Shown piece after piece: positions 1 through 64,000 of a DNA stretch of 64,000 nucleotides. Both the position numbers and the translations under genes were made by a program. Under the pieces are notes generated by a model that was not told where the DNA came from, searched no databases, and was given only the letters and a program-made list of their open reading frames with translations. The number at the start of each line of letters is the position of its first letter. The stretch's first letter is position 1. This stretch comes from Nitrospirota bacterium (GTDB lineage: Bacteria > Nitrospirota > Thermodesulfovibrionia > Thermodesulfovibrionales > Dissulfurispiraceae): positions 1 to 64,000 of the forward strand of contig JBFMHE010000015.1 of NCBI GenBank assembly GCA_040752355.1. Reading direction: 5' to 3'.

Positions 1-125
1 TTCCCAAAACGCTCAATGAAATAGTCTCTGTCTCTGTCGTCAGAGACTATAGCTTTCTTTTCTATTCCCCTGCATATTACGTGGTGCAGTGTGCCGGGAT
101 AGTCGAGTCTCGCTTGTCGTGGCAT
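1..125 (-). CDS. REP-associated tyrosine transposase, N-terminal part (runs off the window)
   Basis: Reading the minus strand from the ATG at 125 gives about 41 residues beginning MPRQARLDYPG, then LHHVICRGIEKK and a DDRDRDYF stretch. This is the characteristic start of the Y1/IS200-like REP-associated tyrosine transposase (RAYT) family, which nicks and mobilises short palindromic repeats. Only the N-terminus is inside the window, so the catalytic tyrosine cannot be seen and intactness is unknown. It matters for context because intergenic palindromic elements occur elsewhere in this window. The family call rests on the conserved N-terminal pattern only. Confidence 0.75.
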   Translation of the reverse strand, partial: MPRQARLDYPGTLHHVICRGIEKKAIVSDDRDRDYFIERFG

Positions 126-170
126 GCCATATTATCCCGCAATCCATCAATCAGGTCAACTAATTCATCA

Positions 171-204
171 ACGTCCCCTGCCCTGAGACGTCCCCTGCCC
201 TGAG
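171..204. repeat. tandem direct repeat, two 17-bp units
   Basis: The unit acgtcccctgccctgag occurs twice back to back, followed by a short partial repeat of tgagaatac/tgagaatat. It lies between the transposase start and the hemerythrin gene. Two copies only, so it is probably replication slippage rather than an array. Confidence 0.8.
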
Positions 205-343
205 AATACTGAGAATATCACCAGTTAGATTGAGATCAGCCGAAAGGCCGCCTCTTGTGGTACAATCCTTCAGCGAAACGGCGGTATGCTCTTTTCCGCC
301 GGTCCACATCTCTATGCTGCAACAAGCCAGGGAGGCTGAAGCC

Positions 344-751
344 ATGGAAAAGTTCACGCAGGAATTAGTGATAGGCGTAGAGGCCATAGACAACCAGCAC
401 CGGGAGATCTTTATGCTCTTCAACAACCTTCAGGAAGCGGTGGAGCAGAAAAAAGCGTCCGCGAACATTGAAGAGATATTCAGGTTCCTCGACAACTATG
501 TGAACACGCATTTCAGCACTGAAGAAGAATATATGCAGAAGTACGCCTATCCTGCCTATGATGTTCACAGGGCGCAGCACGAAAAATTCTTTGAGGAGCT
601 TGCCGGAAAGAAGCACGACTACTTGAAAGTGGGAGAGGCGGTCAGGACGGATATGGTGGTCTGGCTCTATTTCTGGTTCCGCAAGCATATCCTGTCGGTC
701 GATAAGCGTATGGGTGAGTTTCTGAAGAGCAAAATCGAAGCCCGGGCGTAA
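344..751 (+). CDS. Bacteriohemerythrin
   Basis: This 135-residue protein carries a complete set of di-iron ligands for a single-domain bacteriohemerythrin: H19, H56 with E60 (HFSTE), H75 and H79 (HRAQH), H115 and D120 (HILSVD). Such proteins bind O2 reversibly and are used for oxygen sensing, storage or delivery in microaerophiles and anaerobes. No signal peptide is visible, so it is cytoplasmic. The ATG at 344 is chosen because a GGAGG lies eight bases upstream and the protein then begins at the usual family position; the frame is open further upstream, but that extension has no family-like sequence. It stands alone, convergent with dinB. Confidence 0.93.
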   Translation: MEKFTQELVIGVEAIDNQHREIFMLFNNLQEAVEQKKASANIEEIFRFLDNYVNTHFSTEEEYMQKYAYPAYDVHRAQHEKFFEELAGKKHDYLKVGEAVRTDMVVWLYFWFRKHILSVDKRMGEFLKSKIEARA

Positions 752-785
752 TAGGCATTCTCACAGATTGAGCGTAGAGTGACTT

Positions 786-1826
786 CTACCCTCCGTCGTG
801 CTTCTCGAGCTTATCGACGCGCAGCCCTATGAGCCTTATTTTCTTCCCTTTCAGCTCTACCCTGGACAGGCAGTCGAAGGCGGCCTTTCTTATTATCTCG
901 AGGGTGCTGGTCGGCTCGTCGAGCGTCTTTGCCCGGGTCACGGACTTGAAGTCGCTGTAGCGCACCTTTACGGTCACCGACCTGCCTTTGTACCCGGTCT
1001 CCTTGAGGCTGTCCGAGACCTCCCTGCAGAGGTCGGCAAGGTTTTTCGCGATCTCCTGCCAGTTGCCGATATCGTGCTGAAAGGTGGTCTCCCTGCTCGT
1101 CGACTTCGGCTCCCAGTGGGTGACGATCGGGCTCTCGTCGATGCCCCGCGATGCCTCGTAGAGATAATGTCCGTAGGATTGGCCGAAGCGCATGACGAGC
1201 TCCTGGAGCGGCATGGCGGCGAGCTCGCCGATGGTGGCGATGCCGATTTCCTTGAGCGCGGCCTCGGTCTTCGGCCCGACCCCCCAGAGCTTGCGGGCAG
1301 GCAGAGGCCAGACGCGCTGCTCTACGTCCTGTTCTCCGAGAATGGTGAGGCCATCGGGTTTCTGCATGTCCGACGCGATCTTCGCGAGGAGCTTGTTCGG
1401 CGCGATACCGATGGAGCAGGTCAGGCCGGCCGCCTGTCTGATCCCTTCCTTTATCCGTGCGGCGATCTCTTCGGAGGATTGGTCGAGAGCCGACAGATCG
1501 AGGAACGCCTCGTCGATGCCGACGTCTTCCATCAGAGGGGCTATCTCCCTGAGGACCGCCTTGAACTGGGCCGATACCCGCGAATACTCCCGGTAGTCCA
1601 CCGGGAGGAATATCGCCTGGGGGCAGAGCTTGTAGGCGGTCCTCAGGGGCATGGCGGAATGGATGCCGTACTTCCGGGCCTCGTACGAAGCGGTCGAGAC
1701 AACGCCGCGCGAGCCGGGGTCTCCCGAACCTCCGATGACGACCGGCTTGCCGATGAGCTCGGGCCGGCGCTTCTGTTCGACAGCGGCAAAGAAGGCATCC
1801 ATGTCCATATGGAGGATTCGACGCAT
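786..1826 (-). CDS. dinB: DNA polymerase IV (Y family)
   Basis: A 346-residue Y-family translesion polymerase. The N-terminal HMDMDAFFAAVEQ (catalytic D8) and the VGIDEAFLDLS motif (D105, E106) supply the metal-binding acidic residues. The palm/fingers are followed by a helix-hairpin-helix region (KLWGVGPKTEAALKEIGI, about residue 180) and a little-finger domain. Length matches the family. DinB bypasses damaged or misaligned template with low fidelity and binds the beta clamp. No LexA-type operator was recognised upstream, but I could not scan for one systematically. The gene is convergent with the hemerythrin gene. Confidence 0.96.
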   Translation of the reverse strand: MRRILHMDMDAFFAAVEQKRRPELIGKPVVIGGSGDPGSRGVVSTASYEARKYGIHSAMPLRTAYKLCPQAIFLPVDYREYSRVSAQFKAVLREIAPLMEDVGIDEAFLDLSALDQSSEEIAARIKEGIRQAAGLTCSIGIAPNKLLAKIASDMQKPDGLTILGEQDVEQRVWPLPARKLWGVGPKTEAALKEIGIATIGELAAMPLQELVMRFGQSYGHYLYEASRGIDESPIVTHWEPKSTSRETTFQHDIGNWQEIAKNLADLCREVSDSLKETGYKGRSVTVKVRYSDFKSVTRAKTLDEPTSTLEIIRKAAFDCLSRVELKGKKIRLIGLRVDKLEKHDGG

Positions 1827-1910
1827 AGGAGTGATGTACCTTAGCAGGAGCAGGGGAGCAATGGGAAGCTCCCGGTGAATACCGCAGAGTTTTCAAGCAT
1901 GAGGCAGGCG

Positions 1911-2840
1911 CTACTGATGGAGAAGCGGTGCGCCGCGCTGGAGTATGAGCTGATTCTTGTACTCCTGCCGCTTGTTGAGAAGATAGTCGCTCCGCTCGAG
2001 CTCATGCAGCTGTCTCTTGTGGCGATCGGTCAGGTCATACCACCGCTCGATGCGCTTTTCGAACTGCTGGTCCTCCGGCGCCTTCAGGGTATCGAGATAG
2101 GACAGGATCGCATAGTAATAACGGACGGCGTTGCGCTCGATAGCGCCCTTGACGCCGGCTGCGTAGACGGGGTTCCCCTCCCTGTCGGCGCCGGTAACGC
2201 TGAAGCCTACTTTATCCCTCCCGATAGTCGAGAAATAGCTCTTCATCGCCACCTGTCCCCAGAAGCCGTAACGATACGCATAGCTCAGATGGACAAACGT
2301 CTTCCCCTCGCCGAGCGGCATCGCCTCGAGCGCCATCCTGTGGTCCTTGGTCCGCAAGGGACCTTCATCCGCGGAGAGCACAATGGTGAAATAACCAGGC
2401 CCCGTGGCGCCGGGACGATAGGTGAATCTCAGCGGAGAAGTCTCCTCAGGCGCCTGGTAGTGTTTGCGGCCGTTATAAAAGGTCAGGAGCCAGTTCCCGT
2501 CCAGCTTCGCGAAGGTGCATGCCTTGATATTGATATGGAGCAGGGCGATGTCGCACCAGCCTGCCGGAGTGAGGAGGGCTGCCTGTACCTCATCGAAGGG
2601 GTAGTCGAAGATGCCGTATACATCGACGCGCAGCGACTTATCCTTATCCGATGATTCTATGTAGAGGGGAAGGTCGAACTGGTTTTTGAGCAGTCTGTCC
2701 TCGATCTCGGCATACTTATGCGAGAGCGACTTCCCTCCCGCAGTCCACGACTCGATCGCATCAGCGGCGGCAGGCCGGAAGAGAAGAAATGCGCACAGGA
2801 GGAGAGCAGCGGGAAGGGCTCTCTTTCGTACAGGGATCAT
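1911..2840 (-). CDS. Exported protein of unknown function (possible START/SRPBCC-like fold)
   Basis: Encodes 309 residues with a clear Sec signal peptide (RKR, then a Leu/Ala-rich core, ending near AAADA at about residue 28). The mature part has no motif I can name with confidence. The pattern of a mid-protein beta-rich stretch (DVYGIFDYPFDEV through LTFYNGRKHYQ) and a charged C-terminal helix resembles START-like lipid-binding proteins, but that is only a suggestion. It overlaps the last four bases of the endonuclease III-like gene, so the two are probably co-transcribed. It is probably periplasmic. Confidence 0.7.
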   Translation of the reverse strand: MIPVRKRALPAALLLCAFLLFRPAAADAIESWTAGGKSLSHKYAEIEDRLLKNQFDLPLYIESSDKDKSLRVDVYGIFDYPFDEVQAALLTPAGWCDIALLHINIKACTFAKLDGNWLLTFYNGRKHYQAPEETSPLRFTYRPGATGPGYFTIVLSADEGPLRTKDHRMALEAMPLGEGKTFVHLSYAYRYGFWGQVAMKSYFSTIGRDKVGFSVTGADREGNPVYAAGVKGAIERNAVRYYYAILSYLDTLKAPEDQQFEKRIERWYDLTDRHKRQLHELERSDYLLNKRQEYKNQLILQRGAPLLHQ

Positions 2841-3496
2841 CGGGAACGCGAGGGCCGTCTCTCCCTCAGCGGGCAGCGCTCGCAGCGGGGCTCGGGCTTG
2901 CAGAAGTCCTTTCCGACCATCACCATCAGCGCATGGTATTCGTTGAAGAACGGGACATCCTCATCGAAGGCCCGATGAAAGAGGTCCTGGTACGCCCTAT
3001 ACGATGCATCGAGATCCAGTATGCCGTGGCGCGAAAGCACGCGTTTCGTGTAGGCGTCGATCACGAAGACCGGCTTGTCGAGCGCATACAGGAGGATCGA
3101 GTCCGCTGTCTCCGGACCGATGCCCTTCACCCCGAGCATCTCCTCCCGCAGCAGCTGCATATCCTGTTTTCGCATCCGGTCCATGCTGCTGCCGTAACGT
3201 TCTCCGAGAAAATCGAGAAAGGCCTTCAGCCGGCTTGCTTTGACATTGAAGTATCCGGCAGGCCGAATGAGCGCCGCTAGTCTCTCTGTCGGAAGCGCGC
3301 GGAGCGCCTTCGGGGAAAGGAGCCGCGCCTTCCTGAGATTCGCGATCGCCTTCTCAACGTTCGTCCAGTTCGTGTTCTGCGTGAGAATAGCGCCTACCGC
3401 GACCTCGAAAGGGGTCTCGCCCGGCCACCAGTGCTGGGGACCGTAGAACGAGAAGAGCGAATCATATATTTTAAGGAGCCTTCTTTTCGTATTCAT
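2837..3496 (-). CDS. Endonuclease III domain protein (HhH-GPD DNA glycosylase)
   Basis: A 219-residue HhH-GPD base-excision glycosylase. An early TPFEVAVGAILTQNTNWTNV motif is typical of the endonuclease III-like branch. The helix-hairpin-helix LLGVKGIGPETADSILLYAL-type segment (here beginning EEMLGVKGIG) precedes the catalytic aspartate in FVIDAYTKRV. The C-terminus holds only three cysteines of the usual four-cysteine iron-sulfur loop (C-x5-C-x2-C; the fourth position is not Cys). The cluster may therefore be absent or ligated differently. The stop overlaps the start of the downstream exported-protein gene. Confidence 0.88.
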   Translation of the reverse strand: MNTKRRLLKIYDSLFSFYGPQHWWPGETPFEVAVGAILTQNTNWTNVEKAIANLRKARLLSPKALRALPTERLAALIRPAGYFNVKASRLKAFLDFLGERYGSSMDRMRKQDMQLLREEMLGVKGIGPETADSILLYALDKPVFVIDAYTKRVLSRHGILDLDASYRAYQDLFHRAFDEDVPFFNEYHALMVMVGKDFCKPEPRCERCPLRERRPSRSR

Positions 3497-3655
3497 CCGG
3501 GCTTCTTTATTATAGCAACCAAACGACCAATCCGGAATATATAATTCTTCTAAAGCATCTAGCGAAATGAGCGGAGAGAGGGGTGTTAGTGACGCTAAAG
3601 GCAGAGATGTCTAAAGGTCAGGAGTTCGTGTTTAGAATTTAAAGCGTGTGATCAC

Positions 3656-3922
3656 TTACGATATCTTCTTCGTGGTCCGGTAGATGAAGGCGAGGATCTC
3701 TGCAACGGCACGGTAGAGCTCGGGGGGGATTTCCTTGTTGAGGTCGATCGCTGAGAGGACTTCGACGAGCTGGGGGTCGTCCTTGAGCGGGATGTTATGC
3801 TCCTTCGCGAGCTGGATGATCTTTTCGGCGATCGCTCCGCTCCCCTTGGCTACAACCTTCGGCGCGGCATCCTTCTGGGGGAGGTACCGTAATGCCGCCG
3901 CTTTTTTTCTTTGCTCTGCCAT
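3656..3922 (-). CDS. FlhB C-terminal-domain-like protein (FlhX type)
   Basis: This 88-residue protein matches only the cytoplasmic C-terminal segment of the flagellar export switch FlhB. The conserved run covers [19 protein letters not shown] followed by [19 protein letters not shown] and a final hydrophobic helix. The NPTH autocleavage site and all membrane segments are absent, as in stand-alone FlhX proteins that can substitute for the cleaved FlhB fragment. It starts five bases after the fliK-like gene, so the pair is an operon. No other flagellar gene lies nearby. Role in hook-length or substrate switching is inferred from family and partner. Confidence 0.85.
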
Positions 3923-3927
3923 AGCCG

Positions 3928-5508
3928 CTACGCCTTTATATTGATGATTCCCTCGGAAGAATCGAGCTTCTCGAGCTGTTCCAGCGAGCGGTCGTTCTTG
4001 TCGAGCATATGCGCTGCCTTGAGGTTGAGCCGGTTCTGCCTGAAGGCGTCCCTGAGGTCGTCGAGCCCTGCATCGAGTGCGGCATGCAGCGCCGGCTGAT
4101 CGGCCTTGAAGGAGACGAAGAACTCTTTATCCTGCACAATCACCATTACCGACAGGTCTCCCAGCTGCTCGAAGGCGAGGTTTATCCTGCACGAGCAGGA
4201 AGCGCCTCCCCGGGCATCCGCCTGCCGTTTCTTGAACGCGATCTCGCCGTCTTTCAGGGGTTTCCAGTTGATCGGGAGGAAGGTGTAGAAGGAGTCGGTC
4301 GTCTTCGAAAGGGCCTGGAAGGTCTCGATATCCTTGAGCAGCCCGTCGATCGCAGCCTGGAGCGGTTTTAAAGCGGCAGCGGACGATGCCGGCTCCGCCG
4401 GACCCTTTGCCTCAGCGCTTGTCAAAACAGCGGCGCCCTTTTCGCTCAGGACCTGCTTTAACTCGAGCAGGGCTGCTTTCAGGTCATGCTTTATCGCCGA
4501 AGGCTCATGAGTATTTCCCTTCTGCTGCGCCACTGCCTGCTCTTCAGGCTTCACAAGGGGGCGGCCCGAAGCATCTTGCTTGCCCTTGTCCGCCTCGTTC
4601 ACGGATGCCTGATTCATCATCTCCTTCATCAGGGCAGAGGTGAGCTCACGCTCGAAGGCAGGGTTCTGTACGGTGGTCTGGGCAGGAGACTGCGGCGAGC
4701 CGCTCACTGCATCGGCGAGCCGCTGAAGCTGCAGGGAGGAGACGAGGGCCTTCAGCTTCGCCTCGAGGGCGATGCCGGTGTTCAGCAGCGACTCCTTGAG
4801 GGGGCCTGCAAGGAGCTTATCGATGCTGACGGTCAGGGCACTCCTGATATTCTCGACGACGCTGCTCTTCTGGAGCGGCTCGGGGAGCTGCTGAAGGAGG
4901 CTGTCGAGACGCGCCTGTATGCTCTGGCCCGTTGATTTCAGACTCGCGCCGAGCAGGTCCTGAAGCTGTGCTCTGATCTCCTTCGGAAGCGCCGCTATAT
5001 CCGACGGCAGCGCTTTCAGCAGCTGTTCGATCTTCTCGAGGGGAAATTTGTCGAGGGGGATGCCTTCCGGCAAGGGTGGTGCGGGCTGCTGCGGTATGCT
5101 GCGCTGCGCATCGGGGGCAGGCGTCATGCCCTTGGGCAGACTGGCGGAGAGCTGCTGCATGAGCTCCTTCAGGAGCTGCCCCTCGGGGGTCGTCATGAAA
5201 CCCCTTGCTATGCCGCTCCCCTGAGCCTCCGGCGCTTCGGCATACCCTGCAAACTGGAACCTGAACTCCTTACCCGAGAGCGGGGTGTCGGTGACTTTGA
5301 AGAAGGCGGTGCTGCCCTTTTCGAGGGGGACCTCTGTCTGCGCCGAGAAGAGATTGCCGCGCACCCTGAGGACGACACTGCCCGAGGGCTGCACCTCCAC
5401 AATCTCTGCGCGGATGGTATCGCCGGCCTTCAGCGTGAGTGACTGGCCGTCGGTCTTGCCGATCGTGAGAGAGCCGTCACCGAGATTGGTAATCTTGAAA
5501 TTAATCAT
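3928..5508 (-). CDS. fliK: Flagellar hook-length control protein FliK-like
   Basis: A 526-residue protein with a low-complexity, Pro/Gln/Ala-rich middle and a conserved C-terminal hook-length-control domain (roughly residues 400-510, including the [19 protein letters not shown] and [17 protein letters not shown] stretches). FliK measures hook length and triggers FlhB to switch export substrate. The N-terminal 90 residues look like a beta-rich domain, as in FliK homologues of non-enteric bacteria. The gene directly precedes the FlhB-C-like gene, which fits a functional pair. Divergent from serS. Gene symbol given on domain grounds; the overall sequence is poorly conserved. Confidence 0.8.
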
Positions 5509-5569
5509 GGACCGGTCTATTATATCCTTAGTATTTCCTATATTTTTCGGGATTTTTCAAAAAAAGTGA

Positions 5570-6850
<1,281 letters not shown>

Positions 6851-6853
6851 TCC

Positions 6854-7039
6854 AACCTACACTTACTTTCTATAAAAGGTCTATTTCAGCCTCCACTGCT
6901 TGCCGGGTACCATGAGCACGACAAAAGAGATGTCTTCGAACGAATCAAAACGAGACTGAGCCCCGGTGGCGTCTTCTTCGGTTCCACAAGTTCTGTCGGC
7001 GTAGTGGGCTGTATGGCCCTTTTTCAGGCCCGGAAGTGA
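6854..7039 (+). pseudogene. Remnant of a SAM-dependent methyltransferase (C-terminal fragment)
   Basis: One frame reads without a start codon through LAGYHEHDKRDVFERIKTRL and then SPGGVFFGSTSSVGV before a stop at 7037-7039. The pattern R-x-x-L-x-PGGxFFGST is typical of the late strands of class I methyltransferases. No upstream catalytic part is present, so this is a decayed fragment. It fills the gap between serS and the small ribbon-helix-helix gene; the remaining gap (7040-7200) shows nothing else recognisable. Confidence 0.5.
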
Positions 7040-7177
7040 AGTCGCTCAATCACTAAACAGATTCGCAAGTCAACAAAAATGAAAGGAAACCCTGAATATT
7101 TTTTCTTAACCTGTCATTCCACGTTGACCGCTAGGCGGCGTGTGAACTCATTGTTGATCCGTGAATCGAATGGACAC

Positions 7178-7207
7178 TTGGCAAACTTAAAGTACTTGTA
7201 GTATGCT
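7178..7207 (+). promoter_or_regulatory. Putative promoter overlapping an imperfect palindrome
   Basis: TTGGCA (7178-7183) and TATGCT (7202-7207) lie 18 bases apart. The spacer and -10 region form an imperfect inverted repeat (taaagtact ... agtatgcttta, about 7188-7210). The gene starting at 7239 has a ribbon-helix-helix-like N-terminus, so autorepression at this palindrome is plausible but inferred. Confidence 0.35.
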
Positions 7208-7238
7208 TTAAGTATTCCAGGGTGACCGGAGGATTCAA

Positions 7239-7688
7239 ATGAAAAGTCATACAATTGAAATTGATGATGACGTTTTCCAATATTTAAAAAGGCGAGCAGA
7301 ACCTTTTGAAGATACTCCAAACAGTGTTTTGCGACGCGAGTTATTAAAAAATGGCCGGACACCTGTTATTACCACATCAGCAAAAGCGGCCGATCAGATA
7401 ACCACTCTTTTCCCTGTTGGTACACCTATAGCCTTACAACAGATATTGGAAGTAGTCCGCCTTATAAAGAGCGGAAATTACACGCGAAATGAAGCAACCC
7501 GCTTAATCGCCAGAAAGCACAACGTTGCCCAACAAACAGTTCAAGACAAATACGGGCGTCAACTGGGCATAACAGCGGATGAGTTTGACCGCCTTCTGAC
7601 TCCATCGAAAGCAGAAGATTTAATAGCCTTGCTCATCAAGAAATTCCCGAATTATGGCGACATTATTCGGAAATCTGTAAGAGTATAG
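7239..7688 (+). CDS. Ribbon-helix-helix / SeqA-N-like DNA-binding protein of unknown function
   Basis: A 149-residue protein preceded by GGAGG. The first 35 residues (HTIEIDDDVFQYLKRRAEP then SVLRREL) look like a short beta-strand plus two helices, as in ribbon-helix-helix regulators and the N-terminal domain of SeqA. The remainder is helical, with a segment (TRNEATRLIARKHNVAQQTV) that could be a helix-turn-helix. It lies eight bases before brnT, so it may belong to the toxin-antitoxin unit or be an unrelated regulator. Base composition of this gene and its two followers is visibly more AT-rich than the surroundings, which suggests transfer. Confidence 0.7.
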   Translation: MKSHTIEIDDDVFQYLKRRAEPFEDTPNSVLRRELLKNGRTPVITTSAKAADQITTLFPVGTPIALQQILEVVRLIKSGNYTRNEATRLIARKHNVAQQTVQDKYGRQLGITADEFDRLLTPSKAEDLIALLIKKFPNYGDIIRKSVRV

Positions 7689-7695
7689 GTGAGAC

Positions 7696-7983
7696 ATGCT
7701 TTCCTTCGAGTGGGATCCGGCAAAGGCAAAAAAGAATATCAAAGTTCATGGCGTTACCTTTGATGAGGCGAGCACCGCCTTCAAAGATACATTGTCTCTT
7801 ACAATTTATGATCCGCTTCATTCAGAGGATGAGCATAGACAAATATTAATCGGCACCTCTTATCAAAATCGCCTGCTTGTAGTCGTTCATGCAGAACGAG
7901 GCGACAGTATAAGAATCATTAGCGCAAGAAAAGCGACGAAATATGAAAGGAACCAATATGAAGAAAATGCGAAAAGACCCTGA
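7696..7983 (+). CDS. brnT: BrnT family toxin (DUF497)
   Basis: A 95-residue protein with the BrnT pattern: FEWDPAKAKKNIKVHGVTF at the N-terminus, EHRQILIG in the middle and RIISARKATKYERNQYE at the end. BrnT toxins are RelE-fold ribonucleases held in check by a partner encoded downstream. It begins eight bases after the DNA-binding gene and overlaps the antitoxin candidate by 26 bases, the arrangement expected for a toxin-antitoxin operon. Confidence 0.85.
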   Translation: MLSFEWDPAKAKKNIKVHGVTFDEASTAFKDTLSLTIYDPLHSEDEHRQILIGTSYQNRLLVVVHAERGDSIRIISARKATKYERNQYEENAKRP

Positions 7984-8167
7984 CATGCTTGAGGAATATG
8001 ATTTCAGCAAAGGTATTCGCGGCAAATATGCGAAGCGTTATGCAGAAGGTACAAATGTAATAGTAATTGAACCTGATGTTGCGAGATATTTCCCAGACCA
8101 CGACTCAGTCAATGAAGCACTGCGTTCCTTGTCTGAAATCATCAAAAAACAGAAGAAATTCGCCTAG
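7958..8167 (+). CDS. Small partner of BrnT, putative antitoxin
   Basis: A 69-residue protein translated from the ATG at 7958, which follows an AAAGGA at normal spacing; an in-frame ATG at 7943 is less well placed. It contains LEEYDFSKGIRGKYAKRYAEG followed by a VIVIEPDVARYF strand and an amphipathic helix. This is a small conserved family commonly found behind toxin genes of this type, with a C-terminal ribbon-helix-helix-like portion. It is not a classical BrnA. Function as antitoxin is inferred from position. Confidence 0.75.
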   Translation: MKKMRKDPDMLEEYDFSKGIRGKYAKRYAEGTNVIVIEPDVARYFPDHDSVNEALRSLSEIIKKQKKFA

Positions 8168-8239
8168 CCCACTATCGAAGCATTCCTTCCAACATGCGGC
8201 TCGACTCCGTCCGGGCTTCGCCCGCGGGTCAGCCGCGCG

Positions 8240-8405
8240 TCATCCCTCTTTCAAAGGCCCCGTTCCTTCGCTCAGGATTTTGACGTACTTATCGTATATA
8301 TAAAAACGGTTTCTTTCACGCCCGGTAAATTCACGCACAATGCCGAGGGTCTGCAGATGATGCAAAGCAGCCGCCGCAGTGGAGGATGATACTTTAGTCG
8401 ATTCC
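8240..8405 (-). pseudogene. Remnant of a Fic/DOC family protein (C-terminal winged helix)
   Basis: On the minus strand an open stretch reads STAAAALHHLQTLGIVREF followed by TGRERNRFYIYDKYVKIL and ends at a TGA (8242-8240). This is the recognisable C-terminal winged-helix segment of Fic AMP-transferases (LGIVxExTGxxRxRxYxY). An in-frame TAG lies just upstream and the catalytic HPFxxGNG domain is absent, so it is a dead fragment. The rest of the 8168-8523 gap is AT-rich after 8400 and holds nothing else I can name. Confidence 0.7.
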
Positions 8406-8523
8406 GCCTATATCCTTTTGATTTATAATCACTTCCGTTTAATAAAACAATTTTAGTCGGGTGAGCCGTTATTAAAAAATAATACCATAACTTTTAATAA
8501 AGAGTCATCAGCGTAAGCAGAGG

Positions 8524-9747
8524 CTATAAAATAAAGTACTGCGCCGCTGCGCCTGCCAGCATGATGAGCGTTGCGGGGATAATCCTGCGGTAGACTCCCC
8601 ACATGTCCGCCTTGAAATATTCCCTCGTCAGCACAAGGCAGAGGTGCACCGGCGAGAGGAGCACGCCGGCGAAGCCCGAGGCGAAGGCGAAGGTGATCTG
8701 GTTCAGGTGCGCGCCGCCGGCGAGGCTCAGGATGAGCGGGAAGGTGCTGCCGACAAAGCCGATCGTAAAGCCGGTGAGGAGACCGCTGATAAAGGGCAGG
8801 ACGAAGAGGATGGGCAGCAGCGGAATGCCTTTTTCGGTGAGATAACTGCTCAGCTGCCCTACAGCCCCTGAGCTTTCCATGGTGAATTTGAAGAGCATGA
8901 CGCCAAAGATGAGGATAATGATATCAAGCGTGAATCCATGCCTGAGAACCCTGAAAATGTCTCTCAAGCCGTATTTGTAGTACGAAAGGAGGAGCACAAT
9001 CGCTATGCCGAGCGCATAGTACAGCTCGACATGCATCAACATTACGAGCACCAGCACGAGACCGACAGGCAGGAAGCTCGCCAGACCGGAAGAGCTTTTA
9101 CCCTCTAATACTTTCATGCTTCCGCGTTCCCGTACTTCCGCACGATAGCTCCCGTTCACCTGCCGCATGCTGAAAGCGAAGCCGGTGACGAGTATGATGA
9201 GCGCATACAGCAGGTTCGCAGCTATCAGGTTCCTGAGCTCTATGCTGGTCAGGGCTGAAGCGAGGAGGATGCCGGGATAGAGGGGAAGCACCGTCTCCCA
9301 GGGATGCCTGAACCAGTAGTTGACAAAGCTCTTTTCCTCGGGCGACATGCGAAGTCCCTTCGAGGATTCGTCGACCATGGGCGCCGAGAAATAGGCCCCT
9401 CCGACCGAGGGGAGCATCCCGATCAGAAGGGGCATAGAAACGATAACCGCCTTCTTTTTCCTCAGGAAGCTCCGCGAGGTCTCCATCATCGTTGCCAGGA
9501 CCTGACGCTCTCTCAGGATCATTTCGAACACTTTGATAAGTGTCAGCGCGAGGAAGAACTCTACGGCCACCGGGTCGGTAGCCGTTGTCACAGCAGTCAT
9601 TGCAAAAGTCTGCGGCGGCATGGCGTAAAGGAGGGCCAGGAGTCCGGAGGAGAGGATGAGCACAGGGCCGATGCTTACTTTTAACCGGAGCAGCACGAGC
9701 ATGGAAACAAAGACGGCAGAGACTTTGAGGACATCGAGCATTTCCAA
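8524..9747 (-). CDS. DUF401 family integral membrane protein (permease-like)
   Basis: A 407-residue polytopic membrane protein with about 10-12 hydrophobic segments. The conserved blocks of the DUF401 family are visible: MPLLIGMLPSVGGAYFSAPM near residue 105, and the repeat-like GFTIGFVGSTFPLI plus AFASGFAGVLLSPVHLCLVL near the C-terminus. The fold resembles ion-transporter (GntP/Lct-like) permeases, but the substrate is unknown. It stands alone, between the accessory islet and the DUF3842 operon. Confidence 0.85.
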   Translation of the reverse strand: MEMLDVLKVSAVFVSMLVLLRLKVSIGPVLILSSGLLALLYAMPPQTFAMTAVTTATDPVAVEFFLALTLIKVFEMILRERQVLATMMETSRSFLRKKKAVIVSMPLLIGMLPSVGGAYFSAPMVDESSKGLRMSPEEKSFVNYWFRHPWETVLPLYPGILLASALTSIELRNLIAANLLYALIILVTGFAFSMRQVNGSYRAEVRERGSMKVLEGKSSSGLASFLPVGLVLVLVMLMHVELYYALGIAIVLLLSYYKYGLRDIFRVLRHGFTLDIIILIFGVMLFKFTMESSGAVGQLSSYLTEKGIPLLPILFVLPFISGLLTGFTIGFVGSTFPLILSLAGGAHLNQITFAFASGFAGVLLSPVHLCLVLTREYFKADMWGVYRRIIPATLIMLAGAAAQYFIL

Positions 9748-9774
9748 TTATAGCATGAGGACAAAGAAGCAGGA

Positions 9775-9823
9775 GTCAGCGATCAGCCCTCAGCCATCGG
9801 CTGACAGCTGTCTTCTGCTCCTG
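9775..9823. repeat. Short intergenic inverted repeat
   Basis: The stretch caggagtcagc ... ctcagccatcggctgacag ... tgctcctg folds back on itself: TCAGCC/GGCTGA around ATC, with outer CAGGAG/CTCCTG arms. It lies between the divergent DUF401 and DUF3842 genes. No T tract, so not an obvious terminator. Confidence 0.45.
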
Positions 9824-9845
9824 TATTTGAGGTATACTTAAGTTT

Positions 9846-10262
9846 ATGATAAAGATAGCGGTTATCGACGGGCAGGGAGGCGGGATCGGCAGCCTGGTGA
9901 TAAAGCGGCTGCGCGAGGTGCTCGGCGACCGGGTCGAAATTATCGCGCTCGGGACCAACTCGACCGCTACCTCGGTCATGATGAAGTCACGGGCCAACAA
10001 GGGAGCTACCGGAGAGAACGCCATCGTCTGGAACGCCCCCCGGGTCGATATCATTGCCGGTCCGTTGAGCATCGTGCTCGCCAACGGCATGCTGGGCGAG
10101 CTTACGCCCCGCATGGCGGAAGCCATCGCCTCATCACCGGCGAGAAAGGTTATTATTCCCCTTAACCAGGAGGGGGTTGAGGTGCTGGGGGTCACCAGAG
10201 AGCCCCTCCCTCATCTTATCGAGCGTTTAGTCGAGAGCATCAAGGAGGTTGCCCATGTGTGA
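9846..10262 (+). CDS. DUF3842 family protein
   Basis: A 138-residue protein that begins with a nucleotide-binding-like turn (IAVIDGQGGGIGSLVIKRL) and contains ALGTNSTATSVMMKSRANKG and VDIIAGPLSIVLANGMLGE. These are the hallmark segments of DUF3842, a small Rossmann-like family seen mainly in anaerobes. Its biochemical role is unknown. It overlaps the following CooT gene by eight bases, so translation is probably coupled; co-occurrence with a nickel protein suggests a link to metallocentre assembly or CO dehydrogenase metabolism, an inference only. Confidence 0.88.
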   Translation: MIKIAVIDGQGGGIGSLVIKRLREVLGDRVEIIALGTNSTATSVMMKSRANKGATGENAIVWNAPRVDIIAGPLSIVLANGMLGELTPRMAEAIASSPARKVIIPLNQEGVEVLGVTREPLPHLIERLVESIKEVAHV

Positions 10263-10449
10263 AGCGAATGCGTATATCCTGAGAGACGGCAAAGAGGATC
10301 TCTACCTGGAGAACGTGGACGTGATGATCCCCGAAGGTGATACGATATATCTCAAGAACCTCTTCGGAGAGCAGAAGACCTTCGAGGGGCGGCTGAAGGA
10401 GGTCTCGCTGCTCCGCCACCGGATCATCCTGGAGGAGAAGAAATCCTGA
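10255..10449 (+). CDS. cooT: CooT family nickel-binding protein
   Basis: A 64-residue protein beginning MCEANAYI, the signature start of CooT, a small nickel-binding protein for CO dehydrogenase maturation; Cys2 is the proposed nickel ligand. Later parts (VDVMIPEGDTIYLKNLFGEQK, RHRIILEE) match the SH3-like family fold. The start at 10255 is preceded by AAGGAGG inside the end of the DUF3842 gene. Together with the CooC gene at 40.5 kb it predicts a nickel CO dehydrogenase elsewhere in the genome. Confidence 0.88.
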   Translation: MCEANAYILRDGKEDLYLENVDVMIPEGDTIYLKNLFGEQKTFEGRLKEVSLLRHRIILEEKKS

Positions 10450-10492
10450 ACCCGGTCCGCCCGAGGCGGACACCGGATTCATCGTTACGGTT

Positions 10493-11680
10493 ATGATCAG
10501 AAAGTCGCTGCTGTTGAAGATGTTCGATGCCGCTAATATGCAGCGGTGGAACGACAAGATCCGCCCTGTCGAGCTCCGGGAGCTCGACAAGCAGGCGCAT
10601 AAGATGATCATCGCCTATGCCATCGGCAAGTTCGAGGAGGCGCAGCCCGGTTTTGATTGGGTCGAGATCATCGAGGGCGGCTTTTTCGAGTTCCTGCAGC
10701 GGCTGGTGATTACCGATCTGAAACCCCAGATCTTTTATAAGATCAAAGAGGACAGGGACAAGTACAAGCAGCTCAATGAGTGGGTGTATAACAATCTTGA
10801 GCCGTTCATCTCCCCTTTGGGCGACGGCTTCTGCAGGAGATTCAGGGACTATTTTTCGGATTCGAGCGAGACCCTGAACAAGAGAATCCTGAGCGCCGCT
10901 CATTTCTATGCCACCAAGTGGGAGTTCAATATAATAGAACGCGCAAATCCCGGGGGATATGAGATCGACAAGATCAGGCACGACCTGCAGACGAAGCAGG
11001 AGCGGTACTATGATCTGAAGGGAATCCAGCATCTGGCGCTCTATTCGAACCTGAGGAACTTCATCGACCTCTGCGGTCAGCTGCGGTTCCAGTTGCGATG
11101 GAGCCATATACACCGGATTCCCAAGACGTCGGTGCTCGGGCATATGCTGATCGTCGCCATCGTATCCTACCTCGTCTCCCTGGAGATCGAGGGGTGCAGG
11201 AGGCGGTGCGTCAATAATTATTTCACCGGCCTGTTTCACGATCTGCCCGAAGTCCTCACGAGGGACATCATCTCTCCGGTGAAGAACTCGATCGAAGGGC
11301 TGAACGAGCTTATCAAGGAGTACGAGAAAGAGCAGATGGAGCAGGCGGTCTATGCGCTCATCCCGGAAGAGTGGCATGCCGACATGAAGATGTTTGCCGA
11401 AAACGAATTCGACAGTATCGTCACCATCGAGGGCAGGACGGAAAACATGACCTCCGCCGATATAAGCGCCAACTTCAATGCCGACGGCTATAATCCAAGG
11501 GATGGGGAGATAGTCAAGGCAGCAGACCATCTGGCAGCGTTCATCGAGGCGTACATGGCTATCAAGAACGGCATGACCTCGCCCGAGCTCGAGCACGGGA
11601 AGACCTCCCTCAAGGGGCAGTACAAAAAATCGGTGATCGCCGGCATCAAGTTCGGCGAAATATACGCAGACTTCGAATAA
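10493..11680 (+). CDS. HD-domain phosphohydrolase (YfbR/HDDC2-like)
   Basis: A 395-residue protein with an HD-type metal-binding domain in its second half: HIHRIPKTSVLGHMLIVA supplies an early His, and GLFHDLPEVLTRDIISPVK is the HD motif in the form seen in YfbR/HDDC2 5-prime-nucleotidases. A later KAADHLAAFIEAYMAIKNG gives the last Asp. The N-terminal 150 residues are helical and not assigned. It follows cooT by 43 bases and is probably in the same operon. Substrate, presumably a nucleotide, is not known. Confidence 0.85.
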   Translation: MIRKSLLLKMFDAANMQRWNDKIRPVELRELDKQAHKMIIAYAIGKFEEAQPGFDWVEIIEGGFFEFLQRLVITDLKPQIFYKIKEDRDKYKQLNEWVYNNLEPFISPLGDGFCRRFRDYFSDSSETLNKRILSAAHFYATKWEFNIIERANPGGYEIDKIRHDLQTKQERYYDLKGIQHLALYSNLRNFIDLCGQLRFQLRWSHIHRIPKTSVLGHMLIVAIVSYLVSLEIEGCRRRCVNNYFTGLFHDLPEVLTRDIISPVKNSIEGLNELIKEYEKEQMEQAVYALIPEEWHADMKMFAENEFDSIVTIEGRTENMTSADISANFNADGYNPRDGEIVKAADHLAAFIEAYMAIKNGMTSPELEHGKTSLKGQYKKSVIAGIKFGEIYADFE

Positions 11681-11865
11681 AAATATAAATTTCAAATCCC
11701 AAACCACAAATTCCAAATAGAACCCGATGCCCAAAGCTCAAAACGTAAAAGGATGCAAAGGTTCGGACGGTCAAAGCGACCTGGGATTTTCTGGTTCGCA
11801 TGTAGGTTCCGGCTGTTCAAGGTTGTTTGGAGCTTGGTGTTTGGAGTTTGGTGGTTGCCACTAAA
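11681..11865. repeat. Low-complexity spacer with inverted CAAATTCCAAA-type arms
   Basis: The left arm (about 11690-11722) is made of caaat/cccaaa/ttccaaa steps and the right arm (about 11815-11855) of the complementary tttggagttt/tttggtg steps. The two arms are loosely inverted copies. A similar but different spacer lies at 14409-14502. No gene could be supported in it. Confidence 0.55.
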
Positions 11866-12732
11866 ATGGCTATCTGGCGTCTTATCGATTCCGGTCCCGG
11901 CGAGGCTGCCTGGAACATGGCAGCCGATGAAGCCATTGCCTCGACCGTAAGGGAGGGCGCTGCTCCTCCCACCCTCCGGCTCTATGGATGGACCGGGCCC
12001 GCGGTGAGCCTCGGCTCCTTTCAGCGCTTCACCGACCTCGACGCGCACTATTGTGCTGCCCGGTCTATCCCGGTCGTAAGGCGGCCTACCGGCGGAAGGG
12101 GCATCGTGCATGGCGATGAGCTCACCTACAGCTTCTCAGCGAGAAACGAGGGGATTTTCTCGAGCGGACTCCTCGACACCTACCGGAAGCTCGGCACGGC
12201 CGTCATCGAAGCGCTTGCGATGCTCGGCCTCGATGTGGAGATGAAACGCGAGAGGGAGCCGGGAGGCGTCCTGACCCGCAGCCCGCTCTGTTTCGAGTCA
12301 GCATCGTATGGCGAAGTCAGCTCGAAGGGGGTGAAGCTCGTCGGATCGGCACAGAAGAGATGGCAGGACGGATTCCTTCAGCAGGGCTCGATTCCCTATG
12401 CAATAGATCGGGAGCTGCTTGAGGCGGTGTTCAATCAACAGAGCGCGGAAGGGCGAGGAGGAAGAAGTAATTCCGAAGAAGACTTCCGCGCCGGCATCCA
12501 TGGCCTCAGAAAATCAGTCCCTGATTTCGACCCGGAGCTGTTCAAGCGCTTTCTTAAGGAATCCTTTGAGCGGACCTTCGGCGTTACGCTTGCGGCTGCT
12601 CTCCCGTCCCCCCGGGAGGAGGCGCTTGCCCGGGCGCTTCTGCGGGAGAAGTATCAGGACCCTGAATGGACGGAGAAGCGGGTGGAACAGGGCCGGTCTT
12701 GTGGTAGTAGTGAAACGCCGAGGAGAGCATGA
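11866..12732 (+). CDS. Lipoate--protein ligase / octanoyltransferase LipM-like
   Basis: A 288-residue member of the BPL/LplA/LipB fold. Seen are the substrate motif VRRPTGGRGIVHGDELTYS (about residue 75), the catalytic-lysine block GVKLVGSAQKR (about residue 160) and a preceding LCFESASYGEV whose Cys occupies the place of the LipM nucleophile. That favours octanoyl transfer over ATP-dependent ligation, but the two are hard to separate by eye. The ATG at 11866 is chosen because family similarity begins there. The last 149 bases overlap the convergent membrane-protein gene; the family-typical ending LLREKYQDPEW lies inside the overlap. Confidence 0.86.
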   Translation: MAIWRLIDSGPGEAAWNMAADEAIASTVREGAAPPTLRLYGWTGPAVSLGSFQRFTDLDAHYCAARSIPVVRRPTGGRGIVHGDELTYSFSARNEGIFSSGLLDTYRKLGTAVIEALAMLGLDVEMKREREPGGVLTRSPLCFESASYGEVSSKGVKLVGSAQKRWQDGFLQQGSIPYAIDRELLEAVFNQQSAEGRGGRSNSEEDFRAGIHGLRKSVPDFDPELFKRFLKESFERTFGVTLAAALPSPREEALARALLREKYQDPEWTEKRVEQGRSCGSSETPRRA

Positions 12733-13591
12733 TGAGGCTGATGTAGCCCTGAATGATATAGGAGACGAGCTGAAAGGGCAGCGAGATGATCGGCCCTATG
12801 ACCGGAACGAGCGCGAGCGGCGAGCCGATCAGGATCACGAGGAATCCTGCGAGCATATACCCCAGCAGCAGTATGCCGTAAAAGACGAGCGCCGAGGGCT
12901 CGGCATAGAGATAACGCACCGCTTCTTTCAGGGCCTTCAGCGGCTTCGGCCGGTTGAAAGCGAGATAGGCAGCGCCGTATACCGTTACCGACAGGGTCAC
13001 CAGGATCAGCAGAAACCCTACGGAGAGCAGCACGAGAGAAAAGAAGACCCCGAGGAAAAGCCCCAAGGTCGCCTCGTATCCTTTCGCCAGATCGATTATG
13101 GTAGAGGCTCCCCCTCCCAGAAGCCCGAGGACGAAGGCGAGGACGATGAAGACCAGGCCGATCAGGCTCGAGAAGACGAAAGCGGGGAAGAAGAGCGCCT
13201 TCCCTTCAGAGAAGAAGAGGGAGAGACTGAACTTCTCGGAGCTCTTCGCGATCGCCCTGGCGAGCACCCCGATGGTCCCTCCGAGCGTAAAGACCCATAC
13301 GATGAGAATAACGATCACGTAGAAGAGGAGCGCTACTATGATGACAAGGGCCATGCCGAAATACTTGTTGAGCAGCTCGGCAGACCCCTTCAGTGCACTG
13401 ACGATGTCCTTGAGCCGCAGTATCTCGGTCAGGTCGAGACCGAACATGATAAAGGCGACAGCGATAGGAACGCCGACGATGAGAAAGAAGCTGATGCAGC
13501 TCAGCAGCACCGACGCGAGCTGCACGAAAACGAGCTGCCAGTTCTTATGGACCGTCTGAATACCTTCTTTGATGGTCGACAGGTATGCCAT
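12584..13591 (-). CDS. Polytopic membrane protein of unknown function
   Basis: A 335-residue protein with about six to seven hydrophobic segments between residues 20 and 290 and a Pro/Gly-rich, probably disordered tail (GPVPPASPSIQGPDTSP and on). The topology resembles glycerophosphodiesterase-membrane-domain or DUF4013-type proteins, but no diagnostic motif was found. It lies two bases after lpxI and may be the last gene of the bam-lpx operon. Its tail overlaps the 3-prime end of the convergent lipoate-transferase gene. Confidence 0.75.
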   Translation of the reverse strand: MAYLSTIKEGIQTVHKNWQLVFVQLASVLLSCISFFLIVGVPIAVAFIMFGLDLTEILRLKDIVSALKGSAELLNKYFGMALVIIVALLFYVIVILIVWVFTLGGTIGVLARAIAKSSEKFSLSLFFSEGKALFFPAFVFSSLIGLVFIVLAFVLGLLGGGASTIIDLAKGYEATLGLFLGVFFSLVLLSVGFLLILVTLSVTVYGAAYLAFNRPKPLKALKEAVRYLYAEPSALVFYGILLLGYMLAGFLVILIGSPLALVPVIGPIISLPFQLVSYIIQGYISLIMLSSAFHYYHKTGPVPPASPSIQGPDTSPAEAPGQAPPPGGTGEQPQA

Positions 13592-13592
13592 G

Positions 13593-14408
13593 CTACCGCT
13601 TCCCCGTGTATCCCACGATCGTGATGCCCGCCTCTTCAGCCTCTTTGATCATGACCTCTCTGTTTACGATGATACTCCTGCGGGCCTCGACAGCCAGGAC
13701 GCGGGCCGCCACGGTGATCATGGTATTGAGGGTTGCCAGCCCGATCACCGGGACATCGAGCCGCATGTCCTGGTGGGGCTTGCTCACCTTTACCACAACC
13801 GCGCCGTCGCCTGCCCACTTCCCCCCGCGGAGTATGGCCTCATCGGTCCCCTCGATAGCCTCTATCGCCATGACCGCCTGCCCCTTCACCACCACCGTCT
13901 GGCCGATGTCGAGCCTGCCGATCTCCTTTGCAACGTTCCAGCCGAAGGCTATATCGCCCCATTCCTCTTTGGAAGGCTTGTCGTCGGTGAGCACCCCTTC
14001 GGGGGTGAGCAGGTGGGGGCTCAGCGAGGCGGTGTCGATGATGTTGATGCCCTCGCCCTCGAGCTCCCTGGTGATCGCGTTCAGGATGGAGTCGTCGCTC
14101 TTATCCTTTAATGAGAAGAGCAGTTTCATCGCCCTCAGGTCGGGAGTGACTTTCGACTTGTAAAGAAGGGACTTGGGGACTTTTCCTGCCATGATCGCCT
14201 CCCTGACCCCGGAGCGTTTCAGTGTGTCGATAAGCTCCCCGAGCTTGCCGACATTGATCCATCGTATCTCGTCGGAGAGCTCGTTCATGTCCGGCGAGGC
14301 GAGACTTTCGAGCGCAACGGTGACCACCCTGCAGCCGCGGCTGCGCGCATCGTGTGCAATTATTTTCGGGAGGTCGCCGGTGCCGGCAATGATACCAATA
14401 GTCTTCAT
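13593..14408 (-). CDS. lpxI: UDP-2,3-diacylglucosamine diphosphatase LpxI
   Basis: A 271-residue protein of the LpxI (DUF1009) family, which hydrolyses UDP-2,3-diacylglucosamine to lipid X by attack on the alpha phosphate, the alternative to LpxH in many non-enteric Gram-negatives. Conserved segments are the N-terminal GIIAGTGDLPKIIAHDARSR, then REAIMAGKVPKS, FGWNVAKEIGRLDIGQTVVV and GLATLNTMI. Placement downstream of lpxA fits lipid A synthesis. Length is normal. Confidence 0.95.
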   Translation of the reverse strand: MKTIGIIAGTGDLPKIIAHDARSRGCRVVTVALESLASPDMNELSDEIRWINVGKLGELIDTLKRSGVREAIMAGKVPKSLLYKSKVTPDLRAMKLLFSLKDKSDDSILNAITRELEGEGINIIDTASLSPHLLTPEGVLTDDKPSKEEWGDIAFGWNVAKEIGRLDIGQTVVVKGQAVMAIEAIEGTDEAILRGGKWAGDGAVVVKVSKPHQDMRLDVPVIGLATLNTMITVAARVLAVEARRSIIVNREVMIKEAEEAGITIVGYTGKR

Positions 14409-14502
14409 AAAATTCGAATTTCGAAGCTCTAAATCCGAAACGACTCCGAAAGCTTCATATTCAAGAGGTTTAGAATTTCGCGCTTAGGACTTAGGATTTG
14501 CT
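14409..14502. repeat. Low-complexity inverted spacer
   Basis: The gap between lpxI and lpxA contains aaattcgaatttcgaagctctaaatcc on one side and tttagaatttcg ... cttaggattt on the other, which read as loosely inverted copies. This resembles the spacer at 11681-11865 in style though not in sequence. Confidence 0.5.
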
Positions 14503-15282
14503 TCATCTGCATATGCCCCGTTTATTCTTTTCGATGAACTCTACCAGGTGGCGTATCTCTTTCGTATCCGGCAGATCGGCCTTTATCTTCTTCAGCGCCT
14601 CGGTCAGCGTCCGCTTTTCGCGGAAGAGGATTTTGTAGGCCTTCTTGAGCAGGTTGACGGTCTCATCGGAGAATCCATGCCTCTTCAGTCCGATGCTGTT
14701 GAGTCCGTACAATTTAGCCCGTGCCCCCGACGCCATGGTGTAGGGGGGGATATCCTGCCCTATGCCGCTGAAGCCGCCTACCATTGCATAGGAGCCGATG
14801 CGCGTATGCTGGTGGATCGCCACAACCCCCCCGATGAAAGCAAAGTCCTCGACCATGACATGGCCCGCGAGCGTGGCGGCATTAGCCAGGGCGTTCGACG
14901 AGCCGATCTTGCAGTCGTGGGCGACGTGGACGTACGCCATGAGAAAATTGGCGTCTCCGATCTCGGTGAACCCGTTGCCCCCGACAGAGCCCCGATGGAT
15001 GGAGACATATTCCCTGATGATGTTCCGCTTGCCGATGCGCAGGCCGGTCTTTTCGTTCTTGTACTTGAGATCCTGCGGAGCGAGGCCGATTGTGGCAAAG
15101 GGATGGATGATGCAGTCCTCCCCGATCTCGGTGCTGCCCTCGACGACAACGTGCGCCTGCAGCTTCGCTCCCTTCTTAATAACGGCGTCCTCGCCGATGA
15201 TGCAGTAAGGCCCGATCGAAACATTGTCGGCAATCTCGGCTTTCGGGCTCACCACCGCTGTCTTATGTATCTCTTTCGGCAT
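14503..15282 (-). CDS. lpxA: UDP-N-acetylglucosamine O-acyltransferase
   Basis: A 259-residue left-handed beta-helix acyltransferase, first enzyme of lipid A synthesis. Hexapeptide repeats run from about residue 10 to 190 (for example ADNVSIGPYCIIGEDAVIKK). The catalytic His lies in YVHVAHDCKIGSSNALAN. The C-terminal helical domain (GLKRHGFSDETVNLLKKAYK) is characteristic of LpxA rather than LpxD. It sits eight bases after fabZ in a lpxD-fabZ-lpxA run. Confidence 0.97.
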   Translation of the reverse strand: MPKEIHKTAVVSPKAEIADNVSIGPYCIIGEDAVIKKGAKLQAHVVVEGSTEIGEDCIIHPFATIGLAPQDLKYKNEKTGLRIGKRNIIREYVSIHRGSVGGNGFTEIGDANFLMAYVHVAHDCKIGSSNALANAATLAGHVMVEDFAFIGGVVAIHQHTRIGSYAMVGGFSGIGQDIPPYTMASGARAKLYGLNSIGLKRHGFSDETVNLLKKAYKILFREKRTLTEALKKIKADLPDTKEIRHLVEFIEKNKRGICR

Positions 15283-15290
15283 CTCTCCTC

Positions 15291-15718
<428 letters not shown>

Positions 15719-15722
<4 letters not shown>

Positions 15723-16747
15723 TGCTCCTCCGGGGTGCTGAGAGTCTGTAACCGCTTCTCTAGTTCTTCGATCTTCTTCTTGAGCTCAGGGAGCCTGGCA
15801 AATACCGCGCTCGCCTTGAGCCATTCACGGTGCGGCATGATCGGGCTCCCGGAATAAACACCCTGCTTCACCTGGCCGAGAACGCCGGACTGGGCTCCGA
15901 TCATGGCGCCGGCCTCGATGCGGGTATGGTCGGCAACGCCTGCCTGCCCCCCCAGCACGACGCCGTCGCCGATCTCCGAGCTGCCGGCGACCCCTACCTG
16001 AGCTACTACTATAACATTTCTGCCGACCTGCACATTGTGGCCTATCTGGACGAGGTTGTCTATTTTCGTGCCTTTCTTGACGACCGTGGCCCCCGTCGTT
16101 GCGCGATCTATGGCGGTATTAGCGCCGATCTCCACATCGTCCTCGATAATGACGGCGCCGACCTGGGGTATCTTATAGTGGCTGCCGGCGTCGTAGACAT
16201 AGCCGAACCCGTCGGAGCCGATAACCGCACCGGCATGGATGATAGTCCTGTTGCCGATGCTCGTCCCCTCGCGTATCGTCACGTTCGGGTAGATGAGACA
16301 GTCCTCGCCAATGGTGCAGCCCTCGCCGATAAAGACCCCTGGGTAGACGATGCTCCGCGCCCCGATGCGCACCCCCGGAGCGATAAAGGCGAAGTCGTAG
16401 ATCGAAACGTCCTGCCCGATGACCGCGTCGTCCGCAACAGAAGCGTTACTGCTGATCCCCCGGGGAGAATGCGGTTTCACATAGAAGCGGGCGAGGAGTT
16501 TTGCAAAGGCGAGCTGGGGATTCCCGGTGCGCACCTGCGGCTTCGCGAGGCTGTCGTCAAACTCTTTCACGAGCACCGCCGCAGCGCTGCTCTCCCGCGC
16601 GGCAGGTACCATCTTGGGTCCGGCGATAAAGGTGATATCACCTTCCCGGGCAGTGGTGATCCCTGCAACACCAGTGATAGGGGTGTCTCCGTCTCCCCGC
16701 ACTTCACCGCCGACGAGGGCGGCTATGTCCCGCAGTTTCATGTGCAA
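15719..16747 (-). CDS. lpxD: UDP-3-O-acylglucosamine N-acyltransferase
   Basis: A 342-residue enzyme with an N-terminal uridine-binding domain ([20 protein letters not shown]), a long hexapeptide left-handed beta helix (about residues 100-290) and the catalytic His in [17 protein letters not shown] coiled-coil tail ([15 protein letters not shown]) ends the protein. It adds the second 3-hydroxyacyl chain in lipid A synthesis. Between skp and fabZ, as in many proteobacteria. Confidence 0.96.
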
Positions 16748-16810
16748 GATTCCTCTGCGATTCCGGCCTCTACGACGCCGGAAGGGATGTCAGGCAAAAC
16801 AGCGAGGCTG

Positions 16811-17401
16811 CTACTTTTTCTTCTTGGGTTCGGGTTTCGGCTCAGCCTTCGCATCCGCCTTCGAGGCTGCCTTTGCCTCGTTATAGCGCTTGATCACGAG
16901 ATCGGTGATATCCAGGGATTTTTCGGCGAAGAGGAGCGACTGGCTCGGCATGATGACGGAATACTTCTCTTCCTGCCCGATCTTCTCGATTACTCCCATG
17001 ATCTCTTTATATACCGATTCGGTGAGCTCTCTCCGCTTCTTCTCGAGCTCCTGGTTGACGTCGGTGAGCATTCTCTGGAAGTCGCGCTCTGCCCTCTCGA
17101 TCTCCTCGATCTTGGACTTCCGCGCCTCAGTCGACATGACGGCGCCCTGTTTCTCGATATCGCTCTTCATCTTCTCGATAGCCTTCCCCTTCTCGTTAAT
17201 GGACGCCTGCCTCGACGCCATATAGTCCTTGAGGGTAGAGACCGCCTTTTTGCCCTCCTCCGAGTCGTTCGCCGCCTTATCTATATCAACATACCCTATC
17301 TTCACCTCGGCCTCCGCAGCACCGACCACTCCTGCCACTCCTGCCACTCCTGATAGTGCGACGAAAAATCCTACGACCATTACCGCCAGAATTCTCTTCA
17401 T
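16811..17401 (-). CDS. OmpH/Skp family periplasmic chaperone
   Basis: A 196-residue protein with a signal peptide (MKRILAVMVVGFFVALSGVAG) followed by the Skp-type segment VKIGYVDIDKAANDSEEGKKA and a long charged coiled coil (about residues 60-140), and a Lys/Pro-rich tail. Skp trimers hold unfolded outer-membrane proteins on the way to BamA. The gene follows bamA, the normal order. Confidence 0.92.
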   Translation of the reverse strand: MKRILAVMVVGFFVALSGVAGVAGVVGAAEAEVKIGYVDIDKAANDSEEGKKAVSTLKDYMASRQASINEKGKAIEKMKSDIEKQGAVMSTEARKSKIEEIERAERDFQRMLTDVNQELEKKRRELTESVYKEIMGVIEKIGQEEKYSVIMPSQSLLFAEKSLDITDLVIKRYNEAKAASKADAKAEPKPEPKKKK

Positions 17402-17518
17402 TTCGTTCCTCCACGTTTGATTCCTACCGGATAGGAAGAGGGCAGCGGCCCCTTGCGCAGGCGTGGAGTCCGGCTCCAGCCACCGGCAGACGCTGTCCGC
17501 CCCCCTGTAAGTACTCTG

Positions 17519-19777
17519 TTAAAAGAATGACCCGAAGGTAAACTCCACCTTGCTCTCCGATTCACCCGGTCTCTTGTCCAGGTTGTATCCCCACTCGATC
17601 CTGATGGGACCCATGGGGGATATCCATCTGATACCGAAGCCGGTGGTGTATCTCAGGTCGCTGCCCAGTGTTTCTCCCTTATCGTAGGCCCGTCCCGCAT
17701 CGAAGAAGACGAGGCCTTTGAACTTGTACTCCGAAACGATGGGGAATATGTACTCAGCGTTGAATATCAGCTGCTTCTCGCCGCCGATCGGCTCACCGTT
17801 GATATCGAGGGGGCCTCCCTCTCCGTAACCGAGGCCGCGTATCGTATAGATGCCTCCTACATAGAACCGCTCGTACAAGGGAATCTTCTTATTGAAAAGG
17901 CCCGTCAGGTAGCCGATACTCCCCCTCAGGTGTACGGTCGTTACATCGAATACCGGGAAGTACCAGCTCGAATCATAGACTCCCTTGATAAAGGCATTAT
18001 CCCCGCCCAGTCCCGCAAAGGTGAAGCGAGCGGAATTCCTCGATCCCCTCGTAGGATCGAGGTAATTATCCCGCGTGTCGCGCGCAACAGAGAATCCGAC
18101 GCTGCTCGTGAGGCGCTCCCCCTGTTGGTCCTTCACTATCAGGGATGCGGTCTCTTTAATGTTGAATATTTCGACGTTCTCGAAATTATATGCTACTGAT
18201 GCGCCCCAGTATTCCCAGAAGCTTTTGCCGAGCGATACCTCGAAGCCCGTTGCCTTGCGGTCGAAGTTGCCGTATTCCCGCTCGGTCTTATAGATGCTGG
18301 CGCCGAACGAGAGCGGTTTATCCAGGAACCAGGGGTCCCTGAACGAAAGCTCATAGAACGAGCTCCGGCCTCCAAGCTCGCCGCGGAGCTTTATATACTG
18401 GCCTTTGCCGAAGAGGTTGCCCTGGGTAACGTCGACCATGGCGACGAACTTGTCCACCGAGCTGTAGCCGCCGCCGACACTCAGGAAGCCCGTGGGCTTC
18501 TCTTTTACCGTCACATCGAGATCGACCAGTTTTTCTTCCGGCTTCGGCTTCGGCGCGATGTCAACGGTCTCGAAGTACTGGAGGTTGTTCAGCCGCTCAT
18601 AGCTCCTCTTCAGCGCCGAGGCATTGAAGGTGTCCCCCTCGTCGAGCCTGACCTCTCTCCGGATGACCTTGTCCCTCGTCTTGGTGTTGCCGGAGATCTC
18701 GACCCTGCCCACACGGTATTTTTCGCCCTCGCTGATGCGGTAAACGACCTTCGCCTCCTTTTTCTGCTCATCGGGAACGAGGTCGGGGAAGATAGAGACG
18801 AGGGCATAGCCGTTGTTCGCATATTGGTCGGTAAGCGCCGACACATCCTTGGTCAGGACCGACTTGCTGAAGACCGTGCCCGGCGTCAGCTTTATCAGGG
18901 GGCGCAGCGTCGCCTCGGGGAATACTTTGTTGCCGGCGATCTCGACCGAAGAGACCTTGAACTGCTCGCCTTCCGCGATCGGGATGGTAATGGTCATGCC
19001 CCGCTTGTCATCCGTAAGCTGGAGCCTCGGCTCGCCGACCGCCACTTTGATGTACCCGTTATCGTAGTAGAGGTCTTTTATACGGTCGATATCTGCCCGC
19101 ATGACATCCTTTTTATAGTAGCCGCTGCCGGTGACGAACGAGAACAGCCACCGCTCCCGGGTCTTCATCGCCTTCTTGATCTTGCGCGAGGAGAGAGCTT
19201 TGTTCCCCTCGAGCTTGATCTGCTTTATTTTTACTTTCCGGCCTTCGTCAATCTGGTAGGTGACCGTGACCTCGCCCTCGTCGACCTTTTTCACCACCGG
19301 CACGACCCGCGCGAGATAATAGCCTTCGTCCTCGTAGAAGGCCCGCAGCTTCCCGGCATTGTCATTGATGAGCGTGACATCCGAAAGAGCGCCGGGCGAC
19401 AGCGTTATCTTTTCCCTCAGCTTGTCGTTATCGAACTCCTCGTTTCCCTGGAAGTCCACTTTGATGATGGTGGGCTTTTCCTTGACGACATAGGTGACCT
19501 TTATCCCCCCCTCGAAGGGCTCGATGGTGACATTGACATCATCGAAATAGCCCATCCGGTAGATCGCCTTTATGTCCTCGGTGGTCTTCTCGTTCGAGAG
19601 CGGCTCCCCGACCTTCTGGGAGACCTTCCCCCTGACAGAGCCCTCTTCGATACGCTTGACCCCTTTGACCTCTACGGCGGTCACTATAGGCAGCTCTTCA
19701 GCAAAAGCGGTCCCGAGAAAAAGGGCGGCAGCTATTACAATGATACAAGAAATTGCTTTGCTTGTCTTCATGCTCAA
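17519..19777 (-). CDS. bamA: Outer membrane protein assembly factor BamA
   Basis: A 752-residue Omp85 protein: signal peptide (residues 1-26), five POTRA domains (about 28-430) and a C-terminal 16-strand barrel. The loop-6 motif appears as VGGIYTIRGLGYGEGGPL, and the last strands include GIRWISPMGPIRIEWGYNL with a terminal Phe (EFTFGSFF), the C-terminal signature for outer-membrane insertion. It heads the bamA-skp-lpxD-fabZ-lpxA-lpxI operon. Translation could also begin at the Met at 19771. The 288-base gap before the next gene shows nothing definite. Confidence 0.96.
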   Translation of the reverse strand: MSMKTSKAISCIIVIAAALFLGTAFAEELPIVTAVEVKGVKRIEEGSVRGKVSQKVGEPLSNEKTTEDIKAIYRMGYFDDVNVTIEPFEGGIKVTYVVKEKPTIIKVDFQGNEEFDNDKLREKITLSPGALSDVTLINDNAGKLRAFYEDEGYYLARVVPVVKKVDEGEVTVTYQIDEGRKVKIKQIKLEGNKALSSRKIKKAMKTRERWLFSFVTGSGYYKKDVMRADIDRIKDLYYDNGYIKVAVGEPRLQLTDDKRGMTITIPIAEGEQFKVSSVEIAGNKVFPEATLRPLIKLTPGTVFSKSVLTKDVSALTDQYANNGYALVSIFPDLVPDEQKKEAKVVYRISEGEKYRVGRVEISGNTKTRDKVIRREVRLDEGDTFNASALKRSYERLNNLQYFETVDIAPKPKPEEKLVDLDVTVKEKPTGFLSVGGGYSSVDKFVAMVDVTQGNLFGKGQYIKLRGELGGRSSFYELSFRDPWFLDKPLSFGASIYKTEREYGNFDRKATGFEVSLGKSFWEYWGASVAYNFENVEIFNIKETASLIVKDQQGERLTSSVGFSVARDTRDNYLDPTRGSRNSARFTFAGLGGDNAFIKGVYDSSWYFPVFDVTTVHLRGSIGYLTGLFNKKIPLYERFYVGGIYTIRGLGYGEGGPLDINGEPIGGEKQLIFNAEYIFPIVSEYKFKGLVFFDAGRAYDKGETLGSDLRYTTGFGIRWISPMGPIRIEWGYNLDKRPGESESKVEFTFGSFF

Positions 19778-20065
19778 TTCATCTATTCGGTCGGGCCGAC
19801 CGGCCCTTTCCGGCCCCTCTCTTCACTAAAGATGGCTCAAGCGTAACGCTTGCCGGGATTTCCAAGTGTGCAGAATACATATGTACTTTTACACTGCCGG
19901 TTAGTATACCACAATAGTAATCAAGAAAATCCACTCTGTCTGCGCAGACTTTCAGAGGGAAATATCCCGGCTCTTCATAAGGGCCCGGGGGGAAAAGGCG
20001 GGCAGTATGCCGGTGAACAGCTCTCGTCGGCCTTTTAGAGAACAGCGTTCGGGAGGCTTATCGAA

Positions 20066-20791
20066 TCAATTATCAGCAAGAGCGAACTGAAAGAGCTTGA
20101 TTGCCTTTACGCCGTCCGTGTCGGTTGCAGAGGCTTTAAAGGTATAGGCCCCTTTCTCTCTTTTCTGGGGCTTCCATACGATCCTTCCCGTTTCCTTTTC
20201 TATGGACATCCCTTCCAGAAGAGGCTCCTCGAGCGCAAAGGTGATCTTATCCCCATCCGGATCGCTCCCGACCAGCTGGAGCTCGATGCTCTCGTCCACC
20301 TTCTGTTTCGTCTCCTTCAATTCGAGCGAAGGGGGGGCGCTCTGGATGTAAAGATAGCCGCTCTCGCGTGCATGCCCGGCCTCCTCATCAGCATGCGGGA
20401 CCACGCTTACATTGACTACGTCCCCCTTTTTAAAAAGGCCGGAGGGCAAGGTATTTCCTTGTGCCTCCTTGATAATCCTGCCGTTAACTTTCCACTGGTA
20501 CGAATAGACAACAGCATTCATTTCGCCGGAGGCGGATGTCACTTCAGCTTTGATCTGGTCGGTAACGGTTGAGGACTGAGGAGTCAGCACAATCGATCCT
20601 ATGGTCGGGCGCTTTCTCGTCTCCTCTCTCAAGGGCGTGACAGGCTCATTGATCAGCTGCAAGGGAGCTGCCTCCATTTTCGGACTGGCAACCCCCTTCT
20701 GCTCCACGGTTCCCTTACTGGTAAGGGAGTAAAAGAGCGCCGGGAGCACGAGAGCAACGATGATGAGCAGATATGCAGTATGCCTTTTCAC
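20066..20791 (-). CDS. Exported Ig/cadherin-like domain protein of the pilus locus
   Basis: A 241-residue protein with an N-terminal signal or anchor (HTAYLLIIVALVLPALFYSL), then two beta-sandwich-like regions: TPQSSTVTDQIKAEVTSASG through VYSYQWKVNGRII, and LVGSDPDGDKITFALEEPL through GRIVWKPQKREKGAYTFKA. The second has the DPDGD calcium-type turn and xIxWxP pattern of cadherin-like/He_PIG domains. It follows the pilY1 gene by 58 bases. It may be a pilus or adhesin accessory factor; this is inferred from position. Confidence 0.72.
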   Translation of the reverse strand: MKRHTAYLLIIVALVLPALFYSLTSKGTVEQKGVASPKMEAAPLQLINEPVTPLREETRKRPTIGSIVLTPQSSTVTDQIKAEVTSASGEMNAVVYSYQWKVNGRIIKEAQGNTLPSGLFKKGDVVNVSVVPHADEEAGHARESGYLYIQSAPPSLELKETKQKVDESIELQLVGSDPDGDKITFALEEPLLEGMSIEKETGRIVWKPQKREKGAYTFKASATDTDGVKAIKLFQFALADN

Positions 20792-20849
20792 TCTATCCTC
20801 CCCGTACCGTTACTCTCGGTCTGCTCTTTCAGCAAGGTGTCGTCACCTC

Positions 20850-23831
20850 TTAGCGTACTCTCCTGTCTTTCCAGTAGAGCATGTTGGCGCTCGGAGAGGG
20901 AAGAAAAGACAGCCCGGGAGGAATTATCGTGCCGCCGCTCAATCCGGCGCCGCCGCTGAGGGTGACATAGAGCGTCACCGTCTTGCCGTCAGGGCCTATG
21001 GTGACAACCGGCCCCGAGGCGATGCCTACACCGATACTGATGCTCCGGGCGCCGTTTGCCAGTGCGCCATCGCACGTTTCGTAATTTATGGCATAGAACT
21101 TCGATGTCCCCGCCTGGTCGCAGGCGCTCCCGCCCTCTGAAGGGATATAGGTGGTAAAGTACACGACACCGCCGAAAACGACAATATCGGACAATGCCTT
21201 TTCACGCCCCGTAAAGTTTATATACCATCCTTTTATGGTGCTGTTGCACTGGTTTTGTTCAGAAGTGACATTCTCGAAATCGTTCAGGCTGTAAACTTTA
21301 GTGCGGTCATTGTCTTTAGCTCCCATAACCTTCTCGTTGGTGCTCGCCGCAGTAGGGTCTGTCTTGTCGCCTGTCGACCAATAAACCCACAGGTTCCCGC
21401 TCCTGTCTCGTGCAACGGTGGGGGCGTTAAAGACAGGGCGAGCGCCCTCTCCTTGGCTTCCGGTCGCATTGAACAGCAAGCCACCGCTCCATGAGGAGGT
21501 GCTGCTGCAGGAAGCCATCTGGCTCGAGGTGCAGAATTTCAGCCGCCATATGTTGCCCCCGAGGTCGCCGATATAGGCGGTGTCTACATATCCGTCATTA
21601 TCCGTATCGACAATGGCAGGAGGCGCGGGAACACTGTATTCCATCGACGAGTTGTCAGCCCGCGTATAGCTCCACAGTACACTTCCTGTTCTGAGATCTA
21701 TCACGAAGAAGCCCTTGCCGCGCGTGTCGCACGAGCCTCCTCCGGCGCAGTTGGCGGCATTGTAGCCGCCGCCGATAAAGCCGACCCACCGCTCATTGCC
21801 GCCGTACTTTACCCTTCCGATAACCATCCGGCTCCACGGCTCGCCCAGGTAGGGGGCGTTTAAAGAGGTGGGAGCAATGCGCCACTTGTACTGGGGAGTA
21901 AGAGGTTCGGTGAAATCAAAGGTGTAATAGCCGCAGAAGTTGCTGTAGGTCGATGAGTACGTTGCGCTGAATCCCGAACTGCAGGAGGAAGAGGAGCTCC
22001 ACAGTGTCGAGCCGCCGCCCCGGCCCTCTCCGAATACCGCTAATGTCCTCCAGTCTCCTTCAGCTTTGGTTCCTCCTGTCCCCGTGCCCAGCCACACGTC
22101 GGCAGCGGTTACCGGCCCGTCGATAAAGTATTGATGGAGGAGCCCCGTAGGATGAGCGGCATGGGTAATATTTTTTAATTTGGGCAGGAGATTGGGCGGA
22201 ATAAAGCTCCAGACCTCGGCGCCGTCCAGTGTCCTGAATGCGTGGAACTGCCCGTCGTTGGCCCCTGCTATAACAACTCTTTTACCGTTGGCCGAAGTCC
22301 TCTCATGGTTGGCGCGGAACGCGGCAAAGGCATTGTTGCTGTCGAGCGCATCATTGAAGTATAAAGAGGGGGTGCCGATCGTTATCGGGTTGGAGCGGAA
22401 TATGTCTCCCAGCTTCCAGTTGTCGGGGTTGCGGTCCGATTCTCCCCGTATATATCCGACGATGGCATCCCTCTCGGCAGTGGTCGCGACCCCTACGTCG
22501 GCAGCAGTGATATAATCAGCAGTAAAGGGGACGAGAGCCCCCGACTTATAGGTGACCATGTTCCTCGATGCCGCTGCTGTCGCTTGGAGCTTGGCTCCCG
22601 CGTCCCATACAAAGTTTCCGATAGAGCCGTCTGCATTGATGGCGTACTTTTTCAGGTGCCCGCGCCAGAACGGGTCGCTGTTCAAGGGAACGAACGAGGC
22701 CTCGTAGAGAAAGTTCTCGTCGGACACTCTTGACGACGAGACCGACGCGAGAGAAAAGGCATAATTAGCCTCCTTGATGATGTTGAACGCCTGCTTGAGC
22801 GCCGTGGCAAGGTCGTCGGCACTGGCTGCGAGGAATGCGTAGCCGGCGAGGGGGAGGCTGCCGGGGTCGTTGGAGGTCGCAAAGCAGTTGGGGCATACGC
22901 CGGAAGTCGAGGTCTCGCTGCAGCTGCTGACACTCGACGGATAGAGCGCATTGCCCTCTATGGTATAAGCGCCGGTGTTCCCCGAATTGGCGATAAGCGG
23001 GTTGTCGGTACCGCCGTAGTAGGCGGCCCAGTTGAGGGTGTTCTCCAGATAATTGGGCATGGCTGAGCCGAAGCCCACGACAAAAACCTTGTATCCGCTG
23101 TCGGCAAGAGCCTTCGCCTTTGCGACAGTCTCCCTCCTCCTCTTGTACTGGTCGCTTTGGGTCTCGCCGCCCGTACCACCGCAGGCATAGGTGTCAGCGC
23201 CATCTGTTATAAGGATGGCGAATTTTTTCCGGCAGAGGCCATCGGCATCGGCGTCCTGATGGTTTTTGAGATAGAGCATTGCTTCGTTGAGGGAGGATGC
23301 GAGCGGTGTGCCCCCGTTTGCATTCTCACAGTCGACCCTGCTGTTTATATAACTATACGAGGAGCCTATCCCCAATGCATTGGAGGTCGAGGAAGACTCA
23401 CTGCACCCCGAGGTGTTCTTTCTTCCCAGCCGAATATTCCCTGTGGCGTAGTCGCCGCTTGTATCATTGCCGTCATGGAATCTCATGTATCCTATGCGTA
23501 TCGACAAGCTCGATTCATCGCTGTTGTTGATGGCGCTGTCATCGTTGTCATCGAGAATATCGAAGATCGCCCTTTTTGCAATGGCGAGACGGCTGCACCT
23601 CGTGCTATGCCCATCACCCGAAGAGCTGAAAAAAGGCCCGCTGCAGGATGCGTTGCTCCATATGTCGTCCCCGCCTGCGGGATTCCAGTCCATGCTCCCC
23701 GACAGATCGAGAATGATGAGCGCATCGGGCTTTATCGTGGTGAAAAGCGCTGTCTCATCGGCATGCGCAAGGGGCAGTGCACAAAGTACGAGGAAAAGGA
23801 CACATAGAAATGTATGCTTATCGAGGTTCAT
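20850..23831 (-). CDS. pilY1: PilY1-like pilus tip adhesin
   Basis: A 993-residue secreted protein: signal peptide (about residues 1-24), an N-terminal von Willebrand A domain with MIDAS DLSGSMDW (about residue 42) and ITDGADTYACGG, then the C-terminal PilY1 beta-propeller with FHAFRTLDGAEVWSFIPP and the calcium loop DTDNDGYVDTAYIGDLGGN. PilY1 sits at the type IV pilus tip, primes assembly with minor pilins and regulates retraction. Many Ser/Cys residues in the vWA insert may form disulfides. It ends the minor-pilin operon. Confidence 0.93.
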   Translation of the reverse strand: MNLDKHTFLCVLFLVLCALPLAHADETALFTTIKPDALIILDLSGSMDWNPAGGDDIWSNASCSGPFFSSSGDGHSTRCSRLAIAKRAIFDILDDNDDSAINNSDESSLSIRIGYMRFHDGNDTSGDYATGNIRLGRKNTSGCSESSSTSNALGIGSSYSYINSRVDCENANGGTPLASSLNEAMLYLKNHQDADADGLCRKKFAILITDGADTYACGGTGGETQSDQYKRRRETVAKAKALADSGYKVFVVGFGSAMPNYLENTLNWAAYYGGTDNPLIANSGNTGAYTIEGNALYPSSVSSCSETSTSGVCPNCFATSNDPGSLPLAGYAFLAASADDLATALKQAFNIIKEANYAFSLASVSSSRVSDENFLYEASFVPLNSDPFWRGHLKKYAINADGSIGNFVWDAGAKLQATAAASRNMVTYKSGALVPFTADYITAADVGVATTAERDAIVGYIRGESDRNPDNWKLGDIFRSNPITIGTPSLYFNDALDSNNAFAAFRANHERTSANGKRVVIAGANDGQFHAFRTLDGAEVWSFIPPNLLPKLKNITHAAHPTGLLHQYFIDGPVTAADVWLGTGTGGTKAEGDWRTLAVFGEGRGGGSTLWSSSSSCSSGFSATYSSTYSNFCGYYTFDFTEPLTPQYKWRIAPTSLNAPYLGEPWSRMVIGRVKYGGNERWVGFIGGGYNAANCAGGGSCDTRGKGFFVIDLRTGSVLWSYTRADNSSMEYSVPAPPAIVDTDNDGYVDTAYIGDLGGNIWRLKFCTSSQMASCSSTSSWSGGLLFNATGSQGEGARPVFNAPTVARDRSGNLWVYWSTGDKTDPTAASTNEKVMGAKDNDRTKVYSLNDFENVTSEQNQCNSTIKGWYINFTGREKALSDIVVFGGVVYFTTYIPSEGGSACDQAGTSKFYAINYETCDGALANGARSISIGVGIASGPVVTIGPDGKTVTLYVTLSGGAGLSGGTIIPPGLSFLPSPSANMLYWKDRRVR

Positions 23832-23842
23832 GATCAGCCTCC

Positions 23843-24319
23843 TTATTGGTAGGTAGTGCCGAAAGGAACAGGGCCGAACCCCATTCCGAGCTCTATCCGG
23901 ACAGTGCTGTTATAGCGCGCATTCGTTCCGGTAACGACCGTGTCAAAGGTATCCTGCCCCATAGGAGGGGTTGGCCCCCCGGTCGACATGGTATACCCGG
24001 CCATGGGTATCCAGCCGGCCCCGCTGGCCACCGGGGCGCCGATAGTGTAGAGGGAGTCGGGATCGGTGGCAGGGTCGACCGGGACATTGGCGACCGCGGA
24101 AGAGCTGAAGGTCAGAGGCCCGAACCCCTGCAGCAGCATGCTGACGCCGGCTTCTGCCGCTGAAAACGCCTTTTTCTCGCCGGTAACCCTTGTGCTTATC
24201 CTTATGTCCCGTGTGGATACGGTGAACACGAGGACCCCGACAGCAGTAAGGATCAGGATCGCAAGGAGAGCGGCGATCATCGCAAAGCCTTTTTGATCAT
24301 GCATTTTCGTTTCTCTCAT
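23843..24319 (-). CDS. pilX: PilX-like minor pilin
   Basis: A 158-residue protein with a type IV prepilin-like N-terminus (DQKGFAMIAALLAILILTAVGVLVF) that lacks the usual Glu5, as many PilX proteins do. The adjoining TRDIRISTRVTGEKKAFSAAEAG is the PilX-type conserved helix. The globular part is short. It sits between pilW and pilY1, where minor pilins form the priming complex with PilY1. Start at 24319 is preceded by a GAGG; an in-frame Met at 24304 is also possible. Confidence 0.82.
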   Translation of the reverse strand: MRETKMHDQKGFAMIAALLAILILTAVGVLVFTVSTRDIRISTRVTGEKKAFSAAEAGVSMLLQGFGPLTFSSSAVANVPVDPATDPDSLYTIGAPVASGAGWIPMAGYTMSTGGPTPPMGQDTFDTVVTGTNARYNSTVRIELGMGFGPVPFGTTYQ

Positions 24320-24334
24320 ACCTGCCTCGTCGCC

Positions 24335-25111
24335 TTATGGAGGACTGATCACATGATTTCTCGGTGTAACGCTGGTCGAGTAGATCATCCGTCTCCTCTG
24401 CCCGGTATTGGGGTCGATATCTTCGGTCTCGACAGCAAGCGTGATCTCGATCCGCCGTATGCTCGGAACATTCGCCGGCAGGGATGCAAAAGGGATCATG
24501 GCGCCGCTGCCGTCAAAGAACCTGAACACCGGAATGTCGGTTCCCTCGTCATACGCTCCATTGCCGTTGACATCGTTTCTGACCCTTACAACTCTCGGAT
24601 TACCGGATGCAGCTGTATCGCCTAGAAAGGGTTGTGACCCGCCGCAACTCGTTGAGCGGGTAACGCGCTGGTTCGGAGCATCATAGGCATAGGTGATTAC
24701 CTCACTGGGGTCATCGATCGCGCCGTCACCATTAGGCCCCGCTGCACTATCCGTAATATCCATACCGATGGTCACTACGTTTGCCATAGAGCTCCCCGGC
24801 ACCGCCTGGATTCCTCTATTGGCGTTGACCGCTGACCCGCTGTTACACCCCGTTGTCCAGATGTTCGGGTTAAGCGTCGGATTGAACGATGCCATGCCCA
24901 GTTCTATCGCCATAAGCTCCAGGGCTGCCCGCACATCCTGCTGTGCAGCGACTTTCGATTCAATCACCATCGACGACCGCTGACCCGACTGGACCGCAAC
25001 AAAGATGGCGCCCAAGAGCATGAGGCCGATAGTAATAGCGAACAGGACCTCTACAAGGGTGAAGCCTTTTGTTTTCAAACAGGCTCTTTCGAATTCGGCA
25101 GTCTCGTTCAT
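24335..25111 (-). CDS. pilW: PilW-like minor pilin
   Basis: A 258-residue protein with a class III prepilin leader, cleavage expected after TKG before FTLVEVLFAITIGLMLLG (Glu5 present). The following helix and the RAALELMAIELGMA segment match PilW proteins. The C-terminal half carries beta-rich segments (VRVRNDVNGNGAYDEGTD resembles a calcium-binding loop). Translated with the neighbouring pilV and pilX genes. Confidence 0.85.
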   Translation of the reverse strand: MNETAEFERACLKTKGFTLVEVLFAITIGLMLLGAIFVAVQSGQRSSMVIESKVAAQQDVRAALELMAIELGMASFNPTLNPNIWTTGCNSGSAVNANRGIQAVPGSSMANVVTIGMDITDSAAGPNGDGAIDDPSEVITYAYDAPNQRVTRSTSCGGSQPFLGDTAASGNPRVVRVRNDVNGNGAYDEGTDIPVFRFFDGSGAMIPFASLPANVPSIRRIEITLAVETEDIDPNTGQRRRMIYSTSVTPRNHVISPP

Positions 25112-25120
25112 TTCAGCAGC

Positions 25121-25585
25121 CTAGTTGTAATTGGGAGTTACTGAATTGTTAACACAGCCCCCAGGAAACCTGAAGGCCTCCTGTCTCGTGACTATTGTGC
25201 TCTCGGACACGGCCGGGCTCCCGGGCGGAGTCACCCTGATCGTCAATCTCCAGGTCAGGTTCGGCACGACCGGGACGATATTCGTCTGGACAATGTACTG
25301 GATATCGCCGGCCCCCGTGCTCACGGGACCGTTCGCAAAGGTTGTCTTGATGTTCGGGTTGGATTGCACGACATTGTTGCAGGGATTCATTATGAGCGCC
25401 GATTTGGCTTCGAGCTCTTCGTGCAGTATGCCTGCGGCCCTGCCCAGAAAATCGGACTTCCCCGACAGCCACCACCCCTGCGGCTGCATGGACATGAGCC
25501 CCATAACCCCGATCATGGTCAGGAGGAGCGCGATGAGCACTTCGATCATGCTCAGACCTCTATTATTGGAGATCGAATCGGACAT
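25121..25585 (-). CDS. pilV: PilV-like minor pilin
   Basis: A 154-residue protein with prepilin peptidase site NRG followed by LSMIEVLIALLLTMIGVMGL (Glu5 present), then a PilV-like QPQGWWLSGKSDFLGRAAGIL region. Its start lies inside the end of the fimT gene (23-base overlap), and it is followed after nine bases by pilW. The order fimT-pilV-pilW-pilX-pilY1 is the classic minor pilin operon. Confidence 0.85.
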   Translation of the reverse strand: MSDSISNNRGLSMIEVLIALLLTMIGVMGLMSMQPQGWWLSGKSDFLGRAAGILHEELEAKSALIMNPCNNVVQSNPNIKTTFANGPVSTGAGDIQYIVQTNIVPVVPNLTWRLTIRVTPPGSPAVSESTIVTRQEAFRFPGGCVNNSVTPNYN

Positions 25586-26051
25586 AGGTCCTTCCCGTAA
25601 TGTTGGTAGTGATTTCAGCCCAGGAGGGCCTGTTAGTTAAAATCAATCTGACCGTCCCAGGAGTTGCCGTTCCTCTCGTTTGAAAAGTGTACTGAGTTTC
25701 TGTAGTATTGGGAGCCCCGGCAATGGCAATATTCGTTCCGATGGCCGAAAAGTCCCGAACGGTCGGGGGCTCCCATCCGGCACAGGGAGACTGCGCAACC
25801 GCACCACACCGCTCGGTCGTGTAGTTATTGGGCACTACATTAATGGTCAGTCTGAACTGCCTGTTTTCAGCTATCGCTCTTTCCTTCAGCTCGAAGAAAT
25901 CGGACTCGAGCGCTCGCGCAGCGGATTTGAGCTTCTTGTTCTCCGTAAAATTGTGAAACGCCGGCATGGCGATCGCCCCTGCAATTGCGGCGATAGCAAC
26001 TGCTATAATGAGTTCTACTATCGAAAACCCTTCTTGTGTTCCGGCTCTCAT
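25563..26051 (-). CDS. fimT: FimT/GspH-type minor pilin
   Basis: A 162-residue pseudopilin: prepilin site QEG followed by FSIVELIIAVAIAAIAGAIAMPAF, then the GspH/FimT segment KLKSAARALESDFFELKERAIAEN. The C-terminal part is a beta-rich domain with two cysteines (RCGAVAQSPC). FimT-type pilins can be pilus primers and, in some species, bind DNA. First gene of the minor pilin operon, about 240 bases behind pilA. Confidence 0.86.
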   Translation of the reverse strand: MRAGTQEGFSIVELIIAVAIAAIAGAIAMPAFHNFTENKKLKSAARALESDFFELKERAIAENRQFRLTINVVPNNYTTERCGAVAQSPCAGWEPPTVRDFSAIGTNIAIAGAPNTTETQYTFQTRGTATPGTVRLILTNRPSWAEITTNITGRTYVRFDLQ

Positions 26052-26232
26052 CAGTATCTCCTCGCACTATTCAAGCAAATAGAATGCCAGCAGTCCATAC
26101 TTAAAAATCCCTTTATATGTAAGTGCCCTCAGATCCTTGCTGGCGTACGCTCGGTAGTCGATTCCACAGTTATGGGCAGTGAAGTACATAAGGATTGATA
26201 TTCGGCAGATTTTGCCACAAATGACAAAATAG

Positions 26233-26259
26233 CAAGGGGCGTTTATGCAACGCCCCTTG
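26233..26259 (-). terminator. Hairpin behind pilA
   Basis: A perfect 11-bp stem (caaggggcgtt / aacgccccttg) with a 5-base loop lies 34 bases after the pilA stop. On the minus strand it is followed by a weakly T-rich run (ctattttgtc). It probably terminates or attenuates between abundant pilA mRNA and the minor pilin genes. Confidence 0.65.
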
Positions 26260-26293
26260 ATCCCTAACACTAACTTCCTGTTAACAGATGCTA

Positions 26294-26740
26294 TTAGAAG
26301 TTTGTATATACGCCTGTGCAAGAGTTGTATGATGCTGACCATGCTGCAGGGAGTTCAGCATGAGTGCCGGTTACGGTGAATCCAGCTGCACCCGTCGGGC
26401 ACGCCACAAAGGCGAGCGCAAGGGTCACATTTCTTGATATATTCAAGCCACCAGTCACCGTGTTTCCTCCGCCGGTGATATCACATTGAGCAGGGCCAGG
26501 GCCGCATCCCGCAGGACCGGTAGGCATTGCTCCAAAATCAGCTTGAAAGCCCGCGATACCAGCTATTGCGTTCCTTACGTCTGTTCTCGTCGCATTTCTG
26601 AAAGCGCTTTCCCGGTACCTTGTAAACTGCGGGATCGCTATCGCTGCAAGGATGGCGATGATTGCGATGACGATCAGCAGCTCGACGAGGGTAAAGCCTC
26701 TCTCATCCCTTACCTTCATTGTGTTGATTGCCTTGAACAT
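26294..26740 (-). CDS. pilA: Type IV major pilin PilA
   Basis: A 148-residue type IVa pilin. The leader ends ERG before FTLVELLIVIAIIAILAAIAI, with Glu5 of the mature protein, cleaved and methylated by PilD. The mature protein (about 136 residues) has a polar helix continuation (PQFTRYRESAFRNATRTDVR) and a compact Cys-containing domain (CGPGPAQC and a pair near the C-terminus). The ATG at 26740 follows a good AAGGAGG. A sigma-54 promoter lies upstream and the PilS/PilR regulators are divergent. Confidence 0.93.
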   Translation of the reverse strand: MFKAINTMKVRDERGFTLVELLIVIAIIAILAAIAIPQFTRYRESAFRNATRTDVRNAIAGIAGFQADFGAMPTGPAGCGPGPAQCDITGGGNTVTGGLNISRNVTLALAFVACPTGAAGFTVTGTHAELPAAWSASYNSCTGVYTNF

Positions 26741-26821
26741 TGAAACCTCCTTTTCGCTTTCATCCGTCTTCGGCGGATGAATTCTGCTTCCTAGTAGTTC
26801 TTCCAAACGACATTTCTGTAA

Positions 26822-26851
26822 AAGCACGTTCCATGCCAGCGGAACGTGCTT
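26822..26851. repeat. Perfect inverted repeat overlapping the pilA promoter
   Basis: Arms aagcacgttcc and ggaacgtgctt (11 bp, perfect) flank an 8-base centre. The -24/-12 elements lie within it, so it may be a protein-binding site or chance overlap. Confidence 0.6.
26823..26838 (-). promoter_or_regulatory. Sigma-54 promoter of pilA
   Basis: On the minus strand TGGCATGGAACGTGCT has the invariant GG and GC separated by exactly ten bases, close to the TGGCACG-N4-TTGC consensus. It would start transcription near 26812, about 70 bases before the pilA ATG. PilR is a sigma-54 activator encoded divergently, which fits. Confidence 0.75.
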
Positions 26852-26910
26852 CAGAAGGGAGCTGTTTTTTCAGTGATTTGATGAAGGGGTGCTTTTGAAT
26901 CGTCCTCGCA

Positions 26911-26951
26911 ATGACAATTTCCGGCAGGCAGGGATTGACAAAAATTGTCAT
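26911..26951. promoter_or_regulatory. Candidate PilR enhancer site and pilS promoter
   Basis: The perfect inverted arms atgacaattt (26911-26920) and aaattgtcat (26942-26951) are centred 31 bp apart, about three helical turns, and lie roughly 100-140 bp upstream of the predicted pilA start, a usual place for a sigma-54 activator. A TTGACA (26935-26940) with TAGACT 17 bases on could drive pilS, giving a nearly leaderless mRNA. Both roles are inferred. Confidence 0.45.
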
Positions 26952-26972
26952 CGTACATAGACTAGTGGCGCA

Positions 26973-28115
26973 ATGTACCAGGCAACCTACTTCAATTACT
27001 ACAGAACCGGGCGATTTATCTTTGCCCTGACCCTTCTCATCTCCTTCCAGCTGGCGGGGCTCCCCTATGCCAACCCGGTCCTGAGAAACGTTCTTATCAT
27101 CTACAGCATTATTGCTTTGATCAGACTTATCATCCCCTCTAAGGGAGCCAATTATTTCGACCTCCTCTTCGATATCGTCTTCATCTCCTCTATGGTGTAT
27201 ATCAGCATCAGCACCTATTCGTACCTGACGCTCCTCTATCTCTTCCCCATCTTCTTTGCCTCGGTATTGATAAAGACGAAGAAAGTATTCATATTCCCTG
27301 TTGCCTCCGTAGTGCTCTACGGCCTGATTTATTTTATGAGCGGCATTTTTTTCGAACGGGAGAGCATTCTCAACATTTCACTGCACCTGCTCGCCTTCTC
27401 GCTAATCGCCCTGGCCGGAGATTACCTGAAGACAAGGATGGAGCGGCAGGAGGAGCATATCAGGCGGCTCGAAGAGGAGCGGATCAGGATGAAAGGATAC
27501 GAGCGGCTCTTCCGGGTGAGTGCGGATCTCGCTCACGAGCTGAGGAATCCGCTCGCCTCTATTACCGCTGCGGTGCAGTTCTTGAGGGAGGGAAGGAATG
27601 ACAAGGATTTCATCGAAATGCTGGGCGCGGAGGTAAAGCGCATAAATACTCTCGTGAATGACTTCCTCCTTTTTTCCCGTCCTGCGGATGCTTCGAAGGA
27701 GGAGGTAGAGCTCTCCGAAATGCTCCAGGCAGTGGTGAACCGCTGCGACAGCACTAAAAAGATAGTGCTCGATACGGTAGACAAGGCTGCCATAGTCGCA
27801 AATAGAAACTTCATCGAGATAGCTCTTAATAATATAATCAAGAATGCCATTGATGCAGCGAGGTCCGCGGTATGGGCCTCGATCGAAAAGGACCATCGCG
27901 GCATTGTCATTACTATAGAGGATGACGGGGCGGGAATAGAGGAGGAGATGAGAGATAAGATATTCGAGCCGTTCGTCACTACAAAGCCGAACGGCACCGG
28001 GCTGGGCCTCGCCATCGCCTACCGGATGATCACCGGCTTCGGCGGTGCGGTCATGGTAGATCGCTCCCCCCTGGGCGGAGCGAAGTTCATTATCACTTTT
28101 CCGGTCGAGCAATGA
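26973..28115 (+). CDS. pilS: Sensor histidine kinase PilS
   Basis: A 380-residue membrane kinase: about six N-terminal transmembrane helices (residues 12-150), a short linker, the phosphoacceptor HisKA box DLAHELRNPLASITAAVQF and an HATPase domain with NNIIKNAIDA (N box), DDGAGIEEEM and TKPNGTGLGLAIA. The six-helix sensor without a large periplasmic domain matches PilS, which senses pilin levels in the membrane. It is followed after 19 bases by pilR and is divergent from pilA. Confidence 0.92.
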   Translation: MYQATYFNYYRTGRFIFALTLLISFQLAGLPYANPVLRNVLIIYSIIALIRLIIPSKGANYFDLLFDIVFISSMVYISISTYSYLTLLYLFPIFFASVLIKTKKVFIFPVASVVLYGLIYFMSGIFFERESILNISLHLLAFSLIALAGDYLKTRMERQEEHIRRLEEERIRMKGYERLFRVSADLAHELRNPLASITAAVQFLREGRNDKDFIEMLGAEVKRINTLVNDFLLFSRPADASKEEVELSEMLQAVVNRCDSTKKIVLDTVDKAAIVANRNFIEIALNNIIKNAIDAARSAVWASIEKDHRGIVITIEDDGAGIEEEMRDKIFEPFVTTKPNGTGLGLAIAYRMITGFGGAVMVDRSPLGGAKFIITFPVEQ

Positions 28116-28134
28116 GAATGAATGAGGAGATCTG

Positions 28135-29514
28135 ATGCGTGCACTTATTGTCGATGACGAGCAGAACATAAGGAAGATCATAAAGGTCCTGGTCGATGAG
28201 GGGGGATTCGATTCCCATGAGGCGGGCGGACTTGCAGAGGCGACCACGCTCATCGGCCAGCACTACTTCGATATCGCCATTGTCGATCTCCGCCTCGGTG
28301 ACGGGTCCGGCATCGACCTGCTCAAAGCAATCAAGGAGCAGCACCCCGAGACGGTCGTACTCATCATAACCGCCTTCGCATCCACGGAGACCGCCATATC
28401 GGCAATGAAGCTGGGCGCCTATGACTATGTGACGAAGCCCTTCAACCTGGATGAGATAAGGGTAGTCCTGAAGAATATAAAGGAGAAGATACTCCTTCAG
28501 AAACAGGTCAAGGAGCTCCGCCAGTATGCCGATGCCTACCAGAGCATCGTCGGCAAGTCCGAGGCGATGCAGCGGGTCTTCAATATGATAGAAAAGATCG
28601 CTCCCTTCGATACGAGCGTGCTTATCATTGGCGACAGCGGCACAGGCAAGGAGCTCGTTGCAAAGGCTATACACAACAGGAGCAGACGCGCTGAGAAATC
28701 TTTCATCGCTATCAATTGCGCGAGCCTGCCCTCGGAGCTTCTCGAGAGCGAGCTCTTCGGGTATGCGAAAGGCTCGTTCACCGGCGCCTACACCTCGAAG
28801 AGAGGGTTGATCGAGGAGGCGCATGGCGGTACGCTCTTCCTGGACGAGATCGGCGAGATGCCGCTCTCGCTCCAGGCGAAGCTGCTGCGATTTCTGGAGG
28901 ATAAGAAGATTCGTCCTCTCGGCAGCGGCAGCGAGATAGAGGTGGATGTGCGCATCGTGGCAGCGACAAACAAGGTCCTGGGTGACTTGAAAGAGAAGAA
29001 CGAGTTCAGGGAGGATCTCTACTATCGCCTTGCGACCTTCGAGATACGGATGCCTTCTTTGAAGGAGAGAAAAGAGGACATCCCTCTGCTGATTAACCAC
29101 TTTGTCAAACTGTTTTCTAAAAAGCTGGAGAAAGAGATCACAAAGATCGATCCCGCTTTCATCGATTACGTGGTGAGTCAGGAGCTGAGGGGCAATGTGC
29201 GGGAGCTTAAAAATATAATAGAGCGGGAAATCATTCTCTCTGAAGATGGGCACTTGCGATGCACGGTATGCCCTGTCGCCTCTCCTTCCAGCTCTTCTCT
29301 GGAAATTCCCGATTCCGGCGTCGATCTGAATGCGTATCTGAGCGGGATAGAAAGGGAACTGCTGAATAGAGCCCTGGAAAAAACAAAAGGAGTAAAGACA
29401 AAGGCAGCGGAGCTTCTGGGCCTCTCCTTCAGAGAGTTCAGATACAGGATATCGAAGTACAGGAGCGGGAGTCCTTCCGGGCCGGAAGAGCAAGACCGAA
29501 AGCGCTCCGCTTAG
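28135..29514 (+). CDS. pilR: Sigma-54 response regulator PilR
   Basis: A 459-residue NtrC-type activator: receiver domain (phosphoacceptor Asp in AIVDLRLGDGSG), AAA+ domain with Walker A GDSGTGKELVAKAIH, sigma-54 contact loop GSFTGA (variant of GAFTGA) and Walker B GGTLFLDEIG, and a C-terminal Fis helix-turn-helix (KTKAAELLGLSFREFRYRI). Expected to activate pilA from the sigma-54 promoter described upstream. Four bases separate its stop from the convergent pilC stop. Confidence 0.93.
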   Translation: MRALIVDDEQNIRKIIKVLVDEGGFDSHEAGGLAEATTLIGQHYFDIAIVDLRLGDGSGIDLLKAIKEQHPETVVLIITAFASTETAISAMKLGAYDYVTKPFNLDEIRVVLKNIKEKILLQKQVKELRQYADAYQSIVGKSEAMQRVFNMIEKIAPFDTSVLIIGDSGTGKELVAKAIHNRSRRAEKSFIAINCASLPSELLESELFGYAKGSFTGAYTSKRGLIEEAHGGTLFLDEIGEMPLSLQAKLLRFLEDKKIRPLGSGSEIEVDVRIVAATNKVLGDLKEKNEFREDLYYRLATFEIRMPSLKERKEDIPLLINHFVKLFSKKLEKEITKIDPAFIDYVVSQELRGNVRELKNIIEREIILSEDGHLRCTVCPVASPSSSSLEIPDSGVDLNAYLSGIERELLNRALEKTKGVKTKAAELLGLSFREFRYRISKYRSGSPSGPEEQDRKRSA

Positions 29515-29518
29515 GTAA

Positions 29519-30733
29519 TCACTTGCCGCCGATTGCCTCGCCCATCTTGAATATGGGCAGATACAAGGCAATAACGATATAGCCGATCGTCGTTCCCAAG
29601 AAGACCATCAGCATGGGTTCGAGCATGGTGGTGAGGTTTGCCACCGCATTATCGACTTCATCATCATAGAAGTCGGCGATCTTCACGAGCATCGCGTCGA
29701 GGGCGCCTGTCGACTCGCCGACATTGATCATCTGGCAGACCATCGGGGGAAAGACAGTCGAATGAGAGAGGGGTTCGGCAATGGTCTTGCCTGATGCAAC
29801 CTCTTTTCTCACCCCGAAAACGACTTCCTCAATCACCTTGTTCCCCGAGGATCTGGCGCATATTTCGAGCCCATCGAGTATGGGCACTCCGCTGCTCAGG
29901 AGTGTTCCGAGGGTCCTCGTGAAGCGCGCTACAGCGACCTTTCTCATGAGGTCTCCAACAATAGGCAGCTTAAGAAATATCTGGTCGGTTTTCTTTCGAC
30001 CCCCTTCAGTCCTCCGATATTGCCGGAAACCTAAGATGGTACCGACTATAGAAAAAAATACAATTATTCCGCCGATGCCCCCCAGAAATCTACTCAACCA
30101 TATCACGCTCAACGTCGGTGCAGGAAGCTTGGCTCCCATCTCACCGAATATCTTTGCAAATATGGGAATGACGAAGATCATGATGATTGCGATGACCAGC
30201 ACTGCAACCGATATGACGATGCCGGGATAGATCATCGCGCCTTTTACTTTTTTCTTCAGCTTCATCGCCTTTTCGATGTATCCGGCGAGTCTCATGAGCA
30301 CGTTGTCGAGCACGCCGCCTGCCTCGCCTGCTGCAACGAGATGGACGTAGAGGTCGTCGAAAATGCGTTTATGCTTCTTCAGTGCATCGGCGAGCGTCGT
30401 CCCTGTCTCGACATCGGTTTTGATATCGCCGATTATGGCGCCCAGCGACCTGTTCTCGGTCTGTCTCGAGAGGATATCGAGGCCCTGCACGATCGGGATG
30501 CCTGCGGTGAACATGGTGGCGAACTGGCGGGTGAAGACGACGAGGTCTTTATCGGTGATCTTCTTTTTCTTGCCGCGGGTTTTTTGGGAGGCCTCTTTCT
30601 TCTCGTTGATTACGGTGGGGATGACGCCCTGCCTCCTGAGGAGCGCAACGAGCTCGTCCCTGTTGCGGGCAGAGGTCTCGCCGCTCTTTACGGCGCCCTG
30701 GAGGGTTTTACCTGTCCATGCGAAGGTTGCCAT
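29519..30733 (-). CDS. pilC: Type IV pilus inner membrane platform protein PilC
   Basis: A 404-residue GspF/PilC protein with two homologous T2SSF domains (about 70-195 and 275-395). Typical segments are FTRQFATMFTAGIPIVQGLDIL and FTRTLGTLLSSGVPILDGLEI, each followed by transmembrane helices, and the final GTTIGYIVIALYLPIFKMGEAI. It couples the PilB/PilT motors to pilus assembly. The motor genes are not in this window. Confidence 0.95.
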   Translation of the reverse strand: MATFAWTGKTLQGAVKSGETSARNRDELVALLRRQGVIPTVINEKKEASQKTRGKKKKITDKDLVVFTRQFATMFTAGIPIVQGLDILSRQTENRSLGAIIGDIKTDVETGTTLADALKKHKRIFDDLYVHLVAAGEAGGVLDNVLMRLAGYIEKAMKLKKKVKGAMIYPGIVISVAVLVIAIIMIFVIPIFAKIFGEMGAKLPAPTLSVIWLSRFLGGIGGIIVFFSIVGTILGFRQYRRTEGGRKKTDQIFLKLPIVGDLMRKVAVARFTRTLGTLLSSGVPILDGLEICARSSGNKVIEEVVFGVRKEVASGKTIAEPLSHSTVFPPMVCQMINVGESTGALDAMLVKIADFYDDEVDNAVANLTTMLEPMLMVFLGTTIGYIVIALYLPIFKMGEAIGGK

Positions 30734-30923
30734 GATCGTCCCTTGTGCTCAATCGTAATCGAAGCCGGTGGCGCTGCGATGTGATGGCTATCACAACTTT
30801 TCCAAGACGGTAGTCACCGCACTCATTTTATCGGCGACTTCGGAACGAACTTTACCCTATCTCTAAACATACTTATATATAAAGCGGTTACATTAAGAGT
30901 ATCTATATATAAAGTTGGAGCCA

Positions 30924-31101
30924 CTAACGAAATAACGCAGCTTAGAGTCGGGCGAGGCATAGTATGTGGAGCGGTATCAGCAGCCCAAAGCGGAATCATG
31001 GATGATGGAGCGGGCTGGTGCCTCGGAGGACGGCTCGGATGCCGTCCGAGAATGAGCGAACATACTGTGCCTCGTCCGACTCCCCCTGCTCACTTCGTTA
31101 G
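30924..31101 (+). repeat. Dispersed structured element, copy 1
   Basis: A 178-base element in the gap between pilC and metF. Outer pair CTAACGAA/TTCGTTAG; a 23-bp main helix (30945-30967 with 31060-31082) whose only two departures are G-U wobbles; an inner helix CAGCCC/GGGCTG (30981, 31012) capped by ATCAT-GG-ATGAT; and a third hairpin GGACGGC/GCCGTCC with a GGA bulge closed by CTC/GAG. Boxes GGAGCGG and GAGAATGAGCGAA flank the junction. The same boxes recur near 38.2 and 49.1 kb. The rest of the pilC-metF gap (30734-30923) is AT-rich with a repeated tatatataaag and no gene. Confidence 0.8.
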
Positions 31102-31116
31102 ATGTCCTTAGCACCA

Positions 31117-31147
31117 ATAAAAAGGGCACTGCCGTAGAGCAGTGCCC
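31117..31147 (-). terminator. Rho-independent terminator of the hdr-met operon
   Basis: A 9-bp stem GGGCACTGC/GCAGTGCCC with a 6-base loop is followed on the minus strand by TTTTTATTGG. It lies 21 bases after the metF stop. Confidence 0.88.
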
Positions 31148-31168
31148 TCCATGTACGGAAGGTTCAGG

Positions 31169-32146
31169 TTAGTCGTTGAAGGTCGGGCGCGGCCAGAGTC
31201 CCGCTGCCTTGACGATGCCCTCCATGGCGCTCTCCCACTCGATCGCCTGGATGTGGACGCCCTTGATGCCCGGGATCTCGAGGACCTGTTGAACCAGCTC
31301 GACCGCGATCTTGATGCCCTCGGCCTCCTGCAGCTCCTTCATCTTTTTCTTGTCGTCGCCGGCAGCCTCTTTCGCCTTCGCCATTCTCTCGATCAGCGGC
31401 TTGGGAACGCTGACACCCGCAACGGACGAATCCATGTACTTGAGCATCATCGCGCTCTTCGGAACGATGATGCCGCCGAGAATCGCCGTCCGCTCGTGGA
31501 GGCCGAGATTCCTGACGATCTCCATCTGCTTCTTGAACTGCTCCACGTCGTAGATACCCTGCGTTTGGATGAAGTCCGCGCCGGCATCCACCTTCTTCTT
31601 CAGGCGGTAAGGCCGGAAATCGAGGGGCTCTCCGCCCGGGGTAAAGGCAGCGCCGATGAAGAACTTGGGCGGCACCTCGATCTTGTCCCCGCCCTCCTGG
31701 AGGCTCTCGTCGCGCATCTTCTTGAGGATGCCGACGAGCTGAATGGAATCGACATCATAGACATTCTTGGCGCCCGGATGCCCTTTGAGCCTTCCCGCTG
31801 CGCTGAAGGACTGGTGGTCGCCTGCGATGCAGAGGCAGTTCTTCAGACCGAGGGCCGCTGCGCCGAGCAGGTCGGCCTGCATGGCGATGCGGTTGCGGTC
31901 GCGGCAGGTCATCTGCATGACCGGCTCGAGCCCTTCCCTGAGCGCAAGATAGGCTGCGGCGATACTCGAAATGCGCACCACCGCCGTCTGGCAGTCGGTG
32001 ATGTTCGCCGCGTCGCAGGTCCCCTTGAGCAGCTTCGCCTTGTGTATCACCTCATGCGGATCGGCGCTCATCGGGGGGCCGAGCTCTGCCGTCACCGCCG
32101 GTTTTCCGCTTGCAATAACCTTTTCGAGATTGCTTCCGCTTTTCAT
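31169..32146 (-). CDS. metF: Methylenetetrahydrofolate reductase MetF
   Basis: A 325-residue TIM-barrel flavoprotein. Family segments seen include VTAELGPPMSADP at the N-terminus, MQMTCRDRNRIAMQADLLGA in the folate/FAD region, CLCIAGDH and GADFIQTQGIYDVEQF. It reduces methylene-THF to methyl-THF in the methyl branch of the Wood-Ljungdahl pathway. It is the last gene of hdrCBA-mvhD-metV-metF; in Moorella the corresponding proteins form a MetFV-HdrABC-MvhD complex, so this one is likely fed electrons by the same assembly. Confidence 0.94.
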   Translation of the reverse strand: MKSGSNLEKVIASGKPAVTAELGPPMSADPHEVIHKAKLLKGTCDAANITDCQTAVVRISSIAAAYLALREGLEPVMQMTCRDRNRIAMQADLLGAAALGLKNCLCIAGDHQSFSAAGRLKGHPGAKNVYDVDSIQLVGILKKMRDESLQEGGDKIEVPPKFFIGAAFTPGGEPLDFRPYRLKKKVDAGADFIQTQGIYDVEQFKKQMEIVRNLGLHERTAILGGIIVPKSAMMLKYMDSSVAGVSVPKPLIERMAKAKEAAGDDKKKMKELQEAEGIKIAVELVQQVLEIPGIKGVHIQAIEWESAMEGIVKAAGLWPRPTFND

Positions 32147-32165
32147 TGTCCTGTATCCTCCGCCC

Positions 32166-32864
32166 TTATGACGCTTTCTTTTCTTCTTGCTCTTCGAGGT
32201 CCTGTATGTGCTGCAGCACCACCCGGCGCGGTCCGCCGTAGAACCCTGTTGACCAGTTCCGCGGAGGCTGGATCTCGTACAGTTTCTCGAGGGTGCCGAG
32301 CTGCTTCATCCTCTCGACGATCAGGTACCAGCCGCAATCGACCTCCTGACTGATCTCGCACTTGCCTTTATTGGTGCCGCCGCAGGGCCCGTTCATGAGC
32401 GACTTAGAGCAGCGGGCTATGGGGCATATTCCGCCGGTGAGGTGGAGGATGCAGTTGCCGCAGCCTGCGCAGAGCTCTTTGAAGACGCCTGCCTGCGGAA
32501 CCGCTCCGTAGAACGAGGTGTTGACCCCGGGGTATACCGGGACATTCCCGATCCTGTCGGAGAGGAAGTTCACTCCCACGCCGCAGGCGGTGGAGACCAC
32601 CAGGTCCTGTGCCTTGAGCTGCTCCATCACCGGCTCGAAGAACTCGGGCTCGCACTGGCGCTCGATGCCGCCGTTGGTTATCTCCATGGCAGCGCCTTCC
32701 TGCGCAGCCTTCATCCTGAGCATCGAGGCGATGATCTCCGCCTCTTTGCCGCCCCCTGCATGGCAGATCGCCACGCAGGTGTTGCAGCCCAGGACCATCA
32801 CTTTCTTGAAGCCCCTGACCATTTCCCAGATCTCTTCAAATGGCTTTTGTGTGCCGACTATCAT
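32166..32864 (-). CDS. metV: Methylenetetrahydrofolate reductase partner MetV (MTHFR C-terminal domain family)
   Basis: A 232-residue cysteine-rich protein. The N-terminal half has VMVLGCNTCVAICHAGG and a later STACGVGVNFL; the C-terminal half carries CAGCGNCILHLTGGICPIARC and SLMNGPCGGTNKGKCEI, the MTHFR_C zinc/iron-sulfur motif. MetV binds MetF and relays electrons to it. The start overlaps the end of mvhD by four bases, so translation is coupled. Confidence 0.93.
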   Translation of the reverse strand: MIVGTQKPFEEIWEMVRGFKKVMVLGCNTCVAICHAGGGKEAEIIASMLRMKAAQEGAAMEITNGGIERQCEPEFFEPVMEQLKAQDLVVSTACGVGVNFLSDRIGNVPVYPGVNTSFYGAVPQAGVFKELCAGCGNCILHLTGGICPIARCSKSLMNGPCGGTNKGKCEISQEVDCGWYLIVERMKQLGTLEKLYEIQPPRNWSTGFYGGPRRVVLQHIQDLEEQEEKKAS

Positions 32865-33403
32865 TTCTGCTCGCTCCTTTTCGATTCGGCGTTCTTGCCG
32901 TCATTGCGGCCGTTCTTCCGGCATACCGCAAACCACAGCGGAGAGGGACCGAGACTCCTGATCTTCTCGGTGAATTCCGTGCAGATAGCAGCCCATTTCG
33001 GACCCATCGCCGCCGAGAGATTGTACATCTCGAGCCGCGCCGGGTCGACGCCGACAGTGGCCAGCAACTTCTTTATGTACTCGATTCTGCGTGCCGCGTA
33101 TAAATTACCTTCCAGGTAATGGCATTGTCCCCGCAGTCAACCGGCGACGAAGACGCCGTCGACGCCCCGCTCGAAGGCCCGAAGCACATGGATGTGGTCG
33201 AGCTTGCCGGTGCAGGGGAGGCGGATGACCTTTACATTGGAAGGATACGAGAGCCGCATCACTCCTGCCAGGTCTGCTGCGGCAAAGGCGCAGTAGTGGC
33301 AGGCGAAGGCAAGGATGTTAGGCTCCCAGCCCTCCGGCGCCTCCCGCGGCTTCTCGATGGATGAAACGCCGCTCTGTGCCGTTGTTTCCTCGGTTGTGCT
33401 CAT
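32861..33403 (-). CDS. mvhD: MvhD-type electron-transfer subunit, selenocysteine-containing
   Basis: A 180-residue protein if the in-frame TGA at 33139-33137 (codon 89) is read as selenocysteine. Before it come FACHYCAFAAADLAG and the VIRLPCTGKLDHIHVLRAFE block; after it LRGQCHYLEGNLYAARRIEY continues the MvhD/FrhD iron-sulfur domain without a break. The TGA sits exactly where family members have the Cys of C-x-x-G-x-C-H-Y. A perfect hairpin follows (see the SECIS entry). MvhD links HdrA to an electron donor; no hydrogenase lies here, as in the MetFV-HdrABC-MvhD systems of acetogens. The C-terminal Arg/Lys-rich tail of about 15 residues is longer than usual. Reading it as two broken genes is far less likely. 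Confidence 0.93.
33104..33120 (-). promoter_or_regulatory. SECIS hairpin of mvhD
   Basis: In the mRNA, ATTACC-TGGAA-GGTAAT forms a perfect 6-bp stem with a 5-base loop beginning 23 bases after the UGA, with G at loop position 2. This meets the bacterial SECIS rules of a small apical loop with an early G at 16-37 nt from the UGA. Confidence 0.8.
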
Positions 33404-33442
33404 TCCTGATCCTCCTCTATAAAAACAAGCGTTCCTCTGTTG

Positions 33443-36400
33443 TTAAGCCGTCTCGCACTCTACCGCTGCATCGATCATGGCAAGGACCTGGTCATCACGG
33501 AAATTGTTGACCTGGAACGCCTTGGCAGGACAGATGCCGGCGCAGATGCCGCAGCCCATGCACTTGACCTCGTTGTGCGAGACCTTGCCGTCTTCGGCAA
33601 TATAGGGCGAGTCGAAGGGGCACACCCTGAAACAGCTGAGGCAGGACATGCAGAGCTCCCTCCGGTGCTTCGCGATGATTCCGGACACCGCCAGCCGCTG
33701 GTGGGAGAGGACCACTCCTGCGCGGCCCGCTGCTGCCAACGCCTGGGTGATCGTCTCGTCCAGGTTCTTGGGCGCATGGGCCAGACCGGCGACGAAGATG
33801 CCTTCGCTCGGGAAATCCACCGGGCGGAGCTTGACATGCGCCTCGAGGAAGTAGCCGTCGGGATTGCGGGTGACCTTGTACATCTCGCCGACCTGGTCGG
33901 TCGTGGGATGGGGCCTGAGCCCGGTAGAGAGCGCCACCCAGTCGGCGTCCAGCGACAGCTCCCTGTCCAGCATGTAGTCCCATGTCCTGACCTGCAGACG
34001 GTCGCCCGCCTTCTCGACTGCCGGCTTCCTGTCTACCTCATAGCGCACGAAGAGCACGCCGAGCTCACGCGCCCTCTTGTAGAAGTCCTCGCGCAGGCCG
34101 TAGGTGCGGATATCCCGGTAGAGAATGGTCACCTGTGCATCGGGGTTCTTTTCCTTGATCGCGATGGCGTTCTTGACCGCATCCTGGCAGCAGATGCGGG
34201 AGCAGTACTGGTTCGGCTCCTCCCGCGACCCGACACACTGGATCATCACAAAGGATTCGCCGGTCTTCGGTGTCTCTCCGGCAGCGAGCCTCTTCTCGAG
34301 CTCCCGCTGGGTGACGACCCGTTTGCTGTCGTCGAACAGATACTCCGTCGGCTCGTATTCTACGCCGCCGGTAGCCAGGATGATCGTTCCATGCTCGAAG
34401 GCGGAGCCGTCGGTCAGCGTGGTCTTGAAGTTGCCGACGAAGCCTTCGGTCTTTTTCACCTCGGCGCCGGTATGGAGCCTGATGCGCGGATGACTCCTCA
34501 CCGCTTCTATCCGCTGCTTCAGGAATGCCTGGACATCGCTCCCTTCGAGGGTGCGGTGGAGATTCCTGACGAGGCCGCCCAGCTCGCTCTCCTTCTCGAT
34601 GAGGTGGACCTCGAAGCCCTGCTCAGCCAGGGCGAGGGCAGAGGTCATTCCCGCCACGCCGCCGCCGATGATCATGCAGGAGGGGGTGACGCCGACCGTA
34701 TCGGTCTGTATCGGCTTCTGGAGCCTCGACTTGGCGACAGACATCTTGACGATCTGTTTCGCCTTCTTCGTCGCCTCTTCTTTCTTGCCCATATGGCACC
34801 AGGAGCACTGCTCGCGGATATCGGCGAGATCGAAGAGATACTTGTTCAGTCCTGCATCGCGTATGGTCTCCTGGAAAAGCGGCTCATGGGTACGCGGCGT
34901 ACAGGAGGCGACAACGACCCGGTTCAGGTTCTGCTCCTTGATCGTCTGTTTGATGACTTCCTGGTTGTCCTGCGCACAGGCATAGATGGTGTTTGTCGCA
35001 TAGACGACGCCGGGCAGCTCCTTTGCCGCCTCGACCACCTTGTCGATATCGACGGTTGAGGCGATATTGATGCCGCAATGGCAGACGAAGACGCCGATTC
35101 TCGCGTCCTCGGCAGCGACATCCCTCTCAGGAGGCAGCTCTTTCTTCACCGTCTCGGTGCCGCGGGCCTCGCCGAGGAGGGCCATGGCCTCCCCTGCAAC
35201 GGCGCTTCCCTGCATCACCGTATCCGGAATGTCTTTGGGCCCCTGGTAGGTGCCGGTGACAAAGATACCCTCTTTGCTGGTCCTCACCGGGAGGAGCGGA
35301 GAGGTCCTGGCGAATTTATAGGCGTTGGTCTCTATGCCGAAGGTCTTGGCGAATTCATCGGCGTTCTTGTGCGGCTCGAGCCCGACCGAGAGGACCACCA
35401 TATCGAAGCTCTCATCGATAAGCCGCCCCTCTTCGTCGGCATAGCGCGTAATGAGATTGCCGGTGCCGGGCTCTTCCCTGACCGCCGAGACCATGGCGCG
35501 CTGATACCGCACGCCGTAATCCTTCTTTGCCCTTTCCACATACTTGTCGAAGTCTTTTCCGAAGGCCCGCATCTCCATGTAGAAGATGGTGGGCTCGATG
35601 CGCTTGTCGTGCTCTTTGGCGATGATCGCCTGCTTGGTCGCGTACATGCAGCAGACCGAGGAGCACCAGGGATTGGCATTGTGCGAGTCCCTGGAGCCGA
35701 CACACTGGATCCAGGCGACCTTGTGCGGATGCTTCTCGTCGGAAGGCCGTTTCACCTCGCCCTTATACGGACCCGAGGCCGAGAGGATGCGCTCGAACTG
35801 AATGGAAGAGACCACATTGGGCCAGCGCCCGAGACCGAGCTCGCCGCGCACCTTCGCGTTGTAGCGGTCCAGGCCCGGAGCGAGAATAACGGCGCCGACG
35901 TTTACTTCTATCTCCCGGCCCTTGTCTTCGTAATTGATCGCGCCCGCCTTGCAGACCTTCTGGCAGCTGCGGCAGACGCCTTTGGTGAGATAGAGACACT
36001 GGCCCGCGTCGATCGCCCTCGTGTTCGGCACCGCCTGGGCGAAGAGCGAGTAGATCGCCTTGCGCGTCGCGAGCCCCTGCTCGAACTCGCTCGTCACCTT
36101 CTTGGGGCATTTCGCTTCGCAGTCGCCGCAGCCCGTACACTTTTCGGGATCGACATACCGGGGAGCGAGCTTTATTGTTGCCCGGTAGTTGCCGGGTCCG
36201 CCTTCTACCGAGGTCACCTCGGCGAGGGTGTGGATATCGATGTTCAGATGCCTGCCCACCTCGACCATCTTGGGCGAGATCATGCACATGGCGCAATCGC
36301 CGGTCGGGAAGGTCTTGTCGAGCATGACCATCGTGCCGCCGATGGAGGGATCTTTTTGCACGAGATGGACTTTGAATCCGCTGTCGGCGAGGTCGAGGGC

Positions 36401-36487
36401 GGCCTGCATCGATCCGATGCCGCCGCCGACGATGAGGACCGAACCGCGCTTCTTGCCACCGTTATTAGATGAAGGGTTCGCGCTCAT
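33443..36487 (-). CDS. hdrA: Heterodisulfide reductase subunit A, long (tandem) form
   Basis: A 1014-residue iron-sulfur flavoprotein, about 1.5 times the length of methanogen HdrA because the FAD module is duplicated: GGGIGSMQAALDLADSGF near residue 20 and IGGGVAGMTSALALAEQGF near residue 605. Ferredoxin-type clusters are seen at CTGCGDCEAKCP (about 120) and at the C-terminus (CMSCLSCFRVCPFDSP, CMGCGICAGICPAKAF). HdrA holds the bifurcating FAD. The ATG at 36487 overlaps the hdrB stop in an ATGA; the long open frame upstream is unrelated to HdrA. Confidence 0.94.
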   Translation of the reverse strand: MSANPSSNNGGKKRGSVLIVGGGIGSMQAALDLADSGFKVHLVQKDPSIGGTMVMLDKTFPTGDCAMCMISPKMVEVGRHLNIDIHTLAEVTSVEGGPGNYRATIKLAPRYVDPEKCTGCGDCEAKCPKKVTSEFEQGLATRKAIYSLFAQAVPNTRAIDAGQCLYLTKGVCRSCQKVCKAGAINYEDKGREIEVNVGAVILAPGLDRYNAKVRGELGLGRWPNVVSSIQFERILSASGPYKGEVKRPSDEKHPHKVAWIQCVGSRDSHNANPWCSSVCCMYATKQAIIAKEHDKRIEPTIFYMEMRAFGKDFDKYVERAKKDYGVRYQRAMVSAVREEPGTGNLITRYADEEGRLIDESFDMVVLSVGLEPHKNADEFAKTFGIETNAYKFARTSPLLPVRTSKEGIFVTGTYQGPKDIPDTVMQGSAVAGEAMALLGEARGTETVKKELPPERDVAAEDARIGVFVCHCGINIASTVDIDKVVEAAKELPGVVYATNTIYACAQDNQEVIKQTIKEQNLNRVVVASCTPRTHEPLFQETIRDAGLNKYLFDLADIREQCSWCHMGKKEEATKKAKQIVKMSVAKSRLQKPIQTDTVGVTPSCMIIGGGVAGMTSALALAEQGFEVHLIEKESELGGLVRNLHRTLEGSDVQAFLKQRIEAVRSHPRIRLHTGAEVKKTEGFVGNFKTTLTDGSAFEHGTIILATGGVEYEPTEYLFDDSKRVVTQRELEKRLAAGETPKTGESFVMIQCVGSREEPNQYCSRICCQDAVKNAIAIKEKNPDAQVTILYRDIRTYGLREDFYKRARELGVLFVRYEVDRKPAVEKAGDRLQVRTWDYMLDRELSLDADWVALSTGLRPHPTTDQVGEMYKVTRNPDGYFLEAHVKLRPVDFPSEGIFVAGLAHAPKNLDETITQALAAAGRAGVVLSHQRLAVSGIIAKHRRELCMSCLSCFRVCPFDSPYIAEDGKVSHNEVKCMGCGICAGICPAKAFQVNNFRDDQVLAMIDAAVECETA

Positions 36488-37362
36488 AGCAGTTTCAGCT
36501 CCTTTAACAGTCCCATTGCATCGGTAAAGTGCCGGTCGATCTGCATCTGCCGGGCATCGAGGCCGAGGGCGACACCGATCAGCTCGGTGATGAAGTAGAC
36601 CGGCAGACGCTCGGGGATGCCGAATTTCTCTCTCACCTGGTCCTGGTAGGCGTCCAGGTTGAACTGGCACATCGGGCAGGTGACGACAAAGCAGTTGGCG
36701 CCGCGGGCAAGGGCGTCTTTCATGATCCTCGACATCAGGAAGAGCGAGGTGTCGGTATCGTTGACCGAGGCGGCGGCGCCGCAGCAGTCGGTCTTGAAGC
36801 TCCAGTCGAGGGGCTTTGCGCCGAGGGCCTTGAGGACCGTCTCCATCCCCTGCGGATTCTCGACACTGTCGGGGACATCCAGGTCCATCGGGAAGCGGGT
36901 CATGAGACAGCCGTAGTAGCAGACCGGGACCAGCCCCTCGAGCTTCCTGGCCGCCTTCTCGGCGAGCTCGCCGGAGGTGACCTTCGGAAGGAGGACTTCG
37001 AGGATGCTCCTGATCTTCGTTTTTCCTTCGACCTTCTTGCTCAGCTCTTCATTGATCGTCTTCTTCAGCTCGGGGTCCTCGAGCAGCTTCTTCTGGGAGA
37101 CGAGGGTCCTGCTGTAGCAGGAGGAGCAGGGAATCACCATCTCCGCATAACCGCTGGCATCGACGATACCGAGGTTGCGGGCGGGGAGGGCGATGGAGAG
37201 GAACTCATCGGTCTTTGCGGCCGAGGTTGCGCCGCAGCAGTTCCAGTCCTCTATCTCCTTGAGCTCGATCCCCAGCTTACCGAGCACCGCCTTGCACTGG
37301 ATATCGTAAAGCTCGGACGAAGCATGTAAGGTACAACCGGGATAGTACGCTATCTCTACCAT
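36484..37362 (-). CDS. hdrB: Heterodisulfide reductase subunit B
   Basis: A 292-residue protein with two CCG domains: DWNCCGATSA near residue 42 with CSSCYSR near 80, and KTDCCGAAASV near 190 with CPMCQFNLD near 233. These bind the two unusual non-cubane [4Fe-4S] clusters that reduce disulfides in methanogens; in metF-linked systems the physiological role is less clear. N-terminal YYPGCTLHAS is typical. It is encoded between hdrC and hdrA. Confidence 0.95.
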   Translation of the reverse strand: MVEIAYYPGCTLHASSELYDIQCKAVLGKLGIELKEIEDWNCCGATSAAKTDEFLSIALPARNLGIVDASGYAEMVIPCSSCYSRTLVSQKKLLEDPELKKTINEELSKKVEGKTKIRSILEVLLPKVTSGELAEKAARKLEGLVPVCYYGCLMTRFPMDLDVPDSVENPQGMETVLKALGAKPLDWSFKTDCCGAAASVNDTDTSLFLMSRIMKDALARGANCFVVTCPMCQFNLDAYQDQVREKFGIPERLPVYFITELIGVALGLDARQMQIDRHFTDAMGLLKELKLL

Positions 37363-37371
37363 AAAATACCC

Positions 37372-37971
37372 CTACTTTGCCTTTTCCCTGGACTTTTTAT
37401 AAAGGTTCTTGACCTCGGAACGGTTCCTGACCTTTCCGAGCCCGAGATGCAGCCTCTTCTTGCCCATCATCGCGAGACCCAGCCGGGAGGCGCTCTTCAC
37501 TTCGTCGAGCGCAGCCTTCATGCCGCCCTCTTTCATCTCCTTGACGATATAAAGTCCCATGAACTCCGCTTCGTTGAACCGGCCGAAGTGCGCTGCAGAC
37601 TTCATGAAGGATTCATGGAAAGCGGCCACCTTGGGGAGCAGCGGCTGGCTGTGGTTTTCCTTGGACATCTGCTTCAGGGTCTCGTTGATGCGGGCGGTCT
37701 GGATATTGTTGGGGCAGCGCGTACCGCAGGTATAGCAGGAGAGGCACTTCCAGACGAGGAGGTTGTTGAGGGCTGCCTCCTTGTCGCCGAGCAGGATCAT
37801 CCTGATGAGGCGGTCGGGAGTGACCCCTTCGGTCTCTTCTCCTACCGGGCAGCCTGCTGCACAGCGGCGGCACTGGTAGCAGGCGCGCAGGTTCTGGCCC
37901 GACCGGTCGACGATTTCCTGTAACAGAGACGTGGAGAGCGCAGGCTCATACTTCAATGCAGTTCTCGACAT
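37372..37971 (-). CDS. hdrC: Heterodisulfide reductase subunit C
   Basis: A 199-residue ferredoxin-type subunit with two [4Fe-4S] motifs: CYQCRRCAAGCPVGEE (about residue 33) and CLSCYTCGTRCPNNIQ (about 75). HdrC carries electrons between HdrA and HdrB. First gene of the hdrCBA-mvhD-metVF operon. The C-terminal third is a basic helical tail. Confidence 0.95.
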   Translation of the reverse strand: MSRTALKYEPALSTSLLQEIVDRSGQNLRACYQCRRCAAGCPVGEETEGVTPDRLIRMILLGDKEAALNNLLVWKCLSCYTCGTRCPNNIQTARINETLKQMSKENHSQPLLPKVAAFHESFMKSAAHFGRFNEAEFMGLYIVKEMKEGGMKAALDEVKSASRLGLAMMGKKRLHLGLGKVRNRSEVKNLYKKSREKAK

Positions 37972-38109
37972 AGCCTACTCCTTCAGAAGACTTTACTCTG
38001 GAATTCCCGCACGATACAGGTATGCCAGGGGCGTCTTTTATACGAGGATAATTAAAATTTATATTACCATCGCCTTTCTGGTTTATGCAATAAAAAGGCG
38101 CCGCTCAAA

Positions 38110-38341
38110 AGGAGGGGGCAGAGGTGAGTCATTTGGAGCGGCATGGGCAGCCCAAGCGGAGCCCCGCCCCAAAAAGACGTTGTCTTTTTGGGGACCCCAT
38201 AGAGATGCAGAGGGCTCCCGGAAAGTCGTAGACTTTTCGGGAATTCCGGAGCGGGTCGGTACGACTCGATTCCGAGCTGCCCCGCCTCGGAGGTCGCATC
38301 GACCGAGAATGAGCGAAAATGACTCACCTCTGCCCCCTCCT
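38110..38341 (+). repeat. Dispersed structured element, copy 2 (expanded)
   Basis: A 232-base element between folD and hdrC. The main helix is a perfect 25-bp inverted repeat (38110-38134 with 38317-38341) of quite different sequence from the other copies. Inside are the shared boxes GGAGCGG (38135), AAGCGGA, CCTCGGAGG and GAGAATGAGCGAA, plus two extra perfect hairpins: CCCCAAAAAGAC-GTT-GTCTTTTTGGGG and CCCGAAAAGTC-like around 38216-38242. The third hairpin is GGTCG-CAT-CGACC with the GGA bulge. The flanks (37972-38109, 38342-38419) show a 7-bp inverted repeat and CCCCGG/CCGGGG but no gene. Confidence 0.8.
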
Positions 38342-38419
38342 CTTCTGATCGCTATCCCCGGAGCGCCGCAGATTCCTGTACGCCCCGGGGTATCATCATA
38401 ATCTTGGCATTTCAGGTGC

Positions 38420-39328
38420 TTACTTTATGCCGGCGTGCATCTTTGCCGACGTGACGGTGTTCTTCATGAGCATGGTGATGGTCATCGGACCGACGCCGCC
38501 GGGCACAGGGGTGATGGCGCCGGCAATCTCTTTGGCAGCATCGAAATCGACATCGCCCTTGAGGATGGGGACCATCTTGCCGGTCTTCTCGCTCTTCTTT
38601 TCACCGACGCGATTGACGCCCACATCGATGACGCAGGCGCCGGGCTTGATCCATTCGGGTTTTACCAGGCCCGGCACGCCGGCAGCGACGATGAGGATAT
38701 CGGCGCGCTTGCAGTGAGACTGGAGGTTTTTCGTCCCGGTATGCACGATGGTGACGGTGGAGTTTGCACCTCTGCCCTTCTGGAGCATGATGTTGGCGAT
38801 GGGCTTGCCGACGATATTCGAGCGGCCGACCACCACGACCTCGGCGCCCGAGGTCTCATAGCCGGAGCGCACGATCAGCTCCTGTATGCCGGCAGGGGTG
38901 CAGGGGAGGAACTTCGCCTCCGAGCCGCCGATCATCAGGCGGCCCACATTGACCGGATGGAAGGAATCGACGTCCTTGTCGGGGTCGATGGCATTGAGGA
39001 CCTTTTTCTCATTGATATGTTTGGGGAGCGGGAGCTGGACGAGGATGCCGTGGATCTTCGGATCCTTGTTGTACTTTTCGATGAGCGTGAGCAGACCCTC
39101 TTCGGAGAGGTCCTCGGGCTGATCGTCCTGAATGGAGTGGAAGCCGAGCTCATGCGCGGTCTTCTGCTTGGCGGTAACATAGCTGACTGAAGCGGGGTTC
39201 TTGCCTACCAGGATGGTGACCAGGCCGGGCACGACCCCTGTTTTTGCTTTCAGATCGGCTACTTCCTTCTTGAGCTCCTCCCTGATCTGCGCTGCTACTT
39301 CGGTGCCGCTGATGATTTTTGCTGACAT
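38420..39328 (-). CDS. folD: Bifunctional methylenetetrahydrofolate dehydrogenase/cyclohydrolase
   Basis: A 302-residue FolD. The catalytic Tyr/Lys segment SYVTAKQKTAHELGF (about residue 50), the folate-binding QLPLPKHINEKKVLNAIDPDKDVD and the nucleotide-binding VVVGRSNIVGKPIANIML are all present, ending in TPVPGGVGPMTITMLMKNT. It interconverts methylene-THF and formyl-THF, the step before MetF in the methyl branch. Encoded on the same strand as the hdr-met operon but separated from it by structured element copy 2. Confidence 0.97.
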   Translation of the reverse strand: MSAKIISGTEVAAQIREELKKEVADLKAKTGVVPGLVTILVGKNPASVSYVTAKQKTAHELGFHSIQDDQPEDLSEEGLLTLIEKYNKDPKIHGILVQLPLPKHINEKKVLNAIDPDKDVDSFHPVNVGRLMIGGSEAKFLPCTPAGIQELIVRSGYETSGAEVVVVGRSNIVGKPIANIMLQKGRGANSTVTIVHTGTKNLQSHCKRADILIVAAGVPGLVKPEWIKPGACVIDVGVNRVGEKKSEKTGKMVPILKGDVDFDAAKEIAGAITPVPGGVGPMTITMLMKNTVTSAKMHAGIK

Positions 39329-39379
39329 TCTGACCTCCTCTTTAGCTTTTATTGAAAAACGGAAGCAAATATCGGTGTG

Positions 39380-39937
39380 TTAAGCGCCCTTGATCAGCGA
39401 GAGCATCTCTTCGCGGGTGCTCTGTTTCGACCTGAAGATCCCCCGCACTGCCGACGTCGTCGTCCTCGATCCCGGCTTTTTGATTCCCCTCATGCTCATG
39501 CAAAGGTGCTCTGCATCGATGACGACCATGCAGCCCCGAGGCTTGATCCTGGTCATGATCATATCGGCGAGCTGTGCGGTCAGCCGCTCCTGGACCTGCG
39601 GCCTCTTGGCGAGGTGCTCGAGGGCCTTGGCCAGCTCGCTCAAGCCGACGATATTGCCCGAAGGGATATAGGCGATATGCGCCTTGCCGATGAAGGGCAG
39701 CAGGTGGTGCTCGCAGACCGAGTAGAAGGGGATATCCTTCAGCAGCACCATCTCGTCGTGGCTCTCGCCGTCGATCGGCTTGAGCAGGTCCTCTTCAGGG
39801 TCTTGCAGTCCCGAAAAGATCTCGGCGAACATCTTCGCCACCCGCTCGGGCGTATCCTTGATGCCGGGCCTGGCAGTATCCTCCCCGATCCCTTCGAGGA
39901 TCAATCTTACCCCTTCTCTAATTTTTTTTGCGTCCAT
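39380..39937 (-). CDS. folE: GTP cyclohydrolase I
   Basis: A 185-residue FolE. The zinc site is formed by the Cys and His of [20 protein letters not shown] and a later Cys in [19 protein letters not shown]; the GTP site includes [15 protein letters not shown]. First step of tetrahydrofolate synthesis from GTP. It overlaps the end of the cyclo-ligase gene by 20 bases, forming a folate gene cluster with folD. Confidence 0.96.
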
Positions 39938-40481
39938 CGAAGCGTAAAATCCTTCTATCGGTAACGATTATATCCATTTTCATATCATGGTCTTCGGAGA
40001 GAATGCGCTCCACCATCTGCTCTTCGTACGCCAGCGCAACGGTACGGGCCGCCGTACGACAAAGTAGTTTATCATAAAACCCCTTGCCGTATCCCAGCCT
40101 GTTGCCCTGCCCGTCGAAGGCGACGCCGGGCACGATGACGACATCGACCGCTGCAATATCGACACTCCGCTCTTCAGAGAGCTGCGGCTCGGGTATCCCC
40201 AGGTAGCCGGGGACGAGCTCTTCCATGGATTTGATTTCGTAGAGGGCGAGGAGGCCGCTTGCGCGGTCCACTTTCGGGAGGACGGCGCGCTTCCCCTCCG
40301 CGAGGCTCTGCCGGAGCAGGGTCAGGGTGTCGACTTCGCTCCTGAACGAGGCGTAGAAAAGAATGGTGCGGGAAGTATGAAATTCCGGGAGCTCCGCAAG
40401 GCGCTCTCCGATCGCCCGGTCTTTGGCGTTCCTGAGCTCCTCGCTTATGGCGTCACGGCGGGAGAGGACCTCTTTGCGCAT
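39918..40481 (-). CDS. 5-formyltetrahydrofolate cyclo-ligase family protein
   Basis: A protein of 187 residues from the ATG at 40481, or 203 from a TTG at 40529 that has an AGGGG upstream; the true start is uncertain. Motifs: [12 protein letters not shown] at the N-terminus, [22 protein letters not shown] in the ATP site, and the family signature [23 protein letters not shown]. It converts 5-formyl-THF to methenyl-THF. It sits between cooC and folE. Confidence 0.92.
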
Positions 40482-40539
40482 CAGGCGCTTCTCGTTGAAC
40501 AGGCTGCTCTCCTGGCCCCGGTCTTCCAAAGCGCCGCCC

Positions 40540-41316
40540 CTAGCGTCGCATCGACTGTTCGAGTCTGGCTTTGATCTCTTTGATGTCGCTGACAAGTGAA
40601 GAGGTCTGGAAAGGAGAGACGCCGCGCAGGTCGGCATCCATGACCTCCTGGCTGAAGCGCATGGCGCCCAGGAGCTCCATCTCGCCGAGGTGCTCCCGCA
40701 GAAAGGCGAGGTCGCTGTCGCTCCTCACCTTGTTGGCGACGACAAACACCTTCTGCACGCCGAGCCCTTTGGCAAGCTCTTTGACCGTATGCGCGGTCTG
40801 CACGCTCCTCTGTCCCGGCTCGACGACGACGATGAAGGCATCGACCGCCTCGGCAGTTCCGCGGGTGAGGTGCTCTATGCCCGCTTCCATATCGACGATG
40901 ATCGCCTCATCGCGCTCGGCGATGAGGTGCTTGAGCAGTCTCCGTAAAAAGACATGTTCGGGACAGTAGCAGCCGGAAGCAGCCGCCTTCGACTTCCCCA
41001 TGACGAGGAGGGTGACCCCATCGATCCGATGCCCGATCCCTTCGGGCAGGTCGTCGACCTTGGGGTTGAGCTTGAACATGCTGCCGGGGCTGCCCGGCCT
41101 GGCGCCGGTACGCTCCTCGATAAGGTCGTCCATCTCTGCGATGGGCCTCAGTTTCTGTATATCGGCGGGCTTCACCCCGAGGGCCTGCGCGAGATTGGCG
41201 TCCGGGTCGGCATCGACAGCGATGACCCGTTTCCCCTCTGATGCAAAGAGGTGGCTTAATACTGCCGAGAGCGTCGTCTTGCCGACGCCTCCTTTGCCGG
41301 TAACCGCTATCTTCAT
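40540..41316 (-). CDS. cooC: CO dehydrogenase nickel-insertion ATPase CooC
   Basis: A 258-residue MinD/ArsA-like ATPase. The deviant Walker A is GKGGVGKTTLSAVLSHLFA, the switch region DADPDANLAQALG, and the nickel/zinc-binding CxC appears as SGCYCPEHVFLRRLL (Cys near residue 115). CooC supplies nickel to the C-cluster of carbon monoxide dehydrogenase. With CooT (10.3 kb) this implies an acsA/cooS gene elsewhere; none is in the window. It heads the folate cluster. Confidence 0.93.
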   Translation of the reverse strand: MKIAVTGKGGVGKTTLSAVLSHLFASEGKRVIAVDADPDANLAQALGVKPADIQKLRPIAEMDDLIEERTGARPGSPGSMFKLNPKVDDLPEGIGHRIDGVTLLVMGKSKAAASGCYCPEHVFLRRLLKHLIAERDEAIIVDMEAGIEHLTRGTAEAVDAFIVVVEPGQRSVQTAHTVKELAKGLGVQKVFVVANKVRSDSDLAFLREHLGEMELLGAMRFSQEVMDADLRGVSPFQTSSLVSDIKEIKARLEQSMRR

Positions 41317-41406
41317 GATCTTAAATTATAACACAACGATACTGCCTCACAGCAGTTCCTCTGTAGTTAAGTTGCCCTGCTGTTTTGCCGTGTGTTATCA
41401 TTTTTC

Positions 41407-42615
41407 ATGGAAGCCAGAAAAATCATTGAGGATTCAGACCGCTACCTGATGCATACCTATAACCGCTTCCCCGTGGTGTTGAGAAAAGGCCGGGGAGTGA
41501 AGGTATGGGGCGCCGACGGCAAGGAGTATCTCGACTTCGTCGGCGGGGTCGCGGTGAATGTGCTCGGGCATTGCCATCCCAAGGTCGTCATCGCCCTCCA
41601 GAAGCAGGCGCAGCGGCTGCTCCATGTCTCGAACCTTTATCATATCGAGCCCCAGGTAAAGCTGGCCAGGATCCTCGTAACCCACTCTTTCGCCGATAAG
41701 GTTTTTTTCTGCAACTCGGGAGCGGAAGCCAACGAGGCTGCCATGAAACTGGCCCGGAAGTACGCGAAAGAGCATTCAGGGCATCGCGACCATGACCGCT
41801 ACGAGATCATTACGGCCCTGAACTCCTTTCATGGGAGGACGCTCGCCACGATCACGGCTACGGGCCAGGAGAAGTTCCAGAAAGGGTTCGAGCCGCTCAT
41901 GCCCGGCTTCAAGTATGTGCCGTTCAACGACATCCAGGCCCTCGAGGCAGCGCTGACCAGGAACACCTGCGCGGTCCTGCTCGAGCCGATTCAGGGCGAG
42001 GGCGGGGTGAAGCTCCCTTCGGAGGAGTACCTGAAACAGGTGCGGGAGCTCTGCGACCGGCATGACCTCCTCCTGATCCTCGATGAGGTGCAGACCGGGA
42101 TCGGCAGGACAGGGAAGCTCTTCGCCTATGAGCATTACGGCATAACTCCCGACATCATGACCCTCGCCAAAGGGCTCGGCGGCGGCGCCCCGATCGGGGC
42201 TATGCTCGCGACCGACCGGGTGGCAGCGGCATTCAAGCCAGGCAACCATGCCTCGACCTTCGGCGGCAATCCGCTCGTCTGCGCAGCTGCGATCGCGACC
42301 CTGGAGGCGGTGATCGAGGACGGCTTCATCCTGGACCACTGCAACCGCATGGGGAACTATCTCGTGGAGCGTCTGGCACAGCTCAAAGAATACCACCAGC
42401 AGATCATGGAGGTGCGGGGCAGGGGCCTCCTCGTCGGCATGGAGCTCACCAGGGACGGCATGCCGATCGTCACCGCGTGCCTCGAGCGCGGCATCCTGAT
42501 CAACTGCACCGGGGGCGGCAATGTGCTCCGGTTCATGCCGCCGCTGACGGTTGAGGAAAAGGATATCGACCATGTGGTGGGAGTCCTCGACGAGCTTCTG
42601 GAAAAGGCGCTATGA
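41407..42615 (+). CDS. argD: Acetylornithine aminotransferase
   Basis: A 402-residue class III PLP aminotransferase. Features: FCNSGAEANEAAMKLARKY (cofactor phosphate), HGRTLATITATGQEKFQKGFEP, LLILDEVQTGIGRTGKLFAYE, and the PLP lysine in TLAKGLGGGAPIGAM. It makes N-acetylornithine for arginine, or succinyl-diaminopimelate. The Met at 41407 gives the usual family start. Its last four bases overlap argF. Confidence 0.95.
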   Translation: MEARKIIEDSDRYLMHTYNRFPVVLRKGRGVKVWGADGKEYLDFVGGVAVNVLGHCHPKVVIALQKQAQRLLHVSNLYHIEPQVKLARILVTHSFADKVFFCNSGAEANEAAMKLARKYAKEHSGHRDHDRYEIITALNSFHGRTLATITATGQEKFQKGFEPLMPGFKYVPFNDIQALEAALTRNTCAVLLEPIQGEGGVKLPSEEYLKQVRELCDRHDLLLILDEVQTGIGRTGKLFAYEHYGITPDIMTLAKGLGGGAPIGAMLATDRVAAAFKPGNHASTFGGNPLVCAAAIATLEAVIEDGFILDHCNRMGNYLVERLAQLKEYHQQIMEVRGRGLLVGMELTRDGMPIVTACLERGILINCTGGGNVLRFMPPLTVEEKDIDHVVGVLDELLEKAL

Positions 42616-43526
42616 GGCGGAAGCGCGATTTTCTCACAGTAGGCGATTTGTCGCGCGATGAGCTGGGATACGTGCTCAAGCGAGCGCAGGAGCTCAAAGC
42701 CGGCGCCGACCGGCAGAAGTGCCCCCTCATCGGCAAGAGTGTCGGCCTCTTTTTCGAAAAACCCTCGACGAGGACGCGGGTCTCGTTCGAAGTGGGTATC
42801 TACCAGCTCGGGGGGCAGGCGCTCTACCTCAATCCCAAGGAGATACAGCTCGGCAGGGGAGAGACCATCGCCGATACGGCAGCAGTTCTTTCCCGCTATC
42901 TGAGTGGTGTCGTCTTGAGGACCCATACCCATGCCCTGATCCGGGAATTCGCCAGGCATGCAGCGGTGCCGGTGATCAACGGTCTCTCGGATATCCACCA
43001 TCCCTGCCAGGCCCTGGCGGATCTGATGACGATCCAGGAGCGGAAAGGCAGGCTCGAAGGGATCAGGCTCGCCTACATCGGCGACGGCAACAACGTAGCC
43101 AATTCATTGCTCGAGGCAGCGGCGATGACCGGCCTCTCCATGATCATAGCCTGCCCCGAAGGGTGCGAGCCAGACCCCGAAGTGCTCGAAAAGGCCCGGC
43201 GGGAAGCCTCGGGAGAGATCGTGGTCCTCAGGGACCCCCGCGAGGCAGCGGGGAGGGCTGATGTGGTCTATACCGATGTCTGGGTGAGCATGGGGCAGGA
43301 GGCTGAGGCCGAAAGGAAGAAGGCGAAGCTCAAGGCATACCAGGTCAATGCTCAGCTCCTCCGGTGCGCGAAGCCCGAGGTGACCGTTCTCCATTGTCTC
43401 CCGGCTCATCGGGGAGAAGAGATCACCGATGAGGTGATGGACGGGCCCCACAGCGCTGTCTTTGACCAGGCCGAAAACAGGCTGCATACCGAAAAGGCGC
43501 TTCTTGAGTTTCTCTTGACCGCTTAA
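42612..43526 (+). CDS. argF: Ornithine carbamoyltransferase
   Basis: A 304-residue transcarbamylase. Carbamoyl-phosphate motif EKPSTRTRVSFEVG, second site DIHHPCQALADLMTI, ornithine motif VYTDVWVSMGQE and catalytic HCLPAHRGEEITDEV. Second gene of an arginine operon with argD; the remaining arg genes are elsewhere. Confidence 0.97.
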   Translation: MRRKRDFLTVGDLSRDELGYVLKRAQELKAGADRQKCPLIGKSVGLFFEKPSTRTRVSFEVGIYQLGGQALYLNPKEIQLGRGETIADTAAVLSRYLSGVVLRTHTHALIREFARHAAVPVINGLSDIHHPCQALADLMTIQERKGRLEGIRLAYIGDGNNVANSLLEAAAMTGLSMIIACPEGCEPDPEVLEKARREASGEIVVLRDPREAAGRADVVYTDVWVSMGQEAEAERKKAKLKAYQVNAQLLRCAKPEVTVLHCLPAHRGEEITDEVMDGPHSAVFDQAENRLHTEKALLEFLLTA

Positions 43527-43538
43527 TATACTGAATGC

Positions 43539-43835
43539 ATGGTCTCTCTGCAGCGAACGCTTCTTTTTCTTGCAGTGATTGTTCTGGCTGCCTGCGCCCC
43601 TTCCCCGGGTAAATCGATCTTCGAGAGAGAGCGCTGCATCGAATGCCATAGCTTCAAGGGGCGGGGAGGCGCAGCGGGTCCTGACCTCACCGCAGTTCAT
43701 AAGAGGCATGATGACGCATGGATCAGGGATAAGCTCAGAATGCCTCAAGCCGTTCTCCCCCACTCGGCGATGCCGAGCTACCGGCACCTCTCCGATGAAG
43801 AGATGCAGGCCCTTATTGATTACTTGAAAGAGTAG
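43539..43835 (+). CDS. Lipoprotein mono-heme cytochrome c
   Basis: A 98-residue protein: lipobox signal peptide ending LAAC (Cys19), one heme-c motif CIECH (C33, C36, H37) and a candidate axial Met in HSAMPSYRHL, followed by the typical final helix DEEMQALIDYLKE. It is a small class I c-type cytochrome tethered to a membrane on the periplasmic side. It lies 12 bases after argF, probably on the same transcript, but is unrelated to arginine synthesis. Confidence 0.92.
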   Translation: MVSLQRTLLFLAVIVLAACAPSPGKSIFERERCIECHSFKGRGGAAGPDLTAVHKRHDDAWIRDKLRMPQAVLPHSAMPSYRHLSDEEMQALIDYLKE

Positions 43836-43847
43836 CCTCCCGCTTTC

Positions 43848-43877
43848 TTGACTTACCGTCGCGCTCTTAGATAAGAT
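43848..43877 (+). promoter_or_regulatory. Putative promoter of rpiB-glyA-nrdR
   Basis: TTGACT (43848-43853) and TAAGAT (43872-43877), 18 bases apart, lie in the 131-base gap before rpiB. The match is moderate. Confidence 0.35.
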
Positions 43878-43966
43878 ACACTTTCCGTAGGTACTTGCCC
43901 TGATTAGCCATAGGAGTTTTTTACTGCTCAGCGGGGCGCCAGCCGGTGGCCTGCGGTGGGAGGAAG

Positions 43967-44437
43967 ATGCGCATCGCTATAGGTTCCGACCATGCCGGGC
44001 TCGATATGAAACGGGAGATTATCTCGCTTCTGACCGAGCTTGGCCACGACTACGTCGATTACGGCACAGAGACCCCGCAGTCCGTGGACTACCCCGATTT
44101 CGGTGAAAAGGTATCCGATGCCGTATCGACGGGAGCGGTCGAGAGGGGGGTCCTCATCTGCGGCACCGGGATCGGCATGTCGATCGTGGCGAACAAGTTC
44201 CCCTATGTCCGGGCATCGCTCTGCAACGAGCTCTTCTCCGCGCGGATGAGCAGGCTCCATAACGATGCGAATGTGCTCGTCCTCGGCGGAAGGATCATAG
44301 GTCGTGACCTGGCGCGCGAGATAGTCAAGACCTGGATGACCACTCCCTTCGAAGGGGGGCGGCATGAGAACAGGCTCAACAAAATAAAGCTCATCGAAGA
44401 GAGAATGTTAGCGAAAGGAACGAAAAGGATTCCCTGA
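43967..44437 (+). CDS. rpiB: Ribose 5-phosphate isomerase B
   Basis: A 156-residue RpiB. GSDHAGLDMKREI at the N-terminus, the catalytic Cys in LICGTGIGMSIVANK and the substrate loop in ARMSRLHNDANVLVLGGR match the family. It interconverts ribose 5-phosphate and ribulose 5-phosphate. The ATG at 43967 is preceded closely by GGGAGG; a GTG at 43946 would add seven residues without family support. Confidence 0.95.
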   Translation: MRIAIGSDHAGLDMKREIISLLTELGHDYVDYGTETPQSVDYPDFGEKVSDAVSTGAVERGVLICGTGIGMSIVANKFPYVRASLCNELFSARMSRLHNDANVLVLGGRIIGRDLAREIVKTWMTTPFEGGRHENRLNKIKLIEERMLAKGTKRIP

Positions 44438-44480
44438 GACAGCAGTGCTGCAGCCCCGGTGTGCTGCTGCCCGGGAATCC
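44427..44480 (+). terminator. Intercistronic hairpin between rpiB and glyA
   Basis: GGATTCCC (44427-44434) pairs with GGGAATCC (44473-44480), and CAGCAG (44440) with CTGCTG (44464), making a two-part stem that includes the rpiB stop codon. No T tract follows, so it may be a processing or stabilising structure rather than a terminator. Confidence 0.4.
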
Positions 44481-44496
44481 CTGCTGGTATTGAACA

Positions 44497-45735
<1,239 letters not shown>

Positions 45736-45737
45736 TT

Positions 45738-46208
45738 ATGAAATGTCCCTTCTGCGGAAGCATCGAGGATAAGGTCATCGACTCGAGGACGAGTAAGGAC
45801 GGTGACGTTATCCGCAGGAGGCGCGAGTGTCTCAAGTGTGCGCAGCGGTTCACCTCCTACGAGCGGGTCGAAGATCCCCTTCCCATGGTCATCAAGAAAG
45901 ACGGCAGCCGCGAGTTCTTCGACAGCCATAAGATCATCACCGGGCTGAAGAAGGCCTGCGAGAAGCGCCCGATCCCCATCTCGAAGCTCGAAGAGGTCGA
46001 GAGCACCATCGAGAAGAAGCTCATCGGCATGGGGGTCAAGGAGATCAACAGCACCTGGGTGGGCGAGGAGATCATGTCCGCCCTGAAGGAGCTCGACAAA
46101 GTCGCCTATGTGCGGTTCGCCTCGGTCTACCGCCAGTTCAAGGACATCAACGACCTCATGGAAGAGGTGAAGGCGCTCTTCGAGCTGAAGGAGCTGAAGA
46201 AGCAGTAG
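45738..46208 (+). CDS. nrdR: Transcriptional repressor NrdR
   Basis: A 156-residue protein with the zinc ribbon CPFCGSIEDKVIDSR ... RRECLKCAQRFTSYER and a following ATP-cone domain (VIKKDGSREFFDSHKIITGL). NrdR senses (d)ATP and represses ribonucleotide reductase genes by binding NrdR boxes. The glyA-nrdR order is common. Length is standard. Confidence 0.96.
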   Translation: MKCPFCGSIEDKVIDSRTSKDGDVIRRRRECLKCAQRFTSYERVEDPLPMVIKKDGSREFFDSHKIITGLKKACEKRPIPISKLEEVESTIEKKLIGMGVKEINSTWVGEEIMSALKELDKVAYVRFASVYRQFKDINDLMEEVKALFELKELKKQ

Positions 46209-46242
46209 CCCGCCGGGCAACCCGGCAGCAGAGCGGCCGGTA

Positions 46243-46359
46243 TTACGGCGCGGCCTCCGATTCGACCCTTTCCTTGATCCTCCCCAGCCATGTTCTGAGC
46301 ACCTCCCGCAGCTTCGTCTCGATCTCCTCGACCCTCTCTTCCCTCTCCCGTAACAGCAC
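46243..46359 (-). CDS. Small charged helical ORF of unknown function
   Basis: Thirty-eight residues from a GTG at 46359: LLREREERVEEIETKLREVL then a Trp and a further basic/acidic helix. It begins eight bases after the stop of the universal stress protein gene on the same strand. Codon use looks like its neighbours and the helix is amphipathic, but no good ribosome binding site is present. It could equally be the eroded end of a longer gene. Confidence 0.3.
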   Translation of the reverse strand: MLLREREERVEEIETKLREVLRTWLGRIKERVESEAAP

Positions 46360-46366
46360 GTGCAGA

Positions 46367-46798
46367 TTAAACGGGCTCTTTTACGAGGTAGACGGAGCAG
46401 GGAGCGCTCTCGATAATTTTTGCCGCCGGATTCCTCAGGATCTCGAGTCCCCGCTTGAACGGAGCGGCCATGACCAGCAGATCGTACCCGTTCTTCAGCT
46501 CCCTCAGTATCTCGTCGGGCACACGCCCCGCCACCATCTTGATCTCAGAAGCTACTCCGCGGGCCCTCTCCTTGAATTCCTGAACGGTCTTTTCGGCCAG
46601 GGCGTTTTCGTTGTCGGAAATGTAGGTGAGGAAGCCTTCCCGCGCATTGCTTCCCGAGAGCCAGTCGTGGCCGATGTACTCGGACCACGAGGCATCGAGA
46701 ACGAAGAGAGCGGTAAGGCTTGCGCCGCGTTCCTTTGCAAGCCTCACCGCTTCTTCGATGGCGTCAGGCGATGAATCGAGCGCCAGGAGAATTTTCAT
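46367..46798 (-). CDS. Universal stress protein family
   Basis: A 143-residue UspA-fold protein: KILLALDSSPDAIEEAVRLAKERGASLTAL at the N-terminus and DLLVMAAPFKRGLEILRNPA at the end. The usual ATP-binding G-x2-G-x9-G-S/T motif is not intact, so this member probably does not bind ATP. It abuts the lipoyl-like membrane protein gene and belongs to the same operon as the YeiH-type permease and a second Usp. Confidence 0.88.
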   Translation of the reverse strand: MKILLALDSSPDAIEEAVRLAKERGASLTALFVLDASWSEYIGHDWLSGSNAREGFLTYISDNENALAEKTVQEFKERARGVASEIKMVAGRVPDEILRELKNGYDLLVMAAPFKRGLEILRNPAAKIIESAPCSVYLVKEPV

Positions 46799-47197
46799 CT
46801 AGGGGAGCTGTCCTCTCTCGGGCTCCAGGACCATGAGGACATCCTTTTTCTTCTTCACCGTGTCGCCCTCTTTTTTGGCGACCTTCACTACTTTCCCGTT
46901 GATCTTCGCCTTGATGTCCTTCTGGACTACCTTCTCCTCCGTAACCCCCTGGACCACCTTCTTCTCTTTTATTTCCATGGTGAGCAGCGTATCGCCTTTC
47001 TTCACGATGGAGTTCTCGGTGACCTTCACCGCCAGTATCTTCCCGTCCGACGGGGCTTTGAAAGGCACACTGGACACGAAGAACGCCATATAGGAAAGGA
47101 CCGCGATCACCACGAGCCCCGCGGCGACGATGGAGGCCCAGTCTTCGTGCCGGTCACTCTTGAATACAGTCATTCCCTTTTTCTTTTCCTCAGCCAT
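46799..47197 (-). CDS. Membrane-anchored biotinyl/lipoyl-like (barrel-sandwich hybrid) protein
   Basis: A 132-residue protein: a short cytoplasmic N-terminus, one transmembrane helix (about residues 24-43), then two half-motifs of a barrel-sandwich hybrid: FKAPSDGKILAVKVTENSIVKKGDTLLTMEI and a second DIKAKINGKVVKVAKKEGD followed by a terminal strand. The modified MKM lysine of biotin/lipoyl domains is absent (TMEI and LMVL occupy the turns). It could be an adaptor analogous to the hairpin-less part of HlyD/MFP proteins. It lies 12 bases downstream of the YeiH-type permease gene, suggesting the two act together. Confidence 0.75.
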   Translation of the reverse strand: MAEEKKKGMTVFKSDRHEDWASIVAAGLVVIAVLSYMAFFVSSVPFKAPSDGKILAVKVTENSIVKKGDTLLTMEIKEKKVVQGVTEEKVVQKDIKAKINGKVVKVAKKEGDTVKKKKDVLMVLEPERGQLP

Positions 47198-47209
47198 ATC
47201 TCCTCCTCT

Positions 47210-48319
47210 TTAGAAATTCGCCACTTTGGGAACGAACAGCAGGATGATAATCAGCGCAAGCACGATCTTGATCAAGCCCGCCGCAACTCCTACTTTGAGC
47301 GGCCTGCCGCCGGCTGCCCGTATCTCGCGCACATCGATGTAGGCGCCGATCCCGACGAGCCCGATGCCGAATATCCAGGACATGACCTCCCGCAGGAGGT
47401 GCAGGGTCTCGGAACCCTCCTCGCCCAGGGCGCCGATGGAGGAGAGGGCGGTCATGCCGAAGAACCCCAGCACGAAGATGGGGAACTTGTCCTTCAGTAT
47501 CTGCATCAGGGAAATATGTTCTGCATTCGCCTCGCCCTTCCAGAACCATGCGGTGATGAAGAAGACGACGAACGGAATGCTGATGACCCTCACCACATTC
47601 CATATCTCTCCGTAGGCGACCGCTGTTCCGGGAGCTATGTTGGGATTGTAGGCGAGGCATGTTGCGAGGACCTGCCCGGAGTTGAGGATGCCGGTGCCGA
47701 CCCAGGCGCCGAACTGGTAATCCGACATATCGAGCGCCCTGCCGACGAACGGGGCGACGAACATGCTGACGATGCCGAACCCGAGGATCGTTGCAATGGC
47801 CATGGCGACTTCCGACGGCTTCGCTTTAACCGCAGTCGATGTCGCAATGGCAGCAGAGACGCCGCAGACGCCGCAGGCAGCGCCCATGGTGCCGATCATC
47901 GACCGGTCCATGCCGACGAGCCTCCCGTAGAGCATCACGAAGAATATCGTGCCGAAGACGAAGGACAGGATGAGGACGATGGCGATGCCGCCCACCTTGA
48001 AGAGGCTCTGAATGGTGTACAGCGAACCGAGCATGATAACGCCGGTCTTGATGAAGAGCCTCGTCGTCCTGAATCCTTCTTCCGCCCATCCCGGGATCTT
48101 CCCGCCGAAGAGCACGTTCCGGTAAAAGACCCCCACGATAATGGCGAGCAGGACATAGTTGAGGCCTGCGGCCTTCGTGAGCCATCCCTTCTGACCGAAG
48201 ACTACCGCGTCCGCCATCCAGGGCTCGACATAGGTTCTCAACGCATAGAGCGTCAGGACCATCATCGCCAGGCCGGGGATTATCGCCGGCAGTTTTTGCA
48301 GTAAACTCTTATCCTCCAT
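47210..48319 (-). CDS. YeiH/UPF0324 family putative sulfate exporter
   Basis: A 369-residue integral membrane protein with about ten hydrophobic segments. The family block MGAACGVCGVSAAIATSTAVKAKPSEVAMAIA-type segment (begins GTMGAACGVCGVSAAIA near residue 145) and GAWVGTGILNSGQVLATCLAY are clear. Members are annotated as sulfate exporters on limited evidence. It is flanked by universal stress protein genes and precedes the membrane-anchored lipoyl-like gene. Confidence 0.9.
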   Translation of the reverse strand: MEDKSLLQKLPAIIPGLAMMVLTLYALRTYVEPWMADAVVFGQKGWLTKAAGLNYVLLAIIVGVFYRNVLFGGKIPGWAEEGFRTTRLFIKTGVIMLGSLYTIQSLFKVGGIAIVLILSFVFGTIFFVMLYGRLVGMDRSMIGTMGAACGVCGVSAAIATSTAVKAKPSEVAMAIATILGFGIVSMFVAPFVGRALDMSDYQFGAWVGTGILNSGQVLATCLAYNPNIAPGTAVAYGEIWNVVRVISIPFVVFFITAWFWKGEANAEHISLMQILKDKFPIFVLGFFGMTALSSIGALGEEGSETLHLLREVMSWIFGIGLVGIGAYIDVREIRAAGGRPLKVGVAAGLIKIVLALIIILLFVPKVANF

Positions 48320-48332
48320 ATACCTTCCTCCT

Positions 48333-48749
48333 TTACTTTATGACGAGAACATGGCAAGGAGCATGCTCTACCACCTTCGATGATACGCTCCCGAGCAGAA
48401 ACTTCTTTGCGCCGTGTTTCCCGTGGGCGCCCACCACGACCATATCGGCGCCGGTCTCCCTGATCGTCTCGATGATCCTTTCTGCCGGGTGGCCCTCTTT
48501 GGTCAGAATCTCGGCCTTGATCCCCCTGGCCGCGATCTCGTCGGCCACCTTCTTCATCGATCCTTTTGCATCGGAGAACAGCGACTCGGTGATGGTCTTG
48601 CATTCATTGTCTGATACCTCCATGAGGCACAGGTCCGGAACAACGGTGACGATGTTCAGCACTCCCCCGGTCTTCCCGGCAATAGTCGCTGCCTCTCGCA
48701 GCGCCTTGTTCGCCTGCTCCGATCCGTCATGTGCGACTAGAATTTTCAT
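48333..48749 (-). CDS. Universal stress protein, ATP-binding type
   Basis: A 138-residue Usp. MKILVAHDGSEQANKALREA starts the fold and VVVGAHGKHGAKKFLLGSVS supplies the complete G-x2-G-x9-G-S ATP motif. The ATG at 48749 is preceded by GGAGAGAGGG. First gene of the Usp-YeiH-lipoyl-Usp operon. A longer open frame upstream is low complexity and not family-like. Confidence 0.92.
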   Translation of the reverse strand: MKILVAHDGSEQANKALREAATIAGKTGGVLNIVTVVPDLCLMEVSDNECKTITESLFSDAKGSMKKVADEIAARGIKAEILTKEGHPAERIIETIRETGADMVVVGAHGKHGAKKFLLGSVSSKVVEHAPCHVLVIK

Positions 48750-48927
48750 CCCTCTCTCCTTTCCCTTTCTGGTCCCCTTCTGGTCCCCCTCTGGCCTTTC
48801 TCTCGCCCCCTCCAGGCTCATGAGCGCCGGTACACTGGCTGAGGGTCTGCTTTTGCCGAGCAAGTGCGGTGCCAGATAGTGAGCGGCTTGAAAGATAAGG
48901 AGATTTGTCGGAGAGTGCTGAAAAAAT

Positions 48928-48976
48928 GTTCCCTTGCGGGAACGTGGAAGTGTGGCACGGGTTCCCGCAAGGGAAC
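48928..48976. repeat. Paired self-complementary palindromes
   Basis: GTTCCCTTGCGGGAAC (48928-48943) and GTTCCCGCAAGGGAAC (48961-48976) are exact reverse complements of each other, and each is itself nearly palindromic. They can form two small hairpins or one long 16-bp helix with a 17-base loop. They lie just before structured element copy 3. The remaining gap from 48750 to 48927 shows no gene. Confidence 0.85.
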
Positions 48977-48985
48977 TTAGAGCCC

Positions 48986-49156
48986 CTGACGAACTGAAAG
49001 AGCTTGGGGTCGGACGAGGTACAGTAGGTGAGCGGTTTTAGCAGCCTGAAGCGAAGTCATGGATGACGAAGCGAGCTGGTACCTCGGAGGTCGTATCGAC
49101 CGAGAATGAGTCGAACATACTGTGCTTCGTCCGGCTCCCTTTCCTCATTCTGTTAG
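48986..49156 (+). repeat. Dispersed structured element, copy 3
   Basis: A 171-base element between the Usp operon and the sigma-54 activator gene. Main helix 49006-49029 with 49115-49138: apart from one mismatch, the non-Watson-Crick positions are G-U wobbles. Inner hairpin GTCAT-GG-ATGAC corresponds to ATCAT-GG-ATGAT in copy 1 (a compensated base pair). Third hairpin GGTCG-TAT-CGACC with GGA bulge; boxes GAGCGG, ACCTCGGAGG and GAGAATGAGTCGAA are shared. Outer CTGACGAA and TTCTGTTAG resemble the ends of copy 1. Confidence 0.8.
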
Positions 49157-49162
49157 ACGCTC

Positions 49163-50518
49163 TTAATCGATCCCGTACTCTTTCATCTTTTTCCAGAGGA
49201 CCTTTCTGCTTATGCCAAGCCGGGCGGCTGCTTCGATCTTCTTGCCGCCCGATTCATTGAGCGCCTTGATGATCCTCTGCCGCTCGAAGCATTTGAGGCT
49301 CGCTTCGAGGGTGAGGTCCTGGGTAATGCAGGGGGTCCTGTCGGTATCGTCCGATATCTCGTCGGGGAGATGCCTGAGATCGATAACCCCATCTTTTGAA
49401 AGCACCACGGCCCGCTCGATCGCATGCTTCAGCTCGCGCACATTGCCCGGGTAGCTATAGGCGAGGAGAGCGTCGTAGGCGAACTGTGAGAGCCTCACCT
49501 CGGTCTTGTTCAGCCGCTCCTTGAAGAGCTTGAGGAAATGGTCGATGAGATAGGGGATATCCTCTTTTCTCTCCCTGAGCGGCGGCAGGGCGATCGGCAC
49601 GATATTGATCCTGTAGAACAGGTCCTCTCTGAAGGCGCCTGCCGCGACGCTCTCCTTCAGGCTCTTGCGGGTGGCATAAATGCCCCGTACATCGACCCGC
49701 ACCGGCGTATTCCCTCCCAAGCGCGTTATGGTATTGTCCTCCAGCACCCGCAGCAGTTTCGGCTGGAGCGCTACCGGGATATCGCCGATCTCGTCGAAAA
49801 AGATGGTGCCGCCGCTCGCGTATTCGAATTTGCCCTTCCTCAATTCGGTGGCGCCGGTGAAGGCCCCCCGCTCGTGGCCGAAGAGCTCGGACTCGAAGAG
49901 GGTATCGGGAATGGCCGCGCAGTTGATCTTGACGAACTGCTTGGTGTTCCGCTGGCTCAGCCGATGGATGGCATTCGCCACCAGCTCCTTGCCGGTCCCG
50001 CTCTCGCCCTGAATCAGCACCGGGACATCGGTCCCGGCAACAGCGGCGATGCGGTCGAAGACGTCGCGCATCACGGGGCTTACGCCGATAATGCTCTCGA
50101 ACTCCACCTTCTCCTTGAGGGTCTCCCTGAGGAAGGTGACCTCGTCCTCGAGCTTCCGGTAGCGGAAGAAGCGCTCGATGGCTATGAGGAGCTCGTCATT
50201 GGCAAAGGGCTTTCCGATATAGTCGAAAGCGCCCTCTTTCATCGCCTGGACCGCATCCTTCACCTCTGCATATCCGGTGATGATGATGACCCCGGTTTCG
50301 GGAGCGATCTCTTTCGTTCTCTTGAGAAGGGAGAATCCGTCCTTGCCGGGAAGCTTCAGGTCGGTAATGACGAGGTCGAACCGCTCTTTTTCGAGAGCGC
50401 GGAACCCCTCATCCCCCGTGGCGCAGAGCGAAACGGTATAGCCCTCGGAAGTGAGCAGGTGCTCCATGCCGAGCCGCATGATCGGCTCGTCTTCGACGAT
50501 GAGGAGCTGCTTTTTCAT
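49163..50518 (-). CDS. Sigma-54-dependent response regulator (NtrC family)
   Basis: A 451-residue activator: receiver (Asp in VITDLKLPGKDG), AAA+ domain with Walker A GESGTGKELVANAIH, GAFTGA loop in GHERGAFTGATEL and Walker B GGTIFFDEIG, and a Fis-type helix-turn-helix (KIEAAARLGISRKVLWKKM). The sensor I position reads YATRKSL instead of the usual AATN/AATH, which could affect ATP coupling. Its start overlaps the kinase stop by four bases. Confidence 0.94.
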   Translation of the reverse strand: MKKQLLIVEDEPIMRLGMEHLLTSEGYTVSLCATGDEGFRALEKERFDLVITDLKLPGKDGFSLLKRTKEIAPETGVIIITGYAEVKDAVQAMKEGAFDYIGKPFANDELLIAIERFFRYRKLEDEVTFLRETLKEKVEFESIIGVSPVMRDVFDRIAAVAGTDVPVLIQGESGTGKELVANAIHRLSQRNTKQFVKINCAAIPDTLFESELFGHERGAFTGATELRKGKFEYASGGTIFFDEIGDIPVALQPKLLRVLEDNTITRLGGNTPVRVDVRGIYATRKSLKESVAAGAFREDLFYRINIVPIALPPLRERKEDIPYLIDHFLKLFKERLNKTEVRLSQFAYDALLAYSYPGNVRELKHAIERAVVLSKDGVIDLRHLPDEISDDTDRTPCITQDLTLEASLKCFERQRIIKALNESGGKKIEAAARLGISRKVLWKKMKEYGID

Positions 50519-52125
50519 GGCTGGAGCGGCAAGAGCACGGTAAAGGTCGTCCCTTCAGCCGAGGTCGTCACGCTTATTTCTCCCTTATGCTGTTCTACGA
50601 TAGCCTTGCTCACCGTAAGGCCGAGCCCTGTCCCTTCCCCCATTCCCTTGGTGGTAAAGAAGGGGTCGAATATTCTGGGGAGTATCTCTTCCGGAATGCC
50701 GCTCCCCGTATCGGAGATCGCCACCGCACACGAGGCCCCGGCCCGTTGCGCCCGAATGGTCAGGGTCCCGCCTCCCTCCATCGCCTGAACAGCGTTTATG
50801 ACGAGATTGAGAAAGACCTGCTCCAGCTTGCTGGCGTCCGCGGCTATGGGCGGGATGTCCGGGGAGAGCTCTCTGACCAGGACGATCCCTTTTTTGCCGA
50901 TAAGGTATTCGGTAAGGCTGAGCACGGTCTCGATGATGCCGGCGATCCCGCACGGCGCAATGGACAACGGCGCATTCTTCGAGAGGTCGAGGAGGTTCTT
51001 TACGATCATCTGTATCCTGGTGAACCCTGCATTGACGATCTCGATATGCTGCCTTCTCTTCTCCTCGTCCATAGGGGTGCTGATCAGGTTGTTGAAGCAG
51101 AGCTTGATACCGCCGAGCGGATTGTTGATCTCGTGCGCAACCCCTGCCGCGAGCTGTCCCAGCGAGGCGAGCCGTTCCGTCTCGATCATCTGCTTTTCGA
51201 TCTCGGCGGTCTTCTTGAGCTTTTCCTGGGCGTCCAGGAGGTGGCGTGCGAGGAGATTGAACGACGCGGTCACGTCGCCGATCTCGTCATGGCGCGAGAT
51301 CGGGATATCCTTGCCGAGCGGCTCGTTCCCGTGCGCAATGCCCCTGAAAATGCGCGAGAGGTTGTGCAGGGGCTTGGATACGAGGCCCCGGAAGGTGCCG
51401 AAGAGGGCGATGAAGAGAATGCCGAGAGTCGCGATACCGAAGACAAAGGTGTCGAGCGCCACCTTCTTTACGTTGGCCAGCGCTACCGAGAGCGGGATAG
51501 CGACCGACTCTACCCCGACGATCGTATTGTCCTTCCAGCCGAACGTCCCGGTCGGACCGTACTTGGCGCGCAGCGGCTGCGGCGCATCCCCCGGCTCGCC
51601 GTGGCACTTGAGGCAGCTCTTCTCCGAGAGGATCGGCCGCACATAGACGAGATACTCCTTGCCGTCGATGGTTTCGATCCCCTGCCAGGAGGTCCTGTCC
51701 CTCCCCCCCTCGAAATAGCGCATCATCCGTACATGAAAGCGGTCGGCGCGGTTCTGGACATTGAGCGGCTTGTCCGATACTCTTTTATACACGTACTCGG
51801 GGAGGTCCCTGGCGAAGTGCTTCATGACCTGGAGATTGACATGCGTCGTCGACATCGCCTCGAGGACGAAGGCATCTTCCGTCGTCGTCCTCGACAGGAG
51901 ATCGAACATCCTGGGACGCAGCGAGTCCTTGACATAGGTCCCCAGCGCCTTCACATGGGTCATGATGATAACGGTCTTGTCTTTTGCCTCGTTAATGACC
52001 TGGGCTTTCAGATACGCATAGAGGATCGCGGAGAAGAAGGCACAGAAAGCGAGGAGCAGGGCGCCGATCATCAAGCTGAACCGTATCCCGAGATTGAAGC
52101 TTCTGGTTCTCATCGTCTTTCTCAT
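50515..52125 (-). CDS. Heme-c sensor histidine kinase (DUF3365 domain)
   Basis: A 536-residue kinase from the Met at 52125 (Mets at 52140 and 52113 are alternatives). N-terminal transmembrane helix, a periplasmic DUF3365/Tll0287-like domain with heme-c motif EKSCLKCHGEPGDAP, a second transmembrane helix near residue 235, HAMP linker, HisKA box QLAAGVAHEINNPLGGIKL and HATPase with NLVINAVQAM and GMGEGTGLGLTVS. A covalent heme outside the membrane suggests sensing of redox state or a gas such as NO, CO or O2. Pairs with the sigma-54 activator downstream. Confidence 0.92.
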   Translation of the reverse strand: MRKTMRTRSFNLGIRFSLMIGALLLAFCAFFSAILYAYLKAQVINEAKDKTVIIMTHVKALGTYVKDSLRPRMFDLLSRTTTEDAFVLEAMSTTHVNLQVMKHFARDLPEYVYKRVSDKPLNVQNRADRFHVRMMRYFEGGRDRTSWQGIETIDGKEYLVYVRPILSEKSCLKCHGEPGDAPQPLRAKYGPTGTFGWKDNTIVGVESVAIPLSVALANVKKVALDTFVFGIATLGILFIALFGTFRGLVSKPLHNLSRIFRGIAHGNEPLGKDIPISRHDEIGDVTASFNLLARHLLDAQEKLKKTAEIEKQMIETERLASLGQLAAGVAHEINNPLGGIKLCFNNLISTPMDEEKRRQHIEIVNAGFTRIQMIVKNLLDLSKNAPLSIAPCGIAGIIETVLSLTEYLIGKKGIVLVRELSPDIPPIAADASKLEQVFLNLVINAVQAMEGGGTLTIRAQRAGASCAVAISDTGSGIPEEILPRIFDPFFTTKGMGEGTGLGLTVSKAIVEQHKGEISVTTSAEGTTFTVLLPLQP

Positions 52126-52275
52126 TGTAACACAGAGCATAACAGCGAGAGAACGCGTGCAGGGGGAAGAGAATAATTTATTGAATTCCCTCCGTTTGAA
52201 TTGCTAATATAATAATTCTCCGGCGGCGCTTTAAAAGACGGAAAATACACGTACGATACGGAAACAGCGATAGTC

Positions 52276-53541
52276 ATGGCACGCATTCTTCCCTTCAAAG
52301 GACTCCTTTACAACCCGGACAAGGTATCCGGGAACGAGGTCATCGCGCCCCCTTACGACGTCATCAGCCCCGATTACAAAGAGGCGCTCTACCGGAAGAG
52401 CCCGTACAACATCGTGCGGATCGACTTCGGCAAAGAGCTGCCGGGGGATAACGAGAGCGTCAACCGGTATTCGCGCTCCCGCGACCTGCTCGCGCAGTGG
52501 GAGCAGGAAGGGGTCCTTTCGAGGGACAGCGAGCCCGCCTTTTATGCCTATGAGGCCGACTACGAGCTGAGGGGAAAACGGAAGCGCCTCAGGGGCTTTC
52601 TCGGCCTGGTGAAGCTCGAGGAGCTGGGCAAGGGCGTCTATCCCCACGAGGCTACCCATGCGAAGCCGAAGGAAGACCGGCTGAACCTGATGCGGTGGTG
52701 CCATGCCAATATCAGCCCCATTTACGCGCTGTATAACAGCCCGGAGCACGGGACCGCCGCGCTCCTCGAAGAGGCCGCTGCCGGGAGGCCGTACTTCAGC
52801 GCCGAAGACCTGGACGGCGCCGAGCACCGCCTCTACCGGATAGCCGATCCTGCGAAAATTGAGTTGATAACGAGAGAGTTGTGTGATAAACATATATTTA
52901 TAGCCGACGGGCACCACCGTTATGAAGTGGCGCTCGAGTTCAAGCGGGAGATGGACCGCCGGGAGCAGTCCGCATCCCCCGGAGAGCGCTCAGCCGAAGC
53001 ATCCCGCCCCTGGGACTATGTGCTGATGTTCCTTGCGAATATGGCGGATGAGGGAGTGAGTATCCTTCCCACGCACCGGATGGTCAAGGGAATTGCGGAT
53101 AAATCCGCCGTCCTCGAAAAATTGGCCCCTGATTTCGCCGTTTCCCGGGCGCCGCTGGATGCGGATATCGCCGGGCTGCTGTCCGGAGAGAGCGGCCACG
53201 CGTTCGGGCTGTACCTGGATACGGAACAGCAGCTCTATGTCTTGAACTATAGAGAGGACCATCTGCAGGACGTCCCTCCTGCGCTGAGGGAGCTCGATGT
53301 GGTGATTCTCCACGAGCTGATCCTCAAGCGCGACCTGGGGATAACGGAGGTCGCCTTCGAAATGGATGCGAAGGAGGCGCTCCGGAGAGTGCGCAACGGG
53401 GACTTCGACGGCGTCTTCTTTCTCAACCCTACAGGGGTCGGCGATGTGGAGCGGGTCGCCCTGTCGAACCTGAGAATGCCTCCGAAGTCTACGTACTTCT
53501 ACCCGAAACTTCTTACCGGTATGGTTATATACAGGTTTTAA
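52276..53541 (+). CDS. DUF1015 family protein
   Basis: A 421-residue protein of the DUF1015 family, recognised by ILPFKGLLYNPDKV with APPYDVISPDYKEALY at the start, YEADYELRGKRKRLRGFLGL and the catalytic-looking FIADGHHRYEVALEF. Members are often linked to serine/phosphoserine or SerC-type genes and are proposed to be kinases or phosphatases, but the activity is not established. It lies 24 bases before gap. Confidence 0.93.
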   Translation: MARILPFKGLLYNPDKVSGNEVIAPPYDVISPDYKEALYRKSPYNIVRIDFGKELPGDNESVNRYSRSRDLLAQWEQEGVLSRDSEPAFYAYEADYELRGKRKRLRGFLGLVKLEELGKGVYPHEATHAKPKEDRLNLMRWCHANISPIYALYNSPEHGTAALLEEAAAGRPYFSAEDLDGAEHRLYRIADPAKIELITRELCDKHIFIADGHHRYEVALEFKREMDRREQSASPGERSAEASRPWDYVLMFLANMADEGVSILPTHRMVKGIADKSAVLEKLAPDFAVSRAPLDADIAGLLSGESGHAFGLYLDTEQQLYVLNYREDHLQDVPPALRELDVVILHELILKRDLGITEVAFEMDAKEALRRVRNGDFDGVFFLNPTGVGDVERVALSNLRMPPKSTYFYPKLLTGMVIYRF

Positions 53542-54570
<1,029 letters not shown>

Positions 54571-54572
54571 GC

Positions 54573-55805
54573 ATGGCGAGGAGAAACGGCATTCCTGCGG
54601 GGATAAAGGATATCCTCGGCAAGCTCACGATAGAGGATGTCGCTATCAAAGGCAAGCGGGTGTTCATAAGGGCGGACTTCAATGTGCCCCTCGACAACAA
54701 CATGGTGATCACCGATGACAGCAGGATCCGCTCGACCCTCCCGACGATCAACTACGCTATCGACGAGGGCGCGAAGGTGATCCTCGCCTCGCACCTCGGC
54801 AGGCCGAAGGGAAAGGTGGAGCCCCGGTTCAGCCTTGCCCCGGTAGCCAAGAGGCTCCAGAGGCTCCTGAACAAAGAGGTGGTCTTCGCCCCTGACTGTG
54901 TAGGCCCCCAGGTCGAGCACCTCGTCGCGAAGATGAAGGAGGGAGATGTCCTCCTGCTCGAGAATCTCCGCTTCCATCCCGAAGAGGAGAAGAACGAAGA
55001 GTCCTTTGCAAAGGCCCTCGCCAAGCTCGCCGATGTGTATGTCAACGACGCTTTTGGCGCAGCGCACCGGGCGCACGCCTCTACGGCGGGCATCACCGCG
55101 TTCCTCCAGCCCGCCACGGCGGGATTCCTCATGAAGAAGGAGATCGAATATCTCAAAGGGGTCGTCGAAAATCCGATACGCCCCTTTGTCGCGATCCTGG
55201 GCGGCGCGAAGGTGTCGGGCAAGATCGGCGTGCTCGAGAACCTCGCGAGCAAGGTCGACAAGGTTATTGTCGGCGGCGGCATGGCCTATACCTTCATCAA
55301 GGCGATGGGCTACGAGATCGGCGACTCCCTGGTCGAGCCCGACATGTTCGATCTCGCCAAGAGTATCATCGAGAATTTGAGAAAAAATAACGTGAAATTC
55401 TACCTGCCGGTCGACAGCGTTATCGCCCAGAACATCGAGGCAGGGGCCGAGACCAAGATAGTGACGACGCAAGAGATCCCCCTTGGCTGGCGGGCCCTCG
55501 ACATCGGTCCTGCATCGGTCAAGCTCTTTTCCGAGGCCCTCCAGGACGCCAAGACCATTATCTGGAACGGACCGATGGGCGTATTCGAGATCGACGCCTT
55601 CTCGCGCGGGACGTATGCCATCGCCCACTCGGTGGCCGATGCGTACGCGCTCACGATCGTCGGCGGGGGCGACACCGACTATGCGGTGCACAAGGCAGGG
55701 GTCAGTGACGCCATCACCTTCATCTCCACGGGCGGCGGCGCCTCGCTCCAGCTTTTGGAAGGCAAGGACCTCCCCGGCATTTCGGCATTGACGGATAAAA
55801 AGTAA
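54573..55805 (+). CDS. pgk: Phosphoglycerate kinase
   Basis: A 410-residue PGK: VFIRADFNVPLDNN, HLGRPKGKVEP, ENLRFHPEEEKN, FVAILGGAKVSGKIGVLENL and IVGGGDTDYAVHKAG cover both lobes. The ATG at 54573 follows GAGGAG in the gap stop region. The N-terminus is about a dozen residues longer than usual (ARRNGIPAGIKDILGKLTIE). Confidence 0.97.
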   Translation: MARRNGIPAGIKDILGKLTIEDVAIKGKRVFIRADFNVPLDNNMVITDDSRIRSTLPTINYAIDEGAKVILASHLGRPKGKVEPRFSLAPVAKRLQRLLNKEVVFAPDCVGPQVEHLVAKMKEGDVLLLENLRFHPEEEKNEESFAKALAKLADVYVNDAFGAAHRAHASTAGITAFLQPATAGFLMKKEIEYLKGVVENPIRPFVAILGGAKVSGKIGVLENLASKVDKVIVGGGMAYTFIKAMGYEIGDSLVEPDMFDLAKSIIENLRKNNVKFYLPVDSVIAQNIEAGAETKIVTTQEIPLGWRALDIGPASVKLFSEALQDAKTIIWNGPMGVFEIDAFSRGTYAIAHSVADAYALTIVGGGDTDYAVHKAGVSDAITFISTGGGASLQLLEGKDLPGISALTDKK

Positions 55806-55825
55806 CAAGGAAACGTAGCAGGTAA

Positions 55826-55871
55826 AACCGGGGGGCTGCCGAAGATGCTCGGCAGCCCCCCGGTTCTGTTT
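55826..55871 (+). terminator. Strong terminator of gap-pgk
   Basis: A perfect 17-bp stem (55826-55842 with 55849-55865, core CCGGGGGGCTGCCGA) and a 6-base loop, then ctgtttta. It ends the gap-pgk transcript. Confidence 0.92.
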
Positions 55872-56006
55872 TATGGAAAGGAACAGGAGATCGCGCTCCT
55901 GGGTAGTCTGTTGATAACGGCAACCCTCCGCAGCGCTCTGCGCCGCGGCGCCTTGCCATCCGCGCTCGTCGTGCTGGCGACGGGCTCTTTCCTTATTCGG
56001 TGTTCC

Positions 56007-56417
56007 TCATGAAGCTACCTGGAGCTCGACATCGTCACAGACCTTGTGCGGCAGCTTCTCATTCGAAAGAGAGATGATCCCCCGCTTCAACTCCACGATG
56101 GAGGGGGTTTTGCTCTCGAACTGCTGAATGAGATAATGAGCGGCTACTTCGGGCTTGATGACGTCCCCGCAGGTAAAGATGTCTACGGCAGCGTACGCGT
56201 ATTCGGGCCAGGTATGGATGGAGAGGTGTGATTCGGCGATGACGACCATACCGCTGATCCCGAAGGGATTGAACTCGTGGAAGGATACATCGATGATTGT
56301 CGCTCTGGCCTCCTTCGCCGCGGAAACCAAAGCCTCTTTTACCATGCTCAGATTTTTGAGAATCTCAGGATTACAGTCCCTCAATTCCACCAAAAGATGG
56401 GTACCTAAAGCATTCAA
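56007..56417 (-). CDS. speH: S-adenosylmethionine decarboxylase proenzyme
   Basis: A 136-residue bacterial AdoMetDC. Self-cleavage occurs at Glu-Ser in VIAESHLSIHTWPEYAYAAV (Ser63 becomes the pyruvoyl group), with His68 and a Cys in DIFTCGD completing the site. The TTG at 56417 is chosen as start: it is preceded by AAGGGGG and gives the family start LNALGTHLLVEL. The product decarboxylated AdoMet is used for spermidine synthesis; no spermidine synthase gene is adjacent. Confidence 0.95.
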   Translation of the reverse strand: MNALGTHLLVELRDCNPEILKNLSMVKEALVSAAKEARATIIDVSFHEFNPFGISGMVVIAESHLSIHTWPEYAYAAVDIFTCGDVIKPEVAAHYLIQQFESKTPSIVELKRGIISLSNEKLPHKVCDDVELQVAS

Positions 56418-56451
56418 CCCTCTACCCCCTTCAGTTAAGAATCGAAGGAGC

Positions 56452-56495
56452 AACCGCTCCTTACAAGCCTTACATCTTACAGGAAATTATATTTC
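56452..56495 (-). promoter_or_regulatory. Putative speH promoter
   Basis: On the minus strand TTGACA and, 16 bases on, TGTAAG are found about 45-75 bases before the speH start; an AT-rich dyad ggaaat-tat-atttcc lies between them. The rest of the 56418-56751 gap has no gene that I can support. Confidence 0.4.
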
Positions 56496-56751
56496 CTTGT
56501 CAAGGATTTTTGCAGCGGCTTACCGGGCCTGGAATCCCCTGCATCGCTCCTTACTTTCCCCTGCTTTCCTCTCCTTTCTCTGCCGGTCACGACCGGTTGA
56601 TCGCCGGCGCCCAGGGCGGCCGAGTTATCTATATATTATACAATCGCTGCCCCCATTTCCACAAAAATTTAGCAGCAGCCATGCGGGGTTAGAAGAAGCT
56701 GAGCACACCAGGAACAGGAGGCGTCCGGAAGAAAGGCCGACGGGAAAAGGA

Positions 56752-56827
56752 TGGTGGGCAGTGAGAGAATCGAACTCCCGACACGGGGCTTTTCAGGCCC
56801 CTGCTCTACCGACTGAGCTAACTGCCC
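56752..56827 (-). tRNA. tRNA-Phe (anticodon GAA)
   Basis: A complete 76-base cloverleaf. Acceptor GGGCAGT pairs with ACTGCCC; D stem GCTC/GAGC; anticodon stem GGGGC/GCCCC around loop CTGAAAA (anticodon GAA); T stem GGGAG/CTCTC around TTCGATT. Discriminator A and the 3-prime CCA are encoded. Confidence 0.97.
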
Positions 56828-56850
56828 GCAGCATTGCCGCAATCTTAAAC

Positions 56851-56878
56851 ATTAAACGTTTAGGGCACGAAAAGTCAA
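56851..56878 (-). promoter_or_regulatory. Promoter of tRNA-Phe
   Basis: TTGACT (56878-56873) and TTTAAT (56856-56851), 16 bases apart, on the minus strand, ending 23 bases before the tRNA. Each hexamer matches the sigma-70 consensus at five of six positions. Confidence 0.65.
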
Positions 56879-56952
56879 GATTTCCGGTCGCGCGACCTTG
56901 ACCGGATAGCCGTATTCTCCCTATAATGCAGAGCTAAGGAGAAGGAAAAGCT

Positions 56953-57795
56953 GTGCGATACTACCCGGGCATCCTCGTTAAGAGCTTCATCGATTTCTTC
57001 CGTGACGGCGGCCTCATGCTGGCAGGCTCTCTCTCCTATTTCTCGATGATGGCGCTCGTCCCGTTCTGCCTCTTTCTCGTCACGATCTTCGGGTATGTGC
57101 TCGGCGAAAACGAGGTCATCCTGAAGTTCTTCTCCGGAAAACTCGTCGGCTTTTTCCCGGCAGTCACCCACAAGGTTACGGAAGAGCTCAGGAAGCTGAT
57201 TTCGTACAAGGGGCTCGGCACCTTCTCCTTCGTGCTGTACGGGCTTCTTTCGTACCAGCTCTTCTCTTCGCTCGAGTCGGCCATCAATGCCATCTTCAAG
57301 ATCAGGACCGGGCGGTCCTTTGCCGTTACGCTGATATTGTCGCTGCTCATTATCACGCTGATCATGATCTTTATTCTCGTCTCCTTCGGGGCGACCTCGG
57401 CCATATCGGTGCTGAAGGCGCTGCGGGAGCATTTCCCCGAGGCCCCTATCGGCCAGATCAACAGGATAAGCGGCTTTCTCATCAGGTTCGTCGTCCCCTT
57501 TGTCCTGATCTCGTTCATCCTCGCCACGCTCTACAAGCTGCTGCCGAGGAGGAGGGTGAGGGCTGCCCACGCGGTCGCGGGAGCCTTTATCACCGCCGTC
57601 TTCCTCGAGGCTGCCAAGCATCTCTTTGCCATTTACGTGGTCGAGGTCGCCAAGCTCGGCGCTGTTTACGGTCCCCTCTCGGCCTTCATCATCTTCCTGC
57701 TCTGGGTCTTTTATTCATCATGCATCTTCCTGATCGGCGCAGAGGTCGTGCATAACCTCGGGACACCCGGGAAAGCTCTTCCCGGGCGGCGGTAG
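56953..57795 (+). CDS. YihY/BrkB family inner membrane protein
   Basis: A 280-residue membrane protein with about six transmembrane helices. Typical blocks are AGSLSYFSMMALVPFCLFL near residue 24, YKGLGTFSFVLYGLLSYQLFSSLESAINAIF-type segment (starts near residue 87), LYKLLPRRRVRAAHAVAGAF and AKLGAVYGPLSAFIIFLLWVF. Once called ribonuclease BN, the family is now regarded as transport- or envelope-related of unknown activity. Starts with GTG after AAGGAGAAGG. Confidence 0.93.
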   Translation: MRYYPGILVKSFIDFFRDGGLMLAGSLSYFSMMALVPFCLFLVTIFGYVLGENEVILKFFSGKLVGFFPAVTHKVTEELRKLISYKGLGTFSFVLYGLLSYQLFSSLESAINAIFKIRTGRSFAVTLILSLLIITLIMIFILVSFGATSAISVLKALREHFPEAPIGQINRISGFLIRFVVPFVLISFILATLYKLLPRRRVRAAHAVAGAFITAVFLEAAKHLFAIYVVEVAKLGAVYGPLSAFIIFLLWVFYSSCIFLIGAEVVHNLGTPGKALPGRR

Positions 57796-57930
57796 TGCCC
57801 TCTCAACACCCGCTCTTCGTTTTGCTATACTGTTAATGAGGCCATCGTCTCATTACTCCATCGCTGCAGCAACGAAAGGATACTCTATGCAGTGGACCGA
57901 TCTCAACGACCGCCGAAGGGAGGGACTATC

Positions 57931-58428
57931 ATGAGCTGCCGGTCCGCATTCTTCGCATTCCTTGCTGTCCTCGCCATCGGTATCGTGCCATGCCCCGCAT
58001 ACAGCAGCGACTTCGACGGCCTCAAGAGGGTGCGGGCCGTATGGGATGTGACGGCGACCGAGAGCGAATCGTTCGAGAACAAGCTTGCGCTCATTCAGCA
58101 CGCCGCTGAAGTGCTCCGCAAGAAAGGCATCACCCCGGTCTTTGTCGTTGCGCTCAACGGGCCTTCGGTAAAATTTGCAGCGAAACGCCTCTCCGGGACC
58201 CGCTTCGAGAAAGAGCGCATCGAGGAACGGGAGGATATACAGGAACGGCTCAAAGAGATGCACCGGGAAGGGATGAGGATCATCACCTGCAAGATCTCGA
58301 TGGATCAGGGCAAGATATCCGGAGACAATCTCCTCCCCTTCGTCGCCGCGGGCGAAAACGTCCTGGCGACGATTGCCGCGCTCCAGAACAAAGGCTACGC
58401 ATACCTTCCCGTGCGCGACAGCAGGTGA
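57931..58428 (+). CDS. Exported DsrE-like protein
   Basis: A 165-residue protein with a Sec signal (FFAFLAVLAIGIVPCPAYS) and a DsrE/DsrF-like alpha-beta fold: RVRAVWDVTATESESFENKL, TPVFVVALNGPSVKFAAKRL, MRIITCKISMDQG and VLATIAALQNKGYAYLPV. The Cys in ITCKIS is in the position of the sulfur-carrying Cys of DsrE-like proteins. Periplasmic DsrE-like proteins are common near cytochromes and thiol chemistry; the precise role is unknown. The ATG at 57931 has GGAGGGA upstream. Confidence 0.82.
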   Translation: MSCRSAFFAFLAVLAIGIVPCPAYSSDFDGLKRVRAVWDVTATESESFENKLALIQHAAEVLRKKGITPVFVVALNGPSVKFAAKRLSGTRFEKERIEEREDIQERLKEMHREGMRIITCKISMDQGKISGDNLLPFVAAGENVLATIAALQNKGYAYLPVRDSR

Positions 58429-58452
58429 GGGGCAAGCTCTTGCCCGGCAGCC

Positions 58453-58965
58453 TCAGTGCTGATCTTCGGGCACATCAGGCGCGTAGTCGAACCGTTCCGC
58501 GGTAAAGGCCCGGATTGCGAAGAAGAGCAGCGAAAAGAGCCCCCACGCCAACCCGATGACCACCCCCGCGTCGATGATACCCCGCCAGGGCTGCGGCAGA
58601 AGGCGAACACACAAGATCAGGGCGACGATCGTGAAGGTTACCGAGAGGGAGGTGAGCCTTCTCCTCCGGGTAGCGTGGAAAAACCCCATGCAGAAGAGCG
58701 GCGCGAGAAGGAGGTGCAGGGCGCGGGGATGCTGCCGCAGATAGCGGGCGCGCGCGGCAACGCGCGGCGCGAACCGCTGCTGAAAGCCGCGGTACCCTTC
58801 TGCGTATGCCATGAAGAGAATGACCAGCAGGAGCGAGGCCCAGTGGGACGGAGAGAGCTCGTGAGCGAAGGCGGTCAGCGCAACAGCGCCGAGCCGGTAC
58901 ATGGCGCTCCCCAGAAGCAGCGCTACTCCCGCCACTCCCCAGAACGCACCGAGCGCTCCTACCAT
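58453..58965 (-). CDS. Small integral membrane protein of unknown function
   Basis: A 170-residue protein with four to five hydrophobic segments (about 5-30, 40-58, 85-98, 104-122, 130-152) and an Arg-rich cytoplasmic loop (RVAARARYLRQHPRALH). The C-terminus is acidic. No family assigned. It is convergent with the DsrE-like gene and 69 bases after the lytic transglycosylase gene. Confidence 0.7.
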   Translation of the reverse strand: MVGALGAFWGVAGVALLLGSAMYRLGAVALTAFAHELSPSHWASLLLVILFMAYAEGYRGFQQRFAPRVAARARYLRQHPRALHLLLAPLFCMGFFHATRRRRLTSLSVTFTIVALILCVRLLPQPWRGIIDAGVVIGLAWGLFSLLFFAIRAFTAERFDYAPDVPEDQH

Positions 58966-59034
58966 TGAGGGCGTATCGGAGGAGCGTGCCGGGAGGGCAT
59001 ACCCGCTCCCCGCATCCGCTGCCGCCGGAGGACA

Positions 59035-59823
59035 TCAGTAGGTGGGCAGTCGCAGGCGGTACGCATAGGGAGGCGTGTAGTCGGTGAGCAGGGCGGGGTT
59101 CATCTCCCTGATCGTCTTGACGGTCGTGTCGTATTTCGCTGCCAACGTCTTCAGGCTGATGCTCTGGTCGGTCGTGATCTCGACGTAATCTTCATCGTGC
59201 ATATCGTCGTTCGGCTGGAACCCGTAGCGCTCGGGGTCGCGGGCTATGGCCGCCACAGCAACGAAGGTGCCGATGTAGCGATTGAGGAAGTCGGGCAGAT
59301 ACTGCGCATTGCTCTTTTGGTAGTTCCTGACCTTCCCTTCGCCCGCGTTGTATGCAGCGAGAGCAAGGTCCCACTTGCCGAACAGCCGGTAGAGGTCCTT
59401 CAGATAGTGTGCCGCTGCGCGGGTAGATTTGACCGGGTCTTTCCGTTCGTCCACGTATGTATCGATTTTAAGGCCGTACTTCTGCGCAGTACCCCTCACG
59501 AACTGCCACAGGCCGACCGCATCGCCTGCGCCGACGGCAAAGGGGGAGAAGCCGCTCTCGATAAGGGGGAGATAGGCGATATCCGCAGGGATCCCTTTTT
59601 CATCGAGGATCGGGGTGATCAGGTCGATGTATTTGTAGGCAAGGGTAAGCTTCTTATCGAAGGCCTCGGGGACCTTCTTAGTGAAAAATTCGATCGTGCG
59701 GTCGTAATAGCCGCGAATCGACTCTTTCTTCTGTATGGTGTGGAGGTAGTCGGCAGCGGGCATCGTCGAGGGCGCCAGGAGCAGCGACAGCGTTGCGACT
59801 GACGACATACACCACTTTATCAT
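59035..59823 (-). CDS. MltD-like lytic transglycosylase with LysM
   Basis: A 262-residue exported enzyme: signal peptide (about residues 1-24), an SLT domain with catalytic Glu in LPLIESGFSPFAVGAGDAVG, then LWQFVRGTAQKYGL and AAHYLKDLYRLFGKWDLALAAYNAGEG (begins about residue 136), and a C-terminal LysM-like part (SISLKTLAAKYDTTVKTI). It cleaves peptidoglycan to anhydromuropeptides. The Met at 59823 is chosen over upstream codons because it begins the signal peptide. Confidence 0.93.
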   Translation of the reverse strand: MIKWCMSSVATLSLLLAPSTMPAADYLHTIQKKESIRGYYDRTIEFFTKKVPEAFDKKLTLAYKYIDLITPILDEKGIPADIAYLPLIESGFSPFAVGAGDAVGLWQFVRGTAQKYGLKIDTYVDERKDPVKSTRAAAHYLKDLYRLFGKWDLALAAYNAGEGKVRNYQKSNAQYLPDFLNRYIGTFVAVAAIARDPERYGFQPNDDMHDEDYVEITTDQSISLKTLAAKYDTTVKTIREMNPALLTDYTPPYAYRLRLPTY

Positions 59824-59985
59824 TCCTTCACCTCGACGGAGCATAGTGAACGGCCAAAAGGGAAAAAGGGCTCTGATTGTTCTGGTTTTAACCATTATAG
59901 CATTTTCCCGGTCGTTTGTCAGACCCTCGGCGGCGGCGGGCGTGAGCAGAGCGAGTACGCACTCCGCATCACGGAGTAAGAGCGC

Positions 59986-60912
59986 TTACTGGTTCGCTGT
60001 CCGGATATCGGACTGGATATCGGGCAGCCCGGGTGCTCTCATCTTTCCTTTCTTCGTCACCTTGTTCAGATACATTCTCTTGTCGGCCTCTTTGAGAGCA
60101 GCGAGGTAGTCGCCGTCTTTGCCGCAGGTGGCGCACCCGATACTCAGGGAGAGCTCGACCCCGTACTTTTGTGCATTCTTCCGGTTCCACGCGGCGACTG
60201 CACTGCCGATCTGTTCGTCGACCGTGTTGCGTACGGCGGTGTCGGCCGTCGACATCATGACGAGAAACTCGTCGCCGCCGAACCTGAAGACGACATCCGA
60301 CTTGCGGACAGCGCTCTTTATCAGGGCGGCGGTCTCGACCAGGATCTCGTCGCCCATGAGGTGGCCGAGTGTGTCGTTGATCTCTTTAAAACAATCGATG
60401 TCGACGATGGCGAAGGAGAGCACCTCGGGTCTCCTGCCCAGGCTCACGATCTCGCGACCTATGATCTCGTTGAAAAAGTGCCTGTTGTAGAGCCCGGTGA
60501 GCTGGTCCCTGATCGCGAGGTCCCGGAACCTGCTTGCCCGCTGCTGGAGATGGTAGATGAGGATGCTGATATTTTCGTAGAGGGCGAGGAGCGGGTCTTT
60601 CGCGACCTTCTGGAAAACAGGACAGGCAGAGCAGGTCTGGTATTTTTTCGAGTAATCGCCGAGGGGTTCATCGGCGCACAGGGTGCCCGTTACAAGCCAG
60701 CAGCGATAGTCTTTGCTGCGGTACGCCGGGCACTTTTCCTTGTCGCACTGCTTCACCTCCCGGCAGCGGAGAAGCCGGAAATCGTTATGGAGGGTGCTCC
60801 ACTCTTTTCCCTCCGAGCCGTGCTCGAGGGAGTTCTTGAGGAACTCCTCCATATCCCTGTTGAGCCTGTTCAGGAAGTAGAGGATTTCGTTCTCGGGCAG
60901 TCTGATTTCCAT
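59986..60912 (-). CDS. Diguanylate cyclase with N-terminal cysteine-rich (two-CW type) domain
   Basis: A 308-residue soluble protein. The C-terminal GGDEF domain (about 135-290) has an intact FRFGGDEF active site and an I-site RKSD five residues before it, so it should make c-di-GMP with product inhibition. The N-terminal half contains seven to eight Cys (CREVKQCDKEKCP, RCWLVTGTLC, CSACPVF), the two-CW domain pattern that probably binds zinc or an iron-sulfur cluster and may act as a redox sensor. Confidence 0.92.
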   Translation of the reverse strand: MEIRLPENEILYFLNRLNRDMEEFLKNSLEHGSEGKEWSTLHNDFRLLRCREVKQCDKEKCPAYRSKDYRCWLVTGTLCADEPLGDYSKKYQTCSACPVFQKVAKDPLLALYENISILIYHLQQRASRFRDLAIRDQLTGLYNRHFFNEIIGREIVSLGRRPEVLSFAIVDIDCFKEINDTLGHLMGDEILVETAALIKSAVRKSDVVFRFGGDEFLVMMSTADTAVRNTVDEQIGSAVAAWNRKNAQKYGVELSLSIGCATCGKDGDYLAALKEADKRMYLNKVTKKGKMRAPGLPDIQSDIRTANQ

Positions 60913-61131
60913 GTAAGCGGCAAGTTCCTCTTCTGGGTAATGATGCGAAGTGGTTATGGATTATTACTTAGAAGCGGGCCGGCTTGTCAAGCGAAAAGCA
61001 AGAGGACCTGACAGCTCTCGATTTAACATTCTCGAGGCTTGAGGATGCGGCGACCGCACGCATGCGTGCGGCTGTTTTTTGCGGGTCGGGTAGTTTTGTG
61101 GTACTATGTAGAAAATCACGGAGGTGAACGG

Positions 61132-61902
61132 ATGCGAAAGGGAGTGCTTGCACTGATGCTCGTAATGCTGCTGTACCCGACGGCCTCGACATACGGGTTT
61201 GCCACCATGGGCCAGGACTGCTCGAAATGCCATACTTTGAAGAAAGAGGAGGCCGAGGCGCTGATCAAGGAGATTATCCCGAACCCTTCGGTGACGGCGA
61301 TCAACCAGAGCGCGGCGCCGGCGGTCTGGGAGGTGGCGGTCGAGGCAGGGGGCCAGAAGGGGATTATCTACATCGACTATTCGAAGAAGCACCTCTTCCT
61401 TGGCTCGCTCATCGATATAAAGGAGAAGCGGAACATCACCCAGGAGCGCTTCGCCGAGCTCAGCAAAGTGGATGTCGCCTCGATTCCGCTCAAGGATGCG
61501 CTCGTCATGGGCAATAAGGATGCGAAGCACAAGGTCATTGTCTTCACCGACCCCGATTGACCCTACTGCCTGAAACTTCATCAGGAGATGAAGAAAGTGA
61601 TCGCCGAGAGGAACGATATCGCCTTTTACATGAAGCTCTACCCCCTGCCCATGCACAAGGACGCCTACGGCAAGTCCAAGACGATCGTCTGCGAGAAGTC
61701 GCTGGAGCTCCTCGAGGACGCCTATAACCAGAAGCCGGTCCCGCCCGCCACATGCGAGACCACGGCTGTCGATGAAACGATACAGCTTGCCAGAAAGCTC
61801 GGCATTAATGGTACGCCTGCGATGGTACTGCCGAACGGGGTGCTCGTCTCGGGCTATAAGGACGCAGCGACAATTAAGGATATGGTGGATAAAGCGAAGT
61901 AG
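61132..61902 (+). CDS. Selenocysteine-containing DsbC/DsbG-like thioredoxin with heme-c motif
   Basis: A 256-residue exported protein when the TGA at 61558-61560 (codon 143) is read as selenocysteine: signal peptide (residues 1-22), a heme-c motif DCSKCHTLKKEEA near residue 30, the DsbC dimerisation-like segment, then FTDPD-U-PYCLKLHQEM, i.e. UPYC in place of the CxYC disulfide active site of DsbC, and a thioredoxin fold ending in GINGTPAMVLPNG with the cis-Pro. A hairpin meets bacterial SECIS rules. The ATG at 61132 follows GGAGGTGA. The combination suggests a periplasmic thiol isomerase or reductase with unusual redox power. Confidence 0.94.
61576..61593 (+). promoter_or_regulatory. SECIS hairpin of the DsbC-like gene
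   Basis: CTTCATC-AGGA-GATGAAG forms a perfect 7-bp stem with a 4-base loop beginning 23 bases after the UGA, with G at loop position 2. Loop and distance agree with the other SECIS in this window. Confidence 0.82.
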
Positions 61903-61912
61903 CGGGGCTCAC

Positions 61913-61952
61913 GAAGACGGGAGCGGTGCATTGCCGCTCCCGTCTTCATTTT
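61913..61952. terminator. Bidirectional terminator
   Basis: A perfect 14-bp stem GAAGACGGGAGCGG/CCGCTCCCGTCTTC (61913-61926, 61934-61947) with a 7-base loop, then ATTTTC. It lies between the convergent selenoprotein gene and the small Cys-rich gene. Confidence 0.85.
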
Positions 61953-62158
61953 CACGGGATGTTGCCGGCGGTGTCCCTGTTTGCAGGCGTTATCTTTTCC
62001 CTGTAGCTCATGCAACCAGCACCCGAGGCGTGATACACATCCCGTGACGGCAGGCTCCTGGATTTGAAGCCCATGGCTTTGCAGCCGTAGGGAAAGTGCT
62101 TGTCCCAGGTAATGGAGAAGTGCCTGCATCTGAAGCAATCTATGAGCGGCCGGTCCAT
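61952..62158 (-). CDS. Small conserved cysteine-rich protein
   Basis: A 68-residue protein with CFRCRHFSITWDKHFPYGCKAMGFKS and a later SGAGCMSYRE. The pattern C-x2-C-x-H-F-x-I-T-W ... PYGCKAxGFKS ... SxxxC is that of a small conserved family in anaerobes, presumably binding a metal through its four Cys; function unknown. It begins 21 bases after the NtrC-type gene stop on the same strand. Confidence 0.82.
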   Translation of the reverse strand: MDRPLIDCFRCRHFSITWDKHFPYGCKAMGFKSRSLPSRDVYHASGAGCMSYREKITPANRDTAGNIP

Positions 62159-62179
62159 AGCGCACGTTACCGCAGATTG

Positions 62180-63562
62180 TCAGTCGCCATTCCGCGTTAC
62201 CCTGTACTTCTTCAGGAGGGAGTGGAAATTGGTGCGCTGCATGCCGACTTCACGGGCTGCCTTCGATATATTCCAGCTGTTGCGCTGCAGGGCCGAGACG
62301 AGGAAGTTCTTTTCGATCTCCTCGATGGACTTGAGCCGTAAGTCCTTCTTCAGCTTCTTGAGCTCCTCCATCGTACGCGGGGCCTCCTGTCCGGCCTCGA
62401 GCGGGACGATGATATGCTCGGGCTTCAGCGACCGTCCATTGCATACGATGACCGCCCGGTGGATGACGTTCTCGAGTTCGCGTATATTGCCGGGCCAGTC
62501 ATAGGTTATGAGCTGCCGCATCGCTTCGGTGGCGATGTGGGGAATATCCCTTCCGACCTCCTTGCCGTACTTGTGGAGGAAATGGTAGGCGAGCGCGGGG
62601 ATGTCCTCCTTCCTGCTCCGGAGCGGGGGCAGGTGGACCGGAAAGACGTTGAGCCGGTAAAAGAAATCCTCTCTGAAGGCGCCCGCTTTGACCATGGCCG
62701 ACAGGTCCCTGTTCGTCGCTGCGATAAAACGGACATCGACCTTCAGCATCCTCTTGCCGCCCACTGCCCTGAGCTCTTTCTCCTGCAGGACCCGCAGCAG
62801 CTTCGCCTGCATGGCGAGAGGGAGATTGCTGATCTCGTCGAGGAAGAGCGTGCCGCCGTTTGCGGTCTCGAGGAGCCCCTTCTCGGTGGTGACCGCACCG
62901 GTATAGGACCCCTTGGCATGACCGAAGAGCTCCGACTCCATGAGGTTTTCCGGAAGGGTGCCGCAGTCGACGACGATGAAGGGCTGTTCTCTCCGGGCGC
63001 TGTTGTAGTGAATCGCCCGGGCGATGAGCTCCTTGCCGGTGCCGCTCTCGCCGCAGATCAGGACCGTGCTGCCCAGGGGGGCGACCGTGGCGACGAGCTT
63101 GAAGATCTTCTGCATCTCCCTCGAAACACCGATGATGTTGTCGAGGCTGTAGAGGGCGTTTATCTCTTTCTTGAGCTTGACGTTCTCGATATAAAGGCGC
63201 TTCTTCTCGAGGCAGCGCGAGACGGCGTTGAGCAGCACCTCGGGGGTGAAGGGCTTTTCTATGAAGTCGTAAGCGTCGTATTTCAGCGCCTCGATGGCCG
63301 TCTTCACCGTCCCGTACCCGGTAATGACAATAACCTCGGTATCGGGCCACTCCTCCTTGATCCGCCTGAGGAGGTCGATGCCGGTCATGTCGGGCATCAT
63401 GAGGTCGGTGAGGACCAGGTCGAACGGCGCGCTCTTGAGCTTCTTCAGCGCCGATCCCCCGTCGGCGGCGGTGTCGAGCGTATACTCCTCCGGCGAGAGG
63501 ATGGAGACGCAGCTCTTCCTGACGATCTCCTCGTCATCGACGACGAGTATGCGCGGGGTCAT
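62180..63562 (-). CDS. Sigma-54-dependent response regulator (NtrC family)
   Basis: A 460-residue activator: receiver (phosphoacceptor Asp in LVLTDLMMPDMTG), AAA+ with Walker A GESGTGKELIARAIH, loop GSYTGA (Phe to Tyr variant of GAFTGA), Walker B GGTLFLDEIS and AATNRDLSAM, and a Fis helix-turn-helix (NISKAAREVGMQRTNFHSLL). The ATG at 63562 with GAGG upstream is chosen. It lies five bases behind the single-domain receiver. Confidence 0.94.
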   Translation of the reverse strand: MTPRILVVDDEEIVRKSCVSILSPEEYTLDTAADGGSALKKLKSAPFDLVLTDLMMPDMTGIDLLRRIKEEWPDTEVIVITGYGTVKTAIEALKYDAYDFIEKPFTPEVLLNAVSRCLEKKRLYIENVKLKKEINALYSLDNIIGVSREMQKIFKLVATVAPLGSTVLICGESGTGKELIARAIHYNSARREQPFIVVDCGTLPENLMESELFGHAKGSYTGAVTTEKGLLETANGGTLFLDEISNLPLAMQAKLLRVLQEKELRAVGGKRMLKVDVRFIAATNRDLSAMVKAGAFREDFFYRLNVFPVHLPPLRSRKEDIPALAYHFLHKYGKEVGRDIPHIATEAMRQLITYDWPGNIRELENVIHRAVIVCNGRSLKPEHIIVPLEAGQEAPRTMEELKKLKKDLRLKSIEEIEKNFLVSALQRNSWNISKAAREVGMQRTNFHSLLKKYRVTRNGD

Positions 63563-63567
63563 GACGG

Positions 63568-63936
63568 TCAATCCTCGAGCACCTCTCTTATCCGCGCCAT
63601 GAGCATATCGGGAGTAAAGGGCTTCTCGAGATAGTGTTCCGCGCCCGACGCGAGCGAGAGCACGACATGCTCGATCGTATCGTATCCGGACATGATCATG
63701 ACGTTCTGTCCGGGGTGCTCCCTCTTGATGTCCCGGAGCATCTCGATGCCGTCGATGCCCGGCATCTTCAGGTCGATGAGCAGGAGGTCATAGGTGTTCT
63801 TGCCGAGGAGCTCGAACCCCTCCCGGCCCGAGGTGGCGATGTCCACCGTGTACCCCTCCGGCTCGAGCGCTCTCTTGCAGCTCTTCCTGACGATCTCTTC
63901 ATCATCGATAACGAGGATCCTCTTCGGCGTGGTCAT
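63568..63936 (-). CDS. Single-domain response regulator
   Basis: A 122-residue stand-alone receiver: KRILVIDDEEIVRKSCKRAL (acidic pair), phosphoacceptor Asp in LLLIDLKMPGIDG, Ser/Thr in NVMIMSGYD and Lys in YLEKPFTPDML. It has no output domain, so it may act in a phosphorelay with the neighbouring NtrC-type protein. Probably follows a kinase gene that runs off the window. Confidence 0.93.
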   Translation of the reverse strand: MTTPKRILVIDDEEIVRKSCKRALEPEGYTVDIATSGREGFELLGKNTYDLLLIDLKMPGIDGIEMLRDIKREHPGQNVMIMSGYDTIEHVVLSLASGAEHYLEKPFTPDMLMARIREVLED

Positions 63937-63937
63937 G

Positions 63938-64000
63938 CTACTCTCCCTTCAGCGATACATTGATGCTGTTCCTTATTAATTGTAAAACATCGGGCAGGGT
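63938..64000 (-). CDS. C-terminal end of an upstream gene (partial)
   Basis: The frame ending at TAG (63940-63938) reads TLPDVLQLIRNSINVSLKGE from the window edge without interruption and stops one base after the ATG of the receiver gene would begin to be read. Only 20 residues are present, so the product is unknown; a histidine kinase would fit the neighbours. Confidence 0.45.
   Translation of the reverse strand, partial: TLPDVLQLIRNSINVSLKGE

Follow-up and report, generated by a model that had tools for sequence, protein, structure and literature searches.

The BOX repeats of Streptococcus pneumoniae are non-autonomous, intergenic, high-copy elements with a transcript predicted to fold, in which the outer parts form a stem and the internal modules are optional (PMC3049150). 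MITEs, including ERIC and Correia, are likewise short, intergenic and non-coding, with folded transcripts (PMC10969869). The dispersed extragenic palindromes of the REP/BIME/REPIN type are mobilised by RAYT/Y1 enzymes. Conserved RNA structure has also been reported for bcr1, a mobile short repeat of the Bacillus cereus group, which comes from another phylum and is likened to the present element by description only.

The window analysed here, a stretch of 64,000 nucleotides on contig 15 of the genome of a Nitrospirota bacterium (G000), holds three copies of an element whose family is real, has not been described before and spans a class: structured interspersed repeats about 140 bases long, intergenic, present in dozens of copies per genome and lacking an Rfam entry. 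The element works like BOX in its conserved folding and optional modules, a likeness of description that implies no homology, but BOX varies in the number of tandem boxB units, whereas this family has single-hairpin modules at fixed junctions, a closing stem that is free to vary and a core that inverts within its locus. One subtype, termed A, resembles MITEs in having terminal inverted repeats and, perhaps, duplications of TWA; what the family conserves, however, is the folded core rather than the ends, and no IS that could be its partner was seen. Compared with REP, BIME and REPIN sequences the element is much larger and branched and conserves its core rather than its stem, and one genome with 31 copies has no Y1_Tnp match. 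The family makes the respective shares of RNA selection and template switching in the stem covariation of repeats directly testable, as both signatures coexist in one molecule and orthologous loci, inversions and empty sites are at hand.

Copies, fold and covariation

The common fold is a three-way junction of helices P1, P2 and P3 linked by conserved unpaired boxes. P1, the closing helix of 20-30 bp, is prolonged into the junction by two GC pairs beside a GA/GA motif; P2 carries a purine internal loop and a small hairpin, and P3 a GGA bulge. From 5' to 3' the parts are the P1 5' arm, then (G)GAGCGG, then P2, a bulge of 1-3 nt with GC/GC, a 3x3 purine loop GRA/GRA and the small hairpin, followed by the 3' side of P2, P3, AATGAGCGAA and the P1 3' arm. 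P3 itself reads CTC, the GGA bulge, a hairpin of 5-7 bp capped by a GGAT loop, and GAG. The conserved unpaired boxes are GAGCGG, CTCGGAG and GAGAATGAGCG, together with tandem G-A motifs; a k-turn or tandem-GA identity of the purine loops is plausible. The copies in the window are laid out as follows.

30918..31107 (end approximate), + strand: copy 1, subtype A, whole unit with imperfect terminal inverted repeats GAGCCACTAACGAAATAA ... TCACTTCGTTAGATGTCC
30945..30967, + strand: copy 1, P1 5' arm; partner 31060-31082; 23 bp, two of them G-U
30968..31060, + strand: copy 1, core, from the GGAGCGG junction to the AATGAGCGAA junction
30973-30986 with 31012-31022, + strand: copy 1, P2, enclosing the GRA/GRA loop and the inner hairpin
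30990-31011, + strand: copy 1, inner hairpin
31022-31050, + strand: copy 1, P3 with its GGA bulge
31051-31060, + strand: copy 1, AATGAGCGAA junction
31060..31082, + strand: copy 1, P1 3' arm
38110..38341, + strand: copy 2, subtype B, core as in copy 1, without the subtype-A terminal repeats
38110-38134 with 38318-38341, + strand: copy 2, P1, distinct in sequence and perfectly paired
38161..38247, + strand: copy 2, optional hairpin module in place of the small inner hairpin; also in L108 and L284
38256..38275, + strand: copy 2, optional hairpin module TCGGTACGACTCGATTCCGA on the 3' side of P2; found in many copies of the own genome
48980..49162, + strand: copy 3, subtype A, unit bounded by terminal repeats
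48977-48979 and 49163-49165: copy 3, TTA flanks
49006..49029, + strand: copy 3, P1 5' arm; partner 49115-49138
49030..49114, + strand: copy 3, core
49049-49072, 49083-49104 and 49105-49114, + strand: copy 3, inner hairpin, P3 and junction
49115..49138, + strand: copy 3, P1 3' arm

The original prediction had placed copies at 30924, 38110 and 48986, and all three are present with their shared boxes. Its span for copy 1, 30924-31101, was right in location and too short in extent, the terminal repeats running from 30918 to about 31107. A single plan for the three copies holds for the core; copy 2 is of the other subtype and has two extra hairpin modules. Closing helices of 23, 25 and 24 bp had been proposed: copy 1 has 23 bp, copy 2 a perfectly paired 5' arm of 25 nt and copy 3 23-24 bp. 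As predicted, both non-Watson-Crick pairs in the copy 1 helix are G-U and the departures in copy 3 are mostly wobbles (four G-U, one G-A); the compensated pair in the inner hairpin and the switch of P3 from GGACGGC/GCCGTCC to GGTCG/CGACC are likewise real. Neither the MITE-like terminal repeats of copies 1 and 3 nor the in-place inversion of the core in relatives had been foreseen.

The own genome contains 46 matching places by blastn and about 48 copies by a covariance model made from 27 copies (48 matches at E <= 3e-9), so the dispersed element proposed from three copies has dozens more. Among 60 genomes searched, 32 were positive, the own genome included, with up to 54 copies per genome and a range of 0-54 among related genomes. 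In the phylum, 77 of 396 genomes had a match at E <= 1e-5, all but one of them in the same class. None of 22 genomes from other phyla had a match in a search that was run there without a positive control, and the phages, plasmids and viral contigs searched contained no family member. Rfam 15 at its gathering threshold returned no family over the copies in the window, and relaxing the search to E <= 1 to 5 gave nothing credible, only chance sRNA and miRNA matches, in agreement with the earlier statement that no described family shows this pattern; an Rfam intron match, which would have pointed to a group II intron derivative, was likewise absent from the copies. A tmRNA match in L153 in the relaxed search proved to be the adjacent gene and not the element.

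The fold is beyond chance, with strand-fold z-scores of -8.5 to -10.2 in three members, and RNAalifold recovered the identical plan without being given it. In the 27 copies, 95.4% of cells are paired as against 82.8% after shuffling, and the covariation score is 0.421 as against 0.183 for shuffled and <= 0.10 for slid controls. The 75 copies from relatives behave in the same way (93.3% paired versus 70.9%, covariation score 0.595 versus 0.18), with both sides changed in 47 of 50 pairs; the predicted covariation thus remained strong as sequences were added. Of the alignments used, A1 is a plain MAFFT alignment, and A3 was fitted to the model and is therefore biased towards it.

Subtype A is MITE-like in its imperfect terminal repeats GAGCNYCTAACRNAATGA, for which the own genome has 44 forward matches as against 9 with a reversed control. 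Conserved terminal repeats are confined to this one own-genome subfamily and are absent from subtype B, which has the same core and an unrelated P1 that nevertheless pairs, and from most relatives. The TWA flanks of subtype-A units are direct in 9 of 24 cases and inverted in 2 of 24 (permutation p = 0.07), which is no more than suggestive of a TWA target duplication; no consistent target duplication was seen in relatives. Optional modules and hairpin alleles reassort among copies.

Insertion, inversion and strand asymmetry

With genes called by a simple codon-usage finder, nearly every copy falls between genes, and there is no fixed gene partner; at 80 other loci with an orthologue of the gene next to copy 1, no copy lay close by. 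Elsewhere, at some loci, the element has been retained in place across genera, and there are intergenic sites at which different species carry copies unrelated to one another. Two congeners lack both copies of L205, one site being there a junction between genes only a few bases apart, and several sites occupied in G017 are empty in G004, G026 or G030. In being short intergenic insertions that orthologous sites may lack, the copies agree with MITEs. In G004 the empty allele of the L242 site contains neither P1 arm; insertions bring P1 along, and P1 as a pre-existing palindromic target for core insertion was rejected.

At eight clear orthologous loci with both flanks aligned, the core was found inverted in place at four and unchanged in orientation at the others.

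Inversion locus I: G009 L228 and G017 L237 versus G012 L180 and G026 L244
Inversion locus II: L231/L211
Inversion locus III: L194/L240
Inversion locus IV: L233 versus L249 and L195
Unchanged core orientation: L185/L202, L245/L196, L238/L195 and L156/L208

The pairs L188/L246 and L234/L247 were excluded as orthologues, their cores and P1 being different. At locus II an asymmetric inner segment of P1 moved together with the core, and at locus IV several neighbouring P1 bases changed at once. Orthologous P1 arms change jointly, for example from TATAGGG/CCCTATA to TATAAGG/CCTTATA, and in paralogues with cores 97-100% identical P1 can differ greatly yet still pairs. Template switching between inverted repeats yields arm homogenisation and spacer inversion (PMC8604942), and a role in forming and preserving RNA stems has also been proposed for it (PMC8794818). 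We infer that template switching lies behind both the homogenisation of P1 and the inversion of the core. Because it leaves this footprint, the covariation of P1 is by itself no proof of RNA selection; the pairing of the closing helix stands as predicted, its use as sole evidence of selection does not.

Under a strand-symmetric alignment scoring that gives G-T and A-C the same weight, P1 in 131 copies contains, on the + strand, 2678 Watson-Crick, 218 G-U, 58 A-C and 172 other pairs, a G-U to A-C ratio of about 4:1; the G-U count is inflated, since copies and orthologues are interrelated and the effective events therefore fewer. The excess persists when subtype A is removed (144:51) and extends to the core (11:1 in P3, 23:0 at its base); between L185 and L202 two P1 pairs were converted, both into G-U. 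Because mutation alone should be symmetrical, the excess of G-U over A-C in P1 argues that the + strand fold is selected, as RNA or as single-stranded DNA. An RNA function appears likely. The wobbles that had been read as favouring + strand RNA do single out the strand but not the molecule, as + strand single-stranded DNA would explain them equally well. Transcription of the + strand is an assumption, since no promoter or terminator signature was found that sets it apart. An element-specific promoter was rejected, promoters in relatives showing no difference between strands, and so was P1 as an intrinsic terminator, T-runs behind P1 being rare on both strands. Between co-directional genes the + strand lies antisense rather than sense in a ratio of 66:26 (p = 3.7e-5), a count also inflated, with a few orthologues counted repeatedly.

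Origin and nature of the element

On balance, we consider it probable that the family consists of old, class-wide, MITE/BOX-like non-autonomous repeats shaped by insertion as a unit, template switching and + strand selection. The family would have spread as non-autonomous interspersed repeats with a MITE- or BOX-like lifestyle. Comparison shows that in each copy the + strand adopts the conserved three-way junction, and the empty sites show that new copies enter intergenic DNA as a single unit with both P1 arms; one own-genome subfamily, to judge from its terminal repeats, seems to have been mobilised as a MITE, the target duplication being only suggestive. The resident P1 inverted repeat would then drive template switching during replication, arm being copied onto arm and the core sometimes flipped, and purifying selection would preserve the + strand core boxes, tolerating G-U and not A-C, as the asymmetry indicates. 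The folded strand would most likely be RNA, recognised or processed in trans and harmful within host messages; sense copies would be removed for this reason, and copies antisense to surrounding genes preferentially retained, as the orientation bias suggests.

Neither a transposase with these terminal repeats nor, in the own genome, an IS-spaced pair of matching ones was found; MITEs can outlive their IS. Spread of a retro-mobile, SINE-like RNA by reverse transcriptase would suit the RNA-like fold, the high copy number and the lack of an internal transposase, but RVT_1 (PF00078) has no match in the high-copy genomes G000, G009, G012, G017, G022 and G027 and genomes with reverse transcriptases often carry no copies, which largely refutes it and leaves it a very faint prospect. 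Many relatives have Y1 transposases, and the long palindromic arms, intergenic repeats and + strand asymmetry would also fit a hairpin that serves as single-stranded DNA substrate of such an enzyme (e.g. Y1/RAYT) with no RNA role; we hold this to be quite unlikely, given that G022 has 31 copies and no Y1_Tnp (PF01797) match, that many Y1-bearing genomes are copy-free, and that a conserved core with a variable stem is the reverse of REP/REPIN. Both enzymes were rejected as universal mobilisers, reverse transcriptase being absent from those six high-copy genomes and Y1 from G022. An ordinary MITE, its palindromes covarying through template switching alone and its fold unselected, would account for the subtype-A terminal repeats, the possible TWA duplication, and the arm homogenisation and spacer inversion (PMC8604942, PMC8794818), but template switching does not predict G-U in excess of A-C, the unpaired boxes are conserved class-wide and conserved cores have unrelated termini; this we judge more improbable still.

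Somewhat less unlikely, though doubtful, is that the element acts as a functional non-coding RNA, or as a ribozyme- or riboswitch-like RNA of a new class, and that each copy is kept because it benefits the host, dispersal being secondary. The highly conserved unpaired boxes, the tandem G-A motifs, the strand asymmetry and the retention of certain loci across genera all speak for a host RNA, whereas gene context is not fixed, congeners gain and lose copies, related genomes range from 0 to 54 of them, and the bias is away from host sense transcripts. More speculatively, and with a chance that we put low but not below that of a host RNA, the element could represent a structured RNA of a new class, either with catalytic activity or with a dedicated protein partner, spreading as an interspersed element and lying as an invertible cassette in a self-repairing palindrome. 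As the cassette would be invertible within the palindrome, each locus could switch its RNA between sense and antisense; were the folded strand an active RNA, the class would be new.

Flanking and derivative sequences

The right-hand TTA of copy 3 (49163-49165) is the stop codon of a minus-strand gene (49163-50518), so that the unit abuts the gene end. Window positions 3553-3570 resemble a subtype-A terminal repeat with two mismatches, with no core nearby, and are possibly a relic. In L278 (G000 C9:46038-46087) and L277 (G000 C9, about 1563-1661) both subtype-A terminal repeats are present and the structured core is missing; these are deletion derivatives. In G017 the copies in L239, L243 and L234 (at 3072) are near-identical and share flank well past P1, so a larger unit was duplicated there. 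Another repeat, with GGCAGGTGTGCYGAAAAGRCTTT, occurs in the same intergenic sites of relatives (L205 at about 1640-1800, L313 at about 330-530, and the L424 insert) and is apparently unrelated to the element. At L006 (G000 C4, copy 1522-1678) the inverted repeat extends 27 bp past its usual end into otherwise unique flank, with AAATCCGAAATACTAAGAGGGTCTAAC present on each side, as though the flank had been copied inversely.
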